From an uncultured Pseudomonadota bacterium (GTDB lineage: Bacteria; Myxococcota_A; UBA796; GCA-2862545), in assembly GCA_903861005.1 (NCBI GenBank), contig CAIOSP010000001.1:1-64000 (forward strand): DNA of 64,000 nt. Reading direction: 5' to 3'. The stretch's first letter is position 1, and every line of letters begins with the position of its first letter. The position numbers and the translations under genes were made by a program. The notes under the pieces were generated by a model. That model searched no databases, was not told the DNA's origin, and saw nothing but the letters and a program-made list of their open reading frames with translations. Positions 1-64,000 of this stretch are shown piece by piece.

Positions 1-1
1 C

Positions 2-778
2 GACGGCTACCTCAACACCGAGGACCGCTGGCCCGACGAGGTCGCGTGGCCCGGCCACACGTCCAACGAGACCCTCTACCCGCACACGTCGAGCGACCTG
101 TGGACGTTCTACGTGCCCACCGAGGCGCTCACCCGCGTCGGATACTTCTCGTTCGATCAGAACGCCGGCAGCGTGACGGACGCGGCGATCGACTCCAACG
201 GCGTGCTGTACGCCGTCACCTTCTCGGACCTGTTCATCTGCCTGGCGGCCAACGCCAAGTGCCGGTGGATCGCGTCGCTCCCCAGCCAGTGGAACGGGCT
301 CACCTTCGTGCCCCCAGGCATCCTCGGCGGCGTGAACGACCAGCTCGTCGGCATGGGCGGTGTCAGCTGGTACAAGCTGACCATCCCCGCGGGCACGGGC
401 CGGGTCACGTTCAGCATCCTGGGCCGCTTCGACAGCAACGGGTCGTCCACCACCGGCGACGCGTTCAGCATCGCCACGGTCGGCACGTACGCGTCGCTGT
501 ACCGCAACGGGAACACCGGCGTGACCGACCTGGCGCGCCTGGATCCGACCACGGGCGCCGTCACCGACTGGATCCTGCGCTTCAACAGCCCGGGCAACTA
601 CTACCGGGTGTACGGCCTCGCAGGCTGGGACGACGGCTTCATCTACGGGTTCGACGAGAGCGGCGACATCCTCAAGATCGACGTGAACGCGGCGACCTAC
701 ACGGTGATCTCGCCGCGCCAGCACCCGGCCTGGTGGGGTGCCGCTGTGCGCACCAAGATCTCCATCCCGATCCCGTAG
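2..778 (+). CDS. C-terminal part of a secreted protein of unknown function (5' truncated)
   Basis: The reading frame is open from the first bases of the window, so the start lies upstream and about 258 codons are visible. The sequence is rich in Gly, Asp, Thr and aromatic residues, with short alternating hydrophobic strands (for example FIYGFDESGDILKI near the end). This looks like an extracellular beta-rich or beta-propeller protein, but I do not recognise a family. A GTG inside the frame at 113 is not needed as a start because the frame continues upstream. A short inverted repeat follows the stop at 805-826. Function unknown; confidence is in the coding call only. Confidence 0.7.
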   Translation, partial: DGYLNTEDRWPDEVAWPGHTSNETLYPHTSSDLWTFYVPTEALTRVGYFSFDQNAGSVTDAAIDSNGVLYAVTFSDLFICLAANAKCRWIASLPSQWNGLTFVPPGILGGVNDQLVGMGGVSWYKLTIPAGTGRVTFSILGRFDSNGSSTTGDAFSIATVGTYASLYRNGNTGVTDLARLDPTTGAVTDWILRFNSPGNYYRVYGLAGWDDGFIYGFDESGDILKIDVNAATYTVISPRQHPAWWGAAVRTKISIPIP

Positions 779-804
779 CGACCGCGATCCTCGGCGGAAA
801 GGTT

Positions 805-826
805 GCGCGATCCGCCTGGATCGTGC
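805..826 (+). terminator. Possible weak terminator hairpin
   Basis: The arms GCGCGATCC and GGATCGTGC flank a GCCT loop, giving nine pairs with one G-U. The hairpin lies 27 bases after the stop of the truncated first gene and is followed by GACTCTGGGATTTC. The T content after it is poor, so intrinsic termination is uncertain. Confidence 0.3.
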
Positions 827-855
827 GACTCTGGGATTTCGCTGGGGAAACCACC

Positions 856-1419
856 ATGCCGCTGACGCCGTTTGAGATCATCTCTATCCTGCTGACCGTG
901 CTGTCCTGCTGGTTCGCCATGACCCGCGCGGCCAACGCGCCCCGTCAGGCATGGCGCGCGCAGGCGGCGGCGCTGGGCGTCGGCCTGATCTGCCTGGGCG
1001 TGGGCGGCACCACCTGGCTGTTCCGCTCCAACCTGGACGCGGCGATCGGCATGAGCGCCACCACCCGCAACCTGGTGTTTGAGGCGGGCCTGGCGCACGC
1101 GCACCGCCCGCTGCTCATCTCGGTGGTCGGCCTGCTGATGTACACGGCGCTGCTGCGCTCGTCGGGCAACGGCGACGCCCACAACGTGCGCACGCCCGGC
1201 AACCTGCTCGCCATGGTGATGGTGGTCGGCGCCATCGGCACCCTCGCCACCGCCGCGGTCTACACGGTGCTCATGTCCATGGGCAACGTGGGCCCGGACG
1301 ACGCCCGCACCACGGCGCTCATGCACTGGAACCTGATCCTCGCCACGGGCACGTTCGTCATCGCGATGCTCGGGTTCCTGTGGGGCACCGTCCGCTCGTC
1401 CGCGATCGCCACCGCGTAA
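856..1419 (+). CDS. Small integral membrane protein of unknown function
   Basis: This encodes 187 residues with about four to five hydrophobic helices (near 5-22, 34-54, 84-102, 113-139 and 155-178). There is no cleavable signal sequence. ATG at 856 is preceded by GGGGAAA at a usable distance; the longer in-frame extension upstream runs antisense-like through the previous gene and is not credible. I do not recognise the family, and there are no catalytic-looking residues. It sits between a truncated secreted-protein gene and a convergent minus-strand gene, so the context suggests no role. Confidence 0.65.
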   Translation: MPLTPFEIISILLTVLSCWFAMTRAANAPRQAWRAQAAALGVGLICLGVGGTTWLFRSNLDAAIGMSATTRNLVFEAGLAHAHRPLLISVVGLLMYTALLRSSGNGDAHNVRTPGNLLAMVMVVGAIGTLATAAVYTVLMSMGNVGPDDARTTALMHWNLILATGTFVIAMLGFLWGTVRSSAIATA

Positions 1420-1470
1420 GGATCCGCGCGCAGGTGCCGCGCCCACGCGCGCGCAGCCCCGCGTCGTCGC

Positions 1471-2358
1471 TCACTCGTCTGCCGCGCCCTTGGTCGCGCT
1501 CAACGGCGCGCTGTCGAACCACGCCGACGGCTCGCTAGGGCGGCCGCGCGCGGGCCTGGTGGAATCCTGGTAGGACACCGGCGCTGGCGCCTCCATCGGC
1601 GCGCCCGCCGGAACCTCGGGGCTCCAACCTCCGTCCTCGTACCGGGCCGGAGGAGACTGCTCGCGACGCACCGGGACGGGCGGAGGCGCGACCGCTCCCC
1701 ACGACTCCATCCGCAGCGACACAAACGAGTCCAGGTCCACGGAGATCTCGTCGGGCCCCATCGGCAGCGCGACCGTCACCTTGTCGTCCTGCAGGTGGCC
1801 GATCAGCACCGTCCCGGTCTGCAGCTCGATCCGCCAGTCGCCCTTGGCCTCACCGACGGGCGCCACGGAGCGGCACTCGGAGAGCTTGGGGGCGAAGGTC
1901 CCGAACTTGTTGACCAGCACCAGCTCGGTCTTGGTCGGGTCGACCAGGAAGTCGTCGCCGGCGGTGGTGCGCATCCGGTAGACCGGACCCGTGGGCCAGG
2001 CCGCGCCGCCCTGAAGCTGAAAGCGCGACAGGTCGTTCATCGGCAAGTCGATCGGCACGTCATCCCCACCGACGACGATGCTCATCGCCAGCTTGGGGTC
2101 CGCCCACATGCCGCGCAGCTCGCTGCCGTTGCGCAGCCACACGTCGACGCGGCCCTCGGACTCACCCAGGCCGCCCACCGCCGCGGGGACCACCTCGCCC
2201 ACGTCCTCCAGCGGGATATCCAGCAAGCCCGACCCGCTCTGCAGCTTGAGCGTCTTGGTGTGGACCTCGCCCATCAGGATCTGGCCGTCGCCGAAGGTCG
2301 CGCGGACGGGGGTCTCGGGGGTGCCGTGGAGGAGGAGCATGGACAGGAAGTGCAGCAT
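1471..2358 (-). CDS. Hypothetical protein with a short hydrophobic N-terminus
   Basis: This is a 295-residue protein. ATG at 2358 has a good GGAG ribosome-binding site. A very short hydrophobic start (HFLSMLLLHG) leads into repeated small beta modules: 'GQILMGEVHTKTLKLQSG', 'GSELRGMWADP' and 'GTVLIGHLQDDKVTV' look like three copies of one strand-turn-strand unit, perhaps an Sm-like or SH3-like barrel repeat. The last 80 residues are Pro/Ala/Ser-rich and probably disordered. It lies 81 bases downstream of the SGNH-hydrolase gene and may be the tail of that transcription unit. Function unknown. Confidence 0.6.
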   Translation of the reverse strand: MLHFLSMLLLHGTPETPVRATFGDGQILMGEVHTKTLKLQSGSGLLDIPLEDVGEVVPAAVGGLGESEGRVDVWLRNGSELRGMWADPKLAMSIVVGGDDVPIDLPMNDLSRFQLQGGAAWPTGPVYRMRTTAGDDFLVDPTKTELVLVNKFGTFAPKLSECRSVAPVGEAKGDWRIELQTGTVLIGHLQDDKVTVALPMGPDEISVDLDSFVSLRMESWGAVAPPPVPVRREQSPPARYEDGGWSPEVPAGAPMEAPAPVSYQDSTRPARGRPSEPSAWFDSAPLSATKGAADE

Positions 2359-2439
2359 CGGATCTCCTGGGGTTCGCGGCGAGAACGAACGCCCCGCGCC
2401 CGCGCTTACACCCCGGCCCCGCCGATCACGCCGCGCCTC

Positions 2440-3429
2440 CTAGTGGGCCGTGGCGGCGGCCAGCGCGCGCACCTGCGGCTCAAGCACCGCCGCCACCTTG
2501 TCGGCGCCCTCCCCGTTGAGGTGGCACGCTCTGTCCACGCCCAGCGGCGCCGGCTCGACGCCCGTCCACGCCGCCGCCGGATCGATCACCGGCACGCCAC
2601 GCTTGGCTCCCCACGCGATCACGTGGCCGTAGTCGCCCGACGTCCGGTTGGCCGCCGCCTGCGTCGCGAATGGCACGTCCAAGCGCGCGGCCAGCCACAC
2701 GAGCAAGCGCCCGTCAGGGCCCGCCGCGGCGGCCACGCGATCCAGCCGCGCAGGGACACGCTCGGTCCAGGACGCGCGCTTCTCGACGCCGGCGCGGCTC
2801 GCCAACGCGAGCGCCGCGTAGCGCCACGCGGACGAATGAACCATCGCGACGTGATGCAGCCACGTCGGCAGAGGCACCGGCGACGCGGGCCACCCTTCCT
2901 CGTCCGTTCGCAGCCCGCCGGTGGAGATCGCCAGGTCACCCACCCGCACGTAGTCCCCGCCGTCGTTGTTCCAGACCTCGAAGATCACCAGCCGCGGGTG
3001 CCAGCGGGCGATGCCGGCCTCGGCGGCGATCCGCTTCTGCTCGCCGGTGTAGGCCGGCTGCCCGACGTTGTGCACGCACCACGCAGACCCATCCGCGCCC
3101 AGCCGCTGCTGAAGCTTGGCCGCCACGGTGTCTCGCGCCTCAAGCAGGATTCCAAACGTGATCGAGCTGCCCACCATGAGCACCTCGGTGGCGCCCGGCG
3201 CGCACGCCGGCTCCTCGCGCTCGTCCGAGCCCGTCTGCCGCCAGATCGGGTAGCCCTCCTGCCAGGACGCGTCGGCCATGATCGCCTGGTCGACGATCTG
3301 CACGCGCGGGGTGGGGTTCAGCCAGCGGATCGCGCCCTCGGCGAGCGCCGCCGCGAACACGGTCCCCAGGACGATGCCGCCCAGCGCGACCGTGACGCGC
3401 CTAGTGAAAGCAGCCAAAGGCCGATCCAC
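2440..3429 (-). CDS. SGNH/GDSL-type hydrolase-like protein, membrane-anchored
   Basis: This encodes 329 residues with an N-terminal hydrophobic anchor (about 12-32). The block 'MVGSSITFG' resembles SGNH block I with the nucleophile serine, 'EVWNNDGGDY' could supply the block III Asn, and 'CHLNGEGADKVA' near the C-terminus places a histidine where block V is expected. Such enzymes are usually esterases or acetyl-hydrolases acting on carbohydrates or lipids outside the cytoplasm. The start is GTG at 3429, overlapping the upstream Cys-rich lipoprotein gene by 29 bases, so translational coupling is likely. The block V spacing (D-R-A-C-H) is not the usual DxxH, so activity is uncertain. Confidence 0.65.
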   Translation of the reverse strand: MDRPLAAFTRRVTVALGGIVLGTVFAAALAEGAIRWLNPTPRVQIVDQAIMADASWQEGYPIWRQTGSDEREEPACAPGATEVLMVGSSITFGILLEARDTVAAKLQQRLGADGSAWCVHNVGQPAYTGEQKRIAAEAGIARWHPRLVIFEVWNNDGGDYVRVGDLAISTGGLRTDEEGWPASPVPLPTWLHHVAMVHSSAWRYAALALASRAGVEKRASWTERVPARLDRVAAAAGPDGRLLVWLAARLDVPFATQAAANRTSGDYGHVIAWGAKRGVPVIDPAAAWTGVEPAPLGVDRACHLNGEGADKVAAVLEPQVRALAAATAH

Positions 3430-3724
3430 AGTCCGTGAGCGCCTGCTCCAGCTGGAACGTGGCGCAGTCCTCGCCCTCCAGCACGTCGAGGCAGTCGGCC
3501 GCCTTGTCCTTGTCGAACGCGCAGCCGAGCTCCGCGGCCGACGCCGCCGCGTCCTCCATCAGGTGCCGCTCGCGTCGTTGGCACTCGTCGAGGTCCCCGA
3601 ACGCGTCCACGAAGGTGGCCTCGTCACAGGCCTGCGCGTGCGTGCAGCCAGCCTCCGCCGCGTCCCTGGGGAACGAGGCCTCTCCACCGCACGCGGCGAC
3701 CGCAAGCCATACGAGGGCGCGCAT
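3401..3724 (-). CDS. Small cysteine-rich lipoprotein
   Basis: This encodes 107 residues with a short lipoprotein-like signal (MRALVWLAVAACGG, lipidation Cys about 12). Eight further cysteines lie in a helical-looking body with spaced pairs (CTHAQAC, CAFDK, CLDVL, CATF, CGSAFGC), suggesting a disulfide-stapled periplasmic or surface protein. The ATG overlaps the stop of the upstream sulfatase gene by one base (TGATG) and its 3' end overlaps the SGNH-hydrolase gene, so it belongs to a tightly coupled group. Similar small Cys-rich lipoproteins are common in myxobacteria; I cannot assign a role. Confidence 0.7.
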   Translation of the reverse strand: MRALVWLAVAACGGEASFPRDAAEAGCTHAQACDEATFVDAFGDLDECQRRERHLMEDAAASAAELGCAFDKDKAADCLDVLEGEDCATFQLEQALTDCGSAFGCFH

Positions 3725-5274
3725 CAGCCGCCCTCCTTGTCGTCTTGCGGTGACCCCTCGCGCGGCACCAGCGCGGCGTCGGGCAGCGCGCGGTGCAGGC
3801 GGCGCATCGCCTGCTTCTCGTCGGGCGACAGCGTGCGGTCCAGCAGGTTCTTCTGCTCAAACGGGTCGGTCCGCACGTCGAAGAGACCGACCTGCTCGCC
3901 GTTGCGCATCAGCAGCTTGTACTGAAGGTCCTGGATCATCGACTCGTGCCAGGGCCACGGGTCCATGCCGTTGGGACCAAAGCGCTCGGCATACGCCACC
4001 GGGCGTTGCGACGGCAGCGTCGGGTCCGCGAGCAGCTTGGCGAAGCTGACGCTGTCCGCGGGCCGCGGCTCGTCCAGGTGCAGCAGCTCAGCGATCGTGG
4101 CGTAGAGGTCCGTGGAGTTGATCAGCGCGTCGGCGACCGCGCCGTGCGCCGCGACGTCCGGCCCGCTGACGATGAACGGCACGCGCACGCCGCCGCGCGA
4201 CAGCGAACCCTTCGCCAGCGTCTTCACCCACGGGGGCAGCACCGCCGACGGCGCGCTGCCGTTGTCGCCGAGGAACACGATGTCGGTGTTCGCGCGGACC
4301 TCGGGGGGCATCGACGCGAGCAGGCGGCCGATCTCCGTGTCCATCGCCTCGACCATCGCCCGGTAGAGCTGCGGCTCGGTCGGCTTGGCGGGCAACGGCG
4401 TCTTGAGCAGCTCGGCCGGGGGCTCGTGCATCGGGAAGTGCGCCGCGTGGAACGCGACGTAGACAAACCACGGCTGCGTCGCGTCGTGGATCACCTTGAC
4501 CGCGTCGTCCACCGTCGCCGACGTGATGTAGCCGTCCGCCGGCGTCGGCTTGCCGTCCTCCACGTGCTGCCAGTGGAAGTAGGTCTGCGGCATGGCGTCG
4601 CCCGGCATGTACCCGAGCAGGTTGCCCATGGTGCCCAGGTGGTGGTCAAAGCCCATCTTGCGCGGGTGGTCCCACCCGCCGCGGTCCGGCGAGGCCAGGT
4701 GCCACTTGCCGATCGCGTAGGTGACGTACTTGCCGCCGGTGTCCTCCTTGAGCATGCGCGCGAGGGTGCGCTCGGTGGTGGGGAGGTCCCAGCCGGGCTT
4801 GGGGGCGATCGCGCTGCCAATGCCGTAGCGGTAGGCGTACCGGCCCGTCAGCAGCTCCGCGCGGGAGGGCGAGCAGAGCGGGTCGGTGATGGCGTTCGTG
4901 AAGCGCACGCCCTGGTTGGCCAGCGCGTCGATGTTGGGCGTGGGGGGCGCCGCGGGGTGCTCACCGTAGCCCGACACCATGTCGACCCCGACATCGTCCG
5001 CCACCAGCACCAGCAGGTTGGGGAACGGCCCGGTGGCGATCTTGCGATCGGCGGGCTGCGGGGTGAGCGCGGCCCAGGCCTCCGGACGCGCGGCCGCCGC
5101 GGCCTTGGTCGCCGCGTGGTCGTCATCGTCGAACGCGGTCGCGCCGCCGCCACCGCCGCCGCGACGACGCTCGGGGGGAGCGATCTGTCCGCGTCCCCAC
5201 CATCCCGCCCCAAAGCCGGCGAGCAGCGCGACCATGGTCACGCCGAACGCGGCAGGGCGGGAGACGCCGCTCAC
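3724..5274 (-). CDS. Formylglycine-dependent sulfatase, membrane-anchored
   Basis: This arylsulfatase-family protein has 516 residues. It would hydrolyse sulfate esters after conversion of the active-site Cys to formylglycine. The motif CSPSRAELLTGR holds Cys134 and matches C-x-P-S-R-x(3)-L-T-G-R; Asp93-Asp94 of LVADDVG and the late 'FLGDNGS' supply metal ligands. An N-terminal hydrophobic helix (about 8-26) is followed by a Gly/Asp low-complexity stretch, so the enzyme is probably tethered outside the inner membrane. I chose GTG at 5274 because it overlaps the upstream stop by four bases (GTGA); the longer frame upstream runs inside the preceding gene. No formylglycine-generating enzyme gene is visible nearby. 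Confidence 0.9.
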   Translation of the reverse strand: MSGVSRPAAFGVTMVALLAGFGAGWWGRGQIAPPERRRGGGGGGATAFDDDDHAATKAAAAARPEAWAALTPQPADRKIATGPFPNLLVLVADDVGVDMVSGYGEHPAAPPTPNIDALANQGVRFTNAITDPLCSPSRAELLTGRYAYRYGIGSAIAPKPGWDLPTTERTLARMLKEDTGGKYVTYAIGKWHLASPDRGGWDHPRKMGFDHHLGTMGNLLGYMPGDAMPQTYFHWQHVEDGKPTPADGYITSATVDDAVKVIHDATQPWFVYVAFHAAHFPMHEPPAELLKTPLPAKPTEPQLYRAMVEAMDTEIGRLLASMPPEVRANTDIVFLGDNGSAPSAVLPPWVKTLAKGSLSRGGVRVPFIVSGPDVAAHGAVADALINSTDLYATIAELLHLDEPRPADSVSFAKLLADPTLPSQRPVAYAERFGPNGMDPWPWHESMIQDLQYKLLMRNGEQVGLFDVRTDPFEQKNLLDRTLSPDEKQAMRRLHRALPDAALVPREGSPQDDKEGG

Positions 5275-5918
5275 TTCAGGACCGGGAACGCCGAAGGCAC
5301 CGCGGGCGGGGCCGCCACCGGACCAAAGAATTCGGCCTCGGTTCGACCGAGCTCGCCGCTCTCGTCGATCACGCCGCCATCGCTCACCAAGGCCTCCGAG
5401 AAGCCGAACTCGCCGACGTCCACGCTGCGACCGGCGGTGTCCGAAGCCAGGAACACACGCACCACGCCGTGCCTGTCCGCCTCCATGAAGATGGGGCCGA
5501 TCTTGCGGGCGTCGACCAGCAGCAGCGGCGCCTCGGCGTTCGTGCGGCACCACCACCAGCCCGGAACGTTCGGACGCTCGCCGGTGAACTGCGAGGTGGC
5601 GTCATCATCCACGCGGCGCACGCGCACGGCGCCCGTCAGCTCGCCCGGCGACACGGGCCCGGCGAAGAAGGTCGCGAAGCGATCGCCCGACGCGGCGTCC
5701 AAGCACGTCAGGTCGCCGTGCTCGAGCGTACGGAAGTCCGCGAGCGGCGACAGCAGCCGTCCGTCCGCGCCAATCCACACCAAGCAGACCACGCCCGCGG
5801 AGGCGTCGTACGCGTGTCGGCCCAGGTTGCGCGGCCGAGCCACCCAGTACCAGCCAGGCGCGCGCGTCGCGGCGTCCCGGAACGCGTTCGTGTCGTGGGC
5901 GGCGATCCTCCACTCCAT
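5271..5918 (-). CDS. Hypothetical protein, first gene of the sulfatase group
   Basis: This encodes 215 residues, starting at ATG 5918 behind a strong GGGAGG site. There is no signal peptide or membrane segment. Two similar Trp-rich units, 'PGWYWVARPRNLGRHAYDA' and 'PGWWWCRTNAEAPLLLVDA', suggest an internally duplicated fold of about 100 residues each. The last codons overlap the sulfatase start by four bases, so the two are co-translated. I do not recognise the family. Confidence 0.65.
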   Translation of the reverse strand: MEWRIAAHDTNAFRDAATRAPGWYWVARPRNLGRHAYDASAGVVCLVWIGADGRLLSPLADFRTLEHGDLTCLDAASGDRFATFFAGPVSPGELTGAVRVRRVDDDATSQFTGERPNVPGWWWCRTNAEAPLLLVDARKIGPIFMEADRHGVVRVFLASDTAGRSVDVGEFGFSEALVSDGGVIDESGELGRTEAEFFGPVAAPPAVPSAFPVLK

Positions 5919-6207
5919 GCGATCCTCCCGATCGCGGCCACCGTAGCCGGGCGCGGCGGGCGCGAAAAGGGGGCGGCCCCAGGGCAGCCCTCACGCCTGG
6001 GCCCGACCGGCGCCCACAGCGCGAGGTCGTCGACCCGAGATGGCGTCGCGCGCACGACCTCAACCTCGTCTGATCGAGCGAGGCGGCCGTCGTTTGCAGA
6101 GCGAAATGTAGCTGTTCTGTCCGTGTTCGATGTTGTTCGAATCGGCGTCTCTCTAGCGGCCGTCCAACCTTCGAACCGGAGTCCAGGACGATGTGAGGGT
6201 CCGCTCA
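5919..6207. other. Divergent intergenic region with an inverted repeat
   Basis: About 290 bases separate two divergent genes, so promoters for both must lie here. An 8-base inverted repeat GAGGTCGT (6023-6030) / ACGACCTC (6054-6061) is the only clear structure. A more AT-rich stretch at about 6090-6160, with TTCGATG and TTCGAA steps, is the likeliest promoter zone for the plus-strand gene. I see no confident -10/-35 pair and no RNA gene. Confidence 0.3.
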
Positions 6208-7416
6208 ATGAACTCCATGCGTGCACCGGCTCGCCCCCCCCGGCATTCCCCAACGCCGATCCAGCTGATGCTGGTGCACCCCGCGCGACCCCACATCGTC
6301 TCCCCCCTGTCTCTCCGCCTGGCGCTCGCGCCGGTGCGGTCCTTCACCCGTTGGTTCGGCGCCTCGTACGCGCCGCTTGATCTCGCCATGGACGCGCTCG
6401 TCCCGGTGAGCCTGGACGGCACCGTCACCGACGAGCCCTGCACCTTCCGCGCCCTGGACCACGCCATGCGCGTCGCCGAGCTGGTCGCCACCCTGGAGGC
6501 CGCGGGCCTCGACGACGACTTCTCGCTCGAGCTCGACGAGGACACGCCTCGCCAGGACGCCGGCAGCGCGCTCCCCGGCCCCGACGCGCACCCCTGGGCG
6601 AGCCCGCAGGGCTCCCAGCACGCCGTCGGCGTGCCGCAGCGCAGGGTGCCTCCGTCTCGCAGCCCCGCGGTCGCCAAGGCCGTCGCGGCCCTGGGCGTCG
6701 CCACGCTGGTCGGCTGCGCCCCTGCACCGGACCAGGCCACGCCGCTCACCACCTGGAGCGACGCGCTCATCGGCTCTCTGGAGCCCGCGCAGAACGACTA
6801 CGCCAGCGAGCCCACCGTCGTGACCTGGGCGGGCATCAGCGACGCAGAGGAGAGCGCCAACCGCTCCAAGTGCGCGTCGTTCGTGTCCGCGGTGTTCACG
6901 CAGGCCTACGACCGCGACGTCGAGTCGTGGATCGGCTGCTCGAGCCCGCTCGCCGCCACCTGGCACGACCAGATCGCGATGCGCAACGACTTCGACGTCA
7001 TCGACAACGTGCGCGACATCGCGCCAGGCGACGTGATCGCGATCCGCTACGACGACGCCGGCTGCGCGTCCGTGCACTGCGGCACCATGCAGGGCTGCGA
7101 CTCGAGCGGCCACATGGCGATCGTACGCACCGCGCCAGTCCACCACGCGGCGTCCGCGCCGCTCCTCGTCGGCACCCGGCAGTACGAGCTCGACGTCGTC
7201 GACTCCACCTCCGACGTGCACGGCCCGACCGACAGCCGCGCCGGCATGGAGCTCGACGGATCGGACGACGCCGGCGCGGGCGTCGGCACCATGCGCCTGT
7301 ACGCCAACGCGTCGGGCGAGATCGTCGGCCACACCTGGAGCACCGCGACGCAGTCCGACTACCGCGACGTCGCGAGCCGCCCGTTGGTCATCGGCCGCTA
7401 CGCGCCGCAGCCCTAA
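6208..7416 (+). CDS. Cys/His amidase-like (CHAP or NlpC/P60 type) protein with an internal lipobox
   Basis: As called this encodes 402 residues. The C-terminal part has the layout of a papain-like peptidoglycan amidase: a helix starting with Cys222 in 'KCASFVSAVF', a 'PGDVIAIR' strand, and His302 in 'SSGHMAIV'. ATG 6208 follows GAGGG at seven bases and is preferred over GTG 6193. Unusually, a perfect lipoprotein signal (KAVAALGVATLVGC, Cys170) sits in the middle of the frame. In-frame GTGs at 6631 and 6646 could start a shorter, properly exported lipoprotein, leaving the first 140 codons as a separate or mis-assigned segment. The catalytic part would then act in the periplasm. Confidence 0.7.
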   Translation: MNSMRAPARPPRHSPTPIQLMLVHPARPHIVSPLSLRLALAPVRSFTRWFGASYAPLDLAMDALVPVSLDGTVTDEPCTFRALDHAMRVAELVATLEAAGLDDDFSLELDEDTPRQDAGSALPGPDAHPWASPQGSQHAVGVPQRRVPPSRSPAVAKAVAALGVATLVGCAPAPDQATPLTTWSDALIGSLEPAQNDYASEPTVVTWAGISDAEESANRSKCASFVSAVFTQAYDRDVESWIGCSSPLAATWHDQIAMRNDFDVIDNVRDIAPGDVIAIRYDDAGCASVHCGTMQGCDSSGHMAIVRTAPVHHAASAPLLVGTRQYELDVVDSTSDVHGPTDSRAGMELDGSDDAGAGVGTMRLYANASGEIVGHTWSTATQSDYRDVASRPLVIGRYAPQP

Positions 7417-7484
7417 GCTCGATCACCCTGCAATCGGGGCGCTGGATCGTCGACGAGGGTTGCAAGACTCCCACGAGGTTCTCC

Positions 7485-9404
7485 ATGCGCGCCCCCACCC
7501 CCCTCCTCTTCGTCACCTTGATTGGTACGGTCGCGTGCAAGCAGGAGGCGCCGCCGGAGGTGTCCATCTCCATCGCCTGGCAGCCCGTCGTGCAACTGGA
7601 GGCGAAGGTCGACGGTGAAGGCCCGTTCGTCTACCACTGGTCGGTCGATGGCCTAGAGCGCCCCGACCTGCTGACCAACACCGTGGAGAGCCGCTTCCTG
7701 GACTACGGCCAGAGCTGGCACGTCGAAGTGGCTCACGTCGGCCTGACCGGCTCCGAGGGTCCCGCCGGAGAGGCGTCCGCCGAGATCGTCGCCGCGCCCT
7801 CGATCACCGCGCTCGTGTCGCCCAGCGCGCCCACGACGCATGACCCGCTCGAGGCGCGCGTCGTGGTCACCGATGGCTTCCTCCAGACCCCGGTCTACGA
7901 GCTGCGCTGGTCGGTGGACGGGACGCGCCGGCCCGAGTTCGACAACAACCCGGTCATCCCCGCCGAGGTGACCGAGCGCGGTCAGACCTGGGTGCTTGAG
8001 CTCAAGTCGATCGACCCGTGGAGCGGCACGCCGCAGGTGATCACCACCACGATCGTGAACTCGCCTCCCGTGATGGGCCCGGTCAGCATCACGCCCGAGA
8101 AGCCCTACGCTGGGAGCGGCCTGGGCATTCGCTTCACCGCCAGCGACGACGACAGCGACGAGCTCAAGACGACCGTCCGCTGGTCGGTCGACGGCGTGGT
8201 CGTTCAGGAGAGCCTGTCGCGCTTCCTCAACGCGTGGGAGCACCCGGTGGCGCGCGGTCAGGACGTCGCGGTCGACCTGATCACGTCCGACGGCGAAGCC
8301 GAGGCGACCGGTCGCGCGAGCACGGTGATCCTCAACACGCCGCCCACAGCGCCGGGGGTCGCACTCGAGCCGCACAGCGTCACCGAGAACGACCCGTTGG
8401 CCTGTGCGATCACCACCCCCTCCGTGGACGCCGACGGCGACCCGATCACCTACACCGCCGTCTGGACGCTCGACGGCGCGCCCTACACCGACCTGAACGC
8501 GGACGGCGCCGTGCCCGAGAACGTCACGCGCCCTGGTGAAGCCTGGCGCTGCGAAGTCACCGCGTCGGACCCTTACGAGGCAGGCGGCGTCAGCGGCGAC
8601 GGCGTGTTCGTCGGCTATCGCTTTGTCGCCGCCACGGCGGGCGGCCGTCACACCTGCGCTCAGCGCCTGGACGGCGTCGTGACCTGCTTCGGCGATGACA
8701 GCCGCGGCCAGTCCACCCCGCTGCAGACACAGCCGGTGGCCATCTCCGCGGGCCTGGAGCACACCTGCGCGCTCGACGCCGCCGGCGAGATCGCCTGCTG
8801 GGGCTCGAACGACAGCAGTCAGCTCGACGCGCCCACAGGCCCCTTCACGGCGGTCGCGGCCGGCGCGTGGCACACCTGCGCGCTCGACGAGAACGGCGGC
8901 GTGGTCTGCTGGGGCCTGGACGTCGGCCAGCTCGACCCGAGCTCCGCCAACAGCTTCTCCGCGCTCACCGCGGGCACCTTCCACACCTGCGGGCTGACCA
9001 CCGACGGCGCGATCGAGTGCTGGGGCTGGAACGGGCAGGGTCAGAGCAACGCCCCCGCGGGCGACGACTTCGTGGCCATCGCCGCCGGCGCCTGGCACAC
9101 CTGCGCGCTCCATGAGGACGGCGAGGTCACGTGCTGGGGCTGGAACGCCTCCGGTCAGAGCAACGCGCCCGCCGGGCCGTTCACCTCGATCGCCGCCACC
9201 GACGACGCCACCTGCGGCCTGCGCGAAGACCACACCGCGATGTGCTGGGGCAGCAGCAGCAACGGCGTCACCACGCCGCCCACCACGCGCTTCTCCACGC
9301 TCGACGGCGGCGGCGCCCACGTCTGCGGCCTGACGATGAACGGCCTGCTGGTCTGCTGGGGCTCGAACATCGCTGGCCAGAGCTCGCACACGCCGACGCC
9401 ATGA
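7485..9404 (+). CDS. RCC1-repeat lipoprotein with Ig-like/PKD-like domains
   Basis: This encodes 639 residues from ATG 7485. A lipoprotein signal ends in 'IGTVACKQ'. The first half has about four Ig-like modules, each with a 'WSVDG'-type core strand. The second half (from about 385) has seven RCC1-type blades of about 37 residues with the recurring pattern HTCAL...G...CWG, so each blade carries two cysteines. RCC1 propellers are protein-interaction scaffolds, and extracytoplasmic Cys-paired versions are frequent in myxobacteria. It stands alone, convergent with the receiver genes downstream; the inverted repeat GGGTGGC/GCCACCC at 9405-9449 could terminate it. Confidence 0.8.
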   Translation: MRAPTPLLFVTLIGTVACKQEAPPEVSISIAWQPVVQLEAKVDGEGPFVYHWSVDGLERPDLLTNTVESRFLDYGQSWHVEVAHVGLTGSEGPAGEASAEIVAAPSITALVSPSAPTTHDPLEARVVVTDGFLQTPVYELRWSVDGTRRPEFDNNPVIPAEVTERGQTWVLELKSIDPWSGTPQVITTTIVNSPPVMGPVSITPEKPYAGSGLGIRFTASDDDSDELKTTVRWSVDGVVVQESLSRFLNAWEHPVARGQDVAVDLITSDGEAEATGRASTVILNTPPTAPGVALEPHSVTENDPLACAITTPSVDADGDPITYTAVWTLDGAPYTDLNADGAVPENVTRPGEAWRCEVTASDPYEAGGVSGDGVFVGYRFVAATAGGRHTCAQRLDGVVTCFGDDSRGQSTPLQTQPVAISAGLEHTCALDAAGEIACWGSNDSSQLDAPTGPFTAVAAGAWHTCALDENGGVVCWGLDVGQLDPSSANSFSALTAGTFHTCGLTTDGAIECWGWNGQGQSNAPAGDDFVAIAAGAWHTCALHEDGEVTCWGWNASGQSNAPAGPFTSIAATDDATCGLREDHTAMCWGSSSNGVTTPPTTRFSTLDGGGAHVCGLTMNGLLVCWGSNIAGQSSHTPTP

Positions 9405-9457
9405 GGGTGGCGCGCGCGGTCGCTCGATCGGCCGTCGCGTCTGCCACCCGAGCGCAC

Positions 9458-9853
9458 CTACCCTACGGTCATGCCCCCGCGCGCCGCCACCGAGGTCACC
9501 AGGGCGACCAAGGCCATCAGCTCGAACGGCTTCATCAGCACCTGCACCCGGCCACCCTCGACCAGCTTACGACCCGCTGGGTCCATCGCGCCGCCGGTCA
9601 TCACCACGGTCCGGCTCCAAAGCGCGGGATCCGTCTGTTCAAGCCAATCCACGAGGACGGCGCCGGACCCGTCCTTGATGGTCAGGTCGCAGAGGACGAC
9701 GTGGAACGGAGCGGACGTCTCGACAGCCGCCTTGCCGGAGGCGATCCCGTCTGCGGTGACGACGTCAAAGCTGGAGGCGGCGAGCGTGCGGCGGATCGCG
9801 CGGCAGATCAGGGCGTCGTCATCGACGACAAGGACTCGAACTAGGCTGCTCAC
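9458..9853 (-). CDS. Stand-alone response regulator receiver (CheY-like)
   Basis: This is a 131-residue single receiver domain. The acidic pair is in 'VVDDDA', the phospho-acceptor is Asp56 in 'LCDLTIKDGSG', the Thr switch is in 'VVMTGG' and Lys in 'LMKPF'. The Pro that usually follows the phosphorylated Asp by four or five positions is replaced by 'KDGSG'. There is no output domain, so it probably shuttles phosphate or binds a partner. It overlaps the preceding receiver gene by four bases (ATGA). The same CDLTxxDGSG signature recurs in its neighbour and in the second receiver of the large hybrid kinase, indicating a duplicated set. Confidence 0.88.
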   Translation of the reverse strand: MSSLVRVLVVDDDALICRAIRRTLAASSFDVVTADGIASGKAAVETSAPFHVVLCDLTIKDGSGAVLVDWLEQTDPALWSRTVVMTGGAMDPAGRKLVEGGRVQVLMKPFELMALVALVTSVAARGGMTVG

Positions 9854-10524
9854 GAGAACGCTCCCACGTTGAGATGCACGTGGTCGTGATCACGGTTGGC
9901 CGCCGCGTTCACGCGCTCGACGAGCGTCGTCATCTTGAAGGGCTTGGTCAGGACCTCGCTCTCGCCGTCCTCGACCAGCGCTCGGCCCACGTCGTCCACC
10001 GCGCCGCCCGTCAGGACGATCGTGCGATCACCCAGGCCAGGGTGCGCTCGACGAAGCCAGTGCACCAGGTCTGCGCCGGATCCGTCACGCAGCGTGAGGT
10101 CACACAGCACCGCCGAGAAGCGCTCGCTGAAGACCAGTTCGCCCATCGCCTCTTCGTAGCCGTCGGCGACCGCCACGCTGTAGCCGACCGACTCCAACAG
10201 GCGCCTAAGCGCGCGCGTGGTGCAGGCGTCGTCGTCCACCACCAGGACCACCCGACGCGCGGCCTGCGGGCGGTTGAGGGTGCTCTGGCGAACACTCGCC
10301 ACGTTCGACTGAGGCTGGGCCCAGGCGCGCGGGCCCGGCGCGGCGTCCTCGGCCAACGCCGGCACAAGCTGACCACATGAACCACAGGCGACCGGATAGG
10401 CGAACGCCGCGGTGGACGCGAGGCTCTCCGTCACGGTTCCAGGCAGCTGCGTGAGCGGTGCGGGTGGTGTCACGGGACTTCCAAGGCTGTGGCGATCGGC
10501 ATCGCGGAGGGACGGGACTTCCAC
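9850..10524 (-). CDS. Response regulator receiver with N-terminal extension
   Basis: This encodes 224 residues if GTG 10524 is used. Residues 91-215 form a receiver with VVDDDA, phospho-acceptor Asp142 in 'LCDLTLRDGSG', VLTGG and LTKPF. The first 90 residues are Ser/Pro/Ala-rich and contain one CGSCG pair, too little for a zinc site. No clear ribosome-binding site precedes 10524; an internal GTG (giving a protein starting TPPAPL) with GGA six bases upstream is an alternative start. It is coupled to the downstream receiver (ATGA overlap). A sigma-28-like promoter lies at 10561-10587, placing a predicted transcript start about 30 bases ahead of the GTG. Confidence 0.85.
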   Translation of the reverse strand: MEVPSLRDADRHSLGSPVTPPAPLTQLPGTVTESLASTAAFAYPVACGSCGQLVPALAEDAAPGPRAWAQPQSNVASVRQSTLNRPQAARRVVLVVDDDACTTRALRRLLESVGYSVAVADGYEEAMGELVFSERFSAVLCDLTLRDGSGADLVHWLRRAHPGLGDRTIVLTGGAVDDVGRALVEDGESEVLTKPFKMTTLVERVNAAANRDHDHVHLNVGAFS

Positions 10525-10560
10525 ATGATGAGCTGGGTGAGGCGTTCCTCGGGTCTTCCT

Positions 10561-10587
10561 CTATCGGCACGGAATTGGACAACCTGA
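10561..10587 (-). promoter_or_regulatory. Candidate sigma-28-type promoter for the receiver pair
   Basis: On the minus strand TCAG (10587-10584), 15 bases, then GCCGATAG (10568-10561) compares with TAAA-N15-GCCGATAA. Seven of eight -10 positions match, and two of four at -35. The spacing is exactly that of the FliA consensus. Confidence 0.45.
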
Positions 10588-10642
10588 AACGCGGCCCCAC
10601 TCCCTCCGCAAATTCACGCTTTCGGAGACAAAAAGCCGCGTT

Positions 10643-10664
10643 GACCCCGTCTGAAAAATCGGAC
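10643..10664. repeat. 22-base repeat, copy 1 (imperfect palindrome)
   Basis: This 22-base string is identical to 33195-33216 in the same orientation. Its core TCTGA-AAAA-TCGGA is an imperfect palindrome. In this copy the arms extend to nine bases (CCCGTCTGA / TCGGACGGG, one T-G mismatch, 10646-10667). Read on the minus strand it supplies the TTTTT tract of a likely terminator (10654-10679). It could also be an operator. Confidence 0.6.
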
Positions 10665-10679
10665 GGGTATGGCACCCGT
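10654..10679 (-). terminator. Probable intrinsic terminator of the hybrid-kinase operon
   Basis: On the minus strand the hairpin ACGGGT-GCCAT-ACCCGT (10679-10663) is followed by CCGATTTTT. This is the best rho-independent shape in this gap and lies about 85 bases after the stop of the HDLN-box gene. Two further hairpins occur nearby: GGCTGC/GCAGCC arms at 10703-10718 and CGCCT/AGGCG at 10739-10753. Confidence 0.55.
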
Positions 10680-10763
10680 TTGGCCTATCTTGGGGTGGCC
10701 TCGCAGCCGTCCGGCTGCACCATGCTCACGTCAAACACCGCCTAAACCAGGCGTCGTAACTCA

Positions 10764-11087
10764 CTAAATCGAGTGATTGCGGGCCTTTGAAATCAGATCT
10801 TCCACGTGTTCAAGGTAGGCGGCGGCGCCCTCTGCGGCCTGCCGGAGGTTGCGCGCGGCGTCGCGGAGCGTATCGAGCTGCTTCGGCCGTCCAATGGGCG
10901 CGGGCTTGCCGGCCTCACCGTCCGAAAGGCCAGTCAAAAGCTGCTCGATGGCGAATGACTCCATGGTGATGGCGGACACCGCCCCGTTGAGGTCGTGGAG
11001 CAGCACCCTCAACACCTGCTCCACCGCAGCGCCGTGGGGCTCTGGGATGGCAGAGATGGCCTTCTCTACGCGATCTACGCGGATCAT
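10764..11087 (-). CDS. Small HDLN-box protein, possible stand-alone phosphotransferase (DHp-like)
   Basis: This encodes 107 residues. The start is ATG 11087, whose ATGA overlaps the stop of the large hybrid kinase. The central helix 'LLHDLNGAVSAITMESFAI' (His31-Asp32) resembles the phospho-accepting H-box of dimerising histidine-kinase domains and of ChpT-type phosphotransferases. No ATPase domain follows; the rest is predicted helical (RDAARNLRQAAEG, YLEHVEDLISKA). It may dimerise into a four-helix bundle that passes phosphate between the kinase upstream and the solo receivers downstream. The role is inferred; the family is not certain. Confidence 0.6.
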   Translation of the reverse strand: MIRVDRVEKAISAIPEPHGAAVEQVLRVLLHDLNGAVSAITMESFAIEQLLTGLSDGEAGKPAPIGRPKQLDTLRDAARNLRQAAEGAAAYLEHVEDLISKARNHSI

Positions 11088-14000
11088 GGCGCGCGCCCCG
11101 ATGCGGGAATGGACACCTTGACGACCGGAAACGGCGCGCCAGGGCGGGCGAAATAGTAACCCTGGAGCAGGTCGCAGCCGAGATCGGTCAGCAGCGTCGC
11201 CTCCTCGATCGTCTCGATGCCCTCGGCCACCACCAGGATGCCCGCGCGACGGCAGACGAGGATCAGCGACTCCAAGATCTCGCGCTTGAGCGGCGACACG
11301 CACGCGCCGCGCACCAACGACATGTCGATCTTGGCGATCTCAGGCTTGAGCTGCGCGAGCCACGTGAGGCCCGCGTACCCTTCGCCCAGGTCATCGATGG
11401 CGATCCGGTAGCCGGCCTTACGCAGCACGCGGACGTGCTCCGTCAGCTCAGCGCCCATCGTCAGCGAGGCGCGCTCCGTCACCTCCAACACCACACGCGA
11501 CGCGCACGCCAGCAGCGGCTCGTTCGGGGCGCACAGCAGGTCGCTGCGCACTTCGCTCGGGTGCAGGTTCACGAAGATCGACTCCTGCCGTTCCGGATGC
11601 TCGGCCAGGGCGTTCGCGACCGCGCGTCGCACCGCGCGTCCCAGATCCTCGGTGCGGTCCAGCACGTCCGAGGCGGCGATCAGCCGGTCCGGCGTCCCCA
11701 GCGTCGGGTGATCGCTGCGCATCAGCGCCTCGTACCCGAAGATGGCGCCATCCGCGGTCGAGACGATCGGCTGAAAGACCATGAACAACACACGCAGCGC
11801 GCTCTCGAACGCGCGACGCGTGGCCGGAAGGTCCACGAGGAACTCGCCAGCCCCCGCCTGCGCGGCGACGAGCTTGCGCTGCAGGCGCGCCACCTGCCCC
11901 GACTCCACCGCCACCCGAACCTCTTGCACCAGCGAGGGCAGCGAGAAGGGCTTGGTGAGGTAGCCGACCGCGCGACTACGGAGCGCGAGCGTCGCGGTCT
12001 CCACCGACGGCGCGCCGGTGATCAGGAGCACCGGCATGTCCGCGTCGCGGGCACGCGCGGCGCGCAGGATCTCCAGACCGTCCGCGCCCGGCAGACCGAT
12101 GTCCGTGATCACCGCGTCGTAGCGACCCTCGGCCAGCAGCGCGAGCGCGCCCTCACCGGACGTCGCGGTCTGCACCGTAAAGCCCGCGAGGTGCAGCGCG
12201 CGCGAGTACGCCCCGAGCAGCGCGGCGTCGTCGTCGACCAGCAGCACCTTCGCCTCGTCGGCGCCGCGCTCTGGCGCCTCGTGGACAACCCGCTCCGCCA
12301 CCACCGCCGCCCGATTGCCCCCGCCGCCCGCCACCAGTCGACCCACACGCTCCAGCAACTTGGCGGGAGGCAATGACTTGCGCAGCACCTCCACGCCGAG
12401 CACCTCGATGCGCTGCAGGCTGTCGTCGTCCAGGACGCCGCCGGTCAGCACCACCGTGCGCTCCAGCAGCGCGGGCCTGTTCGCGTGGATCCACGTGAGG
12501 ACCTCGACGCCGGAGCCGTCTGGCAGCGTCATGTCACACAAGACGCCGTCGACGGCGTGACCGTCCGCAAGGGCCGCGACCGCAAACGCGACGGTGGACG
12601 CCGTGACGACCTGGTGCCCGGCGTGGGTGAGCACGCGCTCGAGCGCAGACAGGATCGCCTCTTCATCCTCCACCACCATCACCACGCCGACCTTCGGTTC
12701 AACAGCCGTGGCGGTGGACTTGGCCATGTGCACCTTGGCCCGGTGCGCCGAGAGCGCGTCCCCCCCGGCGCGCAGCAGATCGGTGGACGTGTAGGGCTTC
12801 CACAGCAGCGGCCCGTCTACGGGTTCACCATCGACCACGGCGCGTCCGTCCAGGTAGCCGGAGGTGAGCAGCATCGCGACATTTGGAAGGTTCTCCCTAA
12901 CATAGCTCGCGACCGCGTACCCGCTTGAACCCGGCATCACGACGTCCGACACCACCAGATCGATCATGGTCCCGTGGACCTTGAGCTGCTGGATCGCGTC
13001 ATCGCCATCCGCCGCCTGCAGGACGTGGAACCCGGCGCTCTCGAAGATGCGCACGGCCGCCTTGCGAAGCGGCGCGTCGTCTTCGACCACCAGTACCGCG
13101 GAGCCGTGCGCTCCCTTCGGCTCGGCGGCGTTGCCTGTAGCGGGCTCGCTCACCTCGACGCACTCGGGCAGGTCGATCGTGAACGTCGTGCCGACGCCGA
13201 CCTCGCTCTCGGCGGTGATCACGCCCCCACCGTCCTTCACCAGCGCGTAGCAGGTGGACAGGCCCAACCCGGAGCCCGATCCCACAGGCTTGGTCGTGAA
13301 GAAGGGATCGAACGCGCGGCTCATCGTGGCCGCGCACATGCCTACGCCCGAGTCTGCGACCTCCAGGCGAATCCTCGCGGCGGCGTCCCCCTCGGTGGGC
13401 TCCGTCCGGGTCAGCGTCAGACGCAAGGTGCCGCCGTTCGGCATGGCGTCCCGCGCGTTCAGCGCGAGGTTCAAGAGGATCTGATCCAGGTGGATCGGGT
13501 CCATCTTGACCACCGTGGGGAACGCCGGCGCGGAGAAGCTCAAGCTGATGTTCTCGCCCACGCTGCGGCGAAGCGTCTTGAGGAAGTCGTTGACCAGCAG
13601 GCCGAGATCGACCGGCCGCTTCTGCGACACGTGACGGTCCGAGAAGGCCAGCAGCTGGCGGGTGAGGTCGCCCGCTCTCCCGGCGGCGCGAAGCACCTCC
13701 ACCATGTCCTCATGCGCGGGCCCGCCTACCGGCAGCGCGTCTCGCACAAATCCGCCGAACGAGAGGATGATCGCAAGGATGTTGTTGAAGTCGTGCGCGA
13801 TGCCGCCCGTCAGCTGGCCCACGGCCTGCATCTTCTGCGCCTGCAGCAGCGCCGCCGCCGTCTGTTGACGCACGCTGATGTCGCTGAAGAAGACGACGGT
13901 CGCGGGACGCCCGTTCCACACGCCGGCCGCGAGGTTGACCTCACAGGGCAGCATACGTCCCGTCGCAGTCTCCACCTGGATCTCGAACTGCGCGGGCACA

Positions 14001-15436
14001 GGCATACGCTCGCGGTTCTGGTTGAACTTCTCGAGGAAGTCGCCGCCGTCACGCACGCCACGCGCCAGGTTGGAGACGCTTCGGCCCTCGACCTGCTCAC
14101 GGCGAAAGCCACCGATCGAAGCCGCCTGCTCGTTCGCGAACAGCACGCGTGCGTCCTGCACCACGATGATCCCGATCGTCGCGTTGTCCGCGATCGACAT
14201 CAGGTTGCGCTCGCTCTGACGCGACGCGAGGTCCGCGGTCACGCGCTCTGTGATGTCCTGGCTCGCGCCGCGGAGACCGACGGCCCTGCCGTTCTTGTCC
14301 GTGACGACCTTGATCGCGGTGGTGATCCAGACGGTCGTACCGTCGCCGCGAATGACGCGGAAGTCCTCCACGAAGTCCGAACGGGTCGCAATGCCCCGCC
14401 CGATCGCAGCGACCACGCGCTCACGATCGTCCGGGTGGACCATCGCCAGCAGCAGGTCCTGGATGTCCCCCTTCGTCTGCTCGGGATCGATGCGGAAGAT
14501 GCGGTACATCTCGTCCGACCACCAGGAGTCACCGCGCGGGATCGTCGCCCGCCAGCTCCCGATGCGCGCCAGGCTCTGCGCCTCGCGGAACATCGCCTCG
14601 CTCTGGACGAGCTGCGCCTCGCGCTGCTTTCGTGGCGTGACGTCGCGCATGGTGCCCACGAAGTGGGTCACGGCGCCTGCCTCGTCGCGCGCGGGCGACA
14701 TCAGGACCTCGTTCCAGAAGGCTGTCCCGTCCTTGCGCTCGGTGACGATCTGAGCCTCAAAGGGCTGGCCGGCCAACAACGTCGTTCGCATCGCCTCCCG
14801 CTCGGCCGGCTGCGGGCCCGGCAACGAGTCGAGCGGCCGTCCCACGATCTCGTCGAACGCAAAGCCGGACACCCGCTCAATCACCTCGTTCACATAGGTG
14901 ACCAGGAGCTCGGCATCCGTGGTGATCACACCCTGCGACACCGCGCGCAGCGCCTCCTCTCTCAGCCTGAGCGACGCCTCCAGGCGGGCGGACGTCGCGC
15001 GCGCACGGGCGAGGCGCCGCCTCACCAACGCCACCGCGAGCCGAGCCTGATCGACGGCCGGATCGGCGCGATCGGGATCCGCCACCGGCCCTCGCTCGGC
15101 GGCACGAAGCAAGGACGCGATCGACGACGCGACGTCCTCTGATTCCGCCACGCTCGCCACCGCGCCCGCGGCCCGCGCGGCCACCGCGTCGGCGTCCGAC
15201 GCGCACATCGCGATCACGGGCTCCGCGGACTCATCGAGGACATGCGCGCGAAGCCACGCGAGATCACCGTCTCCGGCCACGCGCAGCAGCACCACGTCCA
15301 AATCGGTCGAGGCGTCCTCCACCGCGCTCGGCAGCTCCTCCACCGAGTAGACGTCGATCTCCGGTGCGGCAGCGTGAAGCGCGCGAAGCGTCTGTTCCTG
15401 CCTTTCGCGGTCTTGGTCGACGAGCAGCGCGATCAT
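11084..15436 (-). CDS. Giant hybrid histidine kinase with PAS domains, three receivers and a C-terminal EAL domain
   Basis: About 1450 residues and no membrane segment, so cytoplasmic. Order: degenerate receiver (1-115), PAS/PAC domains (about 160-270, 285-400, 405-525), HisKA with His549 in 'GGIAHDFNN', HATPase (640-755), receivers with Asp832, Asp969 and Asp1113, then EAL (1215-1440). The EAL domain keeps EALMR, FVNLHP, LEVTE, IDDLG, AKIDM and AEGIE, so c-di-GMP hydrolysis is plausible. Kinase-EAL fusions suggest phosphorylation-controlled c-di-GMP turnover. GTG 15439 and ATG 15436 are both possible; GGGGGA suits ATG better. The 3' end overlaps the HDLN-box gene by four bases. A pseudoknot-forming repeat precedes it. 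Confidence 0.92.
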   Translation of the reverse strand: MIALLVDQDRERQEQTLRALHAAAPEIDVYSVEELPSAVEDASTDLDVVLLRVAGDGDLAWLRAHVLDESAEPVIAMCASDADAVAARAAGAVASVAESEDVASSIASLLRAAERGPVADPDRADPAVDQARLAVALVRRRLARARATSARLEASLRLREEALRAVSQGVITTDAELLVTYVNEVIERVSGFAFDEIVGRPLDSLPGPQPAEREAMRTTLLAGQPFEAQIVTERKDGTAFWNEVLMSPARDEAGAVTHFVGTMRDVTPRKQREAQLVQSEAMFREAQSLARIGSWRATIPRGDSWWSDEMYRIFRIDPEQTKGDIQDLLLAMVHPDDRERVVAAIGRGIATRSDFVEDFRVIRGDGTTVWITTAIKVVTDKNGRAVGLRGASQDITERVTADLASRQSERNLMSIADNATIGIIVVQDARVLFANEQAASIGGFRREQVEGRSVSNLARGVRDGGDFLEKFNQNRERMPVPAQFEIQVETATGRMLPCEVNLAAGVWNGRPATVVFFSDISVRQQTAAALLQAQKMQAVGQLTGGIAHDFNNILAIILSFGGFVRDALPVGGPAHEDMVEVLRAAGRAGDLTRQLLAFSDRHVSQKRPVDLGLLVNDFLKTLRRSVGENISLSFSAPAFPTVVKMDPIHLDQILLNLALNARDAMPNGGTLRLTLTRTEPTEGDAAARIRLEVADSGVGMCAATMSRAFDPFFTTKPVGSGSGLGLSTCYALVKDGGGVITAESEVGVGTTFTIDLPECVEVSEPATGNAAEPKGAHGSAVLVVEDDAPLRKAAVRIFESAGFHVLQAADGDDAIQQLKVHGTMIDLVVSDVVMPGSSGYAVASYVRENLPNVAMLLTSGYLDGRAVVDGEPVDGPLLWKPYTSTDLLRAGGDALSAHRAKVHMAKSTATAVEPKVGVVMVVEDEEAILSALERVLTHAGHQVVTASTVAFAVAALADGHAVDGVLCDMTLPDGSGVEVLTWIHANRPALLERTVVLTGGVLDDDSLQRIEVLGVEVLRKSLPPAKLLERVGRLVAGGGGNRAAVVAERVVHEAPERGADEAKVLLVDDDAALLGAYSRALHLAGFTVQTATSGEGALALLAEGRYDAVITDIGLPGADGLEILRAARARDADMPVLLITGAPSVETATLALRSRAVGYLTKPFSLPSLVQEVRVAVESGQVARLQRKLVAAQAGAGEFLVDLPATRRAFESALRVLFMVFQPIVSTADGAIFGYEALMRSDHPTLGTPDRLIAASDVLDRTEDLGRAVRRAVANALAEHPERQESIFVNLHPSEVRSDLLCAPNEPLLACASRVVLEVTERASLTMGAELTEHVRVLRKAGYRIAIDDLGEGYAGLTWLAQLKPEIAKIDMSLVRGACVSPLKREILESLILVCRRAGILVVAEGIETIEEATLLTDLGCDLLQGYYFARPGAPFPVVKVSIPASGRAP

Positions 15437-15491
15437 CACTCCCCCAAACGCAGTCCAGCTTCCATACGACCCGCGTGGACACGCGAGGGCA

Positions 15492-15535
15492 GATGAGGGC
15501 TACCCGTACAGCGTGACGTCCCCTCATCGGGTAGC
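15492..15535 (-). promoter_or_regulatory. Pseudoknot-forming inverted repeats ahead of the hybrid kinase gene
   Basis: On the minus strand GCTACCCGATGAGGG (15535-15521) is followed 14 bases later by CGGGTAGCCCTCATC (15506-15492). GCTACCC pairs with GGGTAGC and GATGAGGG pairs with CCCTCATC in A-B-A'-B' order, the layout of an H-type pseudoknot with two stems of seven to eight pairs sharing one base. It ends 55 bases before the kinase start. A weak sigma-28-like match (GAAA-N15-CCCGATGA, 15550-15524) overlaps it, so it could instead be a DNA-level site. Confidence 0.5.
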
Positions 15536-15601
15536 GCGTCTCCCAGTTTCGTCAATTCGTCCGAAAAGACGTGCTCGGTTCCGCAGCGCCGGGATGCACC
15601 G

Positions 15602-16177
15602 TTACTGGCGCGCTATCGCGGCCGCGGCGGCGTCGAGGATGGCGCGCAAGATGTCCGGCGGGATGGGCTTGCGGAACACGTCGAGCACGCCGATCTCAGC
15701 GAGGGCGTCGACGCGCTCCTGGGTCAGCCGCCCGCTGAGCACGACGAACCGAGTGCGCTGGAGCGACGCGACCTTGCGCGCGCGACGCACGACCTCGATC
15801 CCGTCCAGGCCCGGCATCTCGATGTCGACGAACGCGACGTGCGGCCGCGCCGAGCCGAGCACCAGCCCTGCCATCAGGCCGTCGGAGGCCAGGTGGATGG
15901 ACGCCGTGGGCGCGAACATGCCGACGAGACGCGCGAGCGCCGCCGCCTGACTTGCGTCGTCCTCGATGATCGCGACGTGCAGCTCGTCTTCAACGGGGAC
16001 CAGCGGGTTCTCATGACCCTCGGACTGCGTCGGCAGCGCCGACTCGTCTACGCGCCAGTGCCCGCCCGGCGACCGTACGCCCTTGAGCTCACCGTTCACC
16101 AACCACCGCAGCATCGTGCGTGGCGTCACGCCACACCGTCTCGCTGCTTCGGTTGTGGTCAGGAGCGCCAAGCTCAC
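15602..16177 (-). CDS. HTH (MerR/excisionase-type)-receiver fusion regulator
   Basis: This encodes 191 residues. Residues 5-48 form a helix-turn-helix of the MerR/excisionase class (TTTEAARRCGVTPRTMLRW...SPGGHWRV). After a linker comes a receiver (67-188) with IIEDDA, phospho-acceptor Asp118 in 'FVDIEMPGLDG', VLSG and FRKPI. The DNA-binding domain is N-terminal, the reverse of most response regulators. GTG 16177 starts the frame; no strong ribosome-binding site is seen. It lies between the sigma-factor gene and the hybrid kinase, both on the same strand, so it is a likely transcriptional output of that kinase. Confidence 0.88.
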   Translation of the reverse strand: MSLALLTTTEAARRCGVTPRTMLRWLVNGELKGVRSPGGHWRVDESALPTQSEGHENPLVPVEDELHVAIIEDDASQAAALARLVGMFAPTASIHLASDGLMAGLVLGSARPHVAFVDIEMPGLDGIEVVRRARKVASLQRTRFVVLSGRLTQERVDALAEIGVLDVFRKPIPPDILRAILDAAAAAIARQ

Positions 16178-16336
16178 CCCGGTCAGACATTTCTACGCGG
16201 TTGGGCAGATAGCCTGGGCCCGAGTACCGGCCCAACGCCCATCCGGCAATGTGGTGACCGCGGGATGACACCATCCGTTACCGGAGTGCTCGGTGGAGAT
16301 TTCCCCGGGGGCGGAGCAAGTCCCCCAACGCGGGTC

Positions 16337-16349
16337 GCCCCAAAGGGGC
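16337..16349 (-). terminator. Short GC hairpin after the sigma-factor gene
   Basis: GCCCC-AAA-GGGGC forms a five-pair hairpin 20 bases beyond the sigma-factor stop. No T tract follows on the minus strand, so it may only pause transcription or protect the 3' end. Confidence 0.3.
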
Positions 16350-16368
16350 TGGCCGCCGGTAGGTCGGG

Positions 16369-17247
16369 TCAGACCGAAGCGTAGCGCTGCAGACGGAAGG
16401 CCAGGCGCTCGACGCCACGGCAGCGGAGCTGGTACGCGCGCGACAGCGCCACACCCAGGACCTCGCCGATGCGCTCGAGCGAGGCGTTCTCGAAGTAGTA
16501 CATGCGGACCGCGAGGGCCTCGCGCTCGGGAAGGCAGCGCAGCGCCGACTCCACGTCCGCGCTCAGCTCCCGATTGGCGATGCGCTCGAGGATGTCCTCG
16601 TCGTTCGCCAGGGTGGACTCGATGGTGGCGTTGCCGTCGGCGCCCAGGGGGGTCTCCATCGACACGACCGGCACCGCATGCGCGTTGGCCTGCATCCGGT
16701 GCATGGTGTCGACCGAGACGGCCAGGACGCTCGCCATGTCCGAGACCGTGGGGGCGTGGCCCAGGTCCATCGCGAGCGACTCGCGGCCCTGACGGAGCAC
16801 GTCGGCGCGGACGCGGACACCGTGGGGGACCCAGTCATCCGAGCGGAGGCTGTCGACCATCGCGCCGCGGATGCGGGAGCGGGCGAAGGCCTCGAAGGGG
16901 ACACCGCGCCCGAGCTCGAAGCGGTCCGCCGACTCGACGAGGCCCAGGGTGCCGGCGCTGATGAGGTCGTCGACCTCGACCGAGGACGGGAGGCGGGTCA
17001 CCAGCCTGCGGGCGATCGCCTGGACCATGCCGTAGTGCTTGGCGATCAGCGCCTGGCGCCAGCCCTCGCGGCCAGACTGGGCGGGGCGCGCCTTGGGCGC
17101 CGCCTCATGGGCGACGGGGCGGTTGGACGACGGCACGCTGCGCCGGTCGGGCGCGACGGTCTGCCGCTGGTTCTGGAGCTGGGCACCCAATGCCGACGGG
17201 GCGTGCATTGCGGATGGGGTGGAGTTCTGGTTGGTGAGGGTGGCCAT
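16369..17247 (-). CDS. Sigma-28 family (FliA/WhiG-type) RNA polymerase sigma factor
   Basis: This encodes 292 residues. After a 60-residue Ser/Thr/Pro-rich N-terminus, region 2 is clear (MVQAIARRLVTRLPSSVEV, DDLISAGTLGLVESADRFE, FEAFARSRIRGAMVDSLRS). Region 3 follows, then region 4 with a helix-turn-helix (LERIGEVLGVALSRAYQLR). The DWVP step after region 2 is typical of FliA/WhiG. The start is ATG 17247 behind AAGGAAGGA; 37 further upstream codons lack a ribosome-binding site. It is paralogous to the sigma factor ahead of the tad operon. It opens the first signalling cluster, and its own promoter spacer contains a palindrome (17351-17364). Confidence 0.9.
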   Translation of the reverse strand: MATLTNQNSTPSAMHAPSALGAQLQNQRQTVAPDRRSVPSSNRPVAHEAAPKARPAQSGREGWRQALIAKHYGMVQAIARRLVTRLPSSVEVDDLISAGTLGLVESADRFELGRGVPFEAFARSRIRGAMVDSLRSDDWVPHGVRVRADVLRQGRESLAMDLGHAPTVSDMASVLAVSVDTMHRMQANAHAVPVVSMETPLGADGNATIESTLANDEDILERIANRELSADVESALRCLPEREALAVRMYYFENASLERIGEVLGVALSRAYQLRCRGVERLAFRLQRYASV

Positions 17248-17342
17248 GGTGTCCTTCCTTGATTTCGTCCCGGTGAGGTCGGGGGTCATCTTGACGGGGC
17301 TTGCTGTTCTCGACAATCTCGACATTTCTGTTTGATGTCCCA

Positions 17343-17371
17343 ACCTTAAATCCGACATTTCGGACAGTCAA
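17343..17371 (-). promoter_or_regulatory. Sigma-70-like promoter with operator-like palindrome in the spacer
   Basis: On the minus strand TTGACT (17371-17366), 17 bases, then TAAGGT (17348-17343). The spacer carries TCCGA-AATG-TCGGA (17364-17351), a perfect palindrome with a 4-base centre. That position is typical of a repressor site. The predicted transcript would have a leader of about 90 bases before ATG 17247. Confidence 0.45.
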
Positions 17372-17533
17372 TCCGATCAGACGAGAATTTAGAGGCCACG
17401 TTCGACTTTTTTGTCGTGATCGCGTCGCCAGCGGTGCGATCTCGGATCGCATTTTTCGAGATCGAGCACCCAGTCGACGGATATTTCGGACATTCTCGGG
17501 TGCCGGCGCGGCGCACGCACCCCAAAACGGAAG

Positions 17534-17563
17534 CCGCCCGGTCCGTGGGAGCGGACCGGGCGG
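17534..17563 (-). terminator. Intrinsic terminator of the TSP3-repeat gene
   Basis: The 11-base arms CCGCCCGGTCC (17534-17544) and GGACCGGGCGG (17553-17563) flank an 8-base loop. On the minus strand the stem is followed by CTTCCGTTTTGGGG. It lies 27 bases past the stop at 17590. Confidence 0.75.
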
Positions 17564-17589
17564 GGCCGGAAGCTGCGAAGGGTCGGCGG

Positions 17590-18945
17590 CTAAGGCTGGA
17601 GCGTCCGCTCGACGACGTTGGACACGTCCGTTCCGGCCGTCCCGGTGTCCGCCCAGGCTGCCTGGAACTGGACGCCGAGCTGGCGCCACAGGAAGCGCGG
17701 CACGAAGATCGGCATCGTGGCGTGGCCCTTGGAGTCGGCGACCCCGCGCGCCACCACCACCGGCCGCACGATGTCCAGACACGCGGCCGACTGTGGCAGG
17801 CAGGGGCCGTCGCCCAGGCCCGACACCGACGCCAGGACGTAGACCCGGGAGCCGGGGAGCGCGTTGCCGACGGTGAACGACATGGTGTGGCTACGGCCCA
17901 CTCGGCTCACGTCGAGGATGAAGTCCTGGTCGTCGCACAGGCCGTCGAAGTCCCGGTCGCCAGAGGCGTCGTCGCCGTCGCACAGGTCGAGCGAGTCACA
18001 CACGCCGTCCCAGTCGCTGTCGTTGTACATGTCCACCGGGCAGGCGTCGGTGTCGTTGCACAGGCCGTCGAAGTCGGCGTCACCGGTGCGGTCGTCGCCC
18101 GCGCAGGCGTCCAGGCAGTCAGGGACCGTGTCCTGGTCGGCGTCGGCCAGATCGTCGTCACCGGGGCAGACGTCGGCCACGTCGCAGACAGAGTCTCCGT
18201 CCGAGTCGCCGGTCACATCGAGCGGGCAGGCGTCGACGTCGTCGCACACCCCGTCGCCGTCCGAGTCGCCGGACGCTGGGTCGCCCGTGCACACCACGAC
18301 GGCGCCGGTGTCTGCCGGGCCACCGGTGTCCGAGGCGGTGTCGGTGACGCTGCCGGCCGAGCCGCCAATCACGTCGGTGTCGGTCGCAGCCACCGCGTCG
18401 GTGTCCGCCGCCGCGACGCCGGTGTCGTCGGTGATGGTGACGTCGCCCCAGTCGTCGTGCACGTCGGTCTCGTATACGCGGCCCGGGTACTGGCCACCGA
18501 GAATGTCCGTGTCAGGGCCCGCGGCGGGTCCGGGGTCGACGAGCGCGTCGGTGTCGGCCGAGCCAGGCACGTCGGTGTCGATCTGGACGAAGATCTCAAG
18601 CTCGGCCGTGTCGCCCGAGTCGACGATCGGGCCATCCACACCGAAGGTGTCCAGCGAGCCCGTGTCCGCCGAGCCCGTGTCCAGCGAGCCCGTGTTCGCC
18701 GAGCCGACGTCGGTCTCGCCGGTGTCGGTCCAGCCGGTGTCGACCACGGTCCCCTCACCGGCGCCCAGGTAGAGGCCGCACTCGAACTCGATGTCGATGA
18801 GCTCGCGACAGGAGGCGTCCGACCCGCACACCAGGTCCATGAACCAAGGCTGGCAGGCGAACGAGTCCGCCGCAGCGAACGCACGGGTGGTGGGAGTGAC
18901 CAGCAACGTGAAGAGCACGGCTCCGACCCATGAGAGCTTGCGCAT
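17590..18945 (-). CDS. Secreted protein with Thr/Asp-rich linker and thrombospondin-3-like calcium repeats
   Basis: This encodes 451 residues. A signal peptide (MRKLSWVGAVLFTLL, cleavage near AFA-AAD) is followed by a short Cys-containing domain. Then comes a long linker of repeating GS(L/A)DTGS and DTD units. About six TSP3-type calcium loops follow (GDSDGDGVCDDVDACP and variants, about 265-360), with the last one broken by 'CDDQDF'. The C-terminal 90 residues are a compact beta-rich domain. TSP3 repeats bind calcium and are typical of secreted deltaproteobacterial proteins. It stands alone with its own terminator. The biological role is unknown. Confidence 0.8.
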   Translation of the reverse strand: MRKLSWVGAVLFTLLVTPTTRAFAAADSFACQPWFMDLVCGSDASCRELIDIEFECGLYLGAGEGTVVDTGWTDTGETDVGSANTGSLDTGSADTGSLDTFGVDGPIVDSGDTAELEIFVQIDTDVPGSADTDALVDPGPAAGPDTDILGGQYPGRVYETDVHDDWGDVTITDDTGVAAADTDAVAATDTDVIGGSAGSVTDTASDTGGPADTGAVVVCTGDPASGDSDGDGVCDDVDACPLDVTGDSDGDSVCDVADVCPGDDDLADADQDTVPDCLDACAGDDRTGDADFDGLCNDTDACPVDMYNDSDWDGVCDSLDLCDGDDASGDRDFDGLCDDQDFILDVSRVGRSHTMSFTVGNALPGSRVYVLASVSGLGDGPCLPQSAACLDIVRPVVVARGVADSKGHATMPIFVPRFLWRQLGVQFQAAWADTGTAGTDVSNVVERTLQP

Positions 18946-19204
18946 AGAATCCTCCGACGAGACCGCAGACCGCGAAATCCGCGCTCCTTGGATGCCTTTG
19001 AGGTCGAAGGACGGCGGCCGCGCCTAGAGCCCGAAGCTCATCACGAATTGTCACGACGGCGGATGCGCCTAGGTTCGACTTCGATTATTTCCCGGTCGAG
19101 GGCAACGGCCCTAAGGTACTCATGCGTCTGAGCGACCCCAACGGCCCCGTTTGCTCTCCAACTCGGGGTCCGTGCATCGATCACCGACTTGCGGGAGGTG
19201 CATC
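18946..19204. other. Divergent promoter region
   Basis: This 259-base gap separates the TSP3-repeat gene (minus) from the RedB-like gene (plus). An AT-richer stretch occurs around 19044-19092. I could not pick a convincing promoter for either gene, and no RNA gene or repeat is evident. Confidence 0.3.
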
Positions 19205-19764
19205 GTGGGAAGATCGCTCTGGATCATGGCGCTGGTCTGCGGTTGGCTCGGCGTCGTCGGCATCGGCTTTGGCGCCATGGTCAACTGGGAGAACACGCCT
19301 GGAGAGCAAGGTTCGCCGCCCGCACGGTGGCCGGAAGCCAGCCGAATCGCCCGCACAGGCCGAGCGACGCTCGTGATCGCCGCGCACGAGCACTGCCCCT
19401 GCACCCTCGCCACCCTGCGTGAGATCTCTAAGGTCCTGCGGCGGAGCCCGGACGCGGACGTCGACGTCTGGGCGGTGATCGACGGTTCGGAGCCGTCCGA
19501 GGTGGCCGACGCCGCGGCCGAGTTCCCGTGGCTTCACGTGCTGCGCGATCGCGACGCCGCGGAGCTGCGCTTGTTCGACGGGCTCACGTCTGGCGAGGTC
19601 AGCCTGTACGGAGCCGACGGCGCGCTGCGTTACCACGGCGGGGTTACCGGCAGCCGAGGCCGCGAGGGCGCCAACCCCGGCGCCGCCGCGCTGCTCTCGG
19701 CGATCCTCAAGCACGACGGGCCGAGGGCCGCGCCGGTCTACGGCTGCGCCATACAAGGAGGCGC

Positions 19765-19768
<4 letters not shown>
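19205..19768 (+). CDS. RedB-like thioredoxin-fold protein
   Basis: This encodes 187 residues, starting at GTG 19205 behind GGGAGGTG. One N-terminal membrane helix (about 3-23) is followed by a periplasmic thioredoxin-like domain. '[19 protein letters not shown]' carries a C-P-C motif where thioredoxins have CxxC, and '[17 protein letters not shown]' matches the later beta-hairpin. Similar proteins are annotated RedB in planctomycetes and deltaproteobacteria, with no firmly known function. The stop overlaps the hybrid-kinase start (ATGA), so it may sense or modify the redox state seen by that kinase; this is inference. Confidence 0.65.
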
Positions 19769-21888
<2,120 letters not shown>

Positions 21889-21898
21889 ACCACGACGA

Positions 21899-21931
21899 GG
21901 GCCGCGTGGCGGTCGTCCCACCACGCGGCCC
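21899..21931. terminator. Bidirectional terminator between convergent genes
   Basis: GGGCCGCGTGG (21899-21909) and CCACGCGGCCC (21921-21931) form an 11-base perfect stem with an 11-base loop. It lies between the hybrid-kinase stop and the stop of the minus-strand secreted-protein gene. No long T run follows on either side. Confidence 0.6.
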
Positions 21932-21964
21932 AGATCTGTCACGCATGCGCCGAAGCGCGCGGCA

Positions 21965-22516
21965 TCAGGACAGCGGCACCCGGAGGAGCGGGCTGTTCTG
22001 GAGCTGCTCCAGGGGTCGGCAGCCCAGGTTCGGGGCGGTCGGGTCGGTCCACCACAGGTTGATCTCCTCCGACGAGGGGATGCGGTCTGCGTCGTAGTCG
22101 CCGGCCGGGTCGAGCACGACCACGCGCAGCAGCTCGGTGGTCGAGGGCCCGTGCGCGCCCGACACCGTCACGAACAGCGAGACGAGGTGGTCGCCAGCGC
22201 TGGCAGGCAGCGCGATGCTGGCCATGGCCGTTCCACCGTCCAACATACGGCCATGCGCCTGCACGTGGTGCTTGCGGTCCGTATCGGTCACCACGGCGAT
22301 GGAGAACTTCGCGTGGTGCGCCGCGTACGGCAGGGAGAGCTTCACGGCGACCGTCGCGCCGGACAGCGCGTAGCGAGGCACGGTGACGCTAAGGGCCGCG
22401 TCATCGTCACCCACGACCGCCGCAGAGGGCGCGGGAGGGGCGTCCTGGGCGGCCAGGGCGGGCGCGCTGGCGAGGACCGCCTGAAGCGCGAAAGCGAGGG
22501 GGATGGTGTGGTTCAT
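21965..22516 (-). CDS. Secreted hypothetical protein
   Basis: This encodes 183 residues from ATG 22516. A signal peptide (MNHTIPLAFALQAVLASAPALAA) is followed by an Ala/Pro linker and a beta-sandwich-like domain ('LSVTVPRYALSGATVAVKLSL', 'HLVSLFVTVSGAHG'). The tail 'DYDADRIPSSEEINLWWTDP' resembles a single TSP3/EF-hand-like calcium loop. It lies just downstream of the tad operon on the same strand but beyond a strong terminator, so it is probably expressed separately. Family not recognised. Confidence 0.6.
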   Translation of the reverse strand: MNHTIPLAFALQAVLASAPALAAQDAPPAPSAAVVGDDDAALSVTVPRYALSGATVAVKLSLPYAAHHAKFSIAVVTDTDRKHHVQAHGRMLDGGTAMASIALPASAGDHLVSLFVTVSGAHGPSTTELLRVVVLDPAGDYDADRIPSSEEINLWWTDPTAPNLGCRPLEQLQNSPLLRVPLS

Positions 22517-22639
22517 GACGTCACTCGGGGGAAAGGGGTCACCCATAGAGGTCGCGTGCCGCCCCCCCGAATTTGAGATCGATCTAGCCCAGTTTCCGCG
22601 ACGCCCACCCTACGCCGCTCTTCGGCAATCCCAACGCAA

Positions 22640-22668
22640 CGAGGCACGCGTCCTGGACGCGTGCCTCG
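22640..22668 (-). terminator. Strong terminator after the tad operon
   Basis: The stem CGAGGCACGCGT / ACGCGTGCCTCG has 12 perfect pairs with a 5-base loop. On the minus strand TTGCGTTGGG follows. It lies 50 bases beyond the last tad gene. The near-perfect symmetry would work in either direction. Confidence 0.75.
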
Positions 22669-22717
22669 CTTCGCTCCACTCGCGGACGGCTGACGCCATC
22701 CACCCGGTCGCGCGGCC

Positions 22718-23167
22718 TTACAGCACCTGCTGCTGCTGGGTGATCGTGGTGAACTCACCGTGAGTGGACGTCGGCAGGCCCGGCACCAGGTTGGTCACCG
22801 GGACGTAAGGCACCTCCACGCGCACGTCGAGGTTCATCCAACCGTCGCGGTCGATCCACTCGGCGGTGACGGTGCAGCCCGTGTCGCAGGGGATGCCTGC
22901 GGCCTCCAGCGCCGCAGACGCCTGGGCGATCGCCATCTCTGCGATCGCCGTGCCGGTCGGGTCCGCGCCTTCGATCGTGCCGGCGCCCGCGCGGGCGGCC
23001 TCACGGGCGACACGGTTCACCAGCTCCACGCGGCCGGTCAGCATGCCAAGCTCAGTGATGCCCATGGTGACGTAGAGGAGGATGGGCATGGTGAGCGAGA
23101 ACTCGACGATGCCGACGCCACGACGCGCGCGACGCATCACGTTCGAGCTGGGGGTCCGGGGGGTCAT
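22718..23167 (-). CDS. tadE: TadE-like pseudopilin
   Basis: This encodes 149 residues. The start 'MTPRTPSSNVMRRARRGVGIVEFSLTMPILL' has the class III prepilin-like layout: a basic leader, Gly, then a hydrophobic helix with a Glu a few residues in (GVGIVEF). TadE-type pseudopilins assist Flp pilus assembly and need processing by a TadV-type peptidase, which is not in this window. ATG 23167 overlaps the upstream stop by four bases. It is the last gene of the tad operon. The two cysteines of 'CDTGC' may form a periplasmic disulfide. Confidence 0.8.
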   Translation of the reverse strand: MTPRTPSSNVMRRARRGVGIVEFSLTMPILLYVTMGITELGMLTGRVELVNRVAREAARAGAGTIEGADPTGTAIAEMAIAQASAALEAAGIPCDTGCTVTAEWIDRDGWMNLDVRVEVPYVPVTNLVPGLPTSTHGEFTTITQQQQVL

Positions 23168-23619
23168 GTGTGCTCCACGTCGGCGGCGTTCTGGCGCTGC
23201 CACTCGAGCCAGGTGGTGTCGACCGCGCTCAGCTCCGTGATCTGCACGTAGACGCCGAGGAGCGGGGTGAACGGCAGCGTCGCGATGCACTCCAGCGTGC
23301 GGGCCGGGGCGATGCCTCGGACGCCCACGCTGACGGTGCATCCTGCGCAGCCGTCGGGGGTCACCGGCGCGAGGTAGTCGATGAGCTTGGCCGTGGCAGC
23401 GTCTTCGACGACAGCAAGGTTCTGGCTGGTCTCGCCCACGTCGAGGAGCGCGCCGGCGCGGCAGGCGATCCCGACGCCAGCGTCGAGGGTGGAGCGCTGG
23501 AAGATGAGCCAACCGTAGTCGATCATCGCCGTGACGAGCGCGAACCAGAGGGGGAAGGTCAGGACGAACTCGAGGACATAGCTGCCCCGGCGAGCGCGTC
23601 TGGAAGTGCGGCGAGTCAT
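23164..23619 (-). CDS. TadE/TadF-like pseudopilin
   Basis: This encodes 151 residues. 'RRARRGSYVLEFVLTFPLWFALV' gives the same leader-Gly-helix-Glu pattern as its neighbours. The periplasmic part has Cys residues including 'GCAGC'. I chose ATG 23619 because GGAG lies five bases upstream; GTG 23625, overlapping the previous stop, is an alternative. The RRARRG box shared by all three pseudopilins suggests a common origin and one processing enzyme. The distinction between TadE and TadF cannot be made from sequence alone. Confidence 0.75.
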   Translation of the reverse strand: MTRRTSRRARRGSYVLEFVLTFPLWFALVTAMIDYGWLIFQRSTLDAGVGIACRAGALLDVGETSQNLAVVEDAATAKLIDYLAPVTPDGCAGCTVSVGVRGIAPARTLECIATLPFTPLLGVYVQITELSAVDTTWLEWQRQNAADVEHT

Positions 23620-23621
23620 GG

Positions 23622-24881
23622 TCACTCCACGACGGCGATCGGAAGCTCGGCGACGATCTCGCGCAAGATTCGCGACGCGTCCGAGGCGCTGCTGGACTGT
23701 ACGGCGTACCCGTCACCCTGGGCGGTGGACGCGAACATCACGTCGTCCGCGTTCAGCGCGACGACCCAGGTGTGGGCTGACCAGCTGCTCCGGAGACGAC
23801 CGGCCGAAGAGATGCTGTCGTTGCGAATGGCGGCGAGCGCGTGGTCCGCGTCGCCGACGAGCTCGGGCCACCGAGTCTCGGAGTAGCTGTCGGCCGTGCG
23901 CTGCGTTCCGGAGGCCGCAGGCACCGCCTCCGGGTTGTGCCCGGTGATCAGCACTACCGCGCGGAAGCGGCTGGTCGCGCTCGAGGCGCTGTAGAGCGCC
24001 TCGGCGTTGCGCAGGCCGACCGACGGATCGGCGCCGGCCTCATCCACGTACGCGCGGGGCATGTCGGGGTAGCAGCCTCCGGCCACGGGAGCGCTGAAGT
24101 CGTCCTCGCTGCCGCCGGTGTTGTAGTTGCACTCCACCGCATCGGTCGCGTCCGTGTCTTCGCCCGCGCGGCTGGCCACGTTCAGCGCGGCCCACTGGGC
24201 GCGCACGGTCGCGGCGTCCGTGGCGTCCGCCAGGCTGGTCCACGGCGTCACCGTCCACGCGTAGCGGCTGTTGTAGACCGTCAGCGAGACTACGTCGCCG
24301 GGCGAAGCCGACGCCGCGAGCTTGTCGAACGCGGCGACCATGCCGTCACGGGCCGCGATGAAGTCAGCCTGGGTCCAGCTCGGCGAGACGTCGAGGACGA
24401 ACGCGACCTGGGCGCTGCGGGATGCGGCGACCGAGTGGCAGGACACGTCAAAGGTCGTGTAGCCGATGATCTTGGAGAAGAGATAGTCGACCGCCGAGCC
24501 GTCCGTCCGACCGACCTGCATCGACACCGCGTTGGGGTGCGAGCCGCCCTCCGTGAAGACCGGGACAGCCTGGGTGTCATCCCAAGAGCCAAACTGCATG
24601 TCGAGGACGTCGGGGGTCACGCCGGCGACGCCGTTCGTCGCGACCAGGGTCTGGGCGGCCGAGGCGGCGGCGTCCACATCGCCGCTGCGGCGGAGGGTGA
24701 CCAGCGCGGCGTGCGCCGCGGCGTCGGCCACACCCTGGGCCTGGCCCTGGGACATCAGACGGTAGGGGATGTCAATGGCGAAGGCGCCGAGCCCGAGGGC
24801 CACCGTGACCGCCGCTGCGAGCAGCATCACGTAGTTGCCGCGACGCGCCCGACGCGCCGGGGCGGCCAGTACCGGTTTCAT
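23622..24881 (-). CDS. tadG: TadG-like pseudopilin with VWA-type domain
   Basis: This encodes 419 residues. 'RRARRGNYVMLLAAAVTVALGLGAFAID' is the TadG-type N-terminus (Gly-Asn instead of the Glu-bearing TadE form). 'AQVAFVLDVSPSWTQADF' begins a von Willebrand A-like domain (about 150-400); its MIDAS DxSxS is altered to DVSPS. TadG proteins link the Flp pilus base to the outer membrane or regulate it. ATG 24881 overlaps the tadC stop by four bases. Several late cysteines (CNY, GGCYPD) may form disulfides. Confidence 0.8.
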   Translation of the reverse strand: MKPVLAAPARRARRGNYVMLLAAAVTVALGLGAFAIDIPYRLMSQGQAQGVADAAAHAALVTLRRSGDVDAAASAAQTLVATNGVAGVTPDVLDMQFGSWDDTQAVPVFTEGGSHPNAVSMQVGRTDGSAVDYLFSKIIGYTTFDVSCHSVAASRSAQVAFVLDVSPSWTQADFIAARDGMVAAFDKLAASASPGDVVSLTVYNSRYAWTVTPWTSLADATDAATVRAQWAALNVASRAGEDTDATDAVECNYNTGGSEDDFSAPVAGGCYPDMPRAYVDEAGADPSVGLRNAEALYSASSATSRFRAVVLITGHNPEAVPAASGTQRTADSYSETRWPELVGDADHALAAIRNDSISSAGRLRSSWSAHTWVVALNADDVMFASTAQGDGYAVQSSSASDASRILREIVAELPIAVVE

Positions 24882-25789
24882 CGCGTCCCCCAGTGGGCGT
24901 GCGGGGCAACCCAGGCGCCGAGATGCACGACGCTCGGGCCGAGCAGCACGACGAACAGGGCGGGGAGAATGAAGGCGACCATGGTGATGGTCAGGGCCGG
25001 TGACGCCTTGGCGGCGCGCTTCTCGGCGTAGATGGTGCGGCGGGTGCGGGTCATCTGCGCGTGGCCGCGGAGCGAGTCCGCGACGCCTGCGCCGAAGCGG
25101 TCGACCGAGCCGAGCAGGTTGACCAGCGAGTTGATCTCGGCGACGCCGGTCCGACGGACCAGGTGTCGGAAGCTCTCCTGACGCGGGATGCCAGCGGAGA
25201 GCTCGGCATGCACGGTCTGGATCTCGAAGGCCAGCTCAGGGGCGACGGTCTGCAGCTCGCGAGCGACATGCTCGAGCGCGACCTGGATGCCCAAGCCCGC
25301 GTCCAGACACATCACCAACATGTCCAGCATGTTGGGCACCGCGCGACGGATGCGGCGCTGACGCTGGGTGCGCATCGTGCTCACGACCAGCGCCGGGATG
25401 CCGTAGCCCACCGCCGCCGCCGTCAGGCCGACGATCGCGAGACCGACGTTGCTGCTGGGGCGAAGAAAGAACCACGCGAGCACCGGCAGGCTGATGGTCA
25501 TCGCGCCGCGGATGGCGAACCACTGGGCAAGCGCCGCGCGACCACGGAAGCCGGCCTGGGTCAGGCGATGCTGCGACTGCAGCAGGACCTCGCGCTCGCT
25601 CGGCGCCGTCACCGACGCGAGCAGGCGGACCATCGGGGTGGTCGAAGCGGGCCGCAGCACCGCGGACGGGGCCACGTCCTTGCCGAGGATCGTCTTGCGC
25701 TCGGTCGCATACCACAGGGTCGCAAAAACGGTCAGCGCGCCGGCGAAGGTGCCACCACCCACGAGCAGCGCGAGGAATGAGATGTTCAC
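24878..25789 (-). CDS. tadC: TadC-like inner-membrane platform protein
   Basis: This encodes 303 residues of the type II secretion F domain family. Together with TadB it forms the inner-membrane platform driven by the TadA ATPase. Membrane helices lie near 5-25, 95-115, 118-138 and 270-295. The F-domain core is 'MLDMLVMCLDAGLGIQVALEHVA'. The start is GTG 25789, which overlaps the tadB stop (GTGA); a longer frame upstream has no ribosome-binding site. The operon position directly after tadB is canonical. Confidence 0.87.
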   Translation of the reverse strand: MNISFLALLVGGGTFAGALTVFATLWYATERKTILGKDVAPSAVLRPASTTPMVRLLASVTAPSEREVLLQSQHRLTQAGFRGRAALAQWFAIRGAMTISLPVLAWFFLRPSSNVGLAIVGLTAAAVGYGIPALVVSTMRTQRQRRIRRAVPNMLDMLVMCLDAGLGIQVALEHVARELQTVAPELAFEIQTVHAELSAGIPRQESFRHLVRRTGVAEINSLVNLLGSVDRFGAGVADSLRGHAQMTRTRRTIYAEKRAAKASPALTITMVAFILPALFVVLLGPSVVHLGAWVAPHAHWGTR

Positions 25790-26724
25790 TCTGCCTCCAC
25801 GGTCGCCACGCGACTCATGATTGCCATGCCGCAAACCATCAGAAGACCCGCGCCGAAGAGGAGCTTCTGGCCGATGGCCACCTCAAACAGCGGCTTGAGG
25901 TAGTTGGGCGAGACGAGCATCAGCCCGCCCGCAGCGATGAAAGGCATCGCCGCCAGGACCGCCGCTGAGGCGCGAACCTCGGTGGTCATGGCCGCGACCT
26001 TCTCGACGAAGACCGCGCGCTCACGAATCGTCCGCGCCACTGACTCCAGGATCTCCACGGCATTGCCTCCGGTTTCCCTGTTCAGCAGCACGCAGCTGAT
26101 GAACAACCGTACTTCGAAGTTGTGCGGCACTTTATGCAGCATTTTCTCGAGGCAATCGCGAAGTTCAAGTCCGAGGCCGTTTTCTTCGGCCACGTCGCCA
26201 AACAGAGTGGCCAGCGGCTCCTCGGACTCAGCCGCGGCGACGCGCATCGACTCCGGGAACGAGTGACCGACGCGCAGCGCGCGCGTCATCAGGTCGATCG
26301 CGTCGGGAAGCTGCGCGGTGACCTTCGCGTCCAGCTCGTGGGCGCGCTGCCGAAGCGAGATCATCGGGAAGGCGCCCATCGTCAGGCCGGCCAAGGCCCA
26401 CGGCACGCCGTGCACCATGCCGCCGACCGTTGAGCCGAGGACCGCGGTCGCCGCCGAGGCCGCGACCACCTGGGTCACGGTCAGAGGCACGCCGGCGCGC
26501 AGGGTCATGCTGTGGATCCACTCGCCCACCGGCCCGAGCACCCGATTCGCGAGGCCCGTCTCGGCCGTGCGCTCAAGGCGGGGGCCAGCGCCACCCGGAC
26601 CCAGGCGACGGGCGAACTCGAGGGCCACCGCCTGCCGACGCGTGCGCTGGGAGGTGACGAAGAGGCCGTAGCTGGCGGACATTCCGAAGAAGACGGAGAG
26701 TCCGAGGATATCGGGCGAAAGCAT
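25786..26724 (-). CDS. tadB: TadB-like inner-membrane platform protein
   Basis: This encodes 312 residues of the type II secretion F domain family. An N-terminal helix (about 5-22), a helix pair near 90-125 and C-terminal helices near 250-300 flank the domain '[23 protein letters not shown]'. ATG 26724 has GGAGG five bases upstream. It starts nine bases after the TadA stop and overlaps tadC. Its partner ATPase is encoded immediately before it. Confidence 0.87.
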
Positions 26725-26733
26725 GGGGGCCTC

Positions 26734-28059
26734 CTACGCTTCCAGACGGACGCGGGCGGGCTGGGTGGGGAGCTCGACGCCGTACTCGGCGAAGCGAGCC
26801 GTCAGGCGCGGGTCCATCTCACTGAACTCATGCACACCGACCACATGGCCGGAGGCGTCGATGGACGTGCGGTGGAACCGGAAGATCTCGGAGGTGACGA
26901 GGTGTCCGTTCTCGATGCCCTTGATCTCGATGATGGAGACCAGGCGACGGCGGCCGTCCGTGTGGCGCTGGACCTGGAGGACCAGGTTCACCGTGTCGCC
27001 GATCATCTCGCGGATGGCGACGCTGGACAGGTTCGGCGTGGTCAGACCGATGATGGTCTCCAGCCGGCTCAGCGCGTGGCGGGGCGAGTTCGCGTGGATG
27101 GTGCCGATCGAGCCCTCATGGCCGGTGTTCATCGCCTGCAGCATGTCGATGGCCTCGTCGCCGCGGATCTCACCGATGACGATGCGGTCAGGGCGCATGC
27201 GGAGGGCGTTGCGGAGCAGGTCGCGAGCGGTGACCTGACCGAACCCTTCGAGGTTGGGCGGGCGCGTCTCGAGGCGGACGACGTGCCGCTGCTGGAGGCT
27301 CAACTCCGCGGCGTCTTCCACCGTGACCACGCGCTCCCCTTCCGGGATGAACGACGAGAGCACGTTGAGGAGGGTCGTCTTGCCGCTGCCGGCGCCGCCG
27401 CTGATGAGCATGTTCATCTTGGCGCGCACGCAGCCTTCAAGGAGATCCATCGCCTGCTGGGGAACGCTGCCCAGGGCCACCAGGTCATCACGGCGCATCG
27501 GCGAGCTGCCGAACCGGCGGATGGAGACCATGGGGCCGTCGAGCGCGACCGGCGGGATGATCGCGTTGAAGCGGCTGCCGTCCGGGAGGCGAGCGTCGAC
27601 CATCGGCGAGGACTCGTCGATGCGCCGGCCCACCGAGCCGACGATGCGGTCGATGACGTGCATCAGGTGCTTGGCGTCGCGGAACTGGACGTTCGCCAAC
27701 TCCACCTTGCCGCCGCGCTCGACGAAGATCGTGTCCGGGCCGTTCACCATGATGTCGGTGACGCCAGGCTCGCGGAGCAGACGCTGGATGGGGCCGAAGC
27801 CCAACACCTCGTCGAGGATCTCCTCAATCGCGTCAGCCTGCTGCTCGCGGGTCATGGGGAGGGCACGACCGTGAACCATGCGCGTCAGCGTCTGGCGAAT
27901 CTGCGCTTCCAGCTCGCGGCGCGGGAGGGACTGGATGACGCCCAGGTCGAGCGATGCGACCAGCTCTGCGTGCAGTTCCCGCTTGGCGCGGATTCCGGGG
28001 GCTTCGGCCTCGGTGCCGTCCGCATCGGGGCGGAGCATGTCGACGATTCGGTTGCTCAT
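26734..28059 (-). CDS. tadA: TadA/CpaF secretion ATPase
   Basis: This 441-residue hexameric ATPase powers Flp pilus assembly. Walker A is '[12 protein letters not shown]', followed by '[21 protein letters not shown]', and the Walker B region '[19 protein letters not shown]'. The N-terminal part (about 50-170) is the CpaF-type all-helical and PAS-like domain. ATG 28059 is preferred for its TGGAGG site; a TTG four codons earlier is inside that site. It is 37 bases after the cpaE stop. Length and motif order are standard for the family. Confidence 0.93.
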
Positions 28060-28096
28060 GGAATCCTCCAAGACCTTCGAATGATGAAGCTATCGA

Positions 28097-28960
28097 TCAG
28101 CGACGCGACCAGAACCAGGGGAAACCGCTCGGCTGCTTGATCGTTTCGCCATTGAGGCGGGCCCACAGGCCGTCGAGGTCGCGGGTGACGTCGGCGCGAG
28201 GCGCGACATCGGAGAGCGTGCGGCCCGCCGCGTCAGCCTTGCCGCAGGCTTCGTCGTTCTTGGCGATGGTCGCCACGAGCGGCACGTGGAGCTGCGCGGT
28301 GATGGTGTCGAGCGACACGCCCGACTTGGGGTCGTACTTGTTCAGCACCATCCGCAGACGCTCCTCGGGGATCGAGAGGCGGCGGAGGAGGTCGAACACG
28401 CGCTGCGTGTTGCGGAGCGCGGAGACGTCGGGGGTGGTGATGACCACCACTTCGTCCGCGATCAGCGCCGCGGCGAGCGCCGCCACATCGACTCGCGAGC
28501 CCACATCGACCACGACAACGTCGTAGGTCTGGCGGACCTGGTTGAGGAGGCGGTTGACCTCGATCGCGCGGACGTTGCGCAGCTCGGTGAGGTCGTAAGG
28601 GAGCGAGAGGACGTGCAGGCCGCTCGGGTGGATCTCGACCGAGCCGCGGATGAGCTCATCGTCGAGCGCGTCCAGGTGGTCGAACAGGTGGTTGACCGAA
28701 CGGCCAGCCCGCAGGTCCAAGAACCCCGCGATGTCGCCCTTGCACAGGTCCAGGTCGATCATGCACACGCGCTTGTTCGCCGCGAGGGCGGCCGCCATGT
28801 TGGTGGCGACCATGGTCGCGCCGCAGCCACCCTTCGCGGACATCACGACGACGGTCGTGCAGAGGCGGAGGTCGAAGCGGATGGACTCATCGGTCTGGTC
28901 GGCGGTGTGGGCGTCGAGGTTGATGTCAGAGGGGGTAGACATGTGGAGTTCGTGGTTCAT
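28097..28960 (-). CDS. cpaE: TadZ/CpaE-like ParA-family localisation ATPase
   Basis: This encodes 287 residues. The ParA/MinD-type P-loop is 'MSAKGGCGATMVATNMA', where the usual GK[TS] is GAT, a variation seen in CpaE/TadZ proteins. 'VCMIDLDLCKGD' and 'YDVVVVDVGSRVD' are the switch strands. The N-terminal receiver-like domain of full-length CpaE is missing; only about 40 residues precede the P-loop. It would place the Tad apparatus at a cell site. AGGA lies five bases before ATG 28960, and the cpaB stop is six bases upstream. Confidence 0.88.
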   Translation of the reverse strand: MNHELHMSTPSDINLDAHTADQTDESIRFDLRLCTTVVVMSAKGGCGATMVATNMAAALAANKRVCMIDLDLCKGDIAGFLDLRAGRSVNHLFDHLDALDDELIRGSVEIHPSGLHVLSLPYDLTELRNVRAIEVNRLLNQVRQTYDVVVVDVGSRVDVAALAAALIADEVVVITTPDVSALRNTQRVFDLLRRLSIPEERLRMVLNKYDPKSGVSLDTITAQLHVPLVATIAKNDEACGKADAAGRTLSDVAPRADVTRDLDGLWARLNGETIKQPSGFPWFWSRR

Positions 28961-28966
28961 GTTGTC

Positions 28967-29932
28967 CTACCGGTCCGCAGCGGCGGGGAGGGTGTCGACG
29001 TTGTGGGTGGGGGCAGTGAACTGCTCAAGGCTGACCTTGTTGCCGCGGATGACGCGGGTGGTCGTGGACGAGGCAGCCTCGTCGGCCTTGACGCGGGCGA
29101 CGCGCTGGGCCTGCGCCTGCTGAACAGGCTCGGGGACGCCGATGAGCGCGTTGGTGACTAGCGGGCCGTCACGCTTGACGATCTCGAGGTCCGAGCGGCC
29201 GCGGAGGGCCAGCTGAATCTGGCCGCGGCTGGCGACCAGGGCGACCGCCTCGGACTCGGCCGGCGACACCTCGAGGGTGACGAACTCGTCCTTGGAGCGG
29301 CTGTGCGAGTCGGCCGTCACCTCGTTGGAATGCGACGACGGGTCGAGCAGGTCCGTGCCGACGGCGAGGACGCGAACGCCCTGAAGGATGGTGTCGGTCA
29401 CCCAGTTGGCGCCAAGGTCCTTCTGGTCCGGGCGGATGGTGACGATGACGTCGACGAAGGAGCCGGGGCGGATGAGGCCTCCGACTGCGGACGCCTGGCT
29501 CACGTGCACCGTGACGGCGCGGGAGCCAGGGGCGATGAGGTCCTCGGCGGTGAGGCCAGCGCCGCCCACGGCGCGAGCGTCATGCTTGATCGCGGCGCCG
29601 GCCGGCGTCGGGTCATGGACCATCTGGCCGACGACGTTGTCAGTCGAGAAGAAGGCCTCGTCGAGGCCGAGGCCGGCGGGACGGGCGCCCAGGGTCACGT
29701 CCGAAGAGGTGATGATCTGGCCGGGCTTCAGCTCGTGGGCTGCGAGCACGATCTCAAGGTTGCCGGCAGAGCCGCTGGCGTGAGCGAGCTCGGTGTCGTA
29801 CTGCGCGACGACGTGCCAGGTGGTGTAGCCGGTGATCGCCGCGACCGCGACGGACAGCAGGCCGAAGAGGCGCGCGCGGTTGTGAGCCGACCGCATGGGC
29901 GCCGAGGGATCCGATCCATATCCAACGGTCAT
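28967..29932 (-). CDS. cpaB: CpaB/RcpC-like pilus assembly protein
   Basis: This encodes 321 residues with one N-terminal membrane helix (about 22-42) and a periplasmic region. The SAF domain 'IVLAAHELKPGQIITSSDV' is followed by the RcpC-type beta domain ('AVTVHVSQASAVGGLIRPGSFVDVIV'). It usually sits with the outer-membrane secretin, but no secretin gene is present here. ATG 29932 has GGAGG six bases upstream. It is the first gene of the operon and has a sigma-28-like promoter 66 bases ahead. Confidence 0.9.
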   Translation of the reverse strand: MTVGYGSDPSAPMRSAHNRARLFGLLSVAVAAITGYTTWHVVAQYDTELAHASGSAGNLEIVLAAHELKPGQIITSSDVTLGARPAGLGLDEAFFSTDNVVGQMVHDPTPAGAAIKHDARAVGGAGLTAEDLIAPGSRAVTVHVSQASAVGGLIRPGSFVDVIVTIRPDQKDLGANWVTDTILQGVRVLAVGTDLLDPSSHSNEVTADSHSRSKDEFVTLEVSPAESEAVALVASRGQIQLALRGRSDLEIVKRDGPLVTNALIGVPEPVQQAQAQRVARVKADEAASSTTTRVIRGNKVSLEQFTAPTHNVDTLPAAADR

Positions 29933-29997
29933 CTTGACCTCCAAGGTTCACTCGTTTGTGGTGAAGTGAGCCTCTATTCGAAGGTCGACCGGCGGCT

Positions 29998-30024
29998 TTA
30001 TAGGGAAAGCACGCACAAATCTTA
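29998..30024 (-). promoter_or_regulatory. Candidate sigma-28-type promoter of the tad operon
   Basis: On the minus strand TAAG (30024-30021), 15 bases, CCCTATAA (30005-29998). This gives nine of twelve positions of TAAA-N15-GCCGATAA at exact spacing. The sigma-28-family gene ends only 28 bases further upstream. This is the only AT-rich part of the 119-base gap. Confidence 0.45.
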
Positions 30025-30051
30025 TTTAGTGCCCTCCAACGCCAGGAACTT

Positions 30052-30918
30052 TCAACCCATGTGCCGCTGCATGCAGTAGCGGATCCGCTCGACGCCGCGG
30101 GTGCGGAGCTGGTACACCCTGGATAGGGTAACTCCCAAGGTTTCACCGACCTCTTCGAGCGTCTGGCCCTCCAGGTAGTAGAGGATCACGGCCTCGCGCT
30201 CGCGATCAGGCAAGCGCGCAAGCGCGGCGTTCATAGCATCAGACTGCTCGGTACTTGCAAGCAACTCCAGCACGTCGCCGTCATTGGCGAGCGTCGACCC
30301 GAGCGTGCGGTCGCCGTCCTCCCCCAGGGGGGTCTCGGTCGACATGAGGGTGAGCACGCGCGCCCGGGCCTCCATGCGGGCGAACCGGTCGGGCGACATC
30401 TCCATCGAGCTCGCCAGCTCCTCCCGGTTGGGCGCGTGTCCCAGCGTCTCGCTCAGGTGGTCCCGCGTCTGGCGGATGGCTTCGGAGCGACGACGCACCC
30501 CCGCAGGGACCCAGTCGTCCGAGCGCAGGCCGTCGTAGATGGCGCCGCGGATGCGGGTGCGCGCGAACGCACGAAACGGCACCTCGCGGCTCGCCTCGAA
30601 CCGCTCCGCCGCGTCGATCAGCCCGATCGCGCCGGCGCTGATCAGGTCGTCGATGTCGACATGGCGCGGCAGGCGGCCGTGAACCTGGCGGGCGACGGCC
30701 TGGACCAGCCCGTAGTTCTCGACGATGAGCGCCTGGCGCCACGCCTCCCGGACAGGCCTGGCCGTGGGACGGTTGGGCGCATGCTGCGTGGCGGGACGCG
30801 CGACCTCCGACGGCGGGACGTCGTGCAGGCCGAAGGAGAAGATGGCTTCATCAGGACGATTCCGCGCGGGGGATTGGGATTCCGCGCGAGCTCCGCCGTG
30901 GGCGACGGTGTGGGACAT
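30052..30918 (-). CDS. Sigma-28 family sigma factor next to the tad operon
   Basis: This encodes 288 residues. Region 2 reads 'LVQAVARQVHGRLPRHVDI', 'DDLISAGAIGLIDAAERFE' and 'FRAFARTRIRGAIYDGLRS' followed by DDWVPAGV; region 4 ends 'LEEVGETLGVTLSRVYQLRTRG'. Strong similarity to the factor at 16369-17247 over the whole conserved part shows paralogy. ATG 30918 is preferred, with GGAAGGG nine bases upstream. It lies 119 bases before cpaB on the same strand. Control of the Tad pilus is a reasonable inference from position and from the promoter-like match between them. Confidence 0.9.
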   Translation of the reverse strand: MSHTVAHGGARAESQSPARNRPDEAIFSFGLHDVPPSEVARPATQHAPNRPTARPVREAWRQALIVENYGLVQAVARQVHGRLPRHVDIDDLISAGAIGLIDAAERFEASREVPFRAFARTRIRGAIYDGLRSDDWVPAGVRRRSEAIRQTRDHLSETLGHAPNREELASSMEMSPDRFARMEARARVLTLMSTETPLGEDGDRTLGSTLANDGDVLELLASTEQSDAMNAALARLPDREREAVILYYLEGQTLEEVGETLGVTLSRVYQLRTRGVERIRYCMQRHMG

Positions 30919-31013
30919 GGATGTACCCTTCCGCCCCCGGGACCAAAGCGGCCTCGGGAGCATGGGCGGCGCGGGTGAGCGCCAGTGGTAATAGGTGGCC
31001 CCGTGGTGGGGCG

Positions 31014-31934
31014 TCAGGACGCCGTGGACAGGCTCCGCGCCAGCGTCGACGCTGTGCAGACCCTGTCCCGGCCAAGCTTCTTTGCGGAGTAGAGCGCTAC
31101 ATCCGCCGCGGCGACGAACGCCGCGGGTTCCAGGTCGCTAGAGGCGAACGTGTCCGTCGCCACGAGCCCGATGCTGCATGTCAGCACCTGGCCGCGTATG
31201 GGTGTGGGGAGTGAACGAAAGGTGGCGAGCAGCCGCTCGGCGCGGATCAACGCCGACGCCTCAGGCGTCTCGGTGAGGATCAGCGCGAACTCCTCGCCGC
31301 CGTAGCGACAGGCGACGTCCGTCTCGCGCGAGTACTGGGTGAGCGCGTCGCCCACCGAGCCGAGCACGCGGTCGCCCGCGGGGTGGCCATGCAGATCGTT
31401 CACCTGCTTGAAGTGGTCGATGTCGACCATCAGCAGCGACACGTCGCGACCGTACCGACGCGACGCCGCGAGCTCGTCCGAGAGCCTGCGGTCGAAGTAC
31501 GCGCGGTTGTGCAGGCCGGTGAGCGCGTCGATGAACGCCCTCGCCGCGAGCAGATCGTGCGCGCGCTTCATGCGCAGCGCCGAGCGCACCCGCGCGCGGA
31601 GCTCGCACACCTCAAAGGGCTTCGTCACGTAGTCGATGGCGCCCAGGTCGAAGCCCTGCACCTTGACTTCAGGATCGGTGGTGCCCGACAGGAAGATGAC
31701 CGGGATGTCCTGCGTGTTCGGGTTCTCTTTCAACGCGCGACAGACCTCAAGGCCGCCCGTGCCAGGCATCACCAAGTCCAACAGGATCAGATCCGGCTGC
31801 ACCGCGGCCGCGAGCTCCAGCCCAGAGATCGAGTCCATCGCGTGGTGCAGCGTTACGCCCTCCGTCCTCAGACGAACCGCGAGCAGCCGGTGGATGTCCG
31901 GTGAGTCGTCGATGATGAGTACGCTAGGTGCCAT
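31014..31934 (-). CDS. Response regulator diguanylate cyclase (receiver-GGDEF, PleD-like)
   Basis: This encodes 306 residues. The receiver (1-120) has IIDDS, phospho-acceptor Asp53 in 'LLDLVMPGTGG', FLSG and TKPF. The GGDEF domain (about 140-300) has DALTGLHNRAYF, VDIDHFKQVND and the active-site motif GGEEF, so it should make c-di-GMP when phosphorylated. No RxxD inhibitory site is evident just before GGEEF. It follows the receiver-HPt gene by 24 bases on the same strand, a natural phosphate donor. Its 3' side meets a short GCCCC/GGGGC hairpin near 30998-31012. Confidence 0.93.
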   Translation of the reverse strand: MAPSVLIIDDSPDIHRLLAVRLRTEGVTLHHAMDSISGLELAAAVQPDLILLDLVMPGTGGLEVCRALKENPNTQDIPVIFLSGTTDPEVKVQGFDLGAIDYVTKPFEVCELRARVRSALRMKRAHDLLAARAFIDALTGLHNRAYFDRRLSDELAASRRYGRDVSLLMVDIDHFKQVNDLHGHPAGDRVLGSVGDALTQYSRETDVACRYGGEEFALILTETPEASALIRAERLLATFRSLPTPIRGQVLTCSIGLVATDTFASSDLEPAAFVAAADVALYSAKKLGRDRVCTASTLARSLSTAS

Positions 31935-31958
31935 GACGGCTCCTCGTCGCAGAGAGGG

Positions 31959-33065
31959 TCAGGTAGCGACGGCCAGCGGGCGTGCGCGCGCGCACAGCGA
32001 GGCCAGATCTTCGACAGCGCGCGCGATCGCCTCGCCGTTCCCGGCGACCCGCGTCGCCTGCTCCACAGCCTCCGCCGCCGCGGAGATCTTGGGGAAGCCG
32101 TAGCCGCCGCCTGCGCCCTTGAGCTGGTGCGCCAGGTTGCGAACCTTCGCGTAGTCGGCGCGCCTGACCGCCGTCGTCAGCTCCGACATGCGGATCACCA
32201 GGTCCGCGACGAACATCTCGACGACCTCCACCATCTCCGCGTCGTCCTCGTCGAGCTCGGCGATCATCGGGCCATCATCGACGTCCGCGTGCTGATCAGC
32301 GAGCACGCAGATCGTGTGGATCAGCTTCACGCGGTCGATCGGCTTGGTCAGGTAGTCGGAGCAGCCCGCCGAGATGCAGCGCTCTCGATCGCCCACCATC
32401 GCGTGGGCCGTGAGCGCGACGATCGGCCGGGTGTAGCCAGCGGCGCGAAGCTTGGTCGCGGCGCCATAGCCATCGAGCTCAGGCATCTGCATGTCCATGA
32501 GCACCACGTCGTAGGGCGTACCCTTGCACGCCTGCGTCATCGCCATCTGGTAGGCAATCTCGCCGTTGTCGGCGACGGTGACGCTCATGCCTGCGCGGCC
32601 GAGCTGGGCGCAGATCAGCTTCTGGTTGTCGCGGCCGTCCTCGGCGAGCAGGACGCGGATGGTGTCACCGCGCTCGCGGCCCACGTTCGGGGTGGTCAGC
32701 GGACGGTTCGAGAACTCCAGATTCTGCGAGACGCGCGCCACCTGCGCGACATCCACCGTCTCCTGCTTGGGCGTCGTCGGCGCGATCACGGCGCTCGGCG
32801 AAGCCATCGCCAGGACGGGAGCGGACACATGCGAGATGTCCTCCACCATCGCCCGCACGGTGTTGGCGGAATCGACGTCGAGGGGCAGGTTCATGCCCAC
32901 CATCCAGCCGGACACGAGCACGCCCACGCACGCGCCGCCGAGCAGCGCCGGCACGGAGACGCCCGACGTCAACGCAAGCGCCGCCACGGACGCTGCGCCA
33001 AAGGCGAACAGACCGGAGGAGACGAGGGGGTAGGAGGACTGGATGTCGGGGCGGGACGGGGCCAT
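31959..33065 (-). CDS. Membrane-anchored receiver-HPt phosphorelay protein
   Basis: This encodes 368 residues. Two membrane helices (about 15-35 and 38-58) and a linker lead to a receiver with Asp191 in '[13 protein letters not shown]' and Lys241, then an HPt domain with His313 in 'LAHQLKGAGGG'. It has no kinase core. The receiver and HPt are closely similar to those of the hybrid kinase at 19765-21888 (shared [39 protein letters not shown]). It looks like the detached second half of such a kinase. It would take phosphate from the histidine kinase encoded just upstream and pass it to the GGDEF regulator just downstream. ATG 33065 is set by GAGGTC seven bases upstream. Confidence 0.88.
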   Translation of the reverse strand: MAPSRPDIQSSYPLVSSGLFAFGAASVAALALTSGVSVPALLGGACVGVLVSGWMVGMNLPLDVDSANTVRAMVEDISHVSAPVLAMASPSAVIAPTTPKQETVDVAQVARVSQNLEFSNRPLTTPNVGRERGDTIRVLLAEDGRDNQKLICAQLGRAGMSVTVADNGEIAYQMAMTQACKGTPYDVVLMDMQMPELDGYGAATKLRAAGYTRPIVALTAHAMVGDRERCISAGCSDYLTKPIDRVKLIHTICVLADQHADVDDGPMIAELDEDDAEMVEVVEMFVADLVIRMSELTTAVRRADYAKVRNLAHQLKGAGGGYGFPKISAAAEAVEQATRVAGNGEAIARAVEDLASLCARARPLAVAT

Positions 33066-33194
33066 GTGCGACCTCAAGTGGCCCGTTCATCGTTCGTCGC
33101 GATTTTCCATTGCAGATCAATTGTTCGGTCAGCGCCCTGATTCCCTCGATCTCCCGCTCGTGGGCCCGATCGTGCGGGTGTCACCGAAGTTGGA

Positions 33195-33216
33195 GACCCC
33201 GTCTGAAAAATCGGAC
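33195..33216. repeat. 22-base repeat, copy 2
   Basis: Identical to 10643-10664. Here it starts ten bases after the stop of the kinase gene (minus strand) and lies 130 bases before the receiver-HPt start. On the minus strand it reads GTCCGATTTTTCAGAC, a T tract without a strong preceding hairpin. Confidence 0.6.
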
Positions 33217-33225
33217 ACGCCCGGA

Positions 33226-34800
<1,575 letters not shown>

Positions 34801-34942
34801 CGCCTTCGCCTCCGGTGACAACCCCGCCAGATCGGCATGGCCCGGTGTTCGAATCGAAGCCGGACCGGACCGGTTCTAGGGCAATCTCCGCGCGACATCG
34901 ACACCCACGAACATCACGCGCGACGCGACCGAAGCGCGGACC

Positions 34943-35752
34943 TCAGGCGATGCGCTGGCGCACGTGCTCGAAGCCGCGGGTGCGGAGCTGCTGGGCGCGC
35001 ACGACCGACACGCACATCACGGTGGCCAGCTCCTGCACGTCGTAGCCATGGCGGTACGAATGCACGAGCGCGGTGCGCTCCAGATCAGGCAGCGCGTTGA
35101 TCGCCGCGTCGACCGCTGAGTCGAGCGAGCGAGCGCGCAGCCGCCTAGCCACCTCCTCGCGGGAGATCGGGACACCGTGGAAGGTGGGGATCATCTCGTC
35201 GACGTTGATCGCCGCCAGCGCGCCGTCCCGCAGGGCCTCGGCGGCGTGGGGGGCGGGCGTCGCCACCTCCCGCACACCGGCCGCCGGGATCGGGCACGCG
35301 ACGTGGAGGTCGACCAGCGCGTCCGCGCGGCGACGAAGATCCACATCCACCACGTCACGGCCAAGCAGGGCATCCAGCATGGAGCAGAGCACGGTCGCGC
35401 GGACCTCACTCTCGAACGCGACCGCGTGCAGGGCGAGATCAGGGTTCTCGTCGACGGCGCTGATCAGGCCGACGGCGCCCGCGCGCACCAGCTTGTCCAA
35501 GAAGCGCGTCTCGCCGTCCACCAGCGTGAGCGCCGTGTCCACCAGGAGCCCGACAAACGGGAGCGTGAGCGCCTCTGTCGCCAGGTCGAGCAACACGATG
35601 GGCCCATGATGCAGGTGCGGTCGACCGTCGGTCGGCGAGTTGCGGGCGTCCGGCGTCGACGCAAAGCGACGGTCGTGCGGCGCGCTCAGGCCCGCAGTGG
35701 GAACCACCTTAGGCGAGACGTAGGCGGCATGATCCAACGCGACCTGGGACAT
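34943..35752 (-). CDS. Degenerate sigma-28-like protein
   Basis: This encodes 269 residues. The C-terminal part matches region 4 of the two sigma factors here: 'ALPDLERTALVHSYRHGYDVQEL...VSVVRAQQLRTRGFEHVRQRI' aligns with 'RLPDREREAVILYYLEGQTLEEV...VTLSRVYQLRTRGVERIRYCM'. A central 'LVRAGAVGLISAVDENPDLALHAVAFES' matches region 2.2-2.3, but the DD of DDLISAG, the R-I-R-G segment and the DDWVP step are lost. The N-terminus is unlike any sigma factor. It may be a decoy, an anti-sigma-like partner or a promoter binder without core binding. ATG 35752 has GAGG five bases upstream. It heads the 13-kb minus-strand block ending in tad. Confidence 0.7.
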   Translation of the reverse strand: MSQVALDHAAYVSPKVVPTAGLSAPHDRRFASTPDARNSPTDGRPHLHHGPIVLLDLATEALTLPFVGLLVDTALTLVDGETRFLDKLVRAGAVGLISAVDENPDLALHAVAFESEVRATVLCSMLDALLGRDVVDVDLRRRADALVDLHVACPIPAAGVREVATPAPHAAEALRDGALAAINVDEMIPTFHGVPISREEVARRLRARSLDSAVDAAINALPDLERTALVHSYRHGYDVQELATVMCVSVVRAQQLRTRGFEHVRQRIA

Positions 35753-35815
35753 GTGAACCTCTGTGCGCATGCAAGCGCAACGTGACCACCCGTCGATCCC
35801 CCCGTCCCTCGTTTG

Positions 35816-35842
35816 TAGGACTTTCTTTCGATCCGCCGACAA
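35816..35842 (+). promoter_or_regulatory. Weak sigma-28-like match / palindrome upstream of the VWA lipoprotein
   Basis: TAGG, 15 bases, GCCGACAA: seven of eight at -10, two of four at -35. The -10 overlaps a CCGCC-GACAAT-GGCGG palindrome (35833-35848), which may be the real signal. A hairpin AGAGGG/CCCTCT follows at 35915-35932 in the presumed leader. Confidence 0.2.
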
Positions 35843-35957
35843 TGGCGGTCAAACAGGCCGTCGGATCCGGAATCGTGCGAACGCCCTCCAAATCGGGCTG
35901 ACCAGACGCGACTCAGAGGGTGTCACCCCTCTTCGCATGTCGCATCTTGGAGCTGTC

Positions 35958-36959
35958 ATGACCCGCACCACCCTCTCGACCCTCTTCATCGCCGCCCTGG
36001 CAGGCGCGTGCAGCGACACCACCACGTTCGCCGACCGGCAGTTTGAGGAGGCTTGGCAGCAGTCGCCCAGCGCCGAGGCCGACATCCTGTTCGTCGTCGA
36101 CAACTCGGGCTCCATGGCCGACGAGCAGTCGCTGCTGGCCGCGGGCTTCAACTCGTTCATCTCCGAGATCGAGAGCACGGGCACCGACTTCCACATCGGC
36201 GTCGTGACCACCGAGTTCGCGCACAACGACGCCAAGCGCGGCCGCCTGCTCGGCTCGCCGTCCGTGCTGACGGCCAACGACGACTACGAGCGCCTCTTCC
36301 AGGAGCGCGTGCACGTGGGCATCGAAGGCAGCGGCAAGGAGCAGGGCCTGGAGGCCGCGTCCTACGCGCTGTCGTCGGTGATGACGACCGGCCCCAACTC
36401 AGGCTTCATGCGCGAAGACGCGAGCCTGCTGGTGGTCGTGGTGTCGGACGAAGACGACTGCTCCGATGCGGGCCGCCTGGGCGCCGATGACGATGGCAGC
36501 AAGTGCTACATCTGGTCCGACCAGCTGACGCCCGTCGGAAACTACGTCACCGACCTGCAGTCGCAGAAGGCGGACCCCACGCGCGTGAAGATCGCGGGCA
36601 TCGTCGGCCCCGACACCGCGGGGTCCATCTGCAAGGACGAGACCATGCCTGGCAAGCGCTACGAGCAGGCCGCGGCGATGACCGCAGGTATGACCTCGTC
36701 GATCTGCCAGGGTGACTGGTCGGCGTTCATGGACCAGCTCGGTCTGACCGCGGCAGGCATCTACACCTCGTTCCCGCTGAGCCACGGCGCCGCGCCTGGC
36801 ACGCTCCAGGTGTTCGTCGACGACGCGCCCGTGCCCCTGAGCGACATCGACGGCTACACGTACGACGGTGAAGCGCACACCATCACCTTCCACGGGATCT
36901 GGCTGCCCGACCGCGGGTCGAACGTGAACGCCACCTACACCATCGAGGCCGGCACCTGA
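35958..36959 (+). CDS. VWA-domain lipoprotein
   Basis: This encodes 333 residues from ATG 35958 (GGAG six bases upstream). A lipoprotein-like signal ends at 'LAGACSD'. The VWA domain (about 35-260) begins 'ADILFVVDNSGSMADEQ', an intact MIDAS (D-x-S-x-S). Cysteine pairs (DDCSDA/SKCYIW and SICKDE/SSICQG) suggest disulfides. The C-terminal 70 residues are beta-rich. Such lipoproteins are abundant in myxobacteria and probably mediate metal-dependent binding at the surface. It is divergent from the degenerate sigma gene. Confidence 0.8.
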   Translation: MTRTTLSTLFIAALAGACSDTTTFADRQFEEAWQQSPSAEADILFVVDNSGSMADEQSLLAAGFNSFISEIESTGTDFHIGVVTTEFAHNDAKRGRLLGSPSVLTANDDYERLFQERVHVGIEGSGKEQGLEAASYALSSVMTTGPNSGFMREDASLLVVVVSDEDDCSDAGRLGADDDGSKCYIWSDQLTPVGNYVTDLQSQKADPTRVKIAGIVGPDTAGSICKDETMPGKRYEQAAAMTAGMTSSICQGDWSAFMDQLGLTAAGIYTSFPLSHGAAPGTLQVFVDDAPVPLSDIDGYTYDGEAHTITFHGIWLPDRGSNVNATYTIEAGT

Positions 36960-36968
36960 GCGGCCGCG

Positions 36969-37550
36969 CTACGGCGCGCGGTCACACACGTAGACGAACG
37001 CGGGGGGCACGTTGCCCCAGATCACGGGCGACAGGTGAACGCGGTCGAAGGTGCGCTCCAGCAGCGCCCGCGCGCGCCTGCCCGCGGGCAGATACGGCGA
37101 GTGGGCGTACGTGAACGTCACCAGGCGCCCACCCGGCTTGAGCACCGTCAGGATCGCGTCGAACACCTCCTTCTGGAGGGGCGCCGGCCAGGCCGCGAAC
37201 GGCAGGCTGCTCACCACGCGGTCCACGTGCGGCCAGCCCCGCTCGGCGATCAGCCGGGGCAGATCCTGGGCGTAGGCCTCGGCGACCTCGACCCCCGGCA
37301 CGTTCTCGCGACACTTGGCCGCCAAGCCGACGTCCGGCTCCAGCACGAGCACGTCATGGTGCGGGTGCGCGTCGCGCAGCGCGCGGGTCATGGGGCCGGT
37401 GCCGGCGCCCAGCTCGACCACGTGGTCGCCGTCCTCGATGTGGGCCAGCGCCACCATGGTGGACGCGAGCGCACGTGACGACGGCGCGATGGCGCCGACG
37501 CCCGCAGGCTTGCGCGCGAGCGCACCGAGAAAGGTCCGAAGCTCGCTCAT
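36969..37550 (-). CDS. SAM-dependent methyltransferase, phospholipid N-methyltransferase-like
   Basis: This encodes 193 residues. Motif I is 'VVELGAGTGPMTRAL', the acidic residue ending motif II is in 'DVLVLEPD', and 'VDRVVSSLPFAAWP' carries the post-I/motif IV region characteristic of PmtA/rRNA-dimethylase-like enzymes acting on phosphatidylethanolamine. 'LKPGGRLVTFTY' is motif VI. No membrane helix is present, as for other PmtA-type enzymes. ATG 37550 lacks a clear ribosome-binding site. It is convergent with the VWA lipoprotein (stops nine bases apart). The substrate is inferred by resemblance only. Confidence 0.72.
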   Translation of the reverse strand: MSELRTFLGALARKPAGVGAIAPSSRALASTMVALAHIEDGDHVVELGAGTGPMTRALRDAHPHHDVLVLEPDVGLAAKCRENVPGVEVAEAYAQDLPRLIAERGWPHVDRVVSSLPFAAWPAPLQKEVFDAILTVLKPGGRLVTFTYAHSPYLPAGRRARALLERTFDRVHLSPVIWGNVPPAFVYVCDRAP

Positions 37551-37645
37551 CGTAGAGACCCACCCTTGGCCGCCGTGGGTATCACCCCGCATCGAGGGCG
37601 ACGCAAGGCAGCTCCGGGGTATGCTCCTCGCGAGAGGGGTCTTGC

Positions 37646-38575
37646 ATGCTGCCCGTGCTTGATGTGCTGTCCAGCCAAGTGCTGCTCGGGCTGGCCCTCG
37701 GCACCATCCCGGCGCTCACCATGGCGCTGATGGTGCACCGGCTTGGCCTGTCGAACCCTGAGCCCGGCGCCCGAACCCCGTCCGGCGTGGTCGGGACCTT
37801 CCTGGTCACCTGGGCCGCGGTCGCCGCCTGGATGGGCGGCCTGGCGGGCGCGGTGCCGGACCTGATGACCTTCCCGTGGGCCGCCTGGGGTGCTGGCGTC
37901 TGTACGTTCGTGGGCCTCGCGGGCGCCGCACGCGCCGACGCGGCCGCCATGGAGGTGCTCAAGCTGATCGAGGGCCGAGTGACCAGCAGCCAAGCCGCGA
38001 CCATGAACGTCGAGGACTTCGCGCGCCTCACCCGCGCCGTGCGGGGTGGCATCCGCTCGCTCACCGCGTTGGCGCTGGTGGTGCTGTGGGTGGATGTGCT
38101 GCCGCTCGGCGAGTTCACCTGGGCGGCGAACAAGCTGTTCCTGCTCGCGGTCAACCTGGCGGCGGCCGCGCTCGTCGTCAGCCTGGTGCTGGTCGCGATG
38201 GACGCGCTGGAGTCGCCCGAGGTGGCAGACGCGCGCAAGATGGCCATCCCGCTGGCCCTGCTGCTCGCCGCCATCACCGTGATCGGCGGCATCGGGATCA
38301 CCGCGGGCATCGTCCTGCTGGCGGTGCTGTGGTGGGAGCGCCGCCGCGTGCTGCCGGTGCTTCGCGAGCTGTGGTCGGGGGTGCGCCTGCACGCGCGCTT
38401 CGACGATCTGCGCAACCGCAACATCTTCATCGATGGTCAGGCCGCCACCATCGCGCGCATCGGGCCGATGACCACGATCGTCACCCACGGCGACGGCGAC
38501 CGCACGTGGCGCAACGACGAGCTGTGGGCGCGGGTCGCGGACGGCGGACCCGCCGGGTCGAGCCGCATCCCGTAG
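37646..38575 (+). CDS. Integral membrane protein of unknown function
   Basis: This encodes 309 residues with about six hydrophobic helices (8-28, 46-66, 70-92, 133-152, 158-180, 198-222). A cytoplasmic C-terminal segment 'FDDLRNRNIFIDGQAATIARIGPMTTIV' looks like a short KOW/SH3-type beta barrel similar to that of MscS-like proteins, though the family is not certain. The start is ATG 37646 after GAGGGG. It is convergent with the glycosyltransferase gene (13-base gap). Confidence 0.65.
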   Translation: MLPVLDVLSSQVLLGLALGTIPALTMALMVHRLGLSNPEPGARTPSGVVGTFLVTWAAVAAWMGGLAGAVPDLMTFPWAAWGAGVCTFVGLAGAARADAAAMEVLKLIEGRVTSSQAATMNVEDFARLTRAVRGGIRSLTALALVVLWVDVLPLGEFTWAANKLFLLAVNLAAAALVVSLVLVAMDALESPEVADARKMAIPLALLLAAITVIGGIGITAGIVLLAVLWWERRRVLPVLRELWSGVRLHARFDDLRNRNIFIDGQAATIARIGPMTTIVTHGDGDRTWRNDELWARVADGGPAGSSRIP

Positions 38576-38588
38576 TCCCGGGCGCGCG

Positions 38589-40070
38589 TCACTCTGCAGG
38601 CGTCGCGCACACAAAGCGCGTCGAACCTGCCGGGGACGGCGCGCGCGCGCAGCCGGGAACGTCGACCTCGATAGGGTCTCCGAACACGATCACGTTCGGC
38701 GCGATCCCCGCCGCGGGCGCGTCGCACGGGATCAGGCGCCTGCCCTGCACCTGCTCGCAGTCGTGGATGCCGTGGCAGGACGGCGCGTCGGGCAGGGCGC
38801 GGGCGTGCTGGCCGGTCAGGTCGTAGACCATCGGCAGCACAAGCCCCTTCGGGCACAGCGCCAGATCGCCGGGCGGGAACGTGCCGTCGAGGATGGCGAC
38901 GGCGATCTCGCGTTCGGCGTCGGACGCGCGCTGCACGCCCACGTCCGCTGAGGCTCGGGCGCGCAGGAAGGTCGCGAACAGCACGGCGAGCGCCACCGCG
39001 GCCGCACCACGCGCGGGCCGCCAACGGAGCAGCGTCGGCGCCGCCGCGATCACCGGCGCCACCAGCACGACCATGCCCACGGCGACGGGGGCGCGCACAT
39101 GGCGCACCGCCGCGAACGGGATCACCGCGAACGGCAGCGTCCACGCAGCGATCACCAGCACGCGCAGCGCGGGCGTCATGCGCCGCCACGACAGCGTGCA
39201 CGCCAGCAACACCACCAGCACGGTGAGCGCGGGCGCGCTGGGGTTGAGCAGGACGTCCGCCGCCCCCGCGTGCCACATCGGCGCCGCGTTCACGCCCAGG
39301 TCCAGGCCGACGACCTGATCGAGCACCGCGCCGATGCCGTGCTGCGGGGGCTCGCGGCGCGACACGTGCTGGGTGATCGGCCAGAACAGCGGCAGGAAGG
39401 CGACCGCCGCGGGCGCGTACAGCAGCGGCAGCGTCCGACGCCCGGGCAGCGCCAGCGCCCCCAGCAGACCCACACCGAGCAGCCAGGGCACGCTCAGGTA
39501 GTGCACCCACGGCAGGACCACCGCAGTACAGGCCACCGCCAACGCGGCGCGCGGACCTGGGCGAGCCACCCACGTGGTCAGCGCGACCAGGTGGAGCGAG
39601 AGAAGCCCCGCCCACAGCCCGTACGCCCGCGCCGTCACGCTGGAGTGAACCATCTGCGGGTCCATCGCGAGCAGCGCGCCCGCCAGCCACGCGCACCACC
39701 AGCGCCCGCCCACCGCGCGCGCCAGCCCCGCACCCAGCGCGACGCCGACCACGTTGGCGACCAGCGACACCACCCGCGCCGCGCCGAGCCGGTCTGCGCC
39801 GCCGCACAGAAGGATCACCCAGCGGATCAAGGGCGGGTTGACCAGGCTCTCCGCATCGTAGACCTGCCAGAGAAAGCCGCCCGGCACAAGGTTGGCGACC
39901 TCGTCCCCGTCCACCCCGTGCGCGAGGTCGGGCAGCCGCAGCGCGATCGCGAGCGCGACCGCCGCGGCGATCCCTGCCGCCGTCAGCGCGAGGTCGAGCT
40001 TGGGCGGCGTGACCGGGAGGTCAGCCCCATCCGGACCCCGTGCATCGACGTCCGCGCGGAGGTGCTGCAC
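38589..40070 (-). CDS. GT-C fold membrane glycosyltransferase (ArnT/PMT-like)
   Basis: About 493 residues with ten or more membrane helices. The first periplasmic loop has 'LAHGVDGDEVANLVPGG' with the Asp-Glu expected in GT-C enzymes that use polyprenyl-phosphate sugars, and 'SLVNPPLIRWVI' matches the 'HPPL' region of PMT_2 family members. The soluble C-terminal domain (about 385-493) has six cysteines. Candidate starts are GTG 40070 and TTG 40073, both behind GGGAG. Acceptor and sugar cannot be told. It is followed on the same strand side only by intergenic DNA. Confidence 0.75.
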   Translation of the reverse strand: MQHLRADVDARGPDGADLPVTPPKLDLALTAAGIAAAVALAIALRLPDLAHGVDGDEVANLVPGGFLWQVYDAESLVNPPLIRWVILLCGGADRLGAARVVSLVANVVGVALGAGLARAVGGRWWCAWLAGALLAMDPQMVHSSVTARAYGLWAGLLSLHLVALTTWVARPGPRAALAVACTAVVLPWVHYLSVPWLLGVGLLGALALPGRRTLPLLYAPAAVAFLPLFWPITQHVSRREPPQHGIGAVLDQVVGLDLGVNAAPMWHAGAADVLLNPSAPALTVLVVLLACTLSWRRMTPALRVLVIAAWTLPFAVIPFAAVRHVRAPVAVGMVVLVAPVIAAAPTLLRWRPARGAAAVALAVLFATFLRARASADVGVQRASDAEREIAVAILDGTFPPGDLALCPKGLVLPMVYDLTGQHARALPDAPSCHGIHDCEQVQGRRLIPCDAPAAGIAPNVIVFGDPIEVDVPGCARAPSPAGSTRFVCATPAE

Positions 40071-40274
40071 CAAGACGCTCCCGAAGGCTCGGCACTAGCC
40101 CAGCCACCCCGGCCGGGCGATCCGGGTCGTAGGGCGAGCGGCATCAGGGGCAGGATTCGGCGCATCGTGTCCTCCACTGAGGTGAAAGGGTCGGCCAGAC
40201 GTGGGTCCCCAGGCGAGTGCCCTCGCGCTGCCCGCCGGCGTCGCCCACCACCACCGCTCGCGCGGAGGCGCGAT

Positions 40275-40832
40275 TCACCACCACGCCTCGGGGTACTTCC
40301 TCCCGGACGACAGGTTGTTCACCAACAGACCAACCCCGACCAGCACCGCCGCGCCCAGTCCAACCGGGGCGAGCGCGTACGTGAACCCAAGCGCCTTGAG
40401 GTGCGCGGACCCGATCACGGCGATCAGCGCCGTAGCGCCACCCGGCGGGTGCAGCGTGCGCGTCAGGTGCATCACCGCGATCGCGGTCGACACGGCGAGC
40501 GCCGCAGCGACCTCCGGCGCGTTCGGTAGCGCCTGCTGGCAGGCCACGCCCACCAGCGCCGACACCACGTGCCCGCCGAGCACCGCGCGTGGCTGCGCGA
40601 ACGGGCTGCGCGGGGCACCGTAGACCAGCACCGCCGTGGCGCCCATCGACCCGATCACCAAGCCACGGTCGACGCCCACCAGCACCACCCGGCTGAGCGC
40701 GCCGAGCGCCGACAGACCCAGCGTCGCGCCCAGCCACGACCATCCGATCTCCGAGAGCGAGACGCGCGGGAGCGTGTGGTGGCCGTCGCCGCGGAGCTTG
40801 CGGAGCAGGTGGTGGAGCGCGCGCGCCGGCAT
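40275..40832 (-). CDS. HPP family integral membrane protein
   Basis: This encodes 185 residues with four hydrophobic helices. The signature 'LHPPGGATAL' (about 127-136) and 'SMGATAVLVYGAPRSPFAQPR...GGHVVSALVGV' are characteristic of the HPP family; some cyanobacterial and plant members transport nitrite. ATG 40832 is chosen because GGGGA lies five bases upstream and the HPP homology begins just after; the longer upstream frame is not conserved-looking. It is divergent from the MopE-like gene 134 bases away. Confidence 0.82.
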   Translation of the reverse strand: MPARALHHLLRKLRGDGHHTLPRVSLSEIGWSWLGATLGLSALGALSRVVLVGVDRGLVIGSMGATAVLVYGAPRSPFAQPRAVLGGHVVSALVGVACQQALPNAPEVAAALAVSTAIAVMHLTRTLHPPGGATALIAVIGSAHLKALGFTYALAPVGLGAAVLVGVGLLVNNLSSGRKYPEAWW

Positions 40833-40966
40833 CAGGGTCCCCAGAGGTGCCGGTCTAACGGCAACGGGCGAGCGGGCCACGCCGGGCTCCGCCGGGCGCC
40901 CACCTGGCACGTCGCCTTCCACCGGCGCCTCTGCTACGCTGCCGTCTGAACCTGGGGAACCCACAC

Positions 40967-43567
<2,601 letters not shown>

Positions 43568-43729
43568 ACGGGCGCGGCCGCGACCTGGCGGGCGCGGAGA
43601 TCCACTTGGCGCGGCTCTCGGGGTCGATCCGTTCGCTCCCGCGATGGCGCCCACCGCGTCATTTCCTGCGCCCTGACAGATCGTCCCGGCCCGCACGGGG
43701 ATACAACCCGGCCCCTGCCCTTTGCGCCG

Positions 43730-44176
43730 GTGGTGACCGTGTCCCGAGCCCTGTTCCTCTCCCTGTTCGCCCTCTGCGCGTGCGCGCCGCCTGCCGTCCC
43801 CGGCGCCGTCGGCGGTGACCCCGAGATCGAGCTGCTCTACCCGCCTCGGGATGCAGTCACGCTGCCGTTGGACGCGCAGGGGCGCCTGTCGTTCCTGGTG
43901 GTCGTCAGCCTCGACAACCTGGAGTTCGTCACGCCGTCCGACGACAACGCGGACGTGGACGGCCAGGGGCACTTCCACCTGAGCATCAACGACGTGTACA
44001 TCGATGCGCCGCCGCACCAGTACTACCCGTACATGTCGGCGCCCGACGACTACACGGTCGGCCAGGGGCTGTCGGTGCGCGTGTCGCTGCAGTCGAACAC
44101 GCACCGCGACCTGGACGCGTCCGCGTCTTGGGAGGACATCGCTGAGTACACGGTCGGCGAGGCGCCGAACCCGTGA
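43730..44176 (+). CDS. Small lipoprotein, first gene of the Ser/Thr-kinase operon
   Basis: This encodes 148 residues. A signal peptide with lipobox ends 'FALCACAPP', then a beta-sandwich-like domain ('LSFLVVVSLDNLEFVTP', 'GQGLSVRVSLQSNTHRDL'). Starts at GTG 43730, 43733 or 43739 are all possible; no strong ribosome-binding site resolves them. The stop overlaps the kinase start (GTGA), so the two are co-translated. Family unknown. It may present or receive the signal for the membrane kinase. Confidence 0.65.
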   Translation: MVTVSRALFLSLFALCACAPPAVPGAVGGDPEIELLYPPRDAVTLPLDAQGRLSFLVVVSLDNLEFVTPSDDNADVDGQGHFHLSINDVYIDAPPHQYYPYMSAPDDYTVGQGLSVRVSLQSNTHRDLDASASWEDIAEYTVGEAPNP

Positions 44177-45876
44177 GCGAGCCGTCCACCGAGGCGAAGA
44201 ACCGGAGGCGGTTCGAGCTGCGCAAGCGCATTGGCGCGGGCGCGTACGGCGAGGTGTTCCTGGCGGAGCAGGTGTCGAGCGGCGGCTTCCGTCGGCCCGT
44301 CGCGCTCAAGCTGCTCAACGAGACCGCGGCACGCATGAAGGAGGCCTCGCGTCGCATGCGCGACGAGGCGCGCATCCTGGGGCGCCTGTCGCACCGTCAC
44401 ATCGTCGAGGTCCTGGACCTCGTGCAGATCGGCGATCGCTGGGCGGTCGTCATGGCCTACGTGCCGGGCGCCGATCTGGAGCAGGTGCTCGCGCACCTGG
44501 AGGGCGAAGGCCGCGCCGTGCCCGGTCCGGCGGCGTGTGAGATCGGCGCGGCGATCGGTCGCGCGCTGGCCGCCGCCTGGGCCGCCACGGACGAGAAAGG
44601 TCGGCCGATGCGCGTGGTGCACCGCGACATCAAGCCGTCCAACGTGCGCATCACCCACGACGGCGAGGTGAAGGTCCTCGACTTCGGCATCGCGCGGGTG
44701 GAGCTGGATGGACGCGAGGCGCAGACGCGCAAGCCCGTGCTGATGGGCACGGAGCGGTACATGTCGCCCGAGCGGCTGCTGCTCGAAGGCGACGGTCCCC
44801 CTGGCGACGTGTACGCCATGGCGGCGACCGTCGTGGAGCTGATCACCGGGCAGCCGATCGGCCGCTCTCCGGTCCGCGACGAGCCCCACAAGGTGTTCGC
44901 CGATGGCGCGTCGCACGCGCTCATGGCCTACCTGCGCGGCCCGCACGAGGTGATCGAGGCGATCGTCGACACGGTGCGCTTGGCGCTCGACTCAGATCCG
45001 AACCGCCGTCCGGACGCGATGGCCTTCGCCCGGGTGATGGACGAGGGCGCGCGCAAGTTGGAGGGCGACAGCCTGGCCCAGTTCGCCGCCGAGGTGGTGT
45101 CGAGCGCCGCCCGCCGCGCCGAGGCCGAGCTTGAGTCGGCGACGGGGACGCTGATCGAGGGGTCGACCCCCGCCCCGGCCTCGCTGGGTGGAGAGGAGGT
45201 CGGGCCGCCCCCGCCGACCCGTGACCATCGCGGCTTGGTGCGCGTGGCGTTGGCCGTGGCGGGCCTGGCACTCCTAGGCACCATGGGGTGGATGGGCGCG
45301 GCCGCGCTGCGCGAACCCGACGCGCCCCCCGGCGATGGCGCGCCCGGACTCCGCGAGGCCGACGCCATCGCGACGCCGGACTTGGACGCGGCGCCGTCCG
45401 AGCCGGTGGGCGCGACGACCGCTCCCGCTCAGTCGCTCGGCAGTCCGGACGCGACCGGCGCTCCCGCGGAGCCGCTCCGTGGTCCGGACGCGATCGGCGC
45501 TCCGACGACACAGCCCAAGGCCCGGTCCGCGACCGTGACGCCGTCGACGACGCGCACGGTCCGCGCGCCCAGGGCCGAGGCGCCGCCGCCCACCGCGACG
45601 TCGCCGCTCGTCGAACCCGTCGCGCCCACCGCAGCTGCGGGCCCTCGGGTGTCCCGCGCGATGGTCGTCGTGACGGACGTGTCCGGCATTGACGTCACCT
45701 GCGGCGACAAGGTGTTTCACGGCACCTCGTCCGTGCGCATCGTCGACTTCCCGTCGGGCGAGTGCACCGTGCGCGCTGAGCGCGGCGGCACCTGGTTTCG
45801 TGGCTCAATTCGCATCGACGCACCGCGCGAAGTGGTGTGCACGGTGCAAGGGGACGCGCTCTCATGTCATGGATGA
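44173..45876 (+). CDS. Membrane Ser/Thr protein kinase (Hanks-type)
   Basis: This encodes 567 residues. The kinase domain (about 14-285) has 'GAGAYGEV', Lys46 in VALKLL, the catalytic loop 'HRDIKPSN' (Asp152, Asn157), DFG (Asp170) and 'GTERYMSPE'. One membrane helix lies near 354-377. After a long Pro/Ala/Thr-rich linker, a 75-residue C-terminal beta domain (from 'AMVVVTDVSGIDVTCGDKVF') resembles PEGA-type surface domains. GTG 44173 overlaps the upstream lipoprotein stop, and the C-terminal codons overlap the next gene by 13 bases. Architecture and operon suggest a kinase that couples to periplasmic partners. Confidence 0.9.
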   Translation: MSEPSTEAKNRRRFELRKRIGAGAYGEVFLAEQVSSGGFRRPVALKLLNETAARMKEASRRMRDEARILGRLSHRHIVEVLDLVQIGDRWAVVMAYVPGADLEQVLAHLEGEGRAVPGPAACEIGAAIGRALAAAWAATDEKGRPMRVVHRDIKPSNVRITHDGEVKVLDFGIARVELDGREAQTRKPVLMGTERYMSPERLLLEGDGPPGDVYAMAATVVELITGQPIGRSPVRDEPHKVFADGASHALMAYLRGPHEVIEAIVDTVRLALDSDPNRRPDAMAFARVMDEGARKLEGDSLAQFAAEVVSSAARRAEAELESATGTLIEGSTPAPASLGGEEVGPPPPTRDHRGLVRVALAVAGLALLGTMGWMGAAALREPDAPPGDGAPGLREADAIATPDLDAAPSEPVGATTAPAQSLGSPDATGAPAEPLRGPDAIGAPTTQPKARSATVTPSTTRTVRAPRAEAPPPTATSPLVEPVAPTAAAGPRVSRAMVVVTDVSGIDVTCGDKVFHGTSSVRIVDFPSGECTVRAERGGTWFRGSIRIDAPREVVCTVQGDALSCHG

Positions 45877-47348
45877 TCCTCGCCCTGCTGCGGACGGCTG
45901 ACGCCGCCGAGGTGGTCTGGCTCGACCCGTCTCCTACGTCCGAGGACGTGGCCCGCGTGGCGGTCGCGGCCGGCGCCACCCGCGCGCCGTACGACGCCAC
46001 CGCGTTCCGATTTGGGGCCACGGATCCGTCGGTGGCCGACGCCGCCGCGTGGGACTCGCTGGACGCCAGCCTGCGCGACGTTCGCCAGTACGAGACGCGG
46101 CTCGACGGCGAGCTGGTGATCATGCGCGACCTGGCCCGGCCGATCGCGGCGATCACGCTGCTCCGGGACACCACCCAGCGCGATCGGCTGTTCAACGCGC
46201 TGGTCTACCAGGGCTTCGCGGTCGACCGCTTCTTCATGGACGAGCTTGGCACCGACGAGCGCGCCAAGGATCTGCGCGCGCTGCTGCCGGACGGCACCGC
46301 GGTGCCGCAGCCCTGGTTCGACGCGATGGCGATCGATCCCACGCGCGTGCCGACGCCCTACGAGATCGCCGAGGCGCCGCAGCGCGCACGCTACGCGGCG
46401 ATGCGCGAGAAGGTGCTCGCGCTGCTCCCGGGCCTGCTGGTCGTGGAGGGCGCCATGCCGCGCGGCGCGCAGCTGTGGATCGACGGTCGCGCGGTCACGT
46501 TGGACGCCAGCGCGCAGGTGCGCTTGCCGCCGGGCCACCACGTCGCGCACATCGAGCGAGACGGTCACGTGCTCGCCCGCGCGTCGTTCCGCCTGGATCT
46601 CGCAGGCAGCGCGTCAATCGGCGTGGGGCTGTCGGACGAGGCCTGGTCCGGATGGCAGGTCGAGCTGCGCGACGATGGCCGCGTCGACGTGCCGCCGCCA
46701 CTCTGGCCCGCGATCCAGGCGCTCGGCGGCGAGGTGGTGGTCGCCTGGCACGACCACGGCAAGGCCGTGTCGGCGTCCACGCTCACCGTCGAGGGCTGCG
46801 AGCCGTTGGTCCTCGCGCGCGTCGAGAAGCCAAAAGAAGACGCGCCCGCCGAAGGCGGCGTGCACCTGCAGGTCGGCCTGGGTGTCGGCGGCGGCTGGTT
46901 CGAGAGCGGCGACTTCCTGCTGCAAGATCCGGCCCACGTGCCCGCGACGTTGGCGTCCGTGAACGCGGGCGCGGTGGACGCCTCGGCCGACTTCTCGGTC
47001 GCGCTCGGCCTGTTCCGCGCCAGCGTGATCGGCGACCTGACGGTGCCGATCGGGCCAGACCACGTCGCGTTCACCGGTGACGGGTCGATGCGCGTGCGTC
47101 CGGACGTGTCGCTCGGCCTGGGTGTGAAGTGGGCGCAGATCACGGCCGGCTTCCTGTTCCCGTACCACCCGACGGTGGGCGCCCGGGTGTCGGTGCCGGT
47201 GTGGAAGGGCCTGGAGGTGCTGGGCAGCGCGCGGATCGGGATCCCGGTGTCCGTCACACGCGCGGACGGGTCCAACTGGAAGGGTCTGCCGGTGGCCGAC
47301 CTGTGGGCGGGGATCGGCTGGCGGTTTGACGTGGCGACGCGGCGCTGA
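45864..47348 (+). CDS. Hypothetical envelope protein with PEGA-like and barrel-like parts
   Basis: This encodes 494 residues. A weak signal sequence (MILALLRTADA) precedes an alpha/beta part to about 195. A PEGA-like segment ('RGAQLWIDGRAVTLDASAQVRLPPGHHVAHIERDG', about 200-235) follows, then a C-terminal half of alternating strands ('HLQVGLGVGGGWFESGDF', 'DASADFSVALGLFRASVIGDL', 'RPDVSLGLGVKWAQITAGF') ending in an aromatic-Asp-Val pattern, as in outer-membrane barrels. ATG 45864 has GGGGA about nine bases upstream and overlaps the kinase gene. It may be the outer-membrane partner of the kinase. Role inferred only. Confidence 0.65.
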   Translation: MSWMILALLRTADAAEVVWLDPSPTSEDVARVAVAAGATRAPYDATAFRFGATDPSVADAAAWDSLDASLRDVRQYETRLDGELVIMRDLARPIAAITLLRDTTQRDRLFNALVYQGFAVDRFFMDELGTDERAKDLRALLPDGTAVPQPWFDAMAIDPTRVPTPYEIAEAPQRARYAAMREKVLALLPGLLVVEGAMPRGAQLWIDGRAVTLDASAQVRLPPGHHVAHIERDGHVLARASFRLDLAGSASIGVGLSDEAWSGWQVELRDDGRVDVPPPLWPAIQALGGEVVVAWHDHGKAVSASTLTVEGCEPLVLARVEKPKEDAPAEGGVHLQVGLGVGGGWFESGDFLLQDPAHVPATLASVNAGAVDASADFSVALGLFRASVIGDLTVPIGPDHVAFTGDGSMRVRPDVSLGLGVKWAQITAGFLFPYHPTVGARVSVPVWKGLEVLGSARIGIPVSVTRADGSNWKGLPVADLWAGIGWRFDVATRR

Positions 47349-47455
47349 GGGGCGCTGGGTGAGGCGACGGTCGACGTCGACCTACCGTGATGCGCCAGAG
47401 ACAGTGAAGTCGGCTCACGCCGCGGACGTCGCGTCGCCCGATCACCCGACCCCGC

Positions 47456-49537
47456 TCACCGCCCACACGCAGGCAGCCGAAACCACCGCCCGTCCTCGGT
47501 GCGCGCGATCGCGTCCAGCACGCCGTCGCCGTCCAGGTCGCCCAAGCTGCGCAGCTCGGCGCCGAGGCCGTCGTCCAGCGCGGGCCCCATCAGCTCGCCC
47601 GTCGCGAGGGCGCGAACGTTGCCTTCCAACCTTGCGCCCGGCACGAGCAGCACGGCGCCCTGCTGCGAGGTGGGCTCCGCGCGCTGGTCCGGACTGGCGT
47701 GGCAGCGGCGCTTCTCCCCCTCATCAGGAAGTCCGACGATCACGTCGCCGACGTCGTCGCCGTCCAGGTCGCCCGCGATCAGGAACGGCAGCGACGCGGT
47801 GGTGTAGGACGCCCCAGGCTGTGGGTTGTGGCGGAGCCGCGCAGACGCCACCAAGTCCGGCGGACGTCCCGCCGCGGGCCAGCCCTCAAACTGCCAGACC
47901 TCGTCGCGACCGGCGACGTACACCTCGCGGACCCCGTCCGCGTCGAGGTCCGCCGACGCCAGGGCCGCGCCGAACGCCCCGTTCGGGAACGTGTCCCCCA
48001 AGACGACGGTGCTCGGGAGCGTCGCGCAGTCCCCCGCCGCCGACGGGATCGGGCCCCGCACGAGCGTGAGCGACCCTGCGCGTCCACTGGAGGGCGTGAC
48101 AAAGCCGAGGTCGTCGCGGCCGTCTCCGTCCAGATCGCCGACGAAGGCAGGCAGCTTCGAGCCGCCCCACCAGCTCGACACGGTGTCGACGGCGACGGTG
48201 CCGCGCGTGGAGGCGTCGATGTCGAGGATGTAGAGCGCGGTCGGGCGGTCGCCCGTGGTCACGGCGAGGTCGTCGTCACCGTCGTCGTCCACGTCTCCCA
48301 CGTTGGTCAGGGTGCCGCCCAACCCGCCGTGAAGGCTCGATGCGGTGACGACGATGTCGGCGACGCTCGCGTCGAACGTGGCCGCCCCAAGCGGGCCCTC
48401 AAAGATCCACACCTGGCCGCGGAAGCCCGCGCTCATCCGGTCAGCGAGCGCGAGATCAATCGCGCCGTCCCCATCAAAATCGCCGACCGCGGACGCCCTC
48501 CACTGGCCACCTGCGGGCGCGACGTAAACGGAGAAGGCCTGGGAGTCGCGCAGCGGCGTGTCGAGCAGGCCCGGGCCGCCCGAGAAGATCAACGCGCGGC
48601 CACCGGCAGAGAAGGGCGCGTCGCCGAACACGAGCAGGTCGTCGACACCGTCGTAGTCTACGTCGCCCACGCCAAAGGCCTGGGGGTGGCTAAGCTTGGT
48701 GCCGGAGAAGTCGAGCGGGTCGGCCTGAAGGACGGCCTTGTCCCCAGGCCAGCCGCCACAGGCCGGCGCGGCGTCGGCGAACACCGCGTCGTCCTGACCG
48801 GGCGCGCACAGGTCGCCGGTGTCGCAGCCCGCGTAGCTCTCGGGGGAGGTCGGCACGCAGTCCAGGACCGCGGGTCCGATCCACCGGTCGCAGCGTCGGC
48901 TGTAGCTCCCCCGCTGCGCGACGAACGCCCCGTCGCGCGCGTCGTAGTAGGTCGTCTCTGTGTAGGGGCTGATCCAAGGCCACCACGGCCCTGGGTCAAC
49001 GTCACGCGTGTGGACCACCAACTCCCGGCCGCAGGCGTTCCTGCACGTCCACGCTAGCGTGGTGCAGACGCGGAACGGGCCGTCGTAGGCGCGCAGCGAG
49101 TCCAGCGCGCAGGTCAGGTCGCAGCGCTCGGCCAGCGGGGGCAAGGACCAGTCGGAGCAGCCGGTGTCCGGCCCCGCGAGGGCGCGCCGCCCGCCGCACA
49201 CCAGGACGGTGTCGTTCAGGCCCACCCAGACGGTATAGGGCCAGCCGACGCTGTCGCCACCGGTGTCCGCGGGGTCGGTGTCGGTGTCCGGGTCGGTGTC
49301 CGGATCGGTGTCCCCGTCGGTGTCTTGGACCGCGTCGGTGTCTTGGACTGCGTCGGTGTCTTGGACCGGGTCGGTGTCGACCACGTCCGTGTCGCCCCCG
49401 GGCAGATCGGTGTCCGGGCTCGCGCTGGTGCGATCGGTGTCCGACCGCGGATCGGGGGGCGCGTCGACGCGCGTGGCGCAGCCACCCACCAAGCCTAGCG
49501 AGGCGACCAGGGCGCGGAGCGTGCGGAGTCGAGCCAT
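47456..49537 (-). CDS. FG-GAP repeat lipoprotein with Asp/Thr-rich linker
   Basis: This encodes 693 residues. The lipobox 'LGLVGGC' puts the lipidated Cys at 20. A linker of about 75 residues is built from DTD and 'VQDTDA' repeats. A Cys-rich domain (about 100-240) follows, then FG-GAP propeller repeats with calcium loops ('DVDYDGVDDL', 'DFDGDGAIDL', 'DVDDDGDDDL', 'DLDGDGRDDL', 'DLDGDGVLDA'). ATG 49537 has GGAG five bases upstream; the longer frame is not supported. It is a likely surface adhesin-type lipoprotein, similar in style to the MopE-like protein. It is convergent with the kinase operon. Confidence 0.8.
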   Translation of the reverse strand: MARLRTLRALVASLGLVGGCATRVDAPPDPRSDTDRTSASPDTDLPGGDTDVVDTDPVQDTDAVQDTDAVQDTDGDTDPDTDPDTDTDPADTGGDSVGWPYTVWVGLNDTVLVCGGRRALAGPDTGCSDWSLPPLAERCDLTCALDSLRAYDGPFRVCTTLAWTCRNACGRELVVHTRDVDPGPWWPWISPYTETTYYDARDGAFVAQRGSYSRRCDRWIGPAVLDCVPTSPESYAGCDTGDLCAPGQDDAVFADAAPACGGWPGDKAVLQADPLDFSGTKLSHPQAFGVGDVDYDGVDDLLVFGDAPFSAGGRALIFSGGPGLLDTPLRDSQAFSVYVAPAGGQWRASAVGDFDGDGAIDLALADRMSAGFRGQVWIFEGPLGAATFDASVADIVVTASSLHGGLGGTLTNVGDVDDDGDDDLAVTTGDRPTALYILDIDASTRGTVAVDTVSSWWGGSKLPAFVGDLDGDGRDDLGFVTPSSGRAGSLTLVRGPIPSAAGDCATLPSTVVLGDTFPNGAFGAALASADLDADGVREVYVAGRDEVWQFEGWPAAGRPPDLVASARLRHNPQPGASYTTASLPFLIAGDLDGDDVGDVIVGLPDEGEKRRCHASPDQRAEPTSQQGAVLLVPGARLEGNVRALATGELMGPALDDGLGAELRSLGDLDGDGVLDAIARTEDGRWFRLPACGR

Positions 49538-49715
49538 GCCGTCTCCGCGCCGAAGCACTTGGGCAGGGCGCATCGCACGCTCCACCGCGGTCATCGGAGG
49601 AATACCACAGGCGACCTCAACCCGCGCCCGCTGTTCGCCTCGCCCGCCGGCAAGAACAAAAGAGACGACGGCCGCGGCGTGTTCATCGGATACTCCCGCT
49701 CCGCTGGAGAGCCCG

Positions 49716-50672
49716 ATGCGGCATCGTCGTCGTCAAGCCGCGCTTGTGCTCGCGCTGCTCGCGCTCGCCGCGTGGCTGTCGCGTGAGCAGCCCGCCGTCG
49801 TGGTCGAGGTCGTCGAGGCGCCCCCGCCGGCCGCCGACGAGGGCTGCTTGCAGATCGAGGGACCGATGGCGCTGCCGATGGCGGGCGTCGACGGAGACAC
49901 CGGCGCACCACCGAAGCCCGCGCCCTTCCCGCCCACGCGCTGCCTGATCGACCCGGAGGTGGTCGCGTTCCGCCCCACCGGCACCGTGCGCCAGGACCGG
50001 CGCTCGGGTGCCGCGTTTGAGGCCGCGCGGTTCGACGACGGCGCGCTGCTGCTGGACACCTACGCCGACGCGATCGGCGGCACGGTCTACCTGGACGGCT
50101 TCTCGCCCGCGGAGCTGTCGTTCGTGGGCGGTCAGTGCCGCGTGGCCAAGGTCGTCCGGCAGGCCTCGGTGGCGGGTGTCATCATGCCGCTGATGGGCGC
50201 CGACGAGGGGCAGGTCGCGGTGCAGGGCTGCGGCGCGAACGTGCAGGTCGACCCGCACGGCAGCTTCTTCGCGCAGATCGATCCGGGCCCATGCACGCTG
50301 TTCGCCGTGCGGCGCGACGGCGGGGTCACCGTGCGGTCCGTCCCCGTGGAGTTGGACCCGGCGCCCGGAGAGGACGTCGTCGTCGACTTGGCGCTCCCCA
50401 CCTGGGTGGCCGCCAGCGCGGGCCTCGACCTGCGGCAAGACGAGGACGGCGCCACGCGGATCGGGCCGGTGCCGCCAGACGGACACGCCGCCGAGCTGGG
50501 CCTGGCCGAGGGCGACGTGATCCTTGCCGTGGACGGCACCGACCTCGCCGGGCTCTCGCTGTGGGACGTGTCCGACCTTGAGGTCGGGCCGGACGGCACG
50601 GAGGTGGTCTACACGGTCCTGCGCGACGGCGAGCCGGTCGAGCTGACCGTGACGAGGGCGACGGAGCCCTGA
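49716..50672 (+). CDS. Membrane-anchored PDZ-domain protein
   Basis: This encodes 318 residues. An N-terminal anchor (RRRQAALVLALLALAAWL) is followed by an Ala/Pro linker, a middle beta-rich domain (about 75-225) and a C-terminal PDZ domain ('GPVPPDGHAAELGLAEGDVILAVDGTDLAG', about 250-318). The TM-linker-PDZ layout recalls GspC or small periplasmic chaperone-type proteins, but no type II secretion genes are adjacent. ATG 49716 has GGAG seven bases upstream. It is convergent with leuS. Function unknown. Confidence 0.7.
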   Translation: MRHRRRQAALVLALLALAAWLSREQPAVVVEVVEAPPPAADEGCLQIEGPMALPMAGVDGDTGAPPKPAPFPPTRCLIDPEVVAFRPTGTVRQDRRSGAAFEAARFDDGALLLDTYADAIGGTVYLDGFSPAELSFVGGQCRVAKVVRQASVAGVIMPLMGADEGQVAVQGCGANVQVDPHGSFFAQIDPGPCTLFAVRRDGGVTVRSVPVELDPAPGEDVVVDLALPTWVAASAGLDLRQDEDGATRIGPVPPDGHAAELGLAEGDVILAVDGTDLAGLSLWDVSDLEVGPDGTEVVYTVLRDGEPVELTVTRATEP

Positions 50673-50732
50673 GCGCGCCGGGCGCAGGCGGCGCGCCCGA
50701 TCCCATGACCGAGCGCCCCGACGAACCCGCGG

Positions 50733-53276
<2,544 letters not shown>

Positions 53277-53368
53277 GAGCGGCTCCGCGGGCCGGGCGGG
53301 TAACCCGGTAGCCTGCGATGCGTGGACACCCCTTTCCTGGTCGCGTAGTGTTGCGTCCGGAGGCGTCG

Positions 53369-54133
53369 ATGTCAGCTGCGTGGTGGGCGATCGCTTGTGT
53401 GGCCGTCGGGGCGCTGTCGAGCGGCCCCGCGCAGGCCTCTGCGGGCGAGGCGACCGATGCCCCCTGGAAGTTCGAGCTGAACGCGCGCGCCCGGTACATG
53501 GGCGTGCCCGCAGGCGTCATGGACGGCTGGTTCCACAGCGCCAAGGACCCCGAGTGGCCGGTGGTCGGCAGCGACCGCCCCAAGATCCAGGGCGCCGCCT
53601 ACGGCGCCGAGTTCTTGTTCTCCCGCGACAACTCCATGGGCCTGTTCTACGTCGAGTTCGCCCAGTCCTTCATGAAGGAGGGCTACTGGGACGACCGCGA
53701 GGACGGCACCGCCAGCTACATCGACGGCAGCTGGCTCCGTCCCACCCCGCTGTTCGGCGCGGTCATCGTCGGCATGAACGGCGCGTACGACGCCGAGCTG
53801 GTCCGCCTCACCCAGACCGACGGCAAGTTCGGACTGGCGTTTGAGGTGGGCGGCGGCCTGGGCCTGGCCACGTTGATCGGCCACATGGAAGAGTGGAAGC
53901 AGGACCCGTCTACCGGTGAGCCAGCCTACCAGCTGGTCGCGAACGGCATGCCGTCGACGCCTAAGAACCTACACTCGCCCGTGTGGCCTACGTTGGACGT
54001 GAACCTTGGCTTCAAGCTGAACTTCGCGGACCACGCCATCCTGCGCCTGGAGGCGGGCATCCACGACGCGTTCTACGTGGGCGCAGCGCTCGGCGGCCGG
54101 TTCGGCTCGCCCAGCCGGTCGCGGAACCAGTAG
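53369..54133 (+). CDS. Putative outer-membrane beta-barrel protein
   Basis: This encodes 254 residues. A signal peptide (MSAAWWAIACVAVGALSSGPAQA) is followed by alternating amphipathic strands ('WKFELNARARYMGVPAG', 'NSMGLFYVEFAQSF', 'GLAFEVGGGLGLATLIG', 'LDVNLGFKLNFADHAILRLEAGIHDAFYVG'), typical of small outer-membrane barrels. ATG 53369 has GGAGG five bases upstream. Its 3' end overlaps the convergent DUF218 gene by 61 bases, which is unusual. Family not identified. Confidence 0.7.
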   Translation: MSAAWWAIACVAVGALSSGPAQASAGEATDAPWKFELNARARYMGVPAGVMDGWFHSAKDPEWPVVGSDRPKIQGAAYGAEFLFSRDNSMGLFYVEFAQSFMKEGYWDDREDGTASYIDGSWLRPTPLFGAVIVGMNGAYDAELVRLTQTDGKFGLAFEVGGGLGLATLIGHMEEWKQDPSTGEPAYQLVANGMPSTPKNLHSPVWPTLDVNLGFKLNFADHAILRLEAGIHDAFYVGAALGGRFGSPSRSRNQ

Positions 54134-54672
54134 TCCACGAGCGCGAAGAGCTCGCGGACGTCCGTGTAGGCGCGGCGCATCGGCGCGTCGGTCACGCCGC
54201 TGGCGGTCGCGACCGCACCCAGCGCGTGAAAGCAGCGCGTCGCCCGCAGCACGTGCCCAGTGTCCGTCACCACGATGACCGAGTGAGGCTGCGCGAGCGA
54301 GAGCGTGTAGCGCGCGTTCTCCCAGGTGTTCTGCGACATGGGCTCGAGCACAATCGCCTTGCCCGGCACGCCCTGGTCCAGCGCATAGCGGGCGGCCACG
54401 CGCGCCTCCGCCTCCAGGCCGTTCAGCTCGCCGCCGGTGAGCACCAAGCTGGGCGCGCGCCCCTCCTTGAACAGGGCGACCCCGCGGTCCACGCGCCTGC
54501 GCAGGCAGTCGGACACCGTGCCGTCGTCGTTGGGCGCGCAGCCCATCACCACGATCGCGTCGGCGTGGGCCGCGGGCGACGCGATCGCGCCGAACAGGTC
54601 GACGCCCGCGACCGGCGTCGACGCCACGATCACGCCCAGGGAGATCGCCCGCTGGACGTGCAGCCACCTCAT
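54073..54672 (-). CDS. DUF218 (YdcF/SanA/ElyC-like) protein
   Basis: This encodes 199 residues. An N-terminal hydrophobic helix (about 9-30) is followed by the DUF218 core: 'ADAIVVMGCA', 'LVLTGGE', 'MSQNTWENARYTL' and 'SVIVVTDTGHVLRATRCF'. Members are membrane-anchored and linked to envelope polysaccharide homeostasis; the biochemical reaction is not established. ATG 54672 overlaps the ceramidase stop by four bases, so the pair is co-translated. The C-terminal 20 codons overlap the convergent barrel gene. Confidence 0.83.
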   Translation of the reverse strand: MRWLHVQRAISLGVIVASTPVAGVDLFGAIASPAAHADAIVVMGCAPNDDGTVSDCLRRRVDRGVALFKEGRAPSLVLTGGELNGLEAEARVAARYALDQGVPGKAIVLEPMSQNTWENARYTLSLAQPHSVIVVTDTGHVLRATRCFHALGAVATASGVTDAPMRRAYTDVRELFALVDYWFRDRLGEPNRPPSAAPT

Positions 54673-55427
54673 GAGTTGGGCACCACGAAGCCGCGCTCGA
54701 AGTGGCACGAGAAGCCCAGGATGCGCTCGCGGTCCACCACCGCCCAGCAGACCCAGAGGTAGACGCCCAGCCCCGACAGGATGTGCCACCACCCGTGCAG
54801 TTGGAGCGACTGGAGGGGGCTGTCGCACGGCAGCAGCACGTGCTCCGGCACCCAGCAGCAGAAGAACGCGACGCCGAACGAGATGAACGCGCCCCACGCG
54901 AGCTTGGGCATGGGCTTGGGCGTCTCCTGCCGCAGGTTGATCCACATGGAGTAGAACGCGACGAACGCCGTCAGCAGCCCGAACGTCGCCAGGAAGATGA
55001 GGAAGGTCCAGGTGGACACCGCGTAGGCCACCGTGAAGCCCACCGCGTAGACCAGCAGCGCCCAGGCCATGCCCACGCCCTGCCCGCGCGGCGTGTGGCG
55101 GTGCACCATGGTCCAGGTGGCGGCCAGGATGGCGTAGACCATCGGCAGCTCATCGAGCGCCTGGGGCCCGCGCAGCAGCGTGCCGTGGAAGGCGACCGAC
55201 CCCAGCCCCACCAGCGCCAGCCCGCCAAAGCAGGCGAGGAACCTCCGCGAGATCACGTCCCGGTGCGTCCACGTCATCCACAGGCCGTACAGGCCGAGCG
55301 CGGCCATGGGCACGCTGGTGGACGTGTTCACGAACTCCGCGATGTACTGGGTGACGGCGTAATTGGGCTCGCACCAGTCCACGACCGCGGGGGCGCCCAT
55401 GCCCACCCAGAAACCAGAGTCCGACAA
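54669..55427 (-). CDS. Alkaline ceramidase-family (CREST) membrane hydrolase
   Basis: This encodes 252 residues with about seven membrane helices. The N-terminal calcium site of alkaline ceramidases is complete: Asp17-Trp18-x-Glu20-x-Asn22 with Glu31 in 'VDWCEPNYAVTQYIAEF'. The zinc site is complete too: Ser77 and His81 in 'GSVAFHGTL', Asp92 in 'LDELPM', and His211 and His215 in 'LHGWWH'. Spacings equal those of human ACER3. The start is TTG 55427, which has GGAGG directly upstream; ATG 55400 would lose little. The enzyme should cleave the ceramide amide bond, consistent with sphingolipid production in Myxococcota. It is coupled to the DUF218 gene. Confidence 0.85.
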   Translation of the reverse strand: MSDSGFWVGMGAPAVVDWCEPNYAVTQYIAEFVNTSTSVPMAALGLYGLWMTWTHRDVISRRFLACFGGLALVGLGSVAFHGTLLRGPQALDELPMVYAILAATWTMVHRHTPRGQGVGMAWALLVYAVGFTVAYAVSTWTFLIFLATFGLLTAFVAFYSMWINLRQETPKPMPKLAWGAFISFGVAFFCCWVPEHVLLPCDSPLQSLQLHGWWHILSGLGVYLWVCWAVVDRERILGFSCHFERGFVVPNS

Positions 55428-55559
55428 CAGGCCTCCAACGCCGGACGCCGTAGCCCGGCCAGTCAGGCTTCGTCACCCCCCGTGCCGAGAGAGGCGCCAA
55501 CGCATAAGTCCGACCCCATCGCCCGTACGGTCCCTGTCGCCATGTGGCCTGGAGTCGAC

Positions 55560-57737
55560 ATGAACGTGTTCTTCCGTCGTAGCTGGATGCCTGTGCTGCT
55601 CGTGGCCTGCGCCGCCACCCCCGCGGCCCAGCCGTCCGGCAGCGCCCAGGCGCCCGGCGCGGTCCAGAGCACGGTCGCGGCCCTTGTCGCGGCGACGATG
55701 ACCACGCGGCACTACGACCGTCACGCCATCGACGACGCCGTCAGTGCTGAGTGGTTCGACAGCTACCTCAAGATGCTCGACCGCGACCGGCTGTACTTCG
55801 TGCAGGCTGACATCGACGCGTTCATGCCGTTCCGCGACAAGCTCGACGACGACATCCAGTCGCGCTCGCCCAAGCTTGAGGCGGCGTACCTGATCCGCCA
55901 GCGCTGGGTGCAGCGCCTCACTGAGCGCGTCGACCACATCAACACGCTGCTCGACCAGGACAAGTTCAACTTCTCCGACCCCAAGGCCGCGATCCAGATC
56001 GACCGCGAGAAGTCACCCTGGCCCAAGGACACCGCCGAGCAGGACGAGCTGTGGCGCCTGCGCGTCAGCGAGCAGATCCTGCGCATGGAGCTGGGCGGCG
56101 ACGAGCGCAAGACCGCGATTGAGCGCATCCGCAAGCGCTACCACCGCCTGCTGACCGAAGAGCAGGACCTCGACGCGGACGACGTGCTCGAGCCCTACTT
56201 GGCGGCGCTGACGCTGCTGTACGACCCGCACTCCGAGTGGATGAAGCCCATCTCCAAGGAGAACTTCGACATCGACATGGCCGACACGCTGATCGGCATC
56301 GGCGCGGTGCTGCAGGCGGCCGAAGGCTACGTGACCATCAGCGAGCTCGTCCCCGGCGGCCCCGCCGCCATGTCTGGTGAGCTCGCCCCCGCCGACCGCA
56401 TCCTCGCGGTCGCGCAGGAGGGCCAGGACCCGGTCGACGTGGTCGACATGCGCCTGGACAAGGTGGTCAAGCTCATCCGCGGCGCGGAGAAGACCAAGGT
56501 CATCCTGACCGTGTGGCCGGGCGACGCCAAGGATCCGTCCGAGCGCAAACTGGTCACCATCACGCGCGACCGCGTGAAGCTGGCGCGTGCGGCCGCCACC
56601 GGCGCGGTGACCGAGGCCGACGGCCTGCGCATCGGCGTGATCGACGTGCCGTCCTTCTACGAGGACGACGAGGGCCGCCGCGCCGGTCTGGCTGACTGGG
56701 GCAGCACCGCGCGTGACACCGCCAAGCTGCTGGCTCAGTGGCAGGCCGAGGGCCCGCTGGACGCCGTGGTCATCGACCTGCGCCTGGATGGCGGCGGCGC
56801 GCTCGATCAGGCGATCGAGCTGACCGGCCTGTTCATCGACAAGGGCCCGGTCGTTCAGATCCGCGACGGCGACGCGCGCGTCGAGTCCCTCGACGACGAG
56901 GTGCCGGGCGTGGCCTACGCGGGCCCGATGGTGGTGCTCACCAGCGAGCAGTCTGCCAGCGCCTCCGAGATCTTCGCCGGCGCCATCCAGGACTGGGGCC
57001 GCGGCCTGATCGTCGGGTCCGAGACCACGCACGGTAAGGGCAGCGTGCAGAACCTGCAGTCGCTCGACCGCATGCTCCCCGGCCGCAGCCTGTTCAACGG
57101 CCAGGACCCGGGCTCGCTCAAGTACACCACGCACATGTTCTTCCGGGTTGAGGGCGCCTCCACTCAGATCCAGGGCGTGCACGCGGACGTGGTGCTGCCG
57201 TCGCCCTACCAGGGCCTCAAGATCAAGGAGTCGGACCTCGACCACGCGCTGCCGTGGGATCGCGTGCCGCCGGCCGCCTACACCAAGCAGCCGCTCAACG
57301 TGGACGTCGACGCGCTCCGCACCCCGAGCGCGTGGCGCGTGAAGTCCGGCGTCGAGTTCTCGTTCCTGCAGGCCGATCTGGCCGAGCGCGCGCGCCTCGA
57401 AGGCGAGACGACGCTGTCGCTCAACGAGGCGCAGCGCCGCGCCGACATCGACCGCGCCAAGCGCATCGACGAGGCCCGCACCAACGCCCGCGCGGCGCTC
57501 GGCGAAGACCCCAAGCACCTGCCCGACCCGATCATGGACGAGGCCACCTCTGTCGCGCGCGACTACGTGCTGCTGCTCCGCGGCAAGCCGACGCTGATCA
57601 CGACGGTGAACGCCAACCAGCCCAAGCCGGTCGAGATCAAGGCGAACCCGTCGAGCAAGCCCGACGGCGGCCCGCCGACGATGCCACCGCCTGGCATGGA
57701 GCCCATGCCCGCCCCCCCGACGCCGCCCAAGCACTAG
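55560..57737 (+). CDS. prc: Tail-specific protease (Prc/Tsp-type, S41 family), lipoprotein
   Basis: This encodes 725 residues. A lipobox 'LLVACAAT' suggests outer-membrane or periplasmic lipid anchoring, unlike soluble E. coli Prc. Order: TSP N-terminal domain (about 35-225), PDZ (about 240-330), S41 peptidase (345-520) with catalytic Ser467 in 'EQSASASEIF' and Lys493 in 'THGKGSVQ', then the helical C-terminal domain and a Pro-rich tail. Prc degrades periplasmic proteins from their C-termini, including cell-wall hydrolases. ATG 55560 has GGAG six bases upstream. It stands alone. Confidence 0.92.
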   Translation: MNVFFRRSWMPVLLVACAATPAAQPSGSAQAPGAVQSTVAALVAATMTTRHYDRHAIDDAVSAEWFDSYLKMLDRDRLYFVQADIDAFMPFRDKLDDDIQSRSPKLEAAYLIRQRWVQRLTERVDHINTLLDQDKFNFSDPKAAIQIDREKSPWPKDTAEQDELWRLRVSEQILRMELGGDERKTAIERIRKRYHRLLTEEQDLDADDVLEPYLAALTLLYDPHSEWMKPISKENFDIDMADTLIGIGAVLQAAEGYVTISELVPGGPAAMSGELAPADRILAVAQEGQDPVDVVDMRLDKVVKLIRGAEKTKVILTVWPGDAKDPSERKLVTITRDRVKLARAAATGAVTEADGLRIGVIDVPSFYEDDEGRRAGLADWGSTARDTAKLLAQWQAEGPLDAVVIDLRLDGGGALDQAIELTGLFIDKGPVVQIRDGDARVESLDDEVPGVAYAGPMVVLTSEQSASASEIFAGAIQDWGRGLIVGSETTHGKGSVQNLQSLDRMLPGRSLFNGQDPGSLKYTTHMFFRVEGASTQIQGVHADVVLPSPYQGLKIKESDLDHALPWDRVPPAAYTKQPLNVDVDALRTPSAWRVKSGVEFSFLQADLAERARLEGETTLSLNEAQRRADIDRAKRIDEARTNARAALGEDPKHLPDPIMDEATSVARDYVLLLRGKPTLITTVNANQPKPVEIKANPSSKPDGGPPTMPPPGMEPMPAPPTPPKH

Positions 57738-57774
57738 GCGAAAGCGCATCACCACGCGATCGTGCTCGCGGAAT

Positions 57775-57804
57775 TTGCGGGCCCGGTCGCGGTCGTGCTA
57801 TGGC
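57775..57804 (+). promoter_or_regulatory. Promoter-like sequence directly ahead of the poly-Cys leader
   Basis: TTGCGG (57775-57780), 18 bases, TATGGC (57799-57804) with the extended -10 TG at 57796-57797. A transcript starting about seven bases later would begin at or within a few bases of leader ATG 57814, making the leader nearly leaderless. Confidence 0.4.
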
Positions 57805-57813
57805 GCCAACTCG

Positions 57814-57909
57814 ATGAACCTCACCCCCGCCAACGCCGGTCTCTTCTGCTGCTGCACCGGCTGCTGCGCGTGCTGCTGTATGCGGCGCGCCGGGGCGTGT
57901 AGGGTCTGA
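57814..57909 (+). CDS. Poly-cysteine leader peptide upstream of sulfite reductase
   Basis: A 31-codon ORF runs from ATG 57814 to TGA 57907-57909. Its product starts MNLTPANAGLF and then has nine cysteines: runs at codons 12-14, 17-18 and 20-22, and Cys29. The Cys codons are TGC (seven) and TGT (two). There is no Shine-Dalgarno site, but the promoter-like sequence just upstream would make it leaderless. It ends 101 bases before the sulfite reductase start, and its codons include CCGGCTG (57857-57863), complementary to a downstream hairpin arm. Poly-Cys upstream ORFs acting as cysteine-responsive attenuators are described in mycobacteria; this looks like an independent case. Confidence 0.65.
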   Translation: MNLTPANAGLFCCCTGCCACCCMRRAGACRV

Positions 57910-58010
57910 ACCGACGGTAGAGTCCGTCGAATCGAATCCGAAACCCTCCGGCGCCGACAGCCGGGGTGGAACCGGCTGTCTCGCGCCTCAACACCGCTGG
58001 AGACTTAGCC
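57857..58010 (+). promoter_or_regulatory. Candidate cysteine-responsive translational attenuator
   Basis: Three competing pairings are visible. (1) GACAGCCGG (57956-57964) with CCGGCTGTC (57972-57980), nine pairs, extended by GGCGC/GCGCC (57950-57954, 57983-57987). (2) CCGGCTG in the Cys tract (57857-57863) with CAGCCGG (57958-57964), seven pairs, which breaks (1). (3) GGCTGTCTC (57974-57982) with GAGAC-TT-AGCC (58000-58010), nine pairs with a 2-base bulge, which covers most of the GGAG site of the reductase gene and ends at its ATG. A further hairpin CGACGG/CCGTCG sits at 57912-57929. Confidence 0.6.
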
Positions 58011-60194
58011 ATGAGCCTGACCCCCACCGAGTACAAGACCGCGCCGCGACCGAGCGTGGCAGGCGATCACGACGCCGTCCGAGTCGAGGTCGACGACTAC
58101 GCGAACACCGTCCAGCGCTTCCGCGACGGGCGCGTCTCGGAGCATGTCTTCTTGGAGAACCGCCTGCGCTACGGCGTGTACGGCCAGCGTCAGGACGGCG
58201 TGCACATGATGCGCTCCAAGCTGCCGCTGGGCCTGATCAGCCCCGAGCAGATGGACGCGTTCGCCGACATCGCCGAGCGCTACGGCAACGGCGTGTCCCA
58301 CCTCACCACCCGCCAGGACATCCAGGTCCACTTCATCACGCTCGAGACCAGCGTGGACGTGATGCGCGTGCTGGACGCGGCCGACATGACCAGCCGCGAG
58401 GCGTGCGGGAACGTGGTGCGCAACGTGTGCGCGGCGCCGCTCGCGGGCGTGGAGCGTGGTGAGGCGTTCGACGTCACCCCCTACGGCTTCGCCGCGGCGC
58501 GCTTCCTGCTGCGCATCCCCGACGGGCAGAGCCTCGGCCGCAAGTTCAAGATGACGCTCGCGGGCACCGAGGATCGCCTCCACAACCTCGGCCAGATCCA
58601 CGACGTGGGCCTGACCGCCAAGATCCGGGACGGCCAGCGCGGCTTCCACGTGGTGGTCGGCGGCGGCCTGGGCGCGGTGGCCCACGAGGCCAAAGTGTTC
58701 GCCGAATTCCTGCCCGAGGCCGAGCTGCTGCCGACGCTGCGCGCGATCGTGAAGATCTTCGCGCTGCACGGCGAGAAGCAGAAGCGCGCGCGCGCCCGCC
58801 TCAAGTTCCTGGTCGCCGACTGGGGCCTGGAGAAGTTCCGCGACGTGGTCCTGGCCGAGCGAGCCACCTTCGCGCCCGACCCCGCGTGGACCGAGCTGCT
58901 CACGGTGGACGACGTGTACGTCGATCACCCCAACTTCGAGCCGGGCGGCGAGACGCCCGCGCCGCGCGACGCCGACGACGCGCGCTGGCTGCGCACCAAC
59001 GTGCACGCGCAGAAGCAGGACGGCTACGTCGCCGTGCAGGTGCGTGTGCCGCAGGGTGACCTGTCGCCGCAGCAGCTCCGCGGCCTGGCGACCGTGCTGC
59101 GCGAGCACGTCGGCGACACCACGCGCATCGGCCCGGACCAGTCGCTGTGGATCCGCAGCGTGCGCCCCGACCGCCTGCTCGCGCTGCGCGTCGGCCTCAC
59201 CGCGCTCGGGCTCGGATCGGCGCAGGCCGGCGGCCTCGGCGACACCGTCACCTGCCCCGGCGCCGACACCTGCAAGCTGGGCATCACCACGCCGCGCAGC
59301 CTCGCCAAGCAGATGCAGGCGGAGCTCGACGAGCTGGCGCAACACCCGCGCCTGGAGCGCCTGCGCATTCACGTGAGCGGCTGCCCCAACGCGTGCGCCC
59401 AGCACCACATCGGCGACATCGGCCTGTTCGGCGCCGCGCGCACCATCGACGGCGTGACCGCGCCGCACTTCATGCTGCTCCTCAATGGTCTGCTCGGCGG
59501 CAAGTCGACCGACGTGTCGGGCGACGGCTTCGGCACCACCGTGCTCAAGCTGCCCGCGCACAACGTCGGCAAGGCCGTCCGTCGCCTGACCGACGCGTAC
59601 CTGGCCGACGCACCCGAGGGCGAGCCCTTCGGACTGTTCACGCGTCGCGTGGGCCGCGCCAAGCTCAAGGCGATGCTCGAGGATCTGGCGGACCTTCCGC
59701 CGCCGTCGGTCGCACCTGAGCTCTACGTCGAGTTCGGCAAGGAGCGCGCCGCCTTCAAGGTGGTGCGCGGCGTCGGCGAGTGCGCCGGCGCGGTGGTGCT
59801 CCAGGGCGACCTGCTGCTGATGGACGCCGACCAGCTGTCCGACGACGCGACCGCGCTGTTCGACGTGGGCGGCGACAAGGCCACCATCCAGGCCAAGGCG
59901 CTCGCCGCGTACGACAAGGCGGCGCGCGCGCTGCTGTCGACGCAGAGCCTGTACGACGTGCCCGCCGATCAGGTGGTGCCGCTGTTCCGCGCCCACTTCT
60001 ACGACGTCGGCAAGATCTTCGAAGGCGTCGGTCATTACTACCTGGCCGCCATGTCCGAGGACCCCACCAGCATCACTCAGGATCGCCTGCGTCGCTTGGT
60101 CGTCGAGGCCGGCCTGTTCGTCGAGGAGGCACACTCGATCGTCGGTCGCCTCACCAACCCCGCGAACCAGCCGGACGGCGAGGCGGCGGAATGA
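58011..60194 (+). CDS. Siroheme-dependent sulfite (or nitrite) reductase with C-terminal helical extension
   Basis: This 727-residue cytoplasmic protein carries out six-electron reduction of sulfite to sulfide for cysteine synthesis, or of nitrite to ammonia. Two ferredoxin-like half-domains and two siroheme-binding domains are present; the 4Fe-4S/siroheme cysteines are Cys415-x5-Cys421 and Cys458-x3-Cys462 (TCPGADTCKLG, SGCPNACAQHH). About 130 residues beyond the usual end form a helical domain ('AYDKAARALLSTQSLYDV', 'FVEEAHSIVGRL') like a HEPN-type bundle. ATG 58011 has GGAG eight bases upstream. It is coupled to siroheme synthase; the poly-Cys leader favours the sulfite role. Confidence 0.9.
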   Translation: MSLTPTEYKTAPRPSVAGDHDAVRVEVDDYANTVQRFRDGRVSEHVFLENRLRYGVYGQRQDGVHMMRSKLPLGLISPEQMDAFADIAERYGNGVSHLTTRQDIQVHFITLETSVDVMRVLDAADMTSREACGNVVRNVCAAPLAGVERGEAFDVTPYGFAAARFLLRIPDGQSLGRKFKMTLAGTEDRLHNLGQIHDVGLTAKIRDGQRGFHVVVGGGLGAVAHEAKVFAEFLPEAELLPTLRAIVKIFALHGEKQKRARARLKFLVADWGLEKFRDVVLAERATFAPDPAWTELLTVDDVYVDHPNFEPGGETPAPRDADDARWLRTNVHAQKQDGYVAVQVRVPQGDLSPQQLRGLATVLREHVGDTTRIGPDQSLWIRSVRPDRLLALRVGLTALGLGSAQAGGLGDTVTCPGADTCKLGITTPRSLAKQMQAELDELAQHPRLERLRIHVSGCPNACAQHHIGDIGLFGAARTIDGVTAPHFMLLLNGLLGGKSTDVSGDGFGTTVLKLPAHNVGKAVRRLTDAYLADAPEGEPFGLFTRRVGRAKLKAMLEDLADLPPPSVAPELYVEFGKERAAFKVVRGVGECAGAVVLQGDLLLMDADQLSDDATALFDVGGDKATIQAKALAAYDKAARALLSTQSLYDVPADQVVPLFRAHFYDVGKIFEGVGHYYLAAMSEDPTSITQDRLRRLVVEAGLFVEEAHSIVGRLTNPANQPDGEAAE

Positions 60195-61657
60195 GCCGCG
60201 TTCCCAGCGTCGCCCCGACCGAGGGCGGCGGATCGCTGATGGTCGCGTGGCGGCTGGAGGGCCGTCGCGTGCTGGTGGTCGGTGGCGGCACGGTCGCCGC
60301 GGGCCGCGTGCGCCAGGCGCTCGATGCGGACGCGCGCGTCGTCGTGGTCGCGCCGATCCTCAACGCCGAGCTTCGTCACCGGTGGAGCACCGGCGGCATG
60401 GACTGGCGCCCGTCCGAGTTCTCCTCTCCCGACCTGGACGGCGTCGACCTCGTCCTCGCATGCTTGGACGATCATGAGGAGAGCGCGCACATCGCGTCGC
60501 TCGCCCGCGCGCGTCGCGTGCCGATCAACTGCGCCGATCACGTCGACCTGTGCGACTTCTGGTTCGCGTCCGCGCACCGTGAAGGACCGCTTCAGCTCGC
60601 GCTGTCCACCAACGGCAACGGCCCCGCGATGGGCTCGCGCCTCGTGCGCGAGATCGCCAGCGCGCTCCCACGCGACATCGGCACCGCGCTCTCCGCGTTC
60701 GGTCGGCTGCGCGCTCAGGTGCGTCAGGTCGATCCGGCGTCGACGTCGTCCAAGCGCCGCATGGGCTGGCTCGCGCACGTCGCGCGCACCTGGGCGTGGG
60801 ACGACCTCGCTTCGCTCGACGACGCGGCGATCGAACGCCTGCTCGCGGCGTACGTCGCGGGTGAGGCGGCGCCGGATGGCCCGCCCGTCGTCGCCGTGAC
60901 GCCCCCGCGCGCCGGTCGCGTGCGGCTGGTCGGCGCTGGCCCGGGCAACCCCGACCTGCTGACGATCGCCGCGCGCAAGGCGCTCGAAGAGGCCGACCTG
61001 GTGCTCGCCGACCGCCTGGTGCCACCGGAGATCTTGGACCTGGTGGCGGGCGAGCTGCGCATCGCGCGCAAGCTTCCGGGCCGCGCGCAAGACGCGCAGG
61101 ACGAGCTCGACGCGTGGACGATCGAGGCCGCGCTAACCGGTCGCGACGTGGTGCGCCTGAAGTGCGGCGACCCGTTTGTGTTCGGCCGTGGCGGCGAGGA
61201 GTTGGTCGCGTTGGCGCAGCACGGGCTGGACGCCGAGGTGATCCCCGGCGTGTCGTCCGCGCTGGCAGCACCTCTGTCGGCGGGCATCCCCACCACCATG
61301 CGTGGCTACGCGGACCGCGTGATGATCCTGACAGGCCAGGGTCGCGACGGCGCGCGGGTGTCCATGCCGACGTTCGACGCGGACACCACCTACGTGTTCC
61401 TGATGGGCGTGGGGCGCCTGGAGACGCTCGCCGCCGATCTCGCCGCGACGGGCTTCCCGGCCCACTGGCCGGCCGCGCTGGTCGAGCGCGCCACGCACCC
61501 AGGGCAGCGCTCAGTCCGCGGCACGCTGGACACGCTCGCGCAGGTGGCTCGGGATGCGTCGATCGCCGCGCCGGCCACGCTCGTGATCGGCCGCGTCGTC
61601 GAGGCGCTGGCGAACGCGCAGGTCTCTGAGGTCGCGGCCCGCGCTGCTCAGGGCTGA
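60191..61657 (+). CDS. cysG: Siroheme synthase (CysG-like fusion)
   Basis: This encodes 488 residues. The N-terminal half is the precorrin-2 dehydrogenase/ferrochelatase part with the NAD-binding 'VLVVGGGTVAAGR' and the Met8-type helical domain to about 235. The C-terminal half (about 240-485) is uroporphyrinogen-III methyltransferase with 'VRLVGAGPGNPDLLTI', 'LVLADRLV', 'GDPFVFGRGGEE' and 'VIPGVSSALAAP'. It makes siroheme from uroporphyrinogen III, the cofactor of the reductase encoded just upstream. ATG 60191 overlaps the reductase stop by four bases, so the two are co-translated and share the upstream leader control. Confidence 0.95.
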   Translation: MSRVPSVAPTEGGGSLMVAWRLEGRRVLVVGGGTVAAGRVRQALDADARVVVVAPILNAELRHRWSTGGMDWRPSEFSSPDLDGVDLVLACLDDHEESAHIASLARARRVPINCADHVDLCDFWFASAHREGPLQLALSTNGNGPAMGSRLVREIASALPRDIGTALSAFGRLRAQVRQVDPASTSSKRRMGWLAHVARTWAWDDLASLDDAAIERLLAAYVAGEAAPDGPPVVAVTPPRAGRVRLVGAGPGNPDLLTIAARKALEEADLVLADRLVPPEILDLVAGELRIARKLPGRAQDAQDELDAWTIEAALTGRDVVRLKCGDPFVFGRGGEELVALAQHGLDAEVIPGVSSALAAPLSAGIPTTMRGYADRVMILTGQGRDGARVSMPTFDADTTYVFLMGVGRLETLAADLAATGFPAHWPAALVERATHPGQRSVRGTLDTLAQVARDASIAAPATLVIGRVVEALANAQVSEVAARAAQG

Positions 61658-61763
61658 CCGGTCGCTGCACACATCGCGCGGGGGCGCCAGATCCAAACGG
61701 TGTCCCCGCCATGCCGTCCAAAACAACCCTTTGTGACGACATTTGGACCGCACGATCGTCACC

Positions 61764-61790
61764 TAAATCTTCGCAGTACCGTGCCGATAC
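61764..61790 (+). promoter_or_regulatory. Near-perfect sigma-28-type promoter upstream of the EAL gene
   Basis: TAAA (61764-61767), 15 bases, GCCGATAC (61783-61790): eleven of twelve positions of the FliA consensus TAAA-N15-GCCGATAA at exact spacing. It ends 21 bases before ATG 61812. An inverted repeat GTCCAAA (61717-61723) / TTTGGAC (61742-61748) lies just upstream and could be an operator. Confidence 0.65.
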
Positions 61791-61811
61791 CTGGATTGGG
61801 GATCCAGGAAC

Positions 61812-63407
61812 ATGCACACGGGGGACGTCCCACGCTCCGCGCCTACGCTGCGGACGGGTCGGTATGATCAGGAAGAAGCGACCGGATCGGTGGAGGCCAT
61901 CGCGCAAGCGGCGGTGACCATCGCCCAGGACAACGTCGTCCGTACGCTGCTCGGCCTCACCCTGGCGATCGGCGGAGGCGCCACATACGCGGGCTGGACC
62001 CCGGCGGTCACGATGCTCGCGGCGGCGTCCTGCGCGGTGATCGCCCTGGTCGCCCTCGCCAGCACGCTGTCCGAGCTTCGCGGCGGCGACGACCTGTGGA
62101 GCTCGATGCAGCGCGTCGGCCTCGGCGCGCAGGACAGCAACGCCGCGCACGACGTGGACCGCGAGGTGTTCGCGCCGTCCGACCGTGGCGGTGCGTCGTG
62201 GGCCGACGTCGGCTCCGGCCGCGCGTCGCGCGTGGAGGGCGCCCCCCCAGCCGGCACCGTCGAGGCGCCGGTGGTGGTGATCGTCGTGCGGATGATCCAC
62301 CCCGACGAGCCCACGATCGTCGCGCTATCGCGGGTGCACGAGTGGTCGCCCATCCGCGTGTTCCCGATCCGCACCGATCGGTTCGATGAGCGCGCGTTCC
62401 TCACCGACGACCCCACGCTCGCGAGCGCGCCGCAGTCGCTGCTCGCGCACATCGCGGCGCTCTCACCGGGCGTCCTCGACAACGTACGGATCGGCGCGGC
62501 GCTCACCCCAGACGACGGCACCGCGGACCACGCGCGCACGGTCGCCGGACACGCCGCGACCCTTGCCCGCACCGCCGAGATCCGCTGGCATGACGACACG
62601 TCGCGGCGCCTGTTCGCGCGCGGCGGGCTCCAGGTGGGCGAGCTCCGCGAGGCGCTCCAGCACCACGAGATCGTGACCCGTTTCCAGCCCATCTACGACA
62701 GCCGCACCGGCGTCGTGCTCGGCGCGGAGCTGCTGGTCGAGTGGGAGCACCCCGAGCTGGGCCCGCTCTCCCCCGGGCGCTTCCTGCCGCGCTTCCAGCG
62801 GATGACCGAGTTCTCGGCGCTCACACAGGAGGTCTTCGCCAACGCGTGCCGCAAGGTCGCCGGCTGGGAGGCCAAGCACGCGCGTCGGTTTCAGGTCGTG
62901 GTGAACGCCGGCGTGCGTGACCTGTGCGCGCACGCGACCTTCGGCGTGGTGGCTCACCTGCTTCACCACGTCGGCGAGGGCCACGTGTGGGTGGACGTCG
63001 ACGTCGACGAGCTGCTCAAGGTGGACGACCGGCAGCGCGCCATGCTCATCGCCCACGGGGAGGTTGGCCTGGAGCTGCTCGCGACCGGCCTTCGCGCCGA
63101 GTCGCAGCTTGACGACTTGGAGGGCCTGCCCGTGGTGGGCGTGAAGATCGACGTCCACCGCTTGAGCCGCAAAGGCTGGAGCGAGGTGACGCGACTGGCG
63201 CACGCGGCTCGGATGCGGGGCTACGAGGTGCACGCCGTCCGGGTCGGAGATCCGGAGAGCCTGGAGCGCGTGGTGGCGATCGAGTCCATCGCGTTCGTGC
63301 AGGGCTACGCGCTGTCAGCGCCGGTCGACGAGGCGACGATGGACCGGATCGCCGCCCACCGCGCGCCTGTGCGGTCCGAGCGGGCCGCGCAGGCGAACGA
63401 CGGCTGA
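61812..63407 (+). CDS. Membrane protein with degenerate EAL domain
   Basis: This encodes 531 residues. Two membrane helices (about 43-85) are followed by a variable linker and an EAL-type domain (about 280-510). Catalytic residues are largely lost: EALLR is 'AELLVEW', the LEITE strand is 'VWVDVDVDEL', and the DDFG loop is replaced by 'GLELLATGLRAES', although the Asn ('VVNAGVRDL') and Lys ('VGVKIDVHRL') remain. It is therefore more likely a c-di-GMP or protein-binding receptor than a phosphodiesterase. AGGA lies close before ATG 61812. A sigma-28-type promoter match directly precedes it, linking it to the sigma factors in this window. Confidence 0.82.
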   Translation: MHTGDVPRSAPTLRTGRYDQEEATGSVEAIAQAAVTIAQDNVVRTLLGLTLAIGGGATYAGWTPAVTMLAAASCAVIALVALASTLSELRGGDDLWSSMQRVGLGAQDSNAAHDVDREVFAPSDRGGASWADVGSGRASRVEGAPPAGTVEAPVVVIVVRMIHPDEPTIVALSRVHEWSPIRVFPIRTDRFDERAFLTDDPTLASAPQSLLAHIAALSPGVLDNVRIGAALTPDDGTADHARTVAGHAATLARTAEIRWHDDTSRRLFARGGLQVGELREALQHHEIVTRFQPIYDSRTGVVLGAELLVEWEHPELGPLSPGRFLPRFQRMTEFSALTQEVFANACRKVAGWEAKHARRFQVVVNAGVRDLCAHATFGVVAHLLHHVGEGHVWVDVDVDELLKVDDRQRAMLIAHGEVGLELLATGLRAESQLDDLEGLPVVGVKIDVHRLSRKGWSEVTRLAHAARMRGYEVHAVRVGDPESLERVVAIESIAFVQGYALSAPVDEATMDRIAAHRAPVRSERAAQANDG

Positions 63408-63420
63408 TCGCGGGATCAGG

Positions 63421-64000
63421 TCACAGCAGGTCGACGACCTCACCGTACATCGGCACCTGCGCTTCCAGACCCAACGCCCCACGCACGCGCACCCGCATGG
63501 CGTCGCACGCCTCAGGCGTACCGTGGTTGAGCCAGATCTTCTTGGGTGGCGTGGGCGCGGTGGCCAGCCACGCCATCAGCTCGTCGGCGTCCGCGTGCGC
63601 GGAGAGGTTGTCGAGCGATTGCACCTCGCAGTGCACGGGCACGTACTCGCCGAAGATCTTGATCGACGCCTCACCGCGCAGCATCCGATCCCCGCGCGTG
63701 CCGCCCGCTTGGTAGCCGGTGAACAGCACGGTGTTGCGCGGGTCGGGCGCGAAGGCGCGCAGGTGGTGGACCACGCGACCGCCGGTCGCCATGCCCGACC
63801 CCGCCAGGATGATCGACGGCGTGGTGGACGCGGACAGCTTGGCCGACTGCTCGGCGGACTCGACGATGATCGGCAGGTCGCAGATCTCCTCGATCTCGCC
63901 GGGGTCGAACACGCCGCGCGGCGCGAGCTTGCGGAACACGCCCGTCGCGCGCGCGGCGAGCGGGCTGTCCAGGTAGACCGGCACGCGGGGGATCTTACCG
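63421..64000 (-). CDS. Beta-CASP metallo-beta-lactamase ribonuclease (CPSF/YSH1-like), N-terminus outside window
   Basis: The frame is open to the end of the window, so only the last 192 codons are seen. 'PVYLDSPLAARATGVFRKL' and 'SIILAGSGMATGGRVVHHL' are beta-CASP motifs. 'NTVLFTGYQAGGTRGDRML' and 'VQSLDNLSAHADADELMAWL' belong to the nuclease core and the RMMBL part, and 'IWLNHGTPEACDAM' carries the late His. Such proteins are RNA exo/endonucleases of the CPSF73 type; the zinc-binding HxHxDH motif lies upstream of the window. The stop is 13 bases from the convergent EAL gene stop. Confidence 0.88.
   Translation of the reverse strand, partial: GKIPRVPVYLDSPLAARATGVFRKLAPRGVFDPGEIEEICDLPIIVESAEQSAKLSASTTPSIILAGSGMATGGRVVHHLRAFAPDPRNTVLFTGYQAGGTRGDRMLRGEASIKIFGEYVPVHCEVQSLDNLSAHADADELMAWLATAPTPPKKIWLNHGTPEACDAMRVRVRGALGLEAQVPMYGEVVDLL

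What the first reader, a model, noticed from the sequence alone, without database searches (positions are those of the whole stretch)
57775..58013. Poly-cysteine leader ORF and switchable RNA structure form a candidate cysteine-responsive translational attenuator for sulfite reduction
Upstream of the sulfite reductase-siroheme synthase operon is a 31-codon ORF with nine Cys codons. Its Cys tract contains CCGGCTG, which can pair with CAGCCGG at 57958-57964. That same arm can instead form a 9-pair hairpin with 57972-57980, whose 3' arm can otherwise pair with GAGAC-TT-AGCC at 58000-58010 and mask the reductase ribosome-binding site. Logic: with ample cysteine the ribosome clears the tract, leader pairing frees the 3' arm, and the start site is masked. 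When cysteine is short the ribosome stalls on the tract, the hairpin forms and the site is open. A promoter-like sequence just upstream would make the leader leaderless, as reported for poly-Cys ORFs in mycobacteria. I know of no such description in Myxococcota.
Basis: partly seen in the sequence, partly recalled or inferred. Interest (0 to 1): 0.88.

Follow-up and report, generated by a model that had tools for sequence, protein, structure and literature searches.

The report
Cysteine-codon leader controlling sulfite reductase
A tiny gene packed with cysteine codons sits just ahead of the sulfite reductase gene here, and similar ones sit ahead of cysteine-making genes in eight related genomes, so it is very probably a "switch on when cysteine runs short" device like those known in mycobacteria, although the RNA fold first proposed for it is probably wrong.

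Summary
A 31-codon ORF with nine Cys codons (57814-57909) ends 101 nt before a NirA-type sulfite reductase (sir) followed by siroheme synthase. No ORF this Cys-rich arose in 60 shuffles of the window. Comparative data make it convincing: 12 Cys-rich leader ORFs in nine genomes from four families of the same phylum, each ahead of sir or cysH. All eight genomes with a close sir (55% identity or more) have one. The window's own genome carries two more in tandem ahead of its distant cysH; the first is followed by a 14-bp intrinsic terminator.

The leader:CAGCCGG and start-masking helices have P about 0 in every full-length ribosome state. A better candidate is the ORF tail GCGCCGGGG (57887-57895) pairing with CTCCGGCGC (57946-57954): predicted when a ribosome sits on most tract Cys codons, impossible when it sits at the stop. 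Similar tail helices recur in relatives. How this then switches sir (translation or termination) is unresolved.

Verdict: very probably a ribosome-mediated cysteine attenuator, a new member of a known kind. No expression data exist here.

The parts
57775..57804 (+). Promoter-like hexamers TTGCGG (57775-57780) and TATGGC (57799-57804), 18-nt spacer, 9 nt before the leader ATG
   Evidence: same geometry (17-18 nt spacer, 7-11 nt to ATG) in six other leaders; consensus scan negative
57814..57909 (+). Leader ORF, 31 codons, 9 Cys (sensor)
   Evidence: counterparts in eight other genomes; shuffle test
57847..57879 (+). Cys tract, codons 12-22 (eight Cys codons); the ninth Cys codon is at 57898-57900
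   Evidence: Sequence
57887..57895 (+). R2: ORF tail GCGCCGGGG, pairs with R3
   Evidence: GCCGGGG also in the tails of G016, G010, G065, G042, G039, G041
57946..57954 (+). R3: CTCCGGCGC, pairs with R2 or (57950-57954) with 57983-57987
57956..57980 (+). Stable 9-bp hairpin (arms 57956-57964 and 57972-57980)
   Evidence: P 0.96-1.00 in all states
57983..57987 (+). GCGCC, alternative partner of R3; lengthens the hairpin when the tail is masked
   Evidence: P about 1 at stop
57999..58002 (+). Shine-Dalgarno GGAG of sir
   Evidence: Sequence
58011..60194 (+). sir, NirA-type ferredoxin sulfite reductase (regulated gene)
60191..61657 (+). cysG-type siroheme synthase, overlaps sir by ATGA (regulated gene)

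Best explanation
The ORF is the sensor of a ribosome-mediated cysteine attenuator for the sir-cysG operon. A transcript starting at or just before the ORF is translated as it is made. When Cys-tRNA is plentiful the ribosome runs to the stop codon (57907-57909) and covers the ORF tail, so R3 (57946-57954) cannot pair with it; R3 instead lengthens the downstream hairpin (57950-57954:57983-57987) and sir expression stays low. When Cys-tRNA is scarce the ribosome halts in the Cys tract, the tail R2 (57887-57895) is free and captures R3, the long downstream stem is not made, and sir is expressed. Shown: the ORF, its conservation and placement, the complementarities. Computed: R2:R3 forms only when the ribosome is upstream of the tail. 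Inferred: that stalling occurs, the direction of control, and whether the last step acts on the sir Shine-Dalgarno or on transcription. Confidence refers to a cysteine attenuator; for the R2:R3 switch in detail I would say about 0.45.
For: Twelve Cys-rich leaders in nine genomes from four families, all ahead of sir or cysH. All eight genomes with a sir of at least 55% identity have one; none of 22 loci with 41-44% identity shows a comparable Cys-tract ORF directly upstream. In 379 genomes a leader profile finds nothing at E<=1e-3 except these leaders. Leaders use different Cys codons (TGT-rich in the A/T-richer G204 locus, TGC-rich in the window), so G+C content does not explain them. Own genome: two more leaders ahead of cysH, the first followed by a 14-bp terminator whose 5' arm, before the 3' arm is made, is paired to leader RNA with P 0.70-0.78 for stalls early in the tract versus 0.33 at stop; G065 gives 0.74-0.80 over most of the tract versus 0.19. 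Window: R2:R3 P 0.66-0.94 for stalls at C12-C21, masked at stop. Tail-to-downstream duplexes stronger than shuffles over eight leaders, Fisher p 0.0016.
Against: No expression data. The longest-helix test is weak (Fisher p 0.035, window alone 0.10). A stall at C22 already favours the other state. The predicted change of Shine-Dalgarno accessibility is small in the window (opening cost 6.0 kcal/mol at stop, 4.5-5.7 over the tract) and not significant over six leaders (Fisher p 0.44 and 0.23); G010 and the second cysH leader go the other way. No U-tract follows the window hairpin. At equilibrium the cysH terminator forms in all states, so control there would have to be kinetic.
Confidence: 0.78

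Rival explanations
1. Cysteine attenuator working: with ample cysteine, leader CCGGCTG pairs with CAGCCGG, freeing CCGGCTGTCTC to mask the sir ribosome-binding site; stalling lets the 9-bp hairpin form and opens the site.
For: All three complementarities exist; the leader:CAGCCGG helix is predicted in transcripts that end before the hairpin's 3' arm when the ribosome is still upstream of the tract.
Against: In full-length RNA the first and third helices have P 0.00-0.04 in every state and the hairpin 0.96-1.00; the equivalent trio was not evident in relatives.
Confidence: 0.06
2. Cysteine attenuator whose output at this locus is transcription termination (a hairpin without U-tract, or Rho acting on the leader), with no role of Shine-Dalgarno masking.
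For: Siblings ahead of cysH in the own genome and in G065 carry intrinsic terminators; the window's R3 state decides whether a long GC-rich stem forms; Shine-Dalgarno accessibility barely changes.
Against: No terminator-like site in 57600-58100.
Confidence: 0.3
3. The Cys-rich nascent peptide itself senses metal or redox state and arrests the ribosome, as proposed for the copper-responsive CutF and CruR uORFs (PMC9973294).
For: Cys pairs could bind metal; uORFs of that kind exist.
Against: Targets are sulfur-reduction genes, not metal genes; number and spacing of Cys vary freely between leaders; no proline-rich arrest motif or signal sequence apparent.
Confidence: 0.06
4. A chance or unrelated small ORF, or a small functional Cys-rich protein, without regulatory role.
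For: Short; no direct evidence of translation.
Against: 0 of 60 shuffles reach 9 Cys; same position ahead of the same pathway in nine genomes with divergent sequence.
Confidence: 0.03

Closest known systems
Leaderless poly-Cys short ORFs of mycobacteria (Shell 2015, PMC4633059; Canestrari 2020, doi 10.1111/mmi.14498, known here only through citing papers)
   Same: Short ORF with a Cys cluster, probably (near-)leaderless, ahead of cysteine/sulfur genes; stalling on Cys codons proposed as the sensor
   Different: Targets are sir-cysG and cysH; helices join the ORF tail to RNA after the stop codon; two sibling leaders carry intrinsic terminators; no NCBIfam leader-peptide match. The primary paper was not readable here
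uORFC-8-2 motif ahead of cysS in Rhodobacterales (PMC8632094)
   Same: uORF with tandem Cys codons; predicted Cys-tRNA-dependent transcription attenuation; resembles the first cysH leader
   Different: Two Cys codons, cysS target, alpha-proteobacteria; no Rfam match in the window or the cysH leaders
Classical amino-acid attenuators (trp, his, ilv leader peptides; own knowledge)
   Same: Leader peptide rich in the regulated amino acid; competing helices; a ribosome at the stop codon masks one arm
   Different: Cysteine; output step may be translational in the window
CutF / CruR copper-responsive uORFs (PMC9973294)
   Same: Cys-containing bacterial uORF controlling a downstream gene
   Different: Metal- or export-dependent arrest; other target genes; no shared peptide motif seen

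Membership tests
Ribosome-mediated amino-acid attenuator | Short ORF enriched in the amino acid made by the downstream genes | tested here: met
   9 of 31 codons are Cys; downstream sulfite reductase and siroheme synthase
Ribosome-mediated amino-acid attenuator | Leader conserved ahead of the same pathway in relatives | tested here: met
   12 leaders, 9 genomes, all ahead of cysH or sir
Ribosome-mediated amino-acid attenuator | Mutually exclusive RNA helices chosen by ribosome position | tested here: inconclusive
   R2:R3 versus lengthened hairpin switches in the model; effect on the Shine-Dalgarno not significant across leaders; terminator competition in two siblings only before the 3' arm is made
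Ribosome-mediated amino-acid attenuator | Expression responds to the amino acid through the leader codons | not testable with these tools
   Needs reporters or ribosome profiling
Mycobacterial leaderless poly-Cys uORFs | Transcript starts at or next to the uORF ATG | tested here: inconclusive
   -10-like hexamer 9 nt before the ATG, same geometry in relatives; no start mapped, consensus scan negative
Mycobacterial leaderless poly-Cys uORFs | Sequence homology to those leaders | tested here: inconclusive
   No leader-peptide model of NCBIfam matches any of eight leaders at E<=10; direct alignment with mycobacterial leaders not done
Rfam elements (T-box, riboswitches, curated leaders) | Covariance-model match | tested here: not met
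   None at gathering score in the whole window; only implausible weak matches at relaxed E

The most novel reading that the evidence does not exclude
A cysteine-attenuation regulon outside the groups where it has been described, using both outputs: in the window's genome one gene (cysH) is guarded by two Cys leaders in series, the first a transcription attenuator, the second probably translational, while sir-cysG on another contig has a third. Together they would give a two-step response of sulfur assimilation to Cys-tRNA.
Probability: 0.45. Interest if true: 0.65.

Novelty: new member of a known kind. Interest (0 to 1): 0.52.

Why it matters
Cysteine attenuation by poly-Cys ORFs is described for mycobacteria, and a cysS motif for Rhodobacterales. 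A separate set, shared across four families of another group and placed ahead of the two reduction steps of sulfate assimilation, suggests such attenuators are more widespread and are missed by gene callers because the ORFs are tiny, mostly lack a Shine-Dalgarno and match no family model. The tandem leaders ahead of cysH give a directly testable two-stage design.

Tried and rejected
(1) T-box: the hairpin loop GGGGTGGAACC resembles the T-box antiterminator core, but no T-box model matches even at E<=10. (2) Known RNA families: none in the window at gathering score. (4) Shine-Dalgarno accessibility as a general output: right direction in the window, G204, G042, G039 and G041, mixed in G016, wrong in G010 and the second cysH leader; not significant. 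(5) Longest-contiguous-helix shuffle test: underpowered in GC-rich RNA. (6) R3:Shine-Dalgarno pairing CTCCGGCG:CGCTGGAG (8 bp), suggested by analogy with G042, has P of at most 0.18. (7) Leaders ahead of cysK-like and SulP genes of the own genome: none convincing. (8) Weak profile hits in other genomes (G238, G334, G083, G103, G274, G041:C93) show no obvious sulfur gene next to them. (9) The scan of named genomes returned only Thermoleophilia/Solirubrobacterales reductases (36-39% identity) without a poly-Cys leader in the 700 nt searched. (10) The 2020 mycobacterial paper is not held.

Full report
OBSERVATION. The window contains, at 57814-57909, an ATG ORF of 31 codons with nine Cys codons, followed 101 nt later by sir (58011-60194) and an ATGA-overlapping siroheme synthase gene. 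The reductase belongs to the NIR_SIR family; its best NCBIfam model is NirA and its closest solved structure M. tuberculosis NirA, 1zj8. In 60 dinucleotide shuffles of the window no ATG ORF of at most 45 codons reached nine Cys; six were reached 0.22 times per shuffle.

CONSERVATION. Searching genomes of the same phylum with the reductase gave matches in 69 of 379 genomes; eight are close (55% identity or more, the window included). All eight have a Cys-rich short ORF ahead of the gene or of its operon: the window; G016 MSRRPSTPPMCCRRCGAEPAGVRGVQGS; G204 MLQNATTIAASVDFNHTTGAACLCCCLCLCTCTCSQG; G010 MTPTRPTAPICCLCRCCGAAGVWIDVA; G065 MSPLAPLPVFARNQACACCCLCAEAGAVTV; G042 MPSRVAPASATSCTCCCCCALAGANAGS; near copies in G039 and G041. 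In G010, G065, G042, G039 and G041 the first gene is cysH, directly followed by sir. None of 22 more distant reductase loci (41-44% identity) showed a comparable Cys-tract ORF directly upstream; operon starts were not traced for those.

OWN GENOME. Its cysH lies on another contig (G000:C82) behind two Cys-rich ORFs in tandem, MKTFAAIACCPCACMCTGAGACG and MRFLSSAMCCPCPCCLHRADGSVRTST; the same-genus genome G005 has the same arrangement. Between the two lies ACACGAAGCCCGCC...GGCGGGCTTCGTGT-ATTTT, a 14-bp intrinsic terminator. Ten of 17 genomes of the class with cysH have no such leader within about 1.5 kb. A profile of the leaders finds, at E<=1e-3 in 379 genomes, only these leaders. It was built from them and misses the window and G016, so absence elsewhere is only indicative.

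SHARED FEATURES. Each leader has a Cys cluster; most then have A-G-A/V, encoded largely by GCC GGG G, and a stop shortly after. Promoter-like hexamers lie 17-18 nt apart and 7-11 nt before the ATG in seven leaders including the window, without a clear Shine-Dalgarno. This fits leaderless or nearly leaderless translation, but no start has been mapped. G204 has a Shine-Dalgarno-like GAGAGA instead, and the second cysH leader lies inside the transcript.

RNA. The first of them appears only in shorter transcripts. What changes with ribosome position is the pairing of R3 (57946-57954). It binds the ORF tail R2 (57887-57895, 9 bp) with P 0.66-0.94 when Cys codons 12-21 are in the A site, and instead lengthens the hairpin (57950-57954:57983-57987) with P of about 1 when the ribosome has reached the tail or stop; a stall at C22 already favours the second state. 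The same layout, an ORF tail GGCCGGGG and CCCCGGCC after the stop codon, is found in G016, G042, G039 and G041, with near versions in G010 and G065. In G042 the whole switch appears in the minimum-energy folds: tail:R3 plus GCCGGGGG:CCTCCGGC when stalled, R3 hairpin plus CTCCGG:CCGGAG over the Shine-Dalgarno at stop. In the first cysH leader and in G065 the tail competes for the 5' arm of an intrinsic terminator: P 0.70-0.78 early in the tract versus 0.33 at stop, and 0.74-0.80 over most of the tract versus 0.19 at stop, before the 3' arm exists.

LIMITS. Tail-to-downstream duplexes are stronger than shuffles over eight leaders (Fisher p 0.0016), but the simpler longest-helix test is weak (p 0.035), and the predicted change in Shine-Dalgarno accessibility is not significant (p 0.44 and 0.23). 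The output step in the window is therefore open. There are too few sequences for a covariation test. The ribosome was modelled crudely, as 13 nt masked from the A-site codon onward with upstream RNA left out.

RELATION TO KNOWN SYSTEMS. Cys-rich uORFs ahead of cysteine genes were proposed in mycobacteria (PMC4633059), and papers held here cite Canestrari et al. 2020 for cysteine-responsive attenuation there (PMC9031893, PMC13236596). A cysS motif with two Cys codons and a terminator is described in Rhodobacterales (PMC8632094). By function this is the same kind of system; by sequence it matches no NCBIfam leader-peptide model and no Rfam family.

Noticed in passing
L064 7567-7836 (G000:C82, minus strand); L065 8101-8373: Two Cys-rich leader ORFs in tandem ahead of cysH, the first followed by a 14-bp intrinsic terminator; the second is followed by competing hairpins around the cysH start.
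   Followed up: yes
window 57963-57975: The loop side of the 9-bp hairpin reads GGGGTGGAACCGG, very like the T-box antiterminator core; no T-box model matches, so probably coincidence.
   Followed up: partly
window 54702-57737 and L041 209-2497: A Prc-like C-terminal processing protease lies upstream of the leader and sir in both the window and G016, although the two leaders differ much.
   Followed up: no
G000 genome: No CysD above the family cut-off; the only weak match is cysH itself, so sulfate activation here probably uses another ATP sulfurylase.
   Followed up: no
family f1 genomes (G000, G005-G024): Close sir genes are patchy: only 3 of 21 genomes of the family have one, although several of these genomes are incomplete.
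   Followed up: no
G016:C191:5370-6011 (L051): The cysH match of G016 contains one in-frame TGA: sequencing error, recoding or a broken gene.
   Followed up: no
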